A stretch of 39,784 bases of DNA, taken from assembly GCA_023132915.1 (NCBI GenBank), contig JAGLXM010000105.1, positions 1 to 39,784 of the forward strand, read 5' to 3'. Both the position numbers and the translations under genes were made by a program. Of this stretch, positions 1 to 39,784 are shown in pieces. Below the pieces are notes generated by a model, which was not told where the DNA came from, made no database searches, and saw only the letters and a list, made by a program, of their open reading frames with translations. How positions within the stretch are numbered: position 1 is the stretch's first letter; every line of letters begins with the position of its first letter. The stretch is from Candidatus Bipolaricaulota bacterium. Lineage in GTDB: Bacteria; Bipolaricaulota; Bipolaricaulia; UBA7950; UBA9294.

Positions 1-149
1 TTGTAGTAGCCGCAGTGTGGGCAAGCTCGGTGAGGTAGCTTCGGCTCGTGGCAGTGTGGGCACTCACTCACTTTTTGGGGTGCTAGTTTCTGATGCGAGC
101 GGCGCATGCGCGCCTTCGACCGCGAGGTTCGATATTTAGGAACTGGCAT
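1..149 (-). CDS. rpmF: 50S ribosomal protein L32, 3' end cut by window edge
   Basis: Reverse strand reads MPVPKYRTSRSKARMRRSHQKLAPQKVSECPHCHEPKLPHRACPHCGYY; L32 N-terminus with CxxC zinc-ribbon pairs. AGGAGG-like RBS upstream of ATG at 149. Confidence 0.95.
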   Translation of the reverse strand, partial: MPVPKYRTSRSKARMRRSHQKLAPQKVSECPHCHEPKLPHRACPHCGYY

Positions 150-208
150 CTTTCCTCCTTACACTTCAGTAGGCTTTGATCTTAAGCAAGGCGGACAGTT
201 TAGCCGCA

Positions 209-658
209 TTAAGCATGGGACGCAAGCTCAAGGATGAAGGTAACCGGGCCATCGTTCACCAGTTCCACTTCCATCCTTGCTCCGAAGACGCCGGTCTTTA
301 CGGGAACCCCCTTTGCCTTAAGAGCGCTGATGAAGGCATCGAAGAGGGGCTTTGCCTCCTGCGGTGAAGCCGCTTTGCTAAAGCTTGGTCGGCGCCCCTT
401 TTTCGTGTCTCCATACAGGGTGAACTGAGAGACCGCGAGGATCTCTCCCTCCACATCGCGCAAAGAGCGGTTCATCTTCCCTGCTTGATCCTCGAAGATT
501 CTCAGCTCAACTACCTTTTGCGCTAATCTGAGGAGGTCGAGAACCTCATCACCCTTTCCGATTCCGATCAACAGCAGGATCCCTTTGTCGATGGAGGTGA
601 TCTTTTGTTGCTCGACGCGGACCGTGGCCCGGCTTACCCGCTGCAGAACAATGCGCAA
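209..658 (-). CDS. dtd: D-aminoacyl-tRNA deacylase (DTD)
   Basis: LRIVLQRVSRATVRV...GILLLIGIGKGD...LAVSQFTLYGDTKKGRRPSF...GVFGARMEVELVNDGPVTF; classic DTD motifs. Likely TTG start at 658, not the longer ORF-track start. Confidence 0.95.
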   Translation of the reverse strand: MRIVLQRVSRATVRVEQQKITSIDKGILLLIGIGKGDEVLDLLRLAQKVVELRIFEDQAGKMNRSLRDVEGEILAVSQFTLYGDTKKGRRPSFSKAASPQEAKPLFDAFISALKAKGVPVKTGVFGARMEVELVNDGPVTFILELASHA

Positions 659-660
659 TC

Positions 661-1182
661 TCAGTCCTCGCCTTGTAGGTGTTCTGCGTAATCGATTAGC
701 CGCTCCATATTCTCCTTGCTCAACGAAGCGGCACATGACAATAGGCGTAACTCGAGGTGCTTTTGCTTTATCCGTGTCTGGACGCGGTTGTGAAATGCCA
801 GCTCGACGAGGTGTGGTGCATGCCGGTTAGCGTTGCGATCGATGAAGTTAACCCGCCACTGAGGAAATTCGTTCAATAGGCCCTTGGCGGTCTCTATCAA
901 GTGCTTCAAGTGCGGTTCGCGGGTTTCAAAGACCCCATTTAAGTGATTGGCTAGAAGCTGGTTATCGGTGAAGAAGATCACCGACTGAGGCGAGTAGGGG
1001 AGGGCATACCGACACCCTTCAATCAGTGCACGATACTCAGCCACCTGGGAGGTGGCCTTTCCGATCAGGCGCGAAACCTCCTCGATGATGTTTCCGTCCT
1101 TGTCGGTGATCGCGATCCCGATCCCCGCCTCACCGGAATCACCGCGTGTTTCACCGTCTACATAAACGAACAGCTTATTCAT
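661..1182 (-). CDS. Ribonuclease HI-like family protein
   Basis: MNKLFVYVDGETRGDSGEAGIGIAI...SQVAEYRALIEGCRYAL...VIFFTDNQLLANHLNG; RNase H fold with acidic active-site residues. ATG at 1182; the ORF-track extension runs into the tRNA. Confidence 0.85.
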   Translation of the reverse strand: MNKLFVYVDGETRGDSGEAGIGIAITDKDGNIIEEVSRLIGKATSQVAEYRALIEGCRYALPYSPQSVIFFTDNQLLANHLNGVFETREPHLKHLIETAKGLLNEFPQWRVNFIDRNANRHAPHLVELAFHNRVQTRIKQKHLELRLLSCAASLSKENMERLIDYAEHLQGED

Positions 1183-1191
1183 ACTCGCAAT

Positions 1192-1263
1192 TGGGCCCAC
1201 CAGGATTCGAACCTGGGACCGACCGGTTATGAGCCGATTGCTCTGCCGCTGAGCTATGGACCC
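1192..1263 (-). tRNA. tRNA with CAT anticodon (tRNA-Met, elongator type; tRNA-Ile2 not excluded)
   Basis: Reverse complement GGGTCCATAGCTCAGCGGCAGAGCAATCGGCTCATAACCGGTCGGTCCCAGGTTCGAATCCTGGTGGGCCCA folds as a cloverleaf: 7-bp acceptor, anticodon loop CTCATAA, T-arm CCAGG-TTCGAAT-CCTGG. No encoded CCA. Confidence 0.95.
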
Positions 1264-1279
1264 GATAGCCCTATAATGC

Positions 1280-1308
1280 ACTATAGTTCAGGCGTGAGCC
1301 TATGTCAA
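1280..1308 (-). promoter_or_regulatory. Sigma70-type promoter for the tRNA/RNase H/dtd unit
   Basis: On minus strand TTGACA (1308-1303), 17-bp spacer, TATAGT (1285-1280), just upstream of the tRNA. Confidence 0.7.
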
Positions 1309-1316
1309 GGATGTGG

Positions 1317-1346
1317 TTGACATTCCGCAAGGAGATTTGGTATACT
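1317..1346 (+). promoter_or_regulatory. Sigma70-type promoter for the Opp operon 1
   Basis: TTGACA (1317-1322), 18-bp spacer, TATACT (1341-1346). Implies a leader of about 330 nt before the SBP gene. Confidence 0.6.
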
Positions 1347-1684
1347 GATGATGCCTATCCACTAGGTGTAAGTTTTTGGGCTTGACCACGGACTTTAAGA
1401 CCGTGTGTCAGTGGCTGGTGAAGCGTCGACTGTTGTACGGATTGACGGTCAGTCGGTACCATTGTGAGGTGGTCTTGGCCTGCGTTCCTGGTGCAGGAAA
1501 ACGAAACGTCGCATGATAGCCGTTTTCACAGCAGTGCCTCGATTTGACATCTGGATCTGGTGCCGATAAAGAGAGATTGGTTAGGGTGACCGACGTTTTG
1601 TCGGGCACAGTGTGCTTAATTCCCAACAGGACAAAAGCAGCAGATGTGAGTTAAGAAGAACGTGGAGTAAAAGGAGGAATGGAA

Positions 1685-4162
1685 ATGCGAAAGCTAATTC
1701 TTTTAGCGATGCTTCTGGCGGTGATTCCTGTTGCATCTGTCTTTGGATACACAGGACTGGCACCTGATGAAATTGTGTTCTTCGAAGAAGTGGATCAGGC
1801 CAAGGTGCTATCGATGATGGAGACCGGTCAGGCGCACCTGTATGGAAATGCGTTTACGGCGGATCTGTATCAGGATATCCAAGGCGCTGGACTGCCGGTC
1901 ACGTTCAGCTATGGGAGTTTCAACGAGATCCTGCTTAACCCGGCGGTCGACGAGAACGACGAACCGTTCTTCAATGACGGTCGGTTCAACCCGTTTGGAA
2001 TTCAGGATGTCCGTGAAGCGATGTACTGCCTGATTGACCGAAACTACATCATCGATGAGTTCCTGGTTGGTCTTGGTGTTGCTCGCTGGACGATGCTCGA
2101 CCCGAACTTCCCGCCGTACGCCTCGGCGATTGAGGCAACACGCGGCATCGAGCTGACGTACCAGCACGATGAGGCAAAGGCTAGCGCGCTGATCACGCAG
2201 GGCATGGAAGCGGCCGGCGCGGAGAAGGTCGATGGCAAGTGGATGTATAACGGTGAGCCGGCCACGATCATCGCTCTGATTCGTATCGAAGACGAGCGAC
2301 TGGAGATCGGTAACTACGTTGCCGACTTGCTCGAAGCGCAGGGCTTCACAGTGGATCGCATGGAGCGGAAGTCGTCGGAGCTGGCTCCGCTGTGGCTGCT
2401 TGATGACCCGGCCAACGGTGCGTGGAGCTACTACACCGGTGGTTGGATCTCCAACCTGATCGACCGCGACCAGGGAAGCGATTTCGACTTCATGTACACA
2501 CCACGCGGATGGACGGTTCCGCTGAACCAGGGCTTCCCGATTCACCTGTTCCCGGAACTGGATGCAGCGGCTGATGCCCTTGGTAAGCGTGACTACAACA
2601 CGGTTGCGGAGCGCGTCGACCTGCTGGGTCAGGCTGAAGAAGGTGCGGCCGAAGCCGCGTGGCGTCAGTGGATCTTCAGCTCCGCGTCGCCGTGGGCGAC
2701 CGCACCAGACGTTCGCGTAGGAGTGGATATCGCCGCTGGTGTTTCTGGCGCGTATATCTGGGCACATACGGCACGCTTCGTCGATGAAAACGGCGCACCA
2801 GTGGTTGGCGGGACGATACAGATGGCGTCCCCGAGCATGTTCACGCAGCCATGGAACCCGGTTGACGGGTCGAACTGGCTCTACGACGCGATGATCCAAC
2901 GCGCGACGGAAGACTGGTTCGGATTCCCGGATCCGTTCACCGGCCTCATCCAGCCACACCTCATCGACAGCGCCACGTGCACGGTGCTGGACACCATCCC
3001 AATGACGGCTACGCTCGACTACGTCACTGTGGAGAGGGTCTCCGAGATCGTTGTTCCCGCCGACGCTTGGGTCGACTGGAACGCGACGGATCAGGTGTTC
3101 ATCACCGCTGCAGAGAAGTTCCCGGACGGTCTAACTGCGAAGACGAAGACGGAAGTTGTCTTTGTCGACGACCTGTTTGAGAACCCGTGGCACGACGGAT
3201 CGACCCTGTCGCTCGAGGACATGCTGCTGCAGTTCATCATGACCTTCGACCGGGCCAAGGAAGACAGCGTGTACTACGACGAGGCCGAGGTTGACGTCTT
3301 CAACCAGTTCATCAGCGTCTTCAAGGGTGCGCGTGTCACATCGACCGCTCCGTTGACGATCGAGGTGTACCACGACTCGTTCTACCTTGACGCGTCGGTC
3401 CAGGCATGGAACCGCATTGGCGGGCTGTTCTGGCCTTACTACAGCCAGGGTATGTCCCCATGGCACACGATGGCCGTTGGTTTAAAGGCCGAAGGCGCGG
3501 AAACGACCGCGTTCTCTGAAGACAAGGCCGACAAGCTCGGCGTCGATCGCCAAAACTGGATCAGCGGTGAATCGTTTGTTCTGCTGCAAGACCAGCTCGC
3601 TATTGCAAGCGGCGAAGGGTTTATCCCGTACGAACCGACACTCGGCGCGTACATCACCGCGGATGAGGTGTCGACGCGCTACGCGAACCTGTCGAGCTTC
3701 ATCGAGGAGTATGGTCACATGTGGGTCGGCAACGGTCCAATGATGATCTCGGAAGTTAATCCTATGGCGAAGATCATCACCGGAAAACGGTTCGATGGAT
3801 ATCTTCACGAGATGGACAAGTTCCTCGTGTTCGCTGCACCGCGGTTTGCTGACATCAAAGTCAACGGACCGATGACGGCGACCAAAGACGTAGCACAGGT
3901 CCTTCAGGTTCTTCTAACAGAGGACGGCGAAGCGTACCCGGCCGAGGACATCGATACTGTTAAGTTCCTTGTTCTCGATGCAAACGGAGAAATCGCCTTT
4001 TCCGGCGAGGGCGACGTGATGTATGACGGCGAAGTTCACATTATACTTAGCCAAGAGGATCTGGCTGCGTTGCCCAGCGGTTCAACGACCGTTGAGATCA
4101 TTGCTGTACTGAAGCCGGTGGCTTGCCCGAGCATCGACTCGTTCTCGTTCGTACTTCAGTAG
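1685..4162 (+). CDS. ABC transporter solute-binding protein, SBP_bac_5 (family 5) type, apparently circularly permuted, with C-terminal beta domain
   Basis: Signal peptide MRKLILLAMLLAVIPVASVFG. C-lobe-like segment (DEIVFFEEVDQAKVLSMMETGQ...VREAMYCLIDRNYIIDEFL) precedes the N-lobe-like segment (GGTIQMASPS...SNWLYDAMIQRATEDWFGFPDPFTG...GNGPMMISEVNP). GGAGG RBS precedes ATG 1685. Confidence 0.85.
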   Translation: MRKLILLAMLLAVIPVASVFGYTGLAPDEIVFFEEVDQAKVLSMMETGQAHLYGNAFTADLYQDIQGAGLPVTFSYGSFNEILLNPAVDENDEPFFNDGRFNPFGIQDVREAMYCLIDRNYIIDEFLVGLGVARWTMLDPNFPPYASAIEATRGIELTYQHDEAKASALITQGMEAAGAEKVDGKWMYNGEPATIIALIRIEDERLEIGNYVADLLEAQGFTVDRMERKSSELAPLWLLDDPANGAWSYYTGGWISNLIDRDQGSDFDFMYTPRGWTVPLNQGFPIHLFPELDAAADALGKRDYNTVAERVDLLGQAEEGAAEAAWRQWIFSSASPWATAPDVRVGVDIAAGVSGAYIWAHTARFVDENGAPVVGGTIQMASPSMFTQPWNPVDGSNWLYDAMIQRATEDWFGFPDPFTGLIQPHLIDSATCTVLDTIPMTATLDYVTVERVSEIVVPADAWVDWNATDQVFITAAEKFPDGLTAKTKTEVVFVDDLFENPWHDGSTLSLEDMLLQFIMTFDRAKEDSVYYDEAEVDVFNQFISVFKGARVTSTAPLTIEVYHDSFYLDASVQAWNRIGGLFWPYYSQGMSPWHTMAVGLKAEGAETTAFSEDKADKLGVDRQNWISGESFVLLQDQLAIASGEGFIPYEPTLGAYITADEVSTRYANLSSFIEEYGHMWVGNGPMMISEVNPMAKIITGKRFDGYLHEMDKFLVFAAPRFADIKVNGPMTATKDVAQVLQVLLTEDGEAYPAEDIDTVKFLVLDANGEIAFSGEGDVMYDGEVHIILSQEDLAALPSGSTTVEIIAVLKPVACPSIDSFSFVLQ

Positions 4163-4246
4163 GGAACAGAGTGGGCCACGCTAGCACTGACGGCGTTGAA
4201 CGAGAAGCGCAGTAGTGCGAGTAGTAGATAGAACTGCAAAGGGTTT

Positions 4247-4287
4247 GGGGGTCGTGGAAGGCTGTTCTTTCTACGACCCCCACTTTT
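4247..4287 (+). terminator. Strong stem-loop between SBP and permease (candidate attenuator/partial terminator)
   Basis: GGGGGTCGT (4247-4255) pairs with ACGACCCCC (4273-4281), followed by ACTTTT. Confidence 0.6.
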
Positions 4288-4308
4288 CTATCGTCTGGAA
4301 GGTGCAAT

Positions 4309-5445
4309 ATGGCTCAAGAATCGAGGACACCTCCAAAAGCGGAGTCCGCCGCGGGGAAGTGGAGAGTGTTTTCTCCGGCTGCGCTCAGGTTCGCTCGCTA
4401 CACGCTGATTCGGGGGGTTGCCCTTGTTGTGACGGTCGCTATCGGCGTGTACATCGCTGTGTGGATCGCCAATATGGGGGGTCACGTTGATGAGATTCGC
4501 AAGGCGGAGATTCGCGAAGCCGTGGGAGTAAGCTTTCGTGGAAACCCGGCCTACCGCGACTTGACGCCGAGCGAGAAACGCAAGTTGATGGACGCGGAAA
4601 TCAAGCGTCAAGTCGAGCGTCTCGGCCTTGACAAACCATTTATTGGTCGGAGCTTCGCCTATCTTGCCAACGCGTTGACGTTGTCACTCGGACGTGCCGA
4701 ACGCATGTCCAGTGATACAGGATCGAAGCAGGTTCGCTCGATCATCCTCGAACGGCTTCCGGCGACGCTGATGCTATTCGGAACAGCACAGGTGCTTGTC
4801 TTCTTCGTCGGGCTGTTCATCGCGTTGTTCCTGTCTCGGCGATACGGCAGTTTTCTCGATCGCCTATCGGTCTCGCTAGCGCCGATGTCAGCGGCACCGC
4901 CGTGGTTCTACGGCATCTTCCTCATCCTTATCTTTGCCGCCATCGCCGGAATCTTGCCGTACGGAGGTATGCTCGATGCACCGACGCCGGAGACAACCTT
5001 CGGAACCGTACTCAATGTAGTCAAACACATGATCCTTCCGTTGATGGCGTGGCTGCTGAGCACCGTTGCGATCAGCGTGTACACGTGGCGAACCTTTTTT
5101 CTGATTCATTCGAGCGAAGACTACGTTGAGTTGGCCAAGGCAAAGGGGCTTCATTCGAACGCGATCGAACGGCGGTATATCCTTCGCCCTGCGCTGCCAA
5201 CCGTCATCACGCAGTTCGCGCTGACGATGATCTACGCGTGGCAGGGAGCGATTATCACGGAGACCGTTTTCAGTTGGCCCGGTTTGGGACGAATGCTATT
5301 CCAAGCGATCGGCATGTATGAAGTTCCGGTCATTATCGGCTCGGTTGTCATCTTTGCCTACCTGTTGGCCATCAGCGTGTTCTTGCTCGACATCCTCTAC
5401 GCGATGGTCGATCCACGCGTCAAACTCGGAGCGAAGCGGGCATGA
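4309..5445 (+). CDS. Peptide ABC transporter permease, DppB/OppB type
   Basis: Multiple TM segments; EDYVELAKAKGLHSNAIERRYILRPALPTVITQFAL...ETVFSWPGLGRMLFQAI motif of BPD_transp_1. Confidence 0.92.
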   Translation: MAQESRTPPKAESAAGKWRVFSPAALRFARYTLIRGVALVVTVAIGVYIAVWIANMGGHVDEIRKAEIREAVGVSFRGNPAYRDLTPSEKRKLMDAEIKRQVERLGLDKPFIGRSFAYLANALTLSLGRAERMSSDTGSKQVRSIILERLPATLMLFGTAQVLVFFVGLFIALFLSRRYGSFLDRLSVSLAPMSAAPPWFYGIFLILIFAAIAGILPYGGMLDAPTPETTFGTVLNVVKHMILPLMAWLLSTVAISVYTWRTFFLIHSSEDYVELAKAKGLHSNAIERRYILRPALPTVITQFALTMIYAWQGAIITETVFSWPGLGRMLFQAIGMYEVPVIIGSVVIFAYLLAISVFLLDILYAMVDPRVKLGAKRA

Positions 5446-6797
5446 TGCGGCTTTGGAGAGGAGTTTCAGACGCCATTCGCCGGTACCCAACGGTACTAGT
5501 GTGCGTTTCCATTATCACCGTGTTGATCGGCCTGTCGATCTACGCGGTGGTTTCTATCCCGTATTCAGAGGTTGTCGTGTTGTGGCGAGGAGCCGGTGAC
5601 ATATGGAGCGACACGCCACGATACGCTGCACCGGCATGGACGAATCTGTTTCGCAGTGAGAAGCTACCCGAGACGTTTAAGCTGTCTTCATCGGACCACA
5701 ACACCGTCACAGAGCAAACCGGAGACACATCTTGGAAAGCGACGACCACCTATACGTTCGAGTATGAATACACGCGGTTCCCTCAAGAGATGAACGTCTT
5801 CTTCGAGGCGCAATTCGAGAAACGGAGGCCGTTTGTCATTCTCACATGGACAACACCGGACGGCCGGGAGTACTCCATATTTCGAGATGCTCTCCGTCCG
5901 TCTCAGCGGTATGCCATCTCGCAAGATACCAAGTTGACCGACCAGTTCGACGGGGAATATCCGCATGTGGGGTTGCTCGCTGACCCGGATTCGATCGGGC
6001 AGTCCGGCGCCGAGCCGGAAGTACTTCCGGGTGAGTACGAGCTGCGCGTTGAAGTGCTGACGTTTGAGGAAGACTCGCATGTTGACAGCCGGTTCGTTGT
6101 CTATGGCAACGTCTACGGCATCGCTGGGACAGATCATCTACGTCGGGATCTTGCGATCGGCCTGTTGTGGGGGACACCCGTCGCGTTGCTGTTCGGGCTG
6201 CTGGCAACGATTGGTGCAAATATCACGACGTTTATCATCGCCGCAGTCAGCACGTGGTTCGGCGGCTTCGTGGATGCAGCGATTCAACGGGTTACAGAGG
6301 TCAACCTAATGTTGCCGTTCCTGCCAATCCTGATCATGGTTGGAACATTCTATAATCGAAGCATTTGGACGATGCTGATGGTGATCATCGTGCTCAGCAT
6401 CTTCAGCGCGTCGATCAAGACGTACCGCGCGATGTTCTTGCAGGTAAAGAGCTTGCCGTATATCGAAGCTGCACGTGCCTACGGGGCGAGCAATACGCGG
6501 ATCATCTTCCGGTACTTGATCCCCAAGATCGTACCGGTTCTAATCCCGAACTTCGTGATCGGCATCCCCACGTTCGTGTTCCTGGAGGCATCGCTGGCGG
6601 TGTTGGGCTTAGGCGATCCCATTCTTCCGACCTGGGGCAAGATGCTTAACGACGCATACCAAGGTGGTGCCTTGTACCGCGGTTACTACTACTGGGTACT
6701 TCAGCCAGCCGCCCTGCTTATGGTGACGGGCTTGTCGTTCGCGATGCTCGGATTCGCCCTGGACCGCGTTTTCAATCCACGACTGAGGGGAACCTGA
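5442..6797 (+). CDS. Peptide ABC transporter permease, DppC/OppC type, with large extracytoplasmic insertion
   Basis: SLPYIEAARAYGASNTRIIFRYLIPKIVPVLIPNFV...EASLAVLGLGDPILPTWGKML is DppC-like. About 160 non-TM residues between TM1 and the core. ATG overlaps the upstream stop. Confidence 0.9.
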   Translation: MMRLWRGVSDAIRRYPTVLVCVSIITVLIGLSIYAVVSIPYSEVVVLWRGAGDIWSDTPRYAAPAWTNLFRSEKLPETFKLSSSDHNTVTEQTGDTSWKATTTYTFEYEYTRFPQEMNVFFEAQFEKRRPFVILTWTTPDGREYSIFRDALRPSQRYAISQDTKLTDQFDGEYPHVGLLADPDSIGQSGAEPEVLPGEYELRVEVLTFEEDSHVDSRFVVYGNVYGIAGTDHLRRDLAIGLLWGTPVALLFGLLATIGANITTFIIAAVSTWFGGFVDAAIQRVTEVNLMLPFLPILIMVGTFYNRSIWTMLMVIIVLSIFSASIKTYRAMFLQVKSLPYIEAARAYGASNTRIIFRYLIPKIVPVLIPNFVIGIPTFVFLEASLAVLGLGDPILPTWGKMLNDAYQGGALYRGYYYWVLQPAALLMVTGLSFAMLGFALDRVFNPRLRGT

Positions 6798-6799
6798 TC

Positions 6800-7759
6800 G
6801 TGGTGGACAAACTACTGCAGGTGAAGGATCTATCGCTGTATTTCAAGACAACTAAAGGCGTCGTCCAAGCGGTCGACGGTGTCGCTCTCGACATGGACTC
6901 TGGAGAAGCTTTAGCCATCATCGGGGAGTCCGGATGCGGGAAGACGTCGCTCATTCGAGCGATTCTCCGCCTCCTGCCGAATAACGTCCACACGTACAAA
7001 GGAAGCGTCGTTCTGCTTGGTACCGACATCATGAAGCTACCCGAAGAGCGCTTCCGTACTCAGGTCCGTTGGCGACAAATCTCGCTGGTGGCTCAGGCAG
7101 CGATGAACGCTTTAAATCCTGTCGTTCGTGTTGGTGACCAGGTGTCGGAGCCCCTCGTAATTCACCAGAGGCTGGGCAAGAAGGCAGCACTTGTACAAGC
7201 TGCCGAGGTGTTCCGCATGGTCGGCGTTCCCACGGATTTCTTGAGCCGCTACGCGTTCGAGCTCTCCGGCGGCATGCGACAGCGAGCCATATTGGCGATG
7301 GCACTCATTAGTGAGCCCAACCTAGTGGTGTTGGACGAACCTACCTCAGCGCTGGACATGCTTACCCAGGCAAACATCATGAACGTTCTTAAAGGCATCA
7401 AACGAGATCTTGGTCAAAGCTTCATCTTCATCACCCACGATGTTGCCACTACAAGCGAACTCTCGGACCGCGGCGTTGTGATGTACGCTGGACAGATCGT
7501 CGAGATCTCTAGTACTGCTGAGCAATTCTACCTTAACCCGCTCCATCCGTATTCACAGAAGCTGATGGCAAGTGTTCCTACGCTGAAGCAGAAGAAGGAA
7601 CTCGAGTTCATTCCTGGACAACCTCCCAGCCTGATCGGCCCTCCCACCGGCTGCCGATTCGCGGAGCGATGCCATCGTCGGTTCGATCTGTGTGACCAAG
7701 AACCGCCTATGTTCTCGTTGGAGGACGGGCGACAGGTCAAGTGCTGGCTCTACAAGTGA
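6800..7759 (+). CDS. Peptide ABC transporter ATP-binding protein, DppD/OppD type
   Basis: Walker A GESGCGKTS, signature LSGGMRQRAILA, Walker B LVVLDEPTSALD, C-terminal oligo_HPY Cys motif GCRFAERCHRRFDLC. Confidence 0.93.
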   Translation: MVDKLLQVKDLSLYFKTTKGVVQAVDGVALDMDSGEALAIIGESGCGKTSLIRAILRLLPNNVHTYKGSVVLLGTDIMKLPEERFRTQVRWRQISLVAQAAMNALNPVVRVGDQVSEPLVIHQRLGKKAALVQAAEVFRMVGVPTDFLSRYAFELSGGMRQRAILAMALISEPNLVVLDEPTSALDMLTQANIMNVLKGIKRDLGQSFIFITHDVATTSELSDRGVVMYAGQIVEISSTAEQFYLNPLHPYSQKLMASVPTLKQKKELEFIPGQPPSLIGPPTGCRFAERCHRRFDLCDQEPPMFSLEDGRQVKCWLYK

Positions 7760-7767
7760 AGGATATG

Positions 7768-8784
7768 ATGCTCATGGAAACACAGCAACCGGAGACAACA
7801 AGCCAGAGGTTGTTGGAAGTCAACGACCTCCATCAGTGGTTCGAGTTGCGCAAGTTCGTGTTCGCTCATGCCGGCTACGTGAAGGCGGTGGATGGCGTCT
7901 CTTTCTCCTTGCCACGCGGCGAAGCGCTTGCCCTCGTGGGGGAAAGCGGATCGGGGAAGACCACGCTGGCGCGTACCGTGCTCGGTCTGCACAAACCTAC
8001 GTCCGGAGACGTGATCTTCGAAGGCCTGCGTCTGAATGACCTTTCGAGGAAGCAGATGCGCAGGTACCGTGCCAATCTCGGCTATGTACAGCAGGATCCT
8101 TACGGCGCATTGCCTCCGTTCATGTCGCTGCGCAACATCCTTGCCGAGCCGATGAAGATTAACGGCATTCGAGACAAGAAGGAACAGGATCGTCGCATTC
8201 GCGTCGTGCTTGAAGAAGTCAAGCTGACACCGGTCTCCGATTTTATCAATAAGTTCCCGCACATGCTCAGTGGTGGACAGCAGCAACGCGCCGTCATCGC
8301 TCGCGCGATGGTGCTCAATCCGAAGCTCATCGCGGCTGACGAGCCAGTGTCGATGCTCGATGCGTCCGTTCGGGTCGAGATCCTCAAGCTCCTCAGACGC
8401 ATCCAGGAAGAGCATAATCTTGCTGTGATCTACATTACACACGATCTGTCTACGGTGCGGTACTTCGCCGAGCGGATCTTCATCATGTATGCGGGTAAGA
8501 CGGTTGAGAAGGCGCCGGTGGAGTCTCTTATCGAGAACCACTTCCATCCTTACACGCAGGCATTGCTCGCTGCGATTCCAGATCCCGATCCGGAGAATGC
8601 CAAGAAATTCCGCGACATTCCCGCGGGAGAACCACCTAGCCTGGTCAATCCTCCCACAGGCTGTCGATTCCACCCCCGGTGCTCAAGGGTTATCAAAGGC
8701 CTGTGCAATGTGAAGGAACCACCGGAGTTCGAGCCCGCGCCGGAACACTACGTGAAGTGCTGGCTCTACCGCAAGGAAGAATGA
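7768..8784 (+). CDS. Peptide ABC transporter ATP-binding protein, DppF/OppF type
   Basis: Walker A GESGSGKTTLAR, LSGGQQQRAVIARAM, AADEPVSMLD, GCRFHPRCSRVIKGLC. Start ambiguous (7741/7765/7768/7774). Confidence 0.92.
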   Translation: MLMETQQPETTSQRLLEVNDLHQWFELRKFVFAHAGYVKAVDGVSFSLPRGEALALVGESGSGKTTLARTVLGLHKPTSGDVIFEGLRLNDLSRKQMRRYRANLGYVQQDPYGALPPFMSLRNILAEPMKINGIRDKKEQDRRIRVVLEEVKLTPVSDFINKFPHMLSGGQQQRAVIARAMVLNPKLIAADEPVSMLDASVRVEILKLLRRIQEEHNLAVIYITHDLSTVRYFAERIFIMYAGKTVEKAPVESLIENHFHPYTQALLAAIPDPDPENAKKFRDIPAGEPPSLVNPPTGCRFHPRCSRVIKGLCNVKEPPEFEPAPEHYVKCWLYRKEE

Positions 8785-8999
8785 GGGGACTACGAGTCAG
8801 TTCGCTCAACCTGATGATCGGGGGAGGACTGCTCCTAGTGATTGGGGCTGTCTTGCCCTTTCTGATGGTGACTCAGATCATCGAGTCGACCCTTGCACTA
8901 AACTTCGTGTCCGCCATCGCCTCGCTTTTAGGGATGGTGATCGGACTTTACGGTTTGTTCGAGTACTACAGAGCGAGCAAGAAAGGTAGGGGGGGCTGA
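8781..8999 (+). CDS. Small two-TM membrane protein, unknown function
   Basis: MRGLRVSSLNLMIGGGLLLVIGAVLPFLMVTQIIESTLALNFVSAIASLLGMVIGLYGLFEYYRASKKGRGG; ATG overlaps the dppF-like stop. Confidence 0.65.
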   Translation: MRGLRVSSLNLMIGGGLLLVIGAVLPFLMVTQIIESTLALNFVSAIASLLGMVIGLYGLFEYYRASKKGRGG

Positions 9000-9019
9000 G
9001 CGCTGCCTTTCCTCCTTGG

Positions 9020-9144
9020 TGCGCTAGGCATCTCAAGATGGTCCACCTTGTCCTGTTCTTGGTGGTCGCGATCTTGGTCACCTGTTTGCGTTCAACTTCC
9101 TGGGAGGTTGGGTGCGCGACGTCCTCGACTCGAGACTCAAGTAG
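9020..9144 (+). pseudogene. Frameshifted remnant of a DppC-type permease C-terminus
   Basis: One frame reads MVHLVLFLVVAILVT; the shifted frame continues FAFNFLGGWVRDVLDSRLK*, resembling canonical DppC ends (AFNLLGDWLRDxLDPRL). Confidence 0.55.
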
Positions 9145-10240
9145 CGCCGATACGGTTCGGCCAAGTCCCGGGACGATTCTTCCCGAAGCTGTCGGGAAAG
9201 AGGATTGCTTTGTCCGTGGGGAAACTCACCTTGATCTGCTCGCCTACAGAGAGCACGCTTATCTCCGTGTAACTCGCTCGGATGCGGAGTGAGCCAAGTG
9301 GACTCTCCAGGTGGACAACGGTCGCCTCACCGTGGTACTCTAGCGAGATCACCCTTGCCTGAAGGACGTTGTCACCTCTTTCATCCAGTTGCAGATGCTC
9401 CTCCTTGATAAACAGGGCGACGCGGTCGCCCACAGTCACCGGTGTGCGACAAGCGGAAACGACGAATGTGACATCACCCGCCTGCACCCGGACGGTTCCT
9501 TGCTCGACAGCTGCCACTTTTCCCTCCAGGCGGTTTGTTCGCCCGATGAACGAGGCAACAAACGCGGTTTGCGGCCGCTCATAGGCCTCCTGTGGTGTTC
9601 CGATTTGTTCGATTGCCCCTTCGTTCATGATCACGATCCGGTCGGAGATCGCCAGAGCCTCCTCCTGATCGTGGGTGACGTAGATTGTGGACAAGGCAAG
9701 CTCGCGCTGGATACGGTGAACCTGTGTCCGTAGTGACTCACGCAGCTTGGCGTCGAGGGCGGAGAGAGGTTCATCAAGCAGGAGAATCCGTGGCTGTGGG
9801 GCGAGGGCACGGGCGAGGGCGACCCGTTGACGTTGTCCTGCTGAGAGCTCTGTTGGGCTTCTTTGCTCCAAACCGGCCAGATCCACCATCTCCAATAGCT
9901 CTTGCACTCTCGCTCTCTTCTCAATTCCACGACGGAAACGCAACCCATAGACAACGTTTTGTTTTACACTCATGTGGGGGAACAAGGCATAGCTCTGGAA
10001 TACCATACCCACACGGCGTCGCTCCGGCGGGTCTGAAAGGACACTTCTACTATCAAAGAGGATATCACCGGCATCTGGTTGTTCGAACCCCGCGATTAAC
10101 CTTAGCGTCGTCGTCTTTCCACAACCGGAGGGGCCAAGCAGGGTCAGAAACTCTCCCGGCGAAGCGGTAAAAGAGATCTCCTTCACCGCTACTGTCTCGC
10201 CGAACCTTTTGGTCACTCCTGCAAGTTTTACCTGGACCAT
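9137..10240 (-). CDS. thiQ: Thiamine-type ABC transporter ATP-binding protein with TOBE-like C-terminus (PotA/ThiQ class)
   Basis: Walker A GPSGCGKTTTLRLIAG, LSAGQRQRVALARAL, LLLDEPLSALD; operon context with ThiP, ThiB and a TPP riboswitch. Confidence 0.8.
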   Translation of the reverse strand: MVQVKLAGVTKRFGETVAVKEISFTASPGEFLTLLGPSGCGKTTTLRLIAGFEQPDAGDILFDSRSVLSDPPERRRVGMVFQSYALFPHMSVKQNVVYGLRFRRGIEKRARVQELLEMVDLAGLEQRSPTELSAGQRQRVALARALAPQPRILLLDEPLSALDAKLRESLRTQVHRIQRELALSTIYVTHDQEEALAISDRIVIMNEGAIEQIGTPQEAYERPQTAFVASFIGRTNRLEGKVAAVEQGTVRVQAGDVTFVVSACRTPVTVGDRVALFIKEEHLQLDERGDNVLQARVISLEYHGEATVVHLESPLGSLRIRASYTEISVLSVGEQIKVSFPTDKAILFPDSFGKNRPGTWPNRIGAT

Positions 10241-11925
10241 CGCGTTCCTCCAAAGAGCCTCTCCCCGAACCTCTCGATGATGACAAAGGCTCCGGCGGTT
10301 ACCAGAATCAATAGGGAGCTCATCGCACTCGCCCCGCCGAAGGACCTTGCCGCACGAAGGTCGTTGACCACCAGGGGCATCGTCTTTAGCCCTGGCTGGG
10401 CAAGCATGATCGTTGCGCTCATCTCCCCAAGCGAGATGGCAAAGGCAAAGATCGCCCCTACCAACAGTCCCCGGCGGATCAGAGGCAACTCGATGTCGCG
10501 GAACGCTTGCAATCTGGTTGCTCCGAGGCTCCGTGCGGCCTCGACCAGACCCTGCTTCAACCCTTCAAGAACGGGCACGACAGCGCGGATGACGAAGGGA
10601 TAGGCCAATATGGAGTGGGCTAAGACAATGGCAAGCCATCCACTCCCAAGCTCAAGCGGCGGGCGAAGAAAAGCTGAAAGCAGTGCCGCTCCCAGGGCCA
10701 CTGAGGAGACTCCTAGTGAGGCCATTACCAAAGTGTCGAATAAGCGCCGCCCGCGAAAGCGGTATCGCGCGATGACAAAGGCAATCGGCAGCCCCACTAA
10801 GCTTGCGAGTCCCATCGCCGATAAGCCTAGCTGGAGACTGTTGACCACCGAACGTAGAGGTGCTGCCCCGATTAGTGCCTCGTATTGTGACTGGAAGATA
10901 TAGGAATACCAATGAAGCGTGAAGACCGTCCGTCCTGCCCACTCACGGGTGATCGAGTCGTAGAAGACACTCGCCATCGGCCCGAGGAAGAGAAGGCCGC
11001 TTATTCCGATGAAGAGCCACACGATACCCTTTCCCAAAGTGAATCGGCGGAGGAGTGGGACTGTCGAGCGGCTATAGGTTACTTCTACCTCGCGGGTGAA
11101 ACGCCCTTCAAGCAGGATGTAACCGTATGTGAAGAGCAAAGATAGCGCAATTTGGATGATCGCCAGCGCCGCGCCAAGCTTGTGCTGGTAGAGGACGATG
11201 AACTGGGTGTAGATCTCAACCTCGATGGTGGAAAACCTTGCTCCGCCAAGTGCAAGGACGATGGGGAAGCTCAAGAAGCAGAAGATGAACGCAAGTGCCG
11301 CGCCGGTCATCAAGCCCGGTAAGAGCAGCGGGAGAGTCACCTCGAAGAATCGCCGTATTCTCCCCGCGCCAAGGGCTTGGGCGCTTTCCTCGTAGGCTGG
11401 GTTAAGCCGCTCCCACTGGGCGTGGACCATCCTCGTGATGATCGGGGCATTATAGAAGGCATGGGCCAGGACGATCCCCTTGAGGGAGTAAAGAAGCCTG
11501 AGCGGCGGGCCCTTAAGGCCGAAAAGTCCCATCAACAACTGGTTGAGGTGGCCATTGTTTCCGAAGAAGAGGATGAACCCAACTGCAACGGTGATCGAGG
11601 GGAGAACAAAGGGAACGATGGTGAGCGAGCGTAGGGTCTCCTTTAGAGGGAATTGATAGCGGGTGAAGATGTAGGCCCAGGGAAGACCGATGATCATCGC
11701 CAACAGAGTGCTCAACAAGGCCTGCTCAGCCGTGAAGAGGATCACATGGCGAAAGTAAGGCTCAGCGAAGACCTCCCCGATGTACTTAAGGGTGAGATGA
11801 CCCTCCTCCACTACCCCCTCCTGAAAGAGACGCAGGAGGGGGTAATAGAAGATGAGGACTAAAAAAGCCAGTGGAGCGGCGATGAGCGCCGCGCGGCCAA
11901 ATCTTTTGATCCTAGCCTCCCACAA
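10228..11925 (-). CDS. thiP: Thiamine-type ABC transporter permease, two fused permease domains
   Basis: Two repeats of the EAA-type loop (YEESAQALGAGRIRRFFEVTLPLLLPGL; VEAARSLGATRLQAFRDIELPLIRRGL); 565 aa. Confidence 0.82.
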   Translation of the reverse strand: MWEARIKRFGRAALIAAPLAFLVLIFYYPLLRLFQEGVVEEGHLTLKYIGEVFAEPYFRHVILFTAEQALLSTLLAMIIGLPWAYIFTRYQFPLKETLRSLTIVPFVLPSITVAVGFILFFGNNGHLNQLLMGLFGLKGPPLRLLYSLKGIVLAHAFYNAPIITRMVHAQWERLNPAYEESAQALGAGRIRRFFEVTLPLLLPGLMTGAALAFIFCFLSFPIVLALGGARFSTIEVEIYTQFIVLYQHKLGAALAIIQIALSLLFTYGYILLEGRFTREVEVTYSRSTVPLLRRFTLGKGIVWLFIGISGLLFLGPMASVFYDSITREWAGRTVFTLHWYSYIFQSQYEALIGAAPLRSVVNSLQLGLSAMGLASLVGLPIAFVIARYRFRGRRLFDTLVMASLGVSSVALGAALLSAFLRPPLELGSGWLAIVLAHSILAYPFVIRAVVPVLEGLKQGLVEAARSLGATRLQAFRDIELPLIRRGLLVGAIFAFAISLGEMSATIMLAQPGLKTMPLVVNDLRAARSFGGASAMSSLLILVTAGAFVIIERFGERLFGGTRWSR

Positions 11926-12952
11926 TGACTCCGGCCCACTCCAGCAGCCAGCGGTCGAGGTTCCCCCCTATCCGTTCTGCGGGTATCATTACCGGATCAG
12001 GCGGAAATACCGCGTTCTGGTAGAAAAGAACCGGTAGCAAGGTCTCCCGATTAGCGGGGAACATCCATTCCGTAGTGGAAATCATCTCTTGGACTTCGGA
12101 TGAGAGGACGAAGTCCAATAGCTCCTTACATAGCCCCTGCTGCTTTGTCCCCTTGACGATTCCCATAAGGTAGATACTGCGATAGCCCTGGCTGTTCAGC
12201 AGCATGATCTTATAGCGTGTGCTCCCTTCTTCGATTACCGAATAGGCGGTATCTGTCGAGAAACTGACCACGATTGGCGCCTCGCGAGCGAGGAAGAGGT
12301 CATAGGCTGCACTCCAGCCTTGTGTGATGGTGAGGACGTTCGGTAAAAGCTTGCGCCAATAATCAAGATAGCCTGGGTCGCCGTATTGATGGATGGTCCA
12401 CAGTAGGAAGGCAAGGCCCACCGAGGAGGTTCGGGGATCCTCCAGGATCAACATCTTCTTGTACTTTGGGTCAAGCAATTGCTCGAAGGTCAGTGGAACA
12501 TCTTCAGCGGCTAGTACCTGACTATCATAGACAAGTGTGATATAGCTATGTTCGTAGGGGATCAACGAATTCGTGGGGTCGATCAATAGATCCTCTCGCA
12601 CCGAGGCGAGGTTGGGAATACCCTCTCCTGTTAAGGGTACGAAAAGGTCTTTACCCCGGGCCATGGAGAGATCCACTGATCCGACTCCGATAAATACGTC
12701 CGCGCCGGGTCTTCCCGCTTCCTGCTCAGTTAATAGCTTGGTTAACATCATTCGTGCGTCCCCGGTAGCGACGAACTGCACGTCCACATCGTGTTCCTTC
12801 TCAAAAGCCTCCTCGATGAACGGTGCCGCACCCCAGGAGGCAAAGCTACTGTAGGTGTAGACAACAAGCTTTTCCGTACCCACGCCAATCACCCCGATCA
12901 CCATCAGGGCGATCAGGATCAGTAGCAGAGATCTTTTTTGCATCTTGATCAT
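11912..12952 (-). CDS. thiB: Thiamine-type ABC transporter substrate-binding protein
   Basis: LVVYTYSSFASWGAAPFIEEAFEKEHDVDVQFVATGDARMMLTKLL...PGADVFIGV; ThiB/TbpA-like N-terminus with signal peptide. Confidence 0.85.
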   Translation of the reverse strand: MIKMQKRSLLLILIALMVIGVIGVGTEKLVVYTYSSFASWGAAPFIEEAFEKEHDVDVQFVATGDARMMLTKLLTEQEAGRPGADVFIGVGSVDLSMARGKDLFVPLTGEGIPNLASVREDLLIDPTNSLIPYEHSYITLVYDSQVLAAEDVPLTFEQLLDPKYKKMLILEDPRTSSVGLAFLLWTIHQYGDPGYLDYWRKLLPNVLTITQGWSAAYDLFLAREAPIVVSFSTDTAYSVIEEGSTRYKIMLLNSQGYRSIYLMGIVKGTKQQGLCKELLDFVLSSEVQEMISTTEWMFPANRETLLPVLFYQNAVFPPDPVMIPAERIGGNLDRWLLEWAGVIVGG

Positions 12953-12960
12953 CTCCTTAT

Positions 12961-13833
12961 TTAGTGTTCGTATCCTCGGTTGGGGAGCTCGTTGCCGTCG
13001 AGGAGAACCCCTCCTTCGGTGACCTTACCGATCACGCTGTAACACACCTCTTTGTCGATGGTAGAGATTAAGCGCTCAGGGAGGGTGAATAGAAGCTCGT
13101 AGTCCTCCCCGCCGAAGAGCAGCGCTTCGGAGTGCTCCGCCGGCGCGAGAACCTCATGCAGATCGGAGATCACAGGGAAGCTAGACTCCTTGATCGCGTA
13201 GCCGACCATGCTCTCGCGTGCAAGCAGGTAAAGCGAGTGGGCCAGGCCATCAGAGATATCGATCATGCTCGTGGCGAGTCCTGCGAGCTTGCATCCCCAA
13301 GCGACTCGGGGTGAGAAACAAAAAAGGGCGTTTGCCCGCTTGAGACTCCCTGCAGCAAACAGATGTAGCGCGGCTTGGGTGCGACCAAGTTCGCCTGTGA
13401 CACACACGAGGTCGCCTAGTTGTGCGCCTTTTCGGAGCACTGGTTGTGTGGCTTCGCCGATCCCCATACCCACCAGGGTCAGCTCCTGATGTCGGTCAAG
13501 ATCTCCCCCTACGAGGAGAGTTCCCGCCTCCTCGCAGCAGGCAATCGCTCCGTTGAGTAGCTCCCTGACGAACTCTTCCTTAAGGTCAGGATCCCCAAGA
13601 GCGAGGAGCACACCGAGGGGCCGTGCCCCCATTGCGGCGAGGTCGGAGAGGGAGACTGCTACCGAGCGCCACCCGATGGTGTATGGGGTCGTCCCGGAAG
13701 GGAAGTCGCTTGTGCGGTGGAGCATGTCTGTGGTGAGAATGAGATTGGTGTCACGAAACGGAAATATCGCTGCGTCATCCCCGGCCCCGGCGATGCGTGT
13801 GCGAATGATCTTTAAGATCTCAGTCTCCCTCAT
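12961..13833 (-). CDS. thiL: Thiamine-monophosphate kinase
   Basis: GAGDDAAIF...LILTTDMLHRTSDF...IGWRSVAVSLSDLAAMGARPLGVLLAL...LVGGDL...DISDGLAHSLYLLA...FGGEDYELLFTLP; ThiL/AIRS motifs. Confidence 0.95.
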   Translation of the reverse strand: MRETEILKIIRTRIAGAGDDAAIFPFRDTNLILTTDMLHRTSDFPSGTTPYTIGWRSVAVSLSDLAAMGARPLGVLLALGDPDLKEEFVRELLNGAIACCEEAGTLLVGGDLDRHQELTLVGMGIGEATQPVLRKGAQLGDLVCVTGELGRTQAALHLFAAGSLKRANALFCFSPRVAWGCKLAGLATSMIDISDGLAHSLYLLARESMVGYAIKESSFPVISDLHEVLAPAEHSEALLFGGEDYELLFTLPERLISTIDKEVCYSVIGKVTEGGVLLDGNELPNRGYEH

Positions 13834-13879
13834 CGCGGGCGACCCGTTCTCTGCTCTGGGCCGCGAGGGATATGTGTCA

Positions 13880-13963
13880 CTTCCCTACGCTGGCATTACC
13901 CAGATCAGGTTCGAAGGGTCGAGGTTAAACCTCCTCTCAGCCCAATTGCTTGAGCTCCCCTGA
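13880..13963 (-). promoter_or_regulatory. TPP riboswitch (THI element)
   Basis: Reverse complement TCAGGGGAGCTC...GGGCTGAGAGGAGGTTTAACCTCGACCCTTCGAACCTGATCTGGGTAATGCCAGCGTAGGGAAG contains the conserved CTGAGA, ACCCTT, GAACCTGATCTGGGTAATGCCAGCG elements. Confidence 0.97.
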
Positions 13964-13970
13964 TGAGATT

Positions 13971-13999
13971 ACTATACTCCTGTCGCAGATTTGGATCAA
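13971..13999 (-). promoter_or_regulatory. Promoter for thiL-thiBPQ
   Basis: On minus strand TTGATC (13999-13994), 17-bp spacer, TATAGT (13976-13971), immediately upstream of the riboswitch. Confidence 0.65.
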
Positions 14000-14035
14000 G
14001 CTCGCAAAGATAGGATGGTCGCTATTATCGCCAAC

Positions 14036-14560
14036 CACTGCTTTTCAACTTCGGTGCAGAGATAACAAAAACGGAGGTAGCGTCGGAGTTTATCTCCGAC
14101 GTTGGGCGGGGCACCTCCCCGACGTTAAGGTGGCACTTCCCGGGTAGGAATAAGGGCAATGGTTGTCTTTGCCCGACGTCGACAACCGAACATCGCTGGC
14201 AGAGCTCTTTGGCTTGGTACCAACTAATAGCGGCGAATCTTCGCTTTCCTCCCCTTAAGCTCGCTTAAGGGTATAAAGCGGAGGCTCTTTATGAATAGGG
14301 GCTCCTCGCTGCTTTAAGTGGGTAGCCAGATGTTAGGCTTACCTACAGTCTTGTAATAAGGAAACCAGGAATCCACCGAGAAGGGACAAGACCGCAGTTC
14401 CGCAACAAGGAAGCAGGAAGTTGATCCTTTTCCTGGTCTCCTGGCTTCCTAAGAACTCAAAAGGCTGCGGTCCAAGCCGGTAACCTGAAATCGGGCTTGC
14501 TTACGCGGGAGCATCTCTTGACAGGTTGCCCACACTAAATAGCGAAGAGCCTGAATAGGG
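14036..14560. other. Non-coding interval rich in stem-loops (candidate structured RNA, strand undetermined)
   Basis: CGTCGGAG-TTTAT-CTCCGACG (14081-14101); GGGG/CCCC hairpin near 14107-14121; GGGCAA/TTGCCC with loop GGTTGTC also able to pair with GACAACC (14153-14187); CCCTTAAG-CTCG-CTTAAGGG (about 14252-14271); GACCGCAG (14389-14396) with CTGCGGTC (14464-14471); CAAGCC/GGCTTG (14473-14498). Confidence 0.4.
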
Positions 14561-14606
14561 AACCGCAAGAATAGGCCCCCAAGCGATCTTTTAGGTACTT
14601 GTCGTT

Positions 14607-15674
14607 CTACGACGGGATGAAGTCGGTTCTCTCGTCGATTCTTACCACCGTGTGAGCGATCAGTCGGGCGATGTTCTCAAGGTCGCCTAGGTGCACGATC
14701 TCGCATGGTGAGTGCATGTAGCGATTGGGGACGGATATCAATCCTGTTGCCACCCCGGCGCGGGTGAGTTGGATGGCGTTGGCGTCGGTTCCAGTTCCCC
14801 GTGGAGCTCCCTCGATCTGGTAAGGGATCTTCTTCTCCTTGGCCGTCTCCACGAACAGCTTGAATAGCTTCGGATTGATGTTCGGGCCACGGGCGATAAT
14901 CGGTCCCTTTCCCATCGTTACCTCGCCGACCTTCTTCTTCTCTTTATCCATCCCCGGTGTATCAGTGGCGAAACCGACATCGACAGCGATCCCCACCTGT
15001 GGATCGATCCCAAATGCACTGGTGCGTGCTCCGCGCAGGCCGACCTCCTCTTGCACAGTCGCTACGGCGTACACAGACGCCTTGGGGTTCATCGCAGCGA
15101 CGAGACGCGCCGCCTCCAGGACGAGGAACGCCCCCACTCGGTCGTCAAACCCACGAGATACGACAAGGTCATTTCGCAACTCAGCGAACGAGTAGTCGAG
15201 CACGGCTGGGTCCCCGATCTCTACAAGGGAGGCCACATCTTCTTTGTCCTTCGCTCCGATGTCGATCCATAGATCCTCAATCTTGACGACCTTCTTGCGC
15301 TCTTCCTCTTCTAGCAGGTGGATCGGTTTTCGCCCGATTACTCCGAGGATCGGTCCCGTTATCCCTTGAATCCAGACCCGCTGGCCGGGGAGGACTTGCG
15401 GGTCCCAGCCACCGATACCGGCGAAGGACAGGTAGCCGTTATCATCGATGTAGGTAATCATTAGGCCAATCTCATCGGCATGCCCGGCGAGCATCACCCG
15501 CGGGGTTCCGTCCTCGTTCACAACGGCGAACGAGTTGCCGTGTGAATCGGCCCAGGTTCGCTCGGCGAACCGGTCCGCCTCCTCCCGCCAGACATGGGAG
15601 ATCTCCTCCTCGAAACCTGACGGGCAGACCGTCTCCATACACCGACGCAGAAATTCCACTCTCTCTTTCTCCAT
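14607..15674 (-). CDS. M42 family metallopeptidase (glutamyl aminopeptidase/FrvX type)
   Basis: MLAGHADEIGLMITYIDDNGYLSFAGIGGWDPQVLPGQRVWI...SRGFDDRVGAFLVLEAAR...VATVQEEVGLRGA...GTGTDANAIQLTRAGVATGLISVPNRYMHSPCE. Confidence 0.95.
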   Translation of the reverse strand: MEKERVEFLRRCMETVCPSGFEEEISHVWREEADRFAERTWADSHGNSFAVVNEDGTPRVMLAGHADEIGLMITYIDDNGYLSFAGIGGWDPQVLPGQRVWIQGITGPILGVIGRKPIHLLEEEERKKVVKIEDLWIDIGAKDKEDVASLVEIGDPAVLDYSFAELRNDLVVSRGFDDRVGAFLVLEAARLVAAMNPKASVYAVATVQEEVGLRGARTSAFGIDPQVGIAVDVGFATDTPGMDKEKKKVGEVTMGKGPIIARGPNINPKLFKLFVETAKEKKIPYQIEGAPRGTGTDANAIQLTRAGVATGLISVPNRYMHSPCEIVHLGDLENIARLIAHTVVRIDERTDFIPS

Positions 15675-15755
15675 TACGCCTCCTCTCTTAAGCGTGGATA
15701 AGAGCTTAACCGCTCTTGTACGAAGCGTCCACGGTCAAATAGGACCAGGGAGCCC

Positions 15756-16103
15756 TCAGCATGTGAGGTGCAAGCAGCAGGCGACCTGTTCCCCCTTCTC
15801 GACAAGCTCATCGTATGCCTCCACCGCCTTGCCTGTCTTGTAGGCAACAAGGGTGACTCCTTGAGCTGCCAAAGAAGCGACTATCCCCTGTGGGATTGCC
15901 AGTCCTCCGAAGGTGCCGGTTCCCACAACGATGACACGCGGATGGTGAGCAATAGCCCACTTTAGGTCCTCGACGTGGAGGCAGTGCCCCTCTTGCCGTA
16001 TCCATGGAGAGAGGATCTCCTCTTCAAACACAATTAGGTCGTGCCTATACGTACAATCGTCAACCTTAATGTGTCCAAAGGAATAATCGCTCAGACAACC
16101 CAT
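15756..16103 (-). CDS. Mth938-like (DUF498/AAMDC) domain protein
   Basis: FGHIKVDDCTYRHDLIVFEE...ILSPWIRQEGHCLHVEDL...VIVVGTGTFGGLAIPQ...GVTLVAYKTGKAVEAYDEL. Confidence 0.8.
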   Translation of the reverse strand: MGCLSDYSFGHIKVDDCTYRHDLIVFEEEILSPWIRQEGHCLHVEDLKWAIAHHPRVIVVGTGTFGGLAIPQGIVASLAAQGVTLVAYKTGKAVEAYDELVEKGEQVACCLHLTC

Positions 16104-16321
16104 ACCCCTATTCTACCCATACAGTAACCCCAGCCAAACCTTAAGAATAAGAAGCGCTCACTCCTCGCCGCCACCTCTTCCAGCCCTCTTTAACAGAAGG
16201 CTTCGACTCTCCGTTCTGCTCGACCCGGCAGAAGCGAAATACAGAGGGCTTGGCAGTCTTATCACACCCTACCATTTACATTGCAGATGTAGCATCGGAC
16301 AGATCATTTTGCCACTTCCCC

Positions 16322-16355
16322 TTGACAAGTGAAATTTTTTCACTATAGTAAAAAC
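16322..16355 (+). promoter_or_regulatory. Promoter with embedded palindrome, XRE-cupin 1
   Basis: TTGACA (16322-16327), 16-bp spacer, TATAGT (16344-16349). GTGAAA-TTT-TTTCAC palindrome fills the spacer (16329-16343). Confidence 0.7.
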
Positions 16356-16961
16356 GTGGAACACGAAAAGCTTGGCGGCAGCATCCGTGACCTGCGCCAG
16401 AAGAGGCGATGGACCTTGGAAGAGCTCTCTTCTCGTTGTAAACTTTCCGTGAGTTTTCTCTCGCAGGTAGAACGCGGTCTTTCCTCGCTTTCCATCTCCT
16501 CACTCAGTGCCATCTGTGAGGCGCTTGATGTTCCAGTGAGTCATTTCTTCGCTGCACCGACAAACGGGCCCCTGGTACTCAAAGCGGGGTCTCCTCGTAG
16601 TCGTATCTACCTTGAGGACTCCCAGGTTACCTATAACCTGCTCTCGGGTTCCATGGCCGATCGAGTTCTTGAGGCGCTGATCGCCGAGTATCCGCCTCAT
16701 TACGACCCACCTCTCATCACACACGAGGGTGAGGAGTTCGGTTACGTGCTTGAGGGAGAGGTTTTACTCCAGGTCGAGGATAAGAAAGAGACTCTTGAAC
16801 CAGGAGATAGTTTTCACATTTTCTCATCCCAGGCTCATACCATTCGAAACTCCACGGACCATCCCGCGAAGATCTTGTGGGTTCAAACGCAAAAAATCTT
16901 GGAAGGGGGTGATGCAGGGGACGATCTGAACGTGATCTCTGCCGGTTCAATTAGGAGATAA
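16356..16961 (+). CDS. XRE-family HTH regulator with C-terminal cupin domain
   Basis: IRDLRQKRRWTLEELSSRCKLSVSFLSQVERGLSSLSISSLSAICEAL plus cupin THEGEEFGYVLEGEVLLQV...LEPGDSFHI. GTG 16356 preferred; the ORF-track start (16329) lies inside the promoter. Confidence 0.88.
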   Translation: MEHEKLGGSIRDLRQKRRWTLEELSSRCKLSVSFLSQVERGLSSLSISSLSAICEALDVPVSHFFAAPTNGPLVLKAGSPRSRIYLEDSQVTYNLLSGSMADRVLEALIAEYPPHYDPPLITHEGEEFGYVLEGEVLLQVEDKKETLEPGDSFHIFSSQAHTIRNSTDHPAKILWVQTQKILEGGDAGDDLNVISAGSIRR

Positions 16962-16988
16962 TGCGCCAAATGGGCGAAAGGAGCAAAG

Positions 16989-18056
16989 ATGTTTTACTAT
17001 GACTATGAACTGGGAAAAGCGACCGATGTCTTGGTCAATGAACTGCTTAAATTGAAGGAAGGCGAGACCTTCGTGATCACGGCCGATACGGAGAGTGATC
17101 CAACGGTGGTCGATGCGACCGCACGGGCTGCCTTCGCCGCTGGTGCAAAACCGATGGTGATTTGGCTCGCCTCACCGTTGGGTGTGGGAAAGGCCGCAGA
17201 CCCCATGTTGCCAGTGGACGCACTTACCGCCGTATTGAAAGAGGCGGATGCATGGGTCGAATACAACAACCAGTGGCTGCTCTATTCAACCCCCTATGAC
17301 ATCGCGATGAAGGAGAATAAAAAGCTTCGCCATCTGTGTCTTGTGGGAATGAGCGCCGACATGATGGTGCGCTGCATCGGGCGAGTGAACTATCCGGTCT
17401 TGAAGGAATTTGAGGAAAAGATCACCGAGATGACCAAGGCCGCCAAGCACGTACGGATGACCACGCCAGCCGGTGGAGACGTGGAGTTCGATCATGCAAA
17501 GAAGAACGGACGACCTGATCCAAATTACGTCTTCAGCGCCAGCCTTGGATACGCCAATGTGCCTGGATCCCATATGATGGCCGGGCAGATCGGGTGGTCG
17601 CCAGCTCTTGAGACGATAAATGGGACCATCGTCTTCGATGGGTCGCTCGTACCGCCGTGTACCGGTAAGCTTGAAGCCCCGGTCCGTCTCACTGTCAAAG
17701 ACGGAGAGATCGTCAAGATTGAGGGGGGGGCACAGGCCGCGGAATTTGAGGCATGGGTGGATAGCTTTAACCATCCCCGAATGAGAAGGTTGGCCCATGT
17801 CTGCTACGGATTTAACCCCGGCGCCCGGCTTTGTGGGGACATCTTGGAAGATGAGCGGGTTTGGGGGTGCACCGAGTGGGGCCTTGGCAACGTGGGTGCC
17901 ATCCTAATTCAACCGGACGGGATCCCCGCTCCCTCTCATAGCGATGGCATTTGCTTAAACACCTCCGTTTGGCTAGATGGGAACCAGATCATGGATAAGG
18001 GGAAGGTGTTGGACAAAGACCTGAAAAGGCTCGCCAAGGAACTCGGTAAAGAATAA
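16989..18056 (+). CDS. M29-like (aminopeptidase T / NicX-related) family protein, copy 1
   Basis: DYELGKATDVLVNELLKLKEGETFVITADTESDP...GARLCGDILEDERVWGCTEWGLGNVG...SHSDGICLNTSVWLDG. Confidence 0.75.
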   Translation: MFYYDYELGKATDVLVNELLKLKEGETFVITADTESDPTVVDATARAAFAAGAKPMVIWLASPLGVGKAADPMLPVDALTAVLKEADAWVEYNNQWLLYSTPYDIAMKENKKLRHLCLVGMSADMMVRCIGRVNYPVLKEFEEKITEMTKAAKHVRMTTPAGGDVEFDHAKKNGRPDPNYVFSASLGYANVPGSHMMAGQIGWSPALETINGTIVFDGSLVPPCTGKLEAPVRLTVKDGEIVKIEGGAQAAEFEAWVDSFNHPRMRRLAHVCYGFNPGARLCGDILEDERVWGCTEWGLGNVGAILIQPDGIPAPSHSDGICLNTSVWLDGNQIMDKGKVLDKDLKRLAKELGKE

Positions 18057-18068
18057 GGAGGGAGCGCC

Positions 18069-19118
18069 GTGCCAGTATACTACGACTATGAATTGGGTAG
18101 AGCAGCAACCACCCTGACGAAAGAGCTGTTTAAGCTAAAGCCGGGGGAGACGTTCGTGATCACGGCTGACACGGAGAGCGATCCCCAAGTCGTTGACGCC
18201 ACGGCGAGGGCCGCTTTTGCACTTGGAGCCAAGCCGATGGTGATCTGGGTGGCCTCTCCCTTGGGTGTTGGGAAGGGTGCCGATCCCATGTTGCCGCTTG
18301 CGGCGCTAACTGCCGCGTTGAAGGCGGCCGATGCGTGGGTCGAGTTTAATAATAAGTGGCTGCTTTATTCAACGCCGTTTGATATCGCAATGAAGGAGAA
18401 CAACCGGCTTCGGTATCTCTGCCTTGTGGGAATGGATGCCGATATGATGGTGCGCTGCATCGGCCGGGTCGATTACCCGATCTTGAAGGAGTTTGAGGAA
18501 ACCATTACCAAGATGACCAAGAAGGCAAAGCATGTTCGCTTGACCACCCCTGCTGGGGAAGATGTCGCCTTCGACAACGATCCAGAAAGACCGATCTCGT
18601 GTGAAACCGGCTATGCAGATACCCCTGGGCCCCACATGATGGCCGGTCAAATCGGCTGGGCGCCAGCCTTCGAATCGATCAACGGGGTCATCGTCTTCGA
18701 CGGCTCGTTGGTCCCTCCGTTTTTGGGGGTCCTTGAGGAGCCGGTCAAGCTCCATGTCGAGCGGGGAAAGGTCGTCAAGTTCGAAGGTGGCAAGGAAGCG
18801 GTGGAGTATGAGGCCTGGCTTCGGAGCTTCAATGATCCGATGATGCTCCGGCTGGCTCATGTCTGCTATGGGTTCAATCCCGGGGCACGTCTTTCCGGGG
18901 ATATCCTGGAGGATGAACGGGTCTGGGGCGGCACCGAGTGGGGCCTGGGCCAAGTCGGTTTGATGTATATCCCACCCGATGGCATCAAAGGGGCCTCGCA
19001 TACTGACGGGATCTGCCTCAACACCTCGGTCTGGCTTGATGGCAAACAGATCACCGACAAGGGGAAGGTGATCGCTCCAGAGCTTCTTCCTCTGTTAAAA
19101 AAGCTAGGTAAGGGCTAA
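18069..19118 (+). CDS. M29-like (aminopeptidase T / NicX-related) family protein, copy 2
   Basis: Close paralog of 16989-18056 along its full length (YYDYELGRAATTLTKELFKLKPGETFVITADTESDPQVVDATARAAFALGAKPMVIW...). Confidence 0.75.
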   Translation: MPVYYDYELGRAATTLTKELFKLKPGETFVITADTESDPQVVDATARAAFALGAKPMVIWVASPLGVGKGADPMLPLAALTAALKAADAWVEFNNKWLLYSTPFDIAMKENNRLRYLCLVGMDADMMVRCIGRVDYPILKEFEETITKMTKKAKHVRLTTPAGEDVAFDNDPERPISCETGYADTPGPHMMAGQIGWAPAFESINGVIVFDGSLVPPFLGVLEEPVKLHVERGKVVKFEGGKEAVEYEAWLRSFNDPMMLRLAHVCYGFNPGARLSGDILEDERVWGGTEWGLGQVGLMYIPPDGIKGASHTDGICLNTSVWLDGKQITDKGKVIAPELLPLLKKLGKG

Positions 19119-19151
19119 GTTTTATTGCCGCTTTTGGGAAAAGGGGGCGTC

Positions 19152-20231
19152 GTGAACGAAAGGTTAGTCAATACGTTTTTTGAGATGGTGAAAATCGACA
19201 GCGAATCGGGAGAGGAAAAGAAGTTTATCGCCTACTTAAAAGACCTCTTCACTCGAGAGTTCCAGGCGGAATGCACCACCGATGATTATGGGAATCTCGT
19301 CGTGAGACTCGCTGCCAAGAATTCCACCCGTACGGAGCCGGTCTTCTTCAGCGTCCATGCGGATACGGTCAAACCAGGCAAAGGGATCGAACCCGTCCTG
19401 GAAAGCGGGGTCATTCGCTCAAAGGGGGATACCATCTTGGGAGCCGATGACAAGGCCGGTATTGCTGAGCTCGTGGAAGCCCTAAGGACTGCCGATCGAC
19501 ACCCCCCGCTGGAGATTGTCGTCTCGAGGGAGGAAGAGATTGGACTGGTGGGGGCAAAGCATCTTGACACCACGTTGCTGAAATCAAAGATGGGATTCCT
19601 GATCGATATGGATGCCTTGGACGCTGTCGTCATCGGTGGGCCATCCCACATGATTATCGACATTGAGATCACCGGCAAAGCGGCCCACGCTGGGATGGAA
19701 CCGGAGAAGGGAATCTCCGCCATCAAGGCGGCAAGCTATGCGATCGCCATGCTGAAGGAAGGTTGGATCGACGAGGAGACGACGGTCAACGTGGGGATCA
19801 TCGAAGGCGGTGAGATTCGAAACGGGGTTCCGGAGAAGGCCAAAATCAAGGCCGAATGTCGCAGCCTTACCCATGAAAAATGCCTCACGCAGAGTGAGCT
19901 GATCAAAGACGTCTTCGAGACCGCTGCCAAATCGATCGGCGCGCGCACACAGGTCAAGATGGAGTTGGCCTACAAGGTGGTGAGAATCCCCGAAGACGCC
20001 GAAGTGGTCACCATCGCCAAGAAGGCTGTGGAAGCGGTGGGGCTAAAACCCAAAGTGCGGGTGATATGTGGCGGCACCGATGGTTCCATTTACAACGAGA
20101 AAGGGATTCAGACAGTCGTCATCGGAATGGGCGGGGTGGCAGAACACTCCAAGGATGAGCACATCGCCGTAGCGGATATGGAGAAAGCAGTGGGCATGAT
20201 CCAACACATCTTGGAAGCAGTGAGTGAGTAG
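19152..20231 (+). CDS. M20 family peptidase (peptidase T-like)
   Basis: FSVHADTVKPGKGIEPVL...ILGADDKAGIAELVEAL...VSREEEIGLVGAKHLD...GKAAHAGMEPEKGISA...GGTDGSIYNEKGI. GTG start at 19152 after AAGGGGG RBS. Confidence 0.92.
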   Translation: MNERLVNTFFEMVKIDSESGEEKKFIAYLKDLFTREFQAECTTDDYGNLVVRLAAKNSTRTEPVFFSVHADTVKPGKGIEPVLESGVIRSKGDTILGADDKAGIAELVEALRTADRHPPLEIVVSREEEIGLVGAKHLDTTLLKSKMGFLIDMDALDAVVIGGPSHMIIDIEITGKAAHAGMEPEKGISAIKAASYAIAMLKEGWIDEETTVNVGIIEGGEIRNGVPEKAKIKAECRSLTHEKCLTQSELIKDVFETAAKSIGARTQVKMELAYKVVRIPEDAEVVTIAKKAVEAVGLKPKVRVICGGTDGSIYNEKGIQTVVIGMGGVAEHSKDEHIAVADMEKAVGMIQHILEAVSE

Positions 20232-20235
20232 AGCC

Positions 20236-20760
20236 ATGGATCTCCAGGACGCAATTCGAGGACGCCGAAGCATAAGAGCATTTCGTAACGAGGAAGTACC
20301 AAGGGATTTGCTAGCCCAACTCATAGAAGCGGCGATTTGGGCTCCCTCGGCCAGCAATGCTCAAACGTGGCGTTTTGTGATAGTGACTGAGCCTAAACGT
20401 ATCCGCAGCATCAAGACTGTGAGTCCAGGGCTCCTTGGGGATCCAGCGGCGGTGATCGCCGTCTGTCAGGACTTAGCCGCGGCGCGTGAGCGGGGCGGAA
20501 CACTGGGTGAGACGTTCTTAGCACCAGTGGACGCCGCGATGGCGACCGAGAACCTCCTTCTGGCTGCGTATGCAGAGGGCTTGGGGACCTGCGTAATTGC
20601 CTCCTTTCATCGCGGTGCAGTTGGACGAGTTCTTGGCCTGCCAGAGGGGATCGAGCCGATGCTGCTCGTCTCCGTAGGCTGGCCAGCAGAGGCCCCTCCA
20701 GCCCCCTCACGCAGCAGAGAAGGCAGGGTATTCTTTGAGGTGTATAATGGGTCAGGCTGA
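20236..20760 (+). CDS. Nitroreductase family protein
   Basis: MDLQDAIRGRRSIRAFRNEEVPRDLLAQLIEAAIWAPSASNAQTWRFVIV...AAYAEGLGTCVIASF. Confidence 0.92.
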   Translation: MDLQDAIRGRRSIRAFRNEEVPRDLLAQLIEAAIWAPSASNAQTWRFVIVTEPKRIRSIKTVSPGLLGDPAAVIAVCQDLAAARERGGTLGETFLAPVDAAMATENLLLAAYAEGLGTCVIASFHRGAVGRVLGLPEGIEPMLLVSVGWPAEAPPAPSRSREGRVFFEVYNGSG

Positions 20761-21088
20761 GTTGGAAGAGCGCCTCTTCGAGCTCGTCGGCTACATGGTG
20801 ACAAGCGGGCGGAATCTTCTCGATGAGACCTCGCTTTACGGTCCCTTTCGGCTGCTGGACGCCGCGAGTCGGCTGATCTTATTACTGGAAGATGAAGAAA
20901 TAATTAGCTCTCGTCTCTCCACTATTCGAGAGCGGATCGACGCGGGCAAGTACTCCGTCATGACGAGTCCCGGGGAGTTTCGAACGTTCCTGGACTCTCT
21001 GGTGGACGCCCTGGTCGATCACATGAATCCCGGCAAAGAAAAAGGAGGTGATCAATTAGGAAAAAGAACTGAAATCAGCAGAGGGTAG
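20747..21088 (+). CDS. DUF6092-like small protein, unknown function
   Basis: MGQAELEERLFELVGYMVTSGRNLLDETSLYGPFRLLDAASRLILLLEDEE...; overlaps the nitroreductase end. Confidence 0.6.
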   Translation: MGQAELEERLFELVGYMVTSGRNLLDETSLYGPFRLLDAASRLILLLEDEEIISSRLSTIRERIDAGKYSVMTSPGEFRTFLDSLVDALVDHMNPGKEKGGDQLGKRTEISRG

Positions 21089-21125
21089 TACACACGTTGT
21101 TTCACGTTGTTTGGAGGTGAAAGGT

Positions 21126-22700
21126 ATGAAGCGCGGTGCAGTGTTTTGTCTAGTTGGTTTGCTTGTGTTAGGCGTTGGTTTGATTGGCTGGGCCGGAGGA
21201 AGCCTTCGAGTCACCTTTGCCTGGCCTACATACGCTGATCCGGCGGTGGGTTCAGACTATTCGAGTTCTTCCACTCTAGTCAACCTCTATGACTCGCTCG
21301 TCTACCCGGTCCTGGGTGGTTACGTGACAGCTAACCTGGCCCAAGTCTGGGAAGTATCGGGCGACGGGTTGACCCGGACATTCTACCTGAGGTCGGGGGT
21401 CAAGTTCCACGACGGCACCGAATTCACCGCTGAGGATGTCAAGTTCAGCATGGATCGGTTGCAGACTATCGGTGAGGGATATGCCTACTTGTTCGATGCG
21501 GTAGAGAGCACCGAAGTCGTCGATGGCTATACGGTTAGGTTCCATATGTCTCGACAAAGTGGGCCGTTCCTTACCAACATCGTCAGGCTCTATGTTCTAA
21601 ACAAGGACCTCGTGATGGCGAATCTCGAGGATGGTCCTTACGGGGACTTCGGCGACTACGGTAAGAAGTACCTCCTGACCCATGACGCTGGCTCCGGGGC
21701 CTATACGATAAAGGAGTTTCCCCTGGAGGAGTACGTGCTCATGGAGAAGTTCCCCGATTACTGGGGGATGGTCGATCCCGATGCTCCTGATCTGGTCAAG
21801 TTCATCGCCACTACGGAACCCATGACCGTCAGAACGATGCTGGCCAATAAGGAGCTTGAGATCTCCGACCAGTGGCAGACGTCGGAAAGCTTGGCGGCGC
21901 TCGATGCGATGGAAGGAGTGGATATCGCGAAGTTCTATATGGGTGGTGTTTTCTTCTACATGATCCACAACAAAAAGCCTCCCACTGACGATATCCACTT
22001 CCGCAAGGCCATGGCGTGGGCGTTTGACTACGAGACCGCGGCTGCGCTGGATCTGAGCCATCCGGCGCATGGACCAGTTGCCGTTGACTACCCTGGATGG
22101 AATCCGGATGTATTTACCTATCATCAAGATCTGGACAAAGCCATGGAAGAGTTGCGGCAATCGAAGTACTATGACCAGCTTGACGATTATCCGGTCGATC
22201 TACACTGGTGTTCCTTAGTACCTACGGAAGAGAAGCCAGCACTCCTGTTTCAGGCGAACATGGCCGAGATCGGGATCAAGGTGAACGTCATCAGAACCCC
22301 ATGGATGACGATGATCGATGAAATGGCGGACATGGAGAAAAGTCCGCACATCGAGACGATCTACGTCTCTCCTCACTGGCCTGAGGCTGGTTCGATGCTG
22401 GAGTCGCGGTATCTCTCAAGTTCCGCTGCAACATGGGAGCAAAACGAATGGCTGCTCGATCCGTACTACGATGAGGCTGTTGCGGATGCTTTAGCAACCG
22501 TCAATATGGAAGAAAGGTTTGCGAAATACCACGACCTTCAGGATTACATTGTGGACCTCTGCCCCTCAATTTTCGTGAACGATCAACTGGAGAGACATGC
22601 CTACCAGAGCTATGTTGACTGGCCGGCAGCCAGGGGTCTGGTCATTAAAATAATGGGATACAACATGGACGCGCGCTTCATCAAGGTACTGCCACACTAG
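21126..22700 (+). CDS. ABC transporter solute-binding protein, family 5 (SBP_bac_5), canonical order
   Basis: Signal peptide; NLAQVWEVSGDGLTRTFYLRSGVKFHDGTEFTAEDVKFSMDR...HFRKAMAWAFDYETAAALDLSHPAHGPV. Confidence 0.93.
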   Translation: MKRGAVFCLVGLLVLGVGLIGWAGGSLRVTFAWPTYADPAVGSDYSSSSTLVNLYDSLVYPVLGGYVTANLAQVWEVSGDGLTRTFYLRSGVKFHDGTEFTAEDVKFSMDRLQTIGEGYAYLFDAVESTEVVDGYTVRFHMSRQSGPFLTNIVRLYVLNKDLVMANLEDGPYGDFGDYGKKYLLTHDAGSGAYTIKEFPLEEYVLMEKFPDYWGMVDPDAPDLVKFIATTEPMTVRTMLANKELEISDQWQTSESLAALDAMEGVDIAKFYMGGVFFYMIHNKKPPTDDIHFRKAMAWAFDYETAAALDLSHPAHGPVAVDYPGWNPDVFTYHQDLDKAMEELRQSKYYDQLDDYPVDLHWCSLVPTEEKPALLFQANMAEIGIKVNVIRTPWMTMIDEMADMEKSPHIETIYVSPHWPEAGSMLESRYLSSSAATWEQNEWLLDPYYDEAVADALATVNMEERFAKYHDLQDYIVDLCPSIFVNDQLERHAYQSYVDWPAARGLVIKIMGYNMDARFIKVLPH

Positions 22701-22763
22701 TGAGCCGGCAGTAGGGCGCGTTCGAGGCTAGATAGAGAGGAGAAGCTTTAAGAACGTCAGGGA

Positions 22764-22787
22764 GGGGGCAGCTCAATCCTGCCCCTT
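22764..22787 (+). terminator. Stem-loop between SBP and permease (candidate attenuator)
   Basis: GGGGCAG (22765-22771) pairs with CTGCCCC (22779-22785), followed by TTCTCT. Confidence 0.5.
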
Positions 22788-22805
22788 CTCTACTGGAGGC
22801 AAAGC

Positions 22806-23834
22806 ATGAGGTTTGGAATCTTTCTTCTAAAGAGGTTACTGCACTCGGTCTTTGTCCTTCTCGGGCTCTCAATCCTTATTTTTATCATCGCCCGGGTGAT
22901 GCCGGGAGACCCGGCGAGGGCAGCCCTGGGACCAAGAGCTCCGGAGTGGGCTGTGCAGAGGGTGAGGGAGAGTATGTACCTAGATAAACCCCTCTATGCT
23001 CAATACTACTATTGGTTGAGGGATGCGCTTCATGGCGACTTTGGAGAATCGCTGGTGACGCGCCGCGACGTTTCAACCGATGTCAAGGAATTCCTTCCAG
23101 CAACCATGGAGTTGGCCCTCTTCTCCGGTGTGATCATGGCAGTCTTTGGGATACTTCTGGGGGCGATCTCTGCGAGATACAGCAACACCTGGGTCGATAA
23201 TGTGGTCCGAGTGGGCTCTTACGTCGGGGTCTGCACTCCCTCCTTCGTATTTGCGGTTCTCTTTTTGCTGGCCTTCGGCTACGTTTTACATATCCTACCC
23301 AGCATTGGTAGGCTCAGCCCGGGGGTGACCAAGCCACCGGTGATCACTGGCATGATCATCTTTGATGGCCTGATCACCGGCAACTTCCACGCTGTGGGCG
23401 ACACCCTGTGGCACCTCATCATGCCCGGCGTCGCTTTGGCTTTAGGGGGTATGTCGCAGGAGGCCCGCATTACGCGTTCGGCCATGTCCGATAACTTGAA
23501 GAAGGACTACATCGCTGCCGAAAGGGCGCAGGGCATTCCGGAGCGGGTCATCAATCTGCGCTATCTCCTACGGCCATCGCTCATTCCGACGGTCTCCATA
23601 CTGGGCCTTGACTTTGCGGCACTGTTGGCCAATGCCTTTATCGTCGAGTTGATCTTCAATTGGCCCGGGGTGTCTCGCTACGGGATCAACGCCATGCTGA
23701 GCAAGGATCTGAACGCCATCATCGCCGTCATCATGGTGATGGGGGTGGTGTTTATCATCATGAATATCATCGTGGATATCGTGGTGACGTTCCTCGATCC
23801 GAGGATCCGACTGGGGGCGGAAAGGAGCAAGTAG
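22806..23834 (+). CDS. Peptide ABC transporter permease, DppB type
   Basis: FIIARVMPGDPARAALG...DYIAAERAQGIPERVINLRYLLRPSLIPTVSILGLDF...VELIFNWPGVSRYGI. Confidence 0.94.
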   Translation: MRFGIFLLKRLLHSVFVLLGLSILIFIIARVMPGDPARAALGPRAPEWAVQRVRESMYLDKPLYAQYYYWLRDALHGDFGESLVTRRDVSTDVKEFLPATMELALFSGVIMAVFGILLGAISARYSNTWVDNVVRVGSYVGVCTPSFVFAVLFLLAFGYVLHILPSIGRLSPGVTKPPVITGMIIFDGLITGNFHAVGDTLWHLIMPGVALALGGMSQEARITRSAMSDNLKKDYIAAERAQGIPERVINLRYLLRPSLIPTVSILGLDFAALLANAFIVELIFNWPGVSRYGINAMLSKDLNAIIAVIMVMGVVFIIMNIIVDIVVTFLDPRIRLGAERSK

Positions 23835-23835
23835 G

Positions 23836-24723
23836 ATGACACGCAACTCGCAGCCGACGTTTTGGTCAAGAAAACGAGAGGGATTTGGACGGGGTTGGTA
23901 CAAGTTCTCCCGAAATCCCCTGTCTCTTGTGGGACTGTCCCTTGTCCTTCTCATTGCCTTCTTGGCGGTTTTTGCCCCGTTTGTTTCGCCTTACCCCAGG
24001 CACGCGGGGGTGTTTGTGAACTTCGCTGAGGCAAGCCAACCTCCCAGTTTGCGACACCTCTTTGGCACCGATGTATTCGGCCGAGACATCCTGAGCCGAA
24101 TATTCTTTGGATTCAGATTTTCCTTGATGATGGGGGTTGTTGTGCTCGCACTGGTTGTCCCTCCAGGAGTTATCTTGGGTTTAACTGCCGGCTATTTCAA
24201 AGGATCCTGGATAGATACGGTGATCATGCGGTTTACGGACGTCTTTCTTGCTGTTCCCCCTCTCATTCTTGCCTTAGCCATCTGCTCGGTCTTGCCCCCG
24301 AACATATTCAATGCCATGATGGCAGTTTCTCTGATGTGGTGGCCCTGGTATTGTCGATTGGTGTATGGGCTCTCCTCATCGCTTCGAAATGAATTCTTTG
24401 TAGAAGCCGCCGAACTGACCGGTGCCAGCCGGTTCCATATCCTCTTCAAGGAAGTCCTCCCCAATTGCGTCTCCCCCATCTTCACCAAGATAAGTTTAGA
24501 CATGGGCTGGGTGATCCTGATCGGTGCGACCCTGAGCTTTGTTGGGCTTGGGGTGCAGCCACCGAAACCGGGCTTAGGCACGATGGTCGCCGACGGTCGT
24601 ATTTATATGCCGGATCAATGGTGGATCACGGTATTTCCGGCGCTGGCAATCATGTTCGTCGTTCTGGGGTTCAACCTGTTAGGGGATGGATTGCGCGATC
24701 TGTTTGCAGTAGAGGAGGTCTAG
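23836..24723 (+). CDS. Peptide ABC transporter permease, DppC type
   Basis: SLRHLFGTDVFGRDILSRIFFGFRFSLMMGVVVL...FVEAAELTGASRFHILFKEVLPNCVSPI...FVVLGFNLLGDGLRDLF. Confidence 0.94.
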   Translation: MTRNSQPTFWSRKREGFGRGWYKFSRNPLSLVGLSLVLLIAFLAVFAPFVSPYPRHAGVFVNFAEASQPPSLRHLFGTDVFGRDILSRIFFGFRFSLMMGVVVLALVVPPGVILGLTAGYFKGSWIDTVIMRFTDVFLAVPPLILALAICSVLPPNIFNAMMAVSLMWWPWYCRLVYGLSSSLRNEFFVEAAELTGASRFHILFKEVLPNCVSPIFTKISLDMGWVILIGATLSFVGLGVQPPKPGLGTMVADGRIYMPDQWWITVFPALAIMFVVLGFNLLGDGLRDLFAVEEV

Positions 24724-24729
24724 ATCTTG

Positions 24730-25710
24730 ATGTCTGAACCTCTGCTTACGATACAGAATTTGCATGTCGGCTTTGATATCTACGGCGGACACCTCAAGGT
24801 GCTCGATGGGGTGAACTTCGCCGTCGGCAAGGGAGAGAAGGTTGGCCTGGTCGGGGAGACCGGGTGTGGGAAGACGACTACCATGAAGTCCGTGATGAGA
24901 ATCCTTCCTATGCCACCGGGGAAGATCACCGATGGAGAGATCGTCTATAAAGGGAGGGATCTTCTGCGTGTGAACCTAAAGAAGGTTTGGGGGGTCAAGG
25001 GTAAGGGGATATCAATGATCTTCCAGGATCCCACAGCGGCTCTCAATCCCGTGTTCACGATCGGACGACAACTGATGGATGTGGTTAAGTACTCAAGGGA
25101 CACGGGTAAAGACCACTCCGGAGACAACATACGGGAACGAGCTATCCGTGCGCTCAAAGATGTGGCCATGCCCGATCCAGAAAGAATATTGTCGAACTAT
25201 CCTATTCAATTAAGTGGAGGAATGCGGCAACGAATCTGCATCGCCATGGCTCTTGTCACCGGATCGGAGCTTCTGATCGCTGATGAGCCTACAACGTCGC
25301 TGGATGTCACCATTCAGGACCAAGTACTCCGTCTGTTGGGAAACTTGGTAGAAGAGAAGGGGAACTCGACGATCTTTATCACACACTCGCTAGGAATCGT
25401 CAGGGAGTGGACCAACCGGGTGTATGTGATGTACGCTGGGAGCATGGTTGAAGCCGCACCGACCAAGGAACTCTTCTCCAAGCCACTGCATCCGTACACC
25501 CAGGGCTTGATGAAGGCCGTCCCCAAGCTGACCGGGGAGGGGATTGCCGAGGGCGTCACCGGGAGGATTCCCAATTATCTCACACCGCCGTCGGGGTGTC
25601 GATTCCATCCTCGCTGTCCGCATGTGATGCCAATCTGCAAGGAGAAAAGACCCCCCTTCTTTGATGTCGGGAACACGCATCAAGTAGCCTGTTTCCTTTA
25701 TAAGGAGTGA
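24730..25710 (+). CDS. Peptide ABC transporter ATP-binding protein, DppD type
   Basis: GETGCGKTTTMKSVMRILP, LSGGMRQRICIAMAL, LIADEPTTSLDVT, GCRFHPRCPHVMPIC. Confidence 0.94.
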   Translation: MSEPLLTIQNLHVGFDIYGGHLKVLDGVNFAVGKGEKVGLVGETGCGKTTTMKSVMRILPMPPGKITDGEIVYKGRDLLRVNLKKVWGVKGKGISMIFQDPTAALNPVFTIGRQLMDVVKYSRDTGKDHSGDNIRERAIRALKDVAMPDPERILSNYPIQLSGGMRQRICIAMALVTGSELLIADEPTTSLDVTIQDQVLRLLGNLVEEKGNSTIFITHSLGIVREWTNRVYVMYAGSMVEAAPTKELFSKPLHPYTQGLMKAVPKLTGEGIAEGVTGRIPNYLTPPSGCRFHPRCPHVMPICKEKRPPFFDVGNTHQVACFLYKE

Positions 25711-26672
25711 CACCAGTGACAGAAGAGATACTAACCGTTAAAGATTTGAAGAAGTACTTTCTCACCAGCCGCGGCACGGTGAGAGCCGTCGATGGGATCA
25801 GTTTCTCTATTAAAGAGGCAGAGACGTTAGGATTGGTCGGGGAATCGGGTTCAGGGAAGAGCACGGTGGCCTATACCATCATGGGAATGTACCGCCCCAC
25901 TGCAGGAGAGATTTGCTTTCGGGGGCAGGATATCAGCAGAGAGGCCCGCAAGCGTTCGAAGGCTTTGAAGAAACAGATCCAAATCGTCTTTCAGGACCCG
26001 GGCTCCTCGCTCAACCCTCGAAGAAGCATCAAGCAGATCCTGGAGCTGCCCTTAAAAGTCCACGGACTCTCTAAAGATAGGTCGGGAACACAACAGGTGG
26101 AGAGGCTTCTAGAGATGGTCGAGCTGCCGCTTGATTATATGTATAAATACACGGAAGCGATCGGCGGTGGGGAGAAGCAGATGGTGGCGATCGCCCGGGC
26201 CCTGGCCACCGATCCCTCTTTCGTGGTCTTAGATGAGCCGACCTCGGCGTTGGACGTTTCGGTGCAGGCCAAGATCATCAATCTGCTGCTGAACTTGCAG
26301 CGGGAGCTTCACCTCACCTACCTCTTCATCACGCATGATTTGAGTCTGATGCGGAATGTGTCAACCAGGGTGGCAATCATGTATTTGGGCAAGATCTGTG
26401 AGGTGGCTTCTGCAGCAGAGTTCTTCCAGAACCCAATTCATCCCTATACTCGAATGCTACTTTCCTCGATCCCGGTTGTGTCTGAAGAGGAAGAGGCGTT
26501 CAAGCCGAAGAAGGTCCTCTCTCGGGGCGAGATCCCCAGTCCGGTGAACGTTCCTCCTGGGTGCAGCTTCCATCTGCGCTGCTCTGTGAAAAAGGACATC
26601 TGCTCCACAGACGATCCGGTAATGGTGGAAATCGGTGAGGGGCACACCGTCCGATGCCATTCCTCCCCCTAG
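25707..26672 (+). CDS. Peptide ABC transporter ATP-binding protein, DppF type
   Basis: GESGSGKSTVAYTIMG, IGGGEKQMVAIARAL, VVLDEPTSALDVS, GCSFHLRCSVKKDIC. Confidence 0.93.
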   Translation: MTPVTEEILTVKDLKKYFLTSRGTVRAVDGISFSIKEAETLGLVGESGSGKSTVAYTIMGMYRPTAGEICFRGQDISREARKRSKALKKQIQIVFQDPGSSLNPRRSIKQILELPLKVHGLSKDRSGTQQVERLLEMVELPLDYMYKYTEAIGGGEKQMVAIARALATDPSFVVLDEPTSALDVSVQAKIINLLLNLQRELHLTYLFITHDLSLMRNVSTRVAIMYLGKICEVASAAEFFQNPIHPYTRMLLSSIPVVSEEEEAFKPKKVLSRGEIPSPVNVPPGCSFHLRCSVKKDICSTDDPVMVEIGEGHTVRCHSSP

Positions 26673-26722
26673 TGAGTGGAACCGCACGCGAGGACGGGCA
26701 AATACCCCATGAGGAGGCAGGT

Positions 26723-27499
26723 ATGACCAACCGTATCCTGTTTATCAATCCTTTCAAAGGAGAGATCTTCGATCAGCCCATCAGAGCGTTCATTGAAAAG
26801 GAAAAGAGAGCTGATACCGAGGTTGAGGTGGTCTCTTTGGAAAGAGGGCCAGAGCATTTGGAATACCATTACTATGAAGCATTGACCCTCGTAGATACCC
26901 TTAAGAAGATCGAGCAAGCCGAGAAAGAGGGATATGACGCCGCCGTCATCGGCTGTTTCTATGATCCCGGTTTGAGGGAAGCCCGCGAGATCACAAACAG
27001 CTTGGTGGTCACCGCGCCTGCAGAGGCCTCGATGCACATTGCAACAACGTTAGGTCATAAATTCTCCATCATCGTTGGTCGAGAGAAGTGGATCCCAAAG
27101 ATGTATGAGAACGTAGTGAATTACGGATTTAAAGATAGACTTGCCTCATTTAAGTCTGTTGGCTTAGGGGTGCACGATTTTCACAAGGATGAGGCAGAGA
27201 CTGCCAAGCGCTTGAAGGATGCGGCCAAAGAGGCGGTCAAGCAGGATCTTGCAGAAGTCGTTATCCTCGGTTGTACGATCCAGTTTGGGTTCTACAAAGA
27301 ACTCCAAGGATACATTGGTGTCCCGGTCATCGATGCCATCCTCGCGGCGTTTAAGTATGCGGAATTTCTCATTGAACTGCGGAAGAGGTTTAACTGGGGA
27401 CACAGCAAGGTCTATGGCTACGAAAGCCCTCCTCAAGATGAGATTCTTGGCTGGAAACTTGAGGAGCAATACGCAAGACAGGCCACGCAGGAGCAATGA
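26723..27499 (+). CDS. Asp/Glu/hydantoin racemase superfamily protein, copy 1
   Basis: MTNRILFINPFKGEIFDQPIRAFIEKE...DAAVIGCFYDPGLREAREITNSLVVTAPAEASMHIA...EVVILGCTIQFGFYKELQGYIGVPVIDAILAA; two conserved Cys in racemase positions. Confidence 0.8.
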   Translation: MTNRILFINPFKGEIFDQPIRAFIEKEKRADTEVEVVSLERGPEHLEYHYYEALTLVDTLKKIEQAEKEGYDAAVIGCFYDPGLREAREITNSLVVTAPAEASMHIATTLGHKFSIIVGREKWIPKMYENVVNYGFKDRLASFKSVGLGVHDFHKDEAETAKRLKDAAKEAVKQDLAEVVILGCTIQFGFYKELQGYIGVPVIDAILAAFKYAEFLIELRKRFNWGHSKVYGYESPPQDEILGWKLEEQYARQATQEQ

Positions 27500-27500
27500 T

Positions 27501-28274
27501 ATGCCAAACCGCATCTTGTGGATTAATCCGATCGGCTCAGCTGATTTCGATCCGCCAATGCAGGCGTTCCTTGAGACAGGCAAGCAGTCTGACACAGAGA
27601 TCAACGTCGTTTCTTTGAAGCGAGGGCCGTTGCATCTTGAGTACCACTACTATGGGGCATTGATTCTTGCCGATACGCTTCATCGGGTCAGACAAGCGGA
27701 GAATGAGGGCTATGAGGCGGTTGTGATCGGTTGCTTTTATGATCCTGGCCTGCGGGAAGCAAGGGAAATCACCGATAGGCTTGTTGTTACGGCACCGGCG
27801 GAATCCTGCCTCCACATCGCGGCAAGCCTGGGCCATCGCTTCTCGATCATCGTTGGGAGGAAGAAGTGGATCCCCAAGATGCGCGAGAATGTGGTCAACT
27901 ACGGCTTTGAAGATCGTCTCGCCTCATTCAAATCAGTCGATTTAGGGGTCTATGATTTTCAAAAAGACCCCGCTGAGACAGCAAGAAGGCTGAAAGCAGC
28001 TGCTAGAGAGGCTGTAGAGCAGGACTTGGCTGAGGTCATCATCTTAGGCTGCACAGCACAATTCGGTTTCTATAAGGAACTGCAAGAGGAACTGGGGGTC
28101 CCGGTGATCGATGCGATCCTCGCACCGTTGAAATACGCTGAATTCCTGATTGAGCTGAAGAAGCGGTTTAACTGGTCACAGAGCAAGCGGTACGGCTACG
28201 AGAGCCCACCCCAAGAGGAGATCAAACAGTGGAAGCTTGAGGAGCAGTACGGCACCTCGGGGCTTTGGGGGTAG
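27501..28274 (+). CDS. Asp/Glu/hydantoin racemase superfamily protein, copy 2
   Basis: MPNRILWINPIGSADFDPPMQAFLE...VVIGCFYDPGLREAREITDRLVVTAPAESCLHIAASLG...VIILGCTAQFGFYKELQEELGVPVIDAILAP; tandem paralog. Confidence 0.8.
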   Translation: MPNRILWINPIGSADFDPPMQAFLETGKQSDTEINVVSLKRGPLHLEYHYYGALILADTLHRVRQAENEGYEAVVIGCFYDPGLREAREITDRLVVTAPAESCLHIAASLGHRFSIIVGRKKWIPKMRENVVNYGFEDRLASFKSVDLGVYDFQKDPAETARRLKAAAREAVEQDLAEVIILGCTAQFGFYKELQEELGVPVIDAILAPLKYAEFLIELKKRFNWSQSKRYGYESPPQEEIKQWKLEEQYGTSGLWG

Positions 28275-28285
28275 GAAGGAGAAAG

Positions 28286-29884
28286 ATGACCGGAGAGTTA
28301 CGCGTTGGATTTGATGTTGGTGGTACCTTCACCGATGGTGTGCTCATGCGGGGGAGGGATGTGGTGGTCAAGGCCAAGTCCCTCACCACGCAGGACGTAA
28401 CCGCAGGGATCGTACAGGCATTGGATGCACTATTGAACAAATCTCGAGTGAATCCTGCTGAGGTGGCGATGGTCTCACTCGGCACAACGCATACGACAAA
28501 TGCCCTCATTGAGCGACGAAACCTGAATAAGGTGGGAATCTTTCGCCTTGGGGCTCCTGCCACCACCGCGATCCCGCCCCTCACCGGTTGGCCGGAGGAC
28601 CTTAAGCAGGCGATCAGTGGAACTGAGCTGGTACATGTGATTCGTGGTGGGTCTGAGTACGATGGACGAGATATCGTTCCGTTGGATAAACAAGCGATCG
28701 CTGAGGCGTGTCGTAACATGAAGGGGAAGGTAGACTCGGTGGCGATCACCGGGGTCTTCTCCCCTATCATTTCTGATCACGAAGAACAAGCGGCCGAGAT
28801 TGTGCGAGAGGTCCTCGGGGATGACATCCACATTACCCTCTCCCACCGCATCGCGACTATCTCGCTCCTTGAGCGGGAGAACTCAGCCATTTTGAACGCC
28901 TCGGTGATCACCGTGATGCAGCGGGCGGTCAACTCGTTGAAGACGGCGGTGAGTGAGAGAGGGATCACAGCGCCACTGTTCATCGTGCAGAACGACGGAA
29001 GCGTTATGTCCGTCGATTATGCCGTAGATTACCCCATCTTTACCGTTGCTTCGGGACCCGCGGCCAGTGTCCGGGGGTCGGTGTACCTCTCCGGGATCGA
29101 GGATGGTGTGGTAGTCGACATCGGTGGAACCTCCACCGACGTGGCCTACATTGTGAAGGGGTTCCCTCGCGAGTCGTCGATCACGGTGACAATCGGCGGG
29201 GTCAAGACGAACATCCGCTGCCCTGACCTCCTCTCGATCGCCTTGGGCGGCGGAACGATCGTCAAACACCAAGGAGAAGAGGTGAGTGCCCTTGGTCCTG
29301 AGAGTGTGGGGTACAACCTCGTCCGGCTTGGCAAGTCCTTTGGTGGGCCACTGCTCACAGTGCACGACACTGCAGTGGCTTTAGGCAAGCTCGATCGTAA
29401 GCTTGAGGTGTTTAAGACCGACTTTGTCACCCATCCGGAGAAGGTAAGTGCCTTGTCCAAGCGTTTGATAGAAAACGCTTGGGCAGTGATCAAGGCTGCG
29501 TTAGAAGAGGTCATCGACAAGATGAAGACTACTGTCGAGCCGGTACCAGCGATCTTTATCGGCGGCGGCGCGATGGTTGTTCCCAAGGAAGGGATCGCCG
29601 GCGTGAGCAAGGTGCTGTGTCCCGACCACTTCGAGGTGGGTGGGGCGGTCGGCACGACCATCGCCGAGATCGGGGCGTACGCCGAAGGTGTGGTCGATTT
29701 GGAAAAAGAAGATCGGGATAACGCTATCGCGCGGGTTACGGAACAGGCAAAAAACAACGCAAAGACAGCAGGAGCCATCCGGGAGACCGTGGAGGTCATC
29801 GACGTGGAAGAGATCCCGTTCACGTATATGCCGGGAAAACGCGAGAAGGTACGTATACGCGTGAAGGGGAAGATCCTCCGATGA
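28286..29884 (+). CDS. Hydantoinase/oxoprolinase A (HyuA) family protein, short form
   Basis: RVGFDVGGTFTDGVLMRGRDV...VSLGTTHTTNALIERRNLNKVG...VVDIGGTSTDVAYI...GGAVGTTIAEIGA; ASKHA phosphate motifs; 532 aa from ATG 28286. Confidence 0.88.
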   Translation: MTGELRVGFDVGGTFTDGVLMRGRDVVVKAKSLTTQDVTAGIVQALDALLNKSRVNPAEVAMVSLGTTHTTNALIERRNLNKVGIFRLGAPATTAIPPLTGWPEDLKQAISGTELVHVIRGGSEYDGRDIVPLDKQAIAEACRNMKGKVDSVAITGVFSPIISDHEEQAAEIVREVLGDDIHITLSHRIATISLLERENSAILNASVITVMQRAVNSLKTAVSERGITAPLFIVQNDGSVMSVDYAVDYPIFTVASGPAASVRGSVYLSGIEDGVVVDIGGTSTDVAYIVKGFPRESSITVTIGGVKTNIRCPDLLSIALGGGTIVKHQGEEVSALGPESVGYNLVRLGKSFGGPLLTVHDTAVALGKLDRKLEVFKTDFVTHPEKVSALSKRLIENAWAVIKAALEEVIDKMKTTVEPVPAIFIGGGAMVVPKEGIAGVSKVLCPDHFEVGGAVGTTIAEIGAYAEGVVDLEKEDRDNAIARVTEQAKNNAKTAGAIRETVEVIDVEEIPFTYMPGKREKVRIRVKGKILR

Positions 29885-31050
29885 AGGAAAAGAGAGTGAG
29901 CGCACGCGATATCCTGCAGGAATGGGATATCAAGGACTTTCGCGTCATCGACAAACAGGCGATCAGTGAGATCACGCTGGGGGCTTCGATCCTTGCCACC
30001 GGTGGCGGTGGAGACCCAGAGATTGGGCTTCTGTGGACGTACAAGGTGCTCGATGAAGGCAAGGAAATCCTCATGGTGGACCCGATGGAGATCCCTGATG
30101 AAATCCAGACAGCCAGTACAGCCTGCTTGGGAGCCGCACTTGTGCTGACAGAAAAGCCTCCAAGTGGAGGCGTACTTAACCTAGCGATACGTCGTCTTGA
30201 GCAGTACCTGGGGCGGCCGATCCAGGCGACTATCCCCATCGAGTGTGGGGGGGTTAACTCGCCGGTGGCGTATGCCGCAGCCGGAGAGCTCGGCGTTCCA
30301 GTGATAGACGTCGATGGGATGAACCGCGCCTTTCCCGAGCTACAGATGACGTCGTGGGTTACCCACGGGGTGCACTCGTCCCCGACTGTTTCAGTAGACA
30401 ACCGGAAGAACATCACCGTGATCGACACTGGCGATGACGACGTGCTGGCAGAGACCCTTGCCCGTCGAGTGGCGATGGCCTACGGCGGCATTTCCTGGAT
30501 TGCCACCTACCCGTTGACCGGGCGCCAGGTGAAGGAAGCCTCGATCCTCAATTCTCAAAGCATTGCCTGGGCCGCCGGTCATGCGGTGATGTGCGCTCGA
30601 CAAGAGCATCTCGATCCGATCGCGGAACTGTTGAAAAGCCTCAAAAAAGAGCGCGATGTGGAGGGTTTCCGGGTGTTCCGCGGTAAGATCGTAGATATAC
30701 GTCGGGAGTTCGGTTCTGAGACCAATAAGGGATTTACGTTAGGGCAAGTGATCATGGAAGGGATAGACGAGTATAAGGGACAAACCGCTTCCCTCGACTT
30801 CCAAAATGAGTGGCTCAACCTGCGTGTTGACGGGGAGGTACTCTGTCTGCCGCCGGACCTCATCGCGATCCTGGATTCAGAGACAGGAGAACCGATTCGC
30901 ACGGACATCATGAAGTATGGCTACCGAGGGACGATCGTCCTTATCCCGGCGCATGAGCGGATGCGAACCCCCAAGGGGATCGAGATGTTCGGCCCGCGAC
31001 ACTTCGGCTACGACCTGGACTACGTTCCGGTCGAGACACTGAACGGATGA
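29881..31050 (+). CDS. DUF917 family protein, copy 1
   Basis: ITLGASILATGGGGDPEIGLLWTYKVLDEGKEILMVDP...GGVNSPVAYAAAGELGVPVIDVDGMNRAFPELQMTS...YGGISWIATYPLTGRQVKEASI; overlaps the HyuA stop. Confidence 0.85.
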   Translation: MKEKRVSARDILQEWDIKDFRVIDKQAISEITLGASILATGGGGDPEIGLLWTYKVLDEGKEILMVDPMEIPDEIQTASTACLGAALVLTEKPPSGGVLNLAIRRLEQYLGRPIQATIPIECGGVNSPVAYAAAGELGVPVIDVDGMNRAFPELQMTSWVTHGVHSSPTVSVDNRKNITVIDTGDDDVLAETLARRVAMAYGGISWIATYPLTGRQVKEASILNSQSIAWAAGHAVMCARQEHLDPIAELLKSLKKERDVEGFRVFRGKIVDIRREFGSETNKGFTLGQVIMEGIDEYKGQTASLDFQNEWLNLRVDGEVLCLPPDLIAILDSETGEPIRTDIMKYGYRGTIVLIPAHERMRTPKGIEMFGPRHFGYDLDYVPVETLNG

Positions 31051-31060
31051 GGAGGTGCTG

Positions 31061-31336
31061 ATGAGCGTAGATTTAAAAGCCTTGGTTGAATCCGATCCAC
31101 GCATTGGCAGTGTGCTTAGAACTATCATTGAAACTGCCTATATCGAACGGCAGCGGCTGGAAGAGGTGGTGAACATTCCCCACGGGGAGATGGAATCATT
31201 GCTTTCGATCCTTTCCGAGAAGATGGTGGTCCTGGAACTTGCTAGTCAGGCCGATTCCAGTGTGGAATCCCGCGTTCCCAAGAAAGTGTACCTGATCAAT
31301 CCCGAGCTGGAACAGGCAGTTCGCGAGCTCATCTAG
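31061..31336 (+). CDS. Small protein, possible winged-helix fold, unknown function
   Basis: MSVDLKALVESDPRIGSVLRTIIETAYIERQRLEEVVNIPHGEMESLLSILSEKMVVLELASQADSSVESRVPKKVYLINPELEQAVRELI; GGAGGTG RBS before ATG 31061. Confidence 0.6.
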   Translation: MSVDLKALVESDPRIGSVLRTIIETAYIERQRLEEVVNIPHGEMESLLSILSEKMVVLELASQADSSVESRVPKKVYLINPELEQAVRELI

Positions 31337-31339
31337 GGA

Positions 31340-32428
31340 ATGGACTGCGTAACCCGGGTAGATGCCTTCGCGGCGAAGATGGGGAAGTATGACCTTGACC
31401 TTGCTCTTCTGTTTGACCGCGACAACATCAGATATTTCACCGGCTTTCGCTTAAACCGGGTTGTTAGCTCAATCCTGGCGGTATCGCGCAATGGGAATAC
31501 TACCTACATAGTTGCTCAATTAGACCTCAAGCGAGCGAAGCGGGACTGTTGGATTGAGCATGTGATCCCCTTTCCCGAGGATACGCCGAACTATCTCGCG
31601 TCCCTTGCTCCTTTGTTACGTGGGTCTCCAAGGCGAATCGGGGTGGAGAAGGACACTCTGACCCTTGCTCAGATGGAGTACATGATGGAGATAGCTGGGG
31701 CGGGCGTTGAGTTCGTGGATGTGCGAGGGCTCACTGCGCAGTTGCGGATCATCAAATCCGATGAGGAGATCGCTTGCATCCGCCGTGCCGCTGACGTGGC
31801 CAGTCGAGTGATGGATAAGGTGCGGCAAGAGATCCGCCCCGGCGTTCGCGAGGCAGAACTTGCCTCCTGGACAGGCTATCTTATGGGAAAAGAGGGTGCG
31901 GAGGGACCCTCTTTTGAGCCGTTCATGATGTCCGGGGAGAACGCGTGGCTTCCACAGCGGGTAGCCTCGCAGAAGGCCCTAAAGGATGGGGAGCTCGTTC
32001 TCCTGGACATGGGGGCGGTCTGTGACGGGTACTGTTCAGACATCACGCGCACCTTCGCGGTGGGAGAGGTTTCGCAGGAACAGAAGAGGGTCTTTCAGGT
32101 TGCGTGGAAGGCTCAGCAGGCTGCGATTGAAGCTATCCGACCCGGCGTACACGCCTTTGAGGTTGACGCTGCAGCGCGTGAGATTGTGGAAGCCGAAGGC
32201 CTAGCTGCTTACTTCCCTCACCTTACCGGGCATGGCGTGGGGGTCTCTGTACACGAAGCGCCCATCTTGGATAAAGGGGTGGATACGGTGCTTCAACCTG
32301 GGATGGTCGTCACTGTGGAACCCGGAGTGTACCTCCCCAGGGTGGGAGCAGCTCGTGTTGAGGACATGGTGCTTGTGACTACCAGTGGCTGCGAACTGTT
32401 GACGAGTGCGGCGCGTGACCTAGTGTAA
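31340..32428 (+). CDS. M24 family metallopeptidase (Xaa-Pro aminopeptidase/prolidase-like)
   Basis: LRIIKSDEEIACIRRAADVAS...LVLLDMGAVCDGYCSDITRTFAVG...HLTGHGVGVSVHEAPIL...LQPGMVVTVEPGVYLP...VEDMVLVT. Confidence 0.93.
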   Translation: MDCVTRVDAFAAKMGKYDLDLALLFDRDNIRYFTGFRLNRVVSSILAVSRNGNTTYIVAQLDLKRAKRDCWIEHVIPFPEDTPNYLASLAPLLRGSPRRIGVEKDTLTLAQMEYMMEIAGAGVEFVDVRGLTAQLRIIKSDEEIACIRRAADVASRVMDKVRQEIRPGVREAELASWTGYLMGKEGAEGPSFEPFMMSGENAWLPQRVASQKALKDGELVLLDMGAVCDGYCSDITRTFAVGEVSQEQKRVFQVAWKAQQAAIEAIRPGVHAFEVDAAAREIVEAEGLAAYFPHLTGHGVGVSVHEAPILDKGVDTVLQPGMVVTVEPGVYLPRVGAARVEDMVLVTTSGCELLTSAARDLV

Positions 32429-32437
32429 AAGGAGTGA

Positions 32438-33586
32438 GTGTTGAGTGTAAGAGAGATCCTGTCCGAATGGGGAGTCGGCGACTTCCGGGTGATCAATAAG
32501 CAGGCGCTTTCGGAGATTACTTTGGGTGCGTCGATCCTGGCCACGGGGGGCGGAGGGGATCCTGAGATCGGTCTGTTGTGGGCGTATAACGTGGTCGATC
32601 AGGGGAAGGAGATACTCCTTGTCGACCCCGAAGCGATGCCAGATGAGGCACTGGCGACGATCGCCGGTTGCCTTGGGGCGGCACTTGTCCTTACTGAGAA
32701 GCCTCCAAACGGGCAGGAGCTGTTCTGGTGTTACGATAAGCTGCGACGGTACATGGGGAAGCCGATCCAGGCGGTGATCCCTCCCGAGGCTGGTGGCGTG
32801 AATACCCCGGTTCCAATGGCGGTTGCCGGCGCAGTCGGGGTTCCTGTTATCGACGCCGATGGCATGGGACGCGCCTTCCCGGAACTTCAGATGACATCGT
32901 TTTATATCCATGGCGTCTCGCCGTCCCCCACGGCGGCGGCCGACGAAAAAGGGCATGTCACCATCTGTGATGCCAACGACGCTTTACTCACTGAACATAT
33001 CATCCGTGGTGCGGCGATGGCATACGGCGGTATCTCGTGGATTGCGGGGTATCCGATGACCGGGCGCCAACTCAAGGATACGGCGATCCTTAGATCCATC
33101 TCCATGGCGTGGGAACTGGGTGAGCGTGTGTTCAGCGCGCGGCGTAAACACCTTGACCCCATCGCTGAGGTGCTCAATCTCACCGGAGGGTATCGTGCCT
33201 TCCAGGGGAAGATCGTCGACATCAATCGAGAGTTCGGAGCGGAGAAGACCAAAGGATTCTCTTTGGGTGAGATCTTGATCGAAGGGATCGACACCTTCAA
33301 GGGACATAACGCTAAGATTGGCTTTCAGAATGAGTGGTTGACTCTGGAGGTGGACGGTGCAGTGCGTTGTATGCCTCCTGACCTGATTTGCATCCTTGAT
33401 CCGGCTACTGGGGAGCCGATCCGTACAGACATCGTCCGTTACGGCTACCGCGGAACAGTGGTTCTTATCCCCGCGCACGAACGGATGCGTACAGAGAAAG
33501 GGATCCAGACCTTTGGTCCCCGCTACTTTGGATACACCCACGACTATGTACCCGTGGAGAAATTGATGGAGGGGAAGGAAGGTTGA
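32438..33586 (+). CDS. DUF917 family protein, copy 2
   Basis: ITLGASILATGGGGDPEIGLLWAYNVVDQGKEILLVDP...GGVNTPVPMAVAGAVGVPVIDADGMGRAFPELQMTS; close paralog of 29881-31050. Confidence 0.85.
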   Translation: MLSVREILSEWGVGDFRVINKQALSEITLGASILATGGGGDPEIGLLWAYNVVDQGKEILLVDPEAMPDEALATIAGCLGAALVLTEKPPNGQELFWCYDKLRRYMGKPIQAVIPPEAGGVNTPVPMAVAGAVGVPVIDADGMGRAFPELQMTSFYIHGVSPSPTAAADEKGHVTICDANDALLTEHIIRGAAMAYGGISWIAGYPMTGRQLKDTAILRSISMAWELGERVFSARRKHLDPIAEVLNLTGGYRAFQGKIVDINREFGAEKTKGFSLGEILIEGIDTFKGHNAKIGFQNEWLTLEVDGAVRCMPPDLICILDPATGEPIRTDIVRYGYRGTVVLIPAHERMRTEKGIQTFGPRYFGYTHDYVPVEKLMEGKEG

Positions 33587-34563
33587 AGGTTCGTCGCTTG
33601 GTGCAGGTCGTGGATACCCACACCGCCGGTGAACCAACGCGTGTTGTCATCGGCGGTCTTCCTTCAATTCCCGGCCTGACAATGGAGGAGCGACGTACAT
33701 GGCTTACGGCTCACGCCGATGACCTGCGTCGGTTTCTCCTTAAGGAACCGCGGGGCCACCTCGACATGTTCGGGGCGATCGTTACACCACCGGCCGATCT
33801 CACTGCGGACTTCGGCTTAATCTTTCTCGATGGCGAAGGGTACTTGAGGATGTGCGGCCATGGCACGATCGGAGCGGTGACAGCCCTGGCATCGCTTGGC
33901 CAGATCAACAAGGAGACAGTGCTCCTCGACACACCTTCAGGCCTTGTGACCTGTCACCTCCGTTGGGAGGAGGGTGAGGTGTGCGCCGTCACCGTTGAGA
34001 ATGTTCCCTCCTTTTCCCTTAGGACCCTTGAGTGGAAGGGGGTACCCCTTCACGTGGCCTACGGAGGGAACCTTTTTGTGTTAGTCGAGGCAAGCTCCCT
34101 AAACATCAAGCTGAGGCGGCGCAATCTGCCCGAGATTGTAGACCTTGGGATGACGATTCGGCGTTGGAGTAATCAACATCATTCCTTCCAGCATCCGGCC
34201 ACCGGAGTTCCTCTGACAGTTGATCTTGTGGAGTTCTACGAGGAGGGTGCTCCTCCAAGGAACGTAGTCGTCTTTGGAGGTGGCCAGGTGGATCGCTCAC
34301 CCTGTGGAACAGGGACGTGCGCTAAGATGGCGTTGCTTTATGCTAAAGGCAAGCTGAGCGTAGGGGAAGATTATCGCTACCAAAGCATCTTAAATACGGA
34401 GTTTGTTGGACGGATCATCGCCGAGACCAAGGTGGGAGATACGCCCGGGATCCTTCCCGAGGTGACGGGATCCGCATACGTAATGGGGATTGGCTCCCTA
34501 ATGCTCACAGACGGTGATCCGTTTCCGACCGGATTTGATCTGGTGCGACGGGATATCGAATAG
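33583..34563 (+). CDS. Proline racemase / hydroxyproline epimerase family protein
   Basis: VDTHTAGEPTRVV...RMCGHGTIGAVTAL (first catalytic Cys) and DRSPCGTGTCAKMALL (second catalytic Cys). TTG start overlapping the upstream stop. Confidence 0.9.
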   Translation: MKVRRLVQVVDTHTAGEPTRVVIGGLPSIPGLTMEERRTWLTAHADDLRRFLLKEPRGHLDMFGAIVTPPADLTADFGLIFLDGEGYLRMCGHGTIGAVTALASLGQINKETVLLDTPSGLVTCHLRWEEGEVCAVTVENVPSFSLRTLEWKGVPLHVAYGGNLFVLVEASSLNIKLRRRNLPEIVDLGMTIRRWSNQHHSFQHPATGVPLTVDLVEFYEEGAPPRNVVVFGGGQVDRSPCGTGTCAKMALLYAKGKLSVGEDYRYQSILNTEFVGRIIAETKVGDTPGILPEVTGSAYVMGIGSLMLTDGDPFPTGFDLVRRDIE

Positions 34564-34601
34564 CTTAAATATGTGATCCCTAGTAATAGATAGAGGAGAG
34601 G

Positions 34602-36683
34602 ATGACAGAGCATCGAATCAGGCAACATCCAATCCTGCGAATCGAGCCGCGGGAGAGCGTGGAATTTTATTGGAAGGGGCGCAAGCTCATCGCCAAACAG
34701 GGAGAGATGATCGCATCGGCGCTCTTTGCACATGGGATTCGCATCTTCGGACACCATTACAAGGACGGGGCACCGCAGGGGATATTTTGTGCAAACGGCC
34801 AGTGTGCTCAGTGTCTGGTGTTCGCTGACGGCGTTCCTGTGAAGTCGTGCATGACGCCGGTGCGCCCGGGCATGCGTGTCGAATCGGTCGATGGTCTGCC
34901 GGAGTTGCCCAAAGTGGAGGAAGTTTCGCCGCTTTATGAAACAGATACTATCGAGGTTCCCGTCCTCATCATCGGTGGTGGGCCGGCTGGGATGTCAGCG
35001 GCAATCGAGTTGGGAAAGCGTGGGATCGACGTACTCCTCATCGATGATAAACAGAGACTGGGGGGAAAGCTCGTCCTTCAGACCCACCGTTTCTTCGGTT
35101 CGATCGATGCCGTCCACGCGGGAACACGAGGGATCGACATCGCCACGCTGTTGGAGCGCGAGGTGCACGATGTGGGTAACATCGATGTCTGGCTGAACAG
35201 CACGGCTCTGGCCGTGTTCAGCGATCAAAAGATAGGAATCCTGCGTGGTGGCGATACCTATACACTGGTCAAGCCGCAGGTGCTGTTGGTCGCTACGGGT
35301 GCGCGAGAGAAGTCACTTGTATTCCGTGGGAATACGCTACCAGGCGTCTACGGCGCGGGTGCGTTTCAGACGCTTGTCAATCGCGATCTGGTCAGGGCGG
35401 CCGAGCGCCTGTTCATCGTTGGTGGAGGGAATGTCGGGCTCATCACCGGCTACCATGCCCTGCAGGCGGGGATCGAGGTGGTCGGTTTAGTCGAGGCGCT
35501 CCCTGAGTGCGGTGGCTACAAGGTGCACCGGGATAAGCTTGCCCGTCTGGGGGTGCCAATCTATACCTCGCACACGATCCTGAGTGCTAATGGAACCGAT
35601 CAGATTGAGTCAGTGACAATCGCACAGATCGACGAGCGTTTTCAACCGATTCCCGAGACAGAGAAATCCTTTGCCTGCGACACGGTATTGATCGCCGTGG
35701 GCTTGGATCCTGTGAACGAGTTCACAGTGAAGGCGAAGGAATACGGCATGTCCGTCTTCACTGCAGGCGACGCCGAGGAGATCGCAGAGGCCTCGGCAGC
35801 GATGTATACCGGTAAGATCAAGGGGTTGGAAGTAGCCTGCACCCTCGGCGTTGTCGCAGGTGAGGTTCCACCAGAATGGAAGCGCACCGCGGAGATCCTC
35901 AAATCACATCCCGGAGAGACGGGGAAAGAGCAGATCCCACCGTGGGAGGAAGGTGTCTTCCCGATCCTTCACTGTTCGCAGGAGATCCCATGCAATCCCT
36001 GCACCTCTGTCTGTCCTCTGAAACTGATTCGCATTGATGAGAGGGACATTCGTCAGAGTCCTCAGTTCACTGGGGATGCGCACCAGTGCATCGGTTGCGA
36101 GCAGTGTGTCACCATCTGCCCCGGCTTGGCAATCACGCTCGTCGACTATCGAGAAGATCCTAAGCTACCTACGGTGACAATCGCTTACGAGTTCTTAAAG
36201 GAGAGCGTTAACGTGGGGGATACCATGACGGTCTTGGATTGTGAGAGCGAGGTGCTGGGCGAGGTGAAAGTAGAAAGCGTTCGCGCCATCGCGCGCAACG
36301 ACCGTACGGTTCTGATCAAGGTGCGTGCACCCAAGGCTTATGCCAAGCGCATCGCTGGTATCCGTGTGCAGGAGCCTTCGGTCTCGCAGCCGCTCCCCGA
36401 GGTGCTAAAGCGGCTGAGTGACGATACCATCGTCTGCCGTTGTGAGCGGGTGACAGCGGGCGAAATCCGCGTGCTGATTCGCACGGGCTGCCGGGATATG
36501 AATGAGATCAAGGCGGTCACGCGCGCCGGGATGGGCGCGTGTGGTGGCAAGACCTGCACTGCGTTGATCACGCGCCTCTTCCGCGAGGAGGGGATTCCCG
36601 TTGACGAAGTCACGGAGAACGTGAAGCGTCCACTGCTTATCGAAGTTCCACTTGGGATCTTTGCCGGAGTAAAGGGTGACTAA
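34602..36683 (+). CDS. Fused HcnA/HcnB-type FAD/NAD(P) dehydrogenase subunit with [2Fe-2S], ferredoxin and BFD-like iron-sulfur motifs
   Basis: N-terminal Fer2_4 motif FCANGQCAQC...KSCMTPVRPG; GGGPAGMSAAIELGKRG; ferredoxin motifs CSQEIPCNPCTSVCP and CIGCEQCVTICP; C-terminal CRCERVT...ACGGKTC. Confidence 0.88.
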   Translation: MTEHRIRQHPILRIEPRESVEFYWKGRKLIAKQGEMIASALFAHGIRIFGHHYKDGAPQGIFCANGQCAQCLVFADGVPVKSCMTPVRPGMRVESVDGLPELPKVEEVSPLYETDTIEVPVLIIGGGPAGMSAAIELGKRGIDVLLIDDKQRLGGKLVLQTHRFFGSIDAVHAGTRGIDIATLLEREVHDVGNIDVWLNSTALAVFSDQKIGILRGGDTYTLVKPQVLLVATGAREKSLVFRGNTLPGVYGAGAFQTLVNRDLVRAAERLFIVGGGNVGLITGYHALQAGIEVVGLVEALPECGGYKVHRDKLARLGVPIYTSHTILSANGTDQIESVTIAQIDERFQPIPETEKSFACDTVLIAVGLDPVNEFTVKAKEYGMSVFTAGDAEEIAEASAAMYTGKIKGLEVACTLGVVAGEVPPEWKRTAEILKSHPGETGKEQIPPWEEGVFPILHCSQEIPCNPCTSVCPLKLIRIDERDIRQSPQFTGDAHQCIGCEQCVTICPGLAITLVDYREDPKLPTVTIAYEFLKESVNVGDTMTVLDCESEVLGEVKVESVRAIARNDRTVLIKVRAPKAYAKRIAGIRVQEPSVSQPLPEVLKRLSDDTIVCRCERVTAGEIRVLIRTGCRDMNEIKAVTRAGMGACGGKTCTALITRLFREEGIPVDEVTENVKRPLLIEVPLGIFAGVKGD

Positions 36684-37830
36684 CTATGATGTCGTCATCA
36701 TCGGCGCGGGAAGCGTCGGTGTACCTGCTGCGCTAGCCATGGCGCACGCAGGCGTCAACGTGCTGGTCCTCGATCAGTTTGCGAGTCAAGGTCAGGGCTC
36801 CAACAAGTCTGCTATCGGCGGCATCCGCGCTACCCACTCTGATCCGGCTAAGATCCACCTCTGCCTACGAACGTTAGAGATAGTCTCCACCTGGCAGGAG
36901 ACCTACGGCCACAACATCGAGTGGACTACGGGCGGCTACACCTTTGTCGCCTACCGCAAGCAAGAGGAGCGGACCCTCAAGGACTTGCTGGAAGTTCAAC
37001 ACTCCTACGGCCTCAACATCGATTGGTACGATAAGGATGATTTTTTAGAAATCGTCCCTGATCTGAATCAAAATGGACTCATCGGTGGTACCTTCTCACC
37101 TAAGGACGGCCACTGCTCGACCCTTTTGGCCGGGCATGCCTTCTACGAGGAGGCTAAGCGCGCTGGGGCGACATTCCACTACAACGAACGCGTCACCGGG
37201 ATCGTGGTTGAGAATGGACGTGTAAAGGGTGTAAAGACAACAAAGGGCGAATACGGCACCAAAGTTGTATTGAACGCCGCCGGGCCGTGGGCAAGAAAGA
37301 TCGGGGCGCTGGTAGGACTTGACCATCCAGTGAACCCAGATTCGCACGAAGGAGGGATCACCGAGCCGGTGGCACACTTTCTCGATCCGATGGTGGTCGA
37401 CATCCGTCCCGCACCTGGATCGGCTAACTACTACTTCTTCCAGCTTGCCATCGGCCAAGTTGTCTTCTGCATCACGCCCCAGCCTCCTATCCCCGGCTTC
37501 GACCGCCGTGAGACGAGTGTTTTCCTGCCACAGGTGGCCCGCCGCATGGTGGTGCTAATGCCGCGACTCACCAATATCCGTGTGCGCCGCACCTGGCGCG
37601 GCCTCTACCCAATGAGCCCGGACGGGTCCCCGCTCGTCGGCTGGTCAGAGGAGATTAAGGGCTATCTCATGGCGATCGGGATGTGCGGCCAGGGGTTCAT
37701 GCTCGGGCCAGGTCTGGGCGAACTTCTCGCCCGCATGGTTACACAGGAGACCCTCTCCGCCGAAGATCAGGAGATCCTTCAAATTCTTTCCCCCTACCGC
37801 CGATTCCGAGGCCAGGAGGCGTTGAAATAA
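36676..37830 (+). CDS. FAD-dependent D-amino-acid dehydrogenase/oxidase (DadA/HcnC/sarcosine oxidase beta-like)
   Basis: YDVVIIGAGSVGVPAALAMAHAGVNVLVLDQ...VVLNAAGPWARKIGALVG...GLYPMSPDGSPLVGWSEEIKGYLMAIGMCGQGFMLGPGLGELLA. Confidence 0.9.
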   Translation: MTNYDVVIIGAGSVGVPAALAMAHAGVNVLVLDQFASQGQGSNKSAIGGIRATHSDPAKIHLCLRTLEIVSTWQETYGHNIEWTTGGYTFVAYRKQEERTLKDLLEVQHSYGLNIDWYDKDDFLEIVPDLNQNGLIGGTFSPKDGHCSTLLAGHAFYEEAKRAGATFHYNERVTGIVVENGRVKGVKTTKGEYGTKVVLNAAGPWARKIGALVGLDHPVNPDSHEGGITEPVAHFLDPMVVDIRPAPGSANYYFFQLAIGQVVFCITPQPPIPGFDRRETSVFLPQVARRMVVLMPRLTNIRVRRTWRGLYPMSPDGSPLVGWSEEIKGYLMAIGMCGQGFMLGPGLGELLARMVTQETLSAEDQEILQILSPYRRFRGQEALK

Positions 37831-37853
37831 ACTGACAGCATCCAGAGAATGCG

Positions 37854-37964
37854 ATGCGCATTGAAATTTTAGGAACCGAGTCCCTCGGGGTGCGCGGGCT
37901 TTGTTGTCTGGTGATAACCAAAGAGCAACAGACTACGCTGTTACCCGATGTCCAACTGCTCTAG
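37854..37964 (+). pseudogene. N-terminal remnant resembling an MBL-fold metallohydrolase
   Basis: ATG-initiated MRIEILGTESLGVRGLCCLVITKEQQTTLLPDVQLL*; the GTESLGVRGL start is characteristic of an MBL-fold family, but the expected DPG metal-site start is degenerate and the frame stops. Confidence 0.45.
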
Positions 37965-38148
37965 AGTTAATTCCAGTGATCCCCCTTTTCGAGGATGAAG
38001 TCGGTTAAGTGGTTGTGGTAAATCCCTTGCTGGAATACGACGCTTCCACGTACTGATTCCCTTTACAACCAGATTCTCCTTGTTACTTCAATTCTATCGT
38101 TTTTTGCTACAGAAAGCACCTGGGACCGAGGCATTCGATTACCCCCGC

Positions 38149-38240
38149 TATAATAGTTGTACAAAGACCTACTGCCTGTTTCACTATTACTGAAAAGCGT
38201 TTTACAAATACTTGACTTTTTTCACTAATTTCACCATGCT
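38149..38240 (+). promoter_or_regulatory. Promoter/operator region of XRE-cupin 2
   Basis: TATAAT at 38149-38154; downstream TTGACT (38212-38217) with weak CATGCT at 17-bp spacing; TTTCAC-type half-sites at 38179-38195, 38217-38227 and 38229-38234. Confidence 0.45.
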
Positions 38241-38246
38241 TGTTGC

Positions 38247-39311
38247 ATGCAGAGTGAGAGAGCCCAAGAAGTAGGTCAGCGAATTCGCATCCTTCGCCAG
38301 CGGAAAGGGTGGACCTTAAAGGAGCTTTCCAACCGATGTGCGCTTTCCGTTAGCTTCCTCTCTCAGATAGAACGAGGCCTATCCTCTTTCTCTATCCCCT
38401 CCTTACGCTCTATCTGTCAAGCGTTGGCTGTTTCACTTCCTGCCCTACTTGTAGTGTCGAACGGGCCTGGCCTGGCAGTCCTGGCGGATCCGAGACCCCC
38501 CGAAATCACCAAAGGTGATAATCAATCGTATATCAATCTGTCTGATACATCGATCAAATACCGATTCCTGAGTGGAGGGTTCCCCAGCCGGCAGTTTGAG
38601 GTCCTGATCGGCGAGATGTCTTCTGGAAGTCACAATCCGCCCTGTTCTCACGAGGGAGAGGAATTCGGCTACATTCTGGAAGGACGCATCAAGCTGACGA
38701 TCGGTGACGAGTCTTATGATCTTGGTTCCGGCGATAGCTATCACTTATTGGCAACAACGCGGCATGGCTGCGAGACAAGCGATGAAGAAGGTGCCAAGGT
38801 CCTTTGGGTTCAAACGGCGAAATATGCGAAATCGCTTAGCTTCCTTCGCGATGGGAGTTCCAACGCAGGGCGGCCAGGTTTCTCACAGATTAAGTCGTCC
38901 CAAAGCAACGGGGATGGCAACCAATCACATATCAATCTGTCTGATACATCGATTAAATACCGCTTCCTGAGTGGCGATTTCCCCGACAGGCAGTTTGAGA
39001 TCCTCATCGGCGAGATGTCCGCCGGCTGTCGCAATCCCACCAGCCCTCACGAGGGAGAAGAGTTCGGTTACGTCCTGGAAGGTCGTGTCAGGCTAACGAT
39101 TGGTGAAGAGTCGTATAACCTTGGCCCTGGCGATAGCTATCACTTGTTGTCAGCCACTCCCCATATTTGCGTAGCAAATGACGAGGAAGGTGCCAAGGTG
39201 CTCTGGGCACGAACTGCAACATACCCCAAATTACGTATGGATATCAGAAGCGAGGATCCGAACAGGAGGGTAGCAAGAAAGAGTGTAGTTGGATCTAAAG
39301 AGTCAGTATAG
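38247..39311 (+). CDS. XRE-family HTH regulator with two tandem cupin domains
   Basis: HTH IRILRQRKGWTLKELSNRCALSVSFLSQIERGLSSFSIPSL followed by two copies of the NQSxINLSDTSIKYRFLSG...HEGEEFGY(I/V)LEGR...GDSYHLL cupin. Confidence 0.9.
   Translation: MQSERAQEVGQRIRILRQRKGWTLKELSNRCALSVSFLSQIERGLSSFSIPSLRSICQALAVSLPALLVVSNGPGLAVLADPRPPEITKGDNQSYINLSDTSIKYRFLSGGFPSRQFEVLIGEMSSGSHNPPCSHEGEEFGYILEGRIKLTIGDESYDLGSGDSYHLLATTRHGCETSDEEGAKVLWVQTAKYAKSLSFLRDGSSNAGRPGFSQIKSSQSNGDGNQSHINLSDTSIKYRFLSGDFPDRQFEILIGEMSAGCRNPTSPHEGEEFGYVLEGRVRLTIGEESYNLGPGDSYHLLSATPHICVANDEEGAKVLWARTATYPKLRMDIRSEDPNRRVARKSVVGSKESV
38514..39226 (+). repeat. Intragenic direct repeat encoding the duplicated cupin domain
   Basis: Copy 1 about 38514-38825 and copy 2 about 38914-39226 share long stretches at DNA level, e.g. 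ATATCAATCTGTCTGATACATCGAT(C/T)AAATACCG. Confidence 0.85.
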
Positions 39312-39333
39312 ACGAAAGCGTTGGGAGGCGATA

Positions 39334-39784
39334 ATGTATAGGCTGAGCACGGACGTAGGGGGCACGTTTACCGATGGTGTGCTGCTAGATGAAACCACCG
39401 GGAAGATTGAGGTAAGCAAGGTTTCCTCCACACCAGATAATCCTGCTATTGGCACGATTCAGGGCATCGAGAAATTTGGCATCCCGCTAAGCGAGGTCTC
39501 TTTCTTAGCTCACGGAACCACCGTGGTGATTAACGCATTAATTGAGGGGAAAGGCGCTAAGACCGCTCTGATTACCACAAAGGGGTTTCGAGATGTGTTG
39601 GAGATCGGACGTTCCAACCGTACGGAGATGTACGATGCTCTGTACAAGAAACCCACACCACTCGTTCCCCGGCACCTTAGGCTGGAGATCAATGAGAGGA
39701 TTGGATCTGACGGGCTGATATTGGTCCCTCTTGCCATAGGAGAACTTCCCCAGATCCTTGAGTACATGCGCAAAGAGAAGGTTG
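39334..39784 (+). CDS. Hydantoinase/oxoprolinase A (HyuA) family protein, 3' end cut by window edge
   Basis: MYRLSTDVGGTFTDGVLLDETTGKIEVSKVSSTPDNPAIGTIQGIEKFGIPLSEVSFLAHGTTVVINALIEGKGAKTALITTKGFRDVLEIGRSNRTEMYDALYKKP; GGGAGG RBS before ATG 39334. Not in the ORF track because it is open-ended. Confidence 0.9.
   Translation, partial: MYRLSTDVGGTFTDGVLLDETTGKIEVSKVSSTPDNPAIGTIQGIEKFGIPLSEVSFLAHGTTVVINALIEGKGAKTALITTKGFRDVLEIGRSNRTEMYDALYKKPTPLVPRHLRLEINERIGSDGLILVPLAIGELPQILEYMRKEKV

Follow-up and report, generated by a model that had tools for sequence, protein, structure and literature searches.

Binding-protein gene and its operon

The window analysed here is a stretch of 39,784 nucleotides from a Candidatus Bipolaricaulota bacterium. 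At 1679-4162 on the plus strand it carries an intact open reading frame of 827 aa encoding a permuted SBP_bac_5 (OppA-like) binding protein, an assignment drawn from the reading frame itself, Pfam, a profile match to the structure 7fi3 and a predicted model. The preferred start is the ATG at 1685, 7 nt past a GGAGG (1673-1677); residue numbers given here are counted from 1679. An N-terminal signal peptide devoid of a lipobox (1685-1747, residues ~3-23) was recognised from sequence, hydropathy and a family-wide regular expression, the export signal being a hydrophobic N-terminus in the hydropathy plot. It is followed by half B (1760-2767, residues 28-363), which corresponds to the canonical C-terminal half of OppA (7fi3 chain 320-717), and by a linker between the old C-terminus and the old N-terminus (2768-2794, residues 364-372), delimited by the gap between profile matches and by the best rotation starts (366-376). 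Half A (2795-3802, residues 373-708) is equivalent to the canonical N-terminal half (chain 3-309). The motif positions listed in the initial annotation were recovered in the translation: DEIVFFEEVDQAKVLSMMETGQ from residue 30, VREAMYCLIDR at ~111-121, GGTIQMASPS from ~377 and GNGPMMISEV...DGYLHEMDKF, which ends at ~718. The beta-rich C-terminal domain noticed there is also real (3836-4159, residues ~720-827; model secondary structure and domain HMM counts), though 20 out of 88 homologous frames lacked it in the HMM counts and it is therefore an optional addition.

Directly downstream, and on the same strand, lie genes for an OppB-type permease (4309-5445; PF00528), an OppC-type permease of 451 aa (5442-6797; PF00528, hydropathy), an OppD-type ATPase with Walker motifs and LSGG (6800-7759) and an OppF-type ATPase identified by its sequence features (7741-8784). 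Region 1679-8784 consequently encodes a binding protein together with two permeases and two ATPases, as in OppABCDF and DppABCDF transporters. This order was conserved: of the 23 loci read, 21 had the permuted gene immediately 5' of oppB (the exceptions being one contig end and one orphan), and oppC, oppD and oppF came next wherever the sequence reached far enough. Two loci from the Chloroflexota search (L132:6332-11232 and L133:76-5697) carry the gene for the permuted protein in tandem ahead of a single oppBCDF set. For another permuted protein (locus L131, G074:C13, frame 5854-8733), no opp genes were detected in the 16 kb read, and it is possibly an orphan sharing a transporter.

OppC displayed an extracytoplasmic domain of ~185 aa between TM1 and TM2 (about 5586-6146, plus strand; hydropathy and alignment of 20 loci), which was kept in all 20 aligned OppC proteins from operons with a permuted binding protein. 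Pfam gave no match on the N-terminal 253 aa of OppC. At 295 aa, the window's second OppC-like permease is too short to contain such a domain, as are its counterparts in three other organisms (308-369 aa).

Elsewhere in the window, a TPP riboswitch (80 bits, 13865-13971, minus strand) precedes a minus-strand operon for an AIR-synthase-like (ThiL-type) protein, an SBP_bac_6 binding protein, a fused permease and an ATPase, which probably serves thiamine uptake. A cluster at 26654-34563, comprising two Asp/Glu racemase-like proteins, hydantoinase A, two S-Me-THD-like proteins, an M24 peptidase and a proline racemase, adjoins another binding-protein and permease operon, beginning at 21111, and looks like a set for peptide or hydantoin catabolism.

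Reversed order of the two halves

SBP_bac_5 (PF00496) was the sole Pfam family matched by the window protein (59.6 bits against a curated cut-off of 32.4) and was detected in 27 of 28 family members at E<=0.01. In the native protein this match covered residues 30-267 on profile positions 149-357 of 368 only, and no single in-order SBP_bac_5 domain spanning the protein was found by Pfam. A phmmer search against all PDB chains retrieved one entry, the archaeal OppA 7fi3, in two out-of-order stretches. With a family profile built from an alignment of 28 members, query 373-708 matched chain 3-309 (i-E 6.9e-41) and query 28-309 matched chain 320-619 (i-E 5.5e-61), while a weak third stretch (query 309-363, chain 662-717) was in register with the latter. 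Read along 7fi3, the permuted family is thus ordered [373-708][28-363], with the cut in loop 309-320, and the two halves join at complementary sites, 309/320 and about 717/3.

Rotation of the sequence back to the canonical order extended Pfam coverage to 61-357 (70.4 bits) and allowed alignment to 7fi3 as one stretch (chain 29-570). The same operation on a canonical control split its Pfam match and lowered it from 206 to 190 bits. When each rotation was globally aligned to 7fi3, the window protein scored best (380.5) with residue 366 as start; its native order (-93.5) scored no better than shuffled sequences (-105 +/- 25). Together with the out-of-order profile matches, this marks the reversed order as more than chance. 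All 81 distinct homologues scanned preferred a rotation, with a median of 0.51 of their length.

As a canonical control, the initial annotation had proposed the window's second binding protein (21111-22700), which served well as such: it matched Pfam profile 3-336 as one unbroken stretch and scored best unrotated. SBP_bac_5 matches numbered 17 in the window's own genome, of which ten were near-whole-profile and in canonical order; the window's second binding protein spanned 3-336, the window gene was the exception (profile 149-357 in an 835-aa frame) and the remainder were partial frames. One further candidate of this genome, contig G000:C299, whose 867-aa frame gave a partial match, was rejected as a permutation. 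Its 852-aa ORF (L142:911-3469, minus strand) is a fusion of Peptidase_C13 (27-209) with an N-terminal SBP_bac_5 part (618-809), and its C-terminus looks truncated or frameshifted.

An AlphaFold2 model of the full chain, built with the 28-member family alignment, was confident (pLDDT 91.7, pTM 0.88), consistent with a permuted chain that would be able to fold. Its best Foldseek match was again 7fi3 (402 columns, TM 0.42), followed by cluster C binding proteins; a partial alignment is what a sequential aligner would be expected to give on a permuted chain. By this model the protein would belong to the cluster C fold, the full chain aligning in part. Half A modelled alone (pLDDT 91.4) had 7fi3 as its sole significant match (E 4.4e-16, TM 0.68), and therefore the half missed by Pfam is OppA as well.

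The window protein is confirmed here as an SBP_bac_5 (cluster C, OppA-like) fold with its halves in reversed order. The initial annotation had read it as a circular permutation at one linker, to be recognised by two out-of-order profile matches; both matches were found against 7fi3, they fuse into one in-order match upon rotation, the rotation scan agrees, and residues 364-372 form the single linker between halves with complementary joins.

Distribution and origin of permuted families

Collinear homologues, 35-43% identical, were found across the phylum of the window and in Chloroflexota, where the isolate Anaerolinea thermolimosa IMO-1 has one. Of 100 genomes from the window's phylum, 62 contained the family by profile search, two of them single-contig (G036 and G038); in Chloroflexota, to which A. 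thermolimosa belongs, the figure was 29 out of 301 genomes. When each half was scored with its own model, B came before A in all 88 distinct frames and the reverse in none, 7fi3 itself being A-B; the survey of homologues that had been suggested at the outset thus yielded no canonical member. A search with the canonical 7fi3 sequence gave 46 pairs of matches in 44 genomes, and in all 46 B preceded A; over the 100 and 301 genomes this query detected no canonical close homologue, only the permuted ones and a few weak generic SBP matches. A plasmid collection gave a single weak match to the window protein and no relatives of 7fi3. Export features (signal peptides, lipobox or TM) were present throughout: most Chloroflexota members displayed a lipobox followed by a linker of 20-54 residues, most members from the window's phylum a plain signal, and nine members additionally a C-terminal transmembrane segment.

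The window stems from a fragmented metagenome-assembled genome (354 contigs, 7% contamination), which could raise suspicion of an assembly or binning artefact, or of a decayed gene. The same order was nevertheless encountered in the isolate A. thermolimosa, in both single-contig genomes and in 88 distinct frames. A dN/dS of 0.16 between the window gene and a relative 95% identical indicates that the gene is under purifying selection and speaks against decay. This explanation has virtually no probability left, and an assembly error fusing two binding-protein genes is likewise excluded, given the isolate, the two single-contig genomes and several dozen assemblies made independently.

A genuine fusion, in which B came from one binding-protein gene or fragment and A from another, has a parallel in the literature, as the authors who described MglB-2 of Treponema pallidum weighed an origin of its permuted part from another gene (PMC4990184). 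Here, both halves were nearest to 7fi3 by sequence profile, half A alone was significant by fold to 7fi3 only, the rotated protein aligned as one 7fi3 stretch (chain 29-570) and the halves met at the complementary sites. A fusion of two different genes is accordingly very improbable. Since both halves share archaeal OppA as closest structure, and match this one homologue in swapped order with complementary joins, permutation of a single ancestor is favoured over a fusion of two genes. The further SBP_bac_5 proteins used for comparison, among them archaeal OppA, are canonical, so the permuted order is regarded as derived; as all members are collinear, a single event is indicated. The best explanation is therefore that an ancestor of archaeal OppA type underwent circular permutation once, long ago.

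Compared with 7fi3, the chain is cut in a loop of ~10 residues that immediately precedes the DEIVF strand, a short linker joins the old termini, and the new B-A order is inherited through two phyla. The permutation probably proceeded via tandem gene duplication followed by loss of the outer halves. No duplication intermediates (A-B-A or B-A-B) were present among unique frames, and a single B-A-A-C frame was rejected as intermediate, its alignment being split by an insertion. A quick tree with rotated 7fi3 as its root, which contained several long branches and was used only for the interleaving of phyla, showed the two phyla interleaved, with about six changes between them; this makes horizontal transfer likely.

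A second permuted SBP_bac_5 family came to light when genes beside similar OppC sequences on plasmids were tested. Its representative, WP_238532955.1 from Halalkalicoccus jeotgali (549 aa; plasmid NC_014299.1, NC_014299.1:101992-103641, L139:3900-5549), is permuted differently. Residues 217-542 correspond to AppA 28-349 and residues 47-181 to AppA 365-496; a five-member profile gave 216-546 for AppA 22-348 (2e-56) and 41-202 for AppA 356-512 (8e-15). Pfam displayed two stretches in each of the five members, of which the main one ends at profile ~285 near the C-terminus, and the second family is therefore cut at ~285, not at ~149. Plasmid records with >=80% coverage of WP_238532955.1 numbered 41, and complete plasmids carrying the family were found in Haladaptatus, Nitratireductor, Ketogulonicigenium and Neorhizobium. 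Additional loci were L147, L148, L149 and L150, the hosts being haloarchaea and alphaproteobacteria. In the loci read, the gene precedes two permease genes, and its products are annotated as 'ABC transporter substrate-binding protein' only.

Both families share the cluster C fold, a permuted chain and a position directly 5' of two permease genes. They differ in their cut (AppA 348/356, Pfam ~285, against Pfam ~149 in the window family), and the second is of ordinary size (532-577 aa) with AppA/DppA-type kin. As the two cuts differ, the cluster C fold was permuted at least twice, at different loops.

Proposed function and relation to known systems

Among known proteins, archaeal OppA of Thermococcus kodakarensis (7fi3, chain of 732 aa) is the closest: its halves are homologous over almost their full length and it shares the expected role of peptide binder, but it is ordered A-B while the window family is ordered B-A, often with the additional C-terminal beta domain. 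Cluster C proteins in general (OppA, DppA, AppA, NikA) share PF00496 and the leading Foldseek matches with the window protein and are distinguished from it by the permuted chain, cut near profile position 149. Another natural circular permutation of an ABC importer's binding protein is that of TpMglB-2 (Tp0684) from T. pallidum, for which the designation 'Type Ic / Cluster Bc' was proposed (PMC4990184). It differs in having a cluster B glucose-binding fold and in its cut site, organisms and ancestry; Pfam and Foldseek placed the window protein in cluster C and not with a cluster B fold having a permuted N-lobe. No report of a permuted cluster C binding protein was found in the literature searched.

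The product of 1679-4162 is in all likelihood a working binding protein of an OppABCDF-type peptide importer with a circularly permuted chain. In the known DppABCDF cycle, the binding protein closes on its peptide and binds the permeases, and a scoop motif of DppB enters the cleft (PMC12136057); from this cycle we infer that the permuted protein would act likewise. Fold, cleft and Venus-flytrap closure would be kept, because each half keeps its partner surfaces. The secreted protein would bind peptide between its lobes and hand it to OppB/OppC, import being presumably driven by OppD/OppF.

Both the peptide ligand and its import are predicted from homology. SBP_bac_5 proteins also bind nickel complexes, opines and sugars, and their relatives in the PDB include nickel, opine and EDTA binders, so that a protein of OppA type by fold might carry a ligand other than peptide (e.g. 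a sugar, an opine or a metal complex). The nearest solved relative is however a peptide-bound archaeal OppA, 7fi3 having been solved with an endogenous pentapeptide according to its entry title, and the operon is of oppBCDF composition with two ATPases. A non-peptide ligand is on these grounds rather unlikely, though it deserves to be kept in mind, and peptide is preferred here.

What the permutation itself brings about is a separate matter. It would relocate the membrane tether or the free N-terminus, free the old end of domain I and shift the point at which the chain exits the fold, and hence the tether geometry; the extracytoplasmic domain of OppC would be a likely docking partner of the binding protein. 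The order may instead be devoid of functional meaning, the outcome of one neutral rearrangement passed on by descent. This is suggested by the variety of tethering in the family (lipobox, cleaved signal or C-terminal TM), as no single tether geometry explains the conservation. Against it, the strict conservation of order together with the OppC extracytoplasmic domain, and the location of the second permuted family beside permease genes as well, are at most compatible with a role. On balance neutrality appears a little better than an even bet. A wider reading combines two or more natural permutations of the cluster C fold, at different loops, with co-evolution of the new chain ends in the window's family and the OppC domain; the result would be a class of importers whose tether and docking geometry was remodelled to suit a permuted binding protein. 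It is advanced here as a tentative and, taken as a whole, rather doubtful proposal.

The literature has few natural circular permutations among large binding proteins of several domains; one clear precedent was found, a cluster B sugar binder. Permuted members are easily overlooked: they are labelled as plain substrate-binding proteins or as partial Pfam matches, and sequential fold comparison aligns them only in part. The cut sites they tolerate would be useful for building biosensors from binding proteins. With two families cut differently, nature offers a way to test where in the OppA fold a loop can accept new termini, and also whether the position of the tether matters for docking on OppBC.
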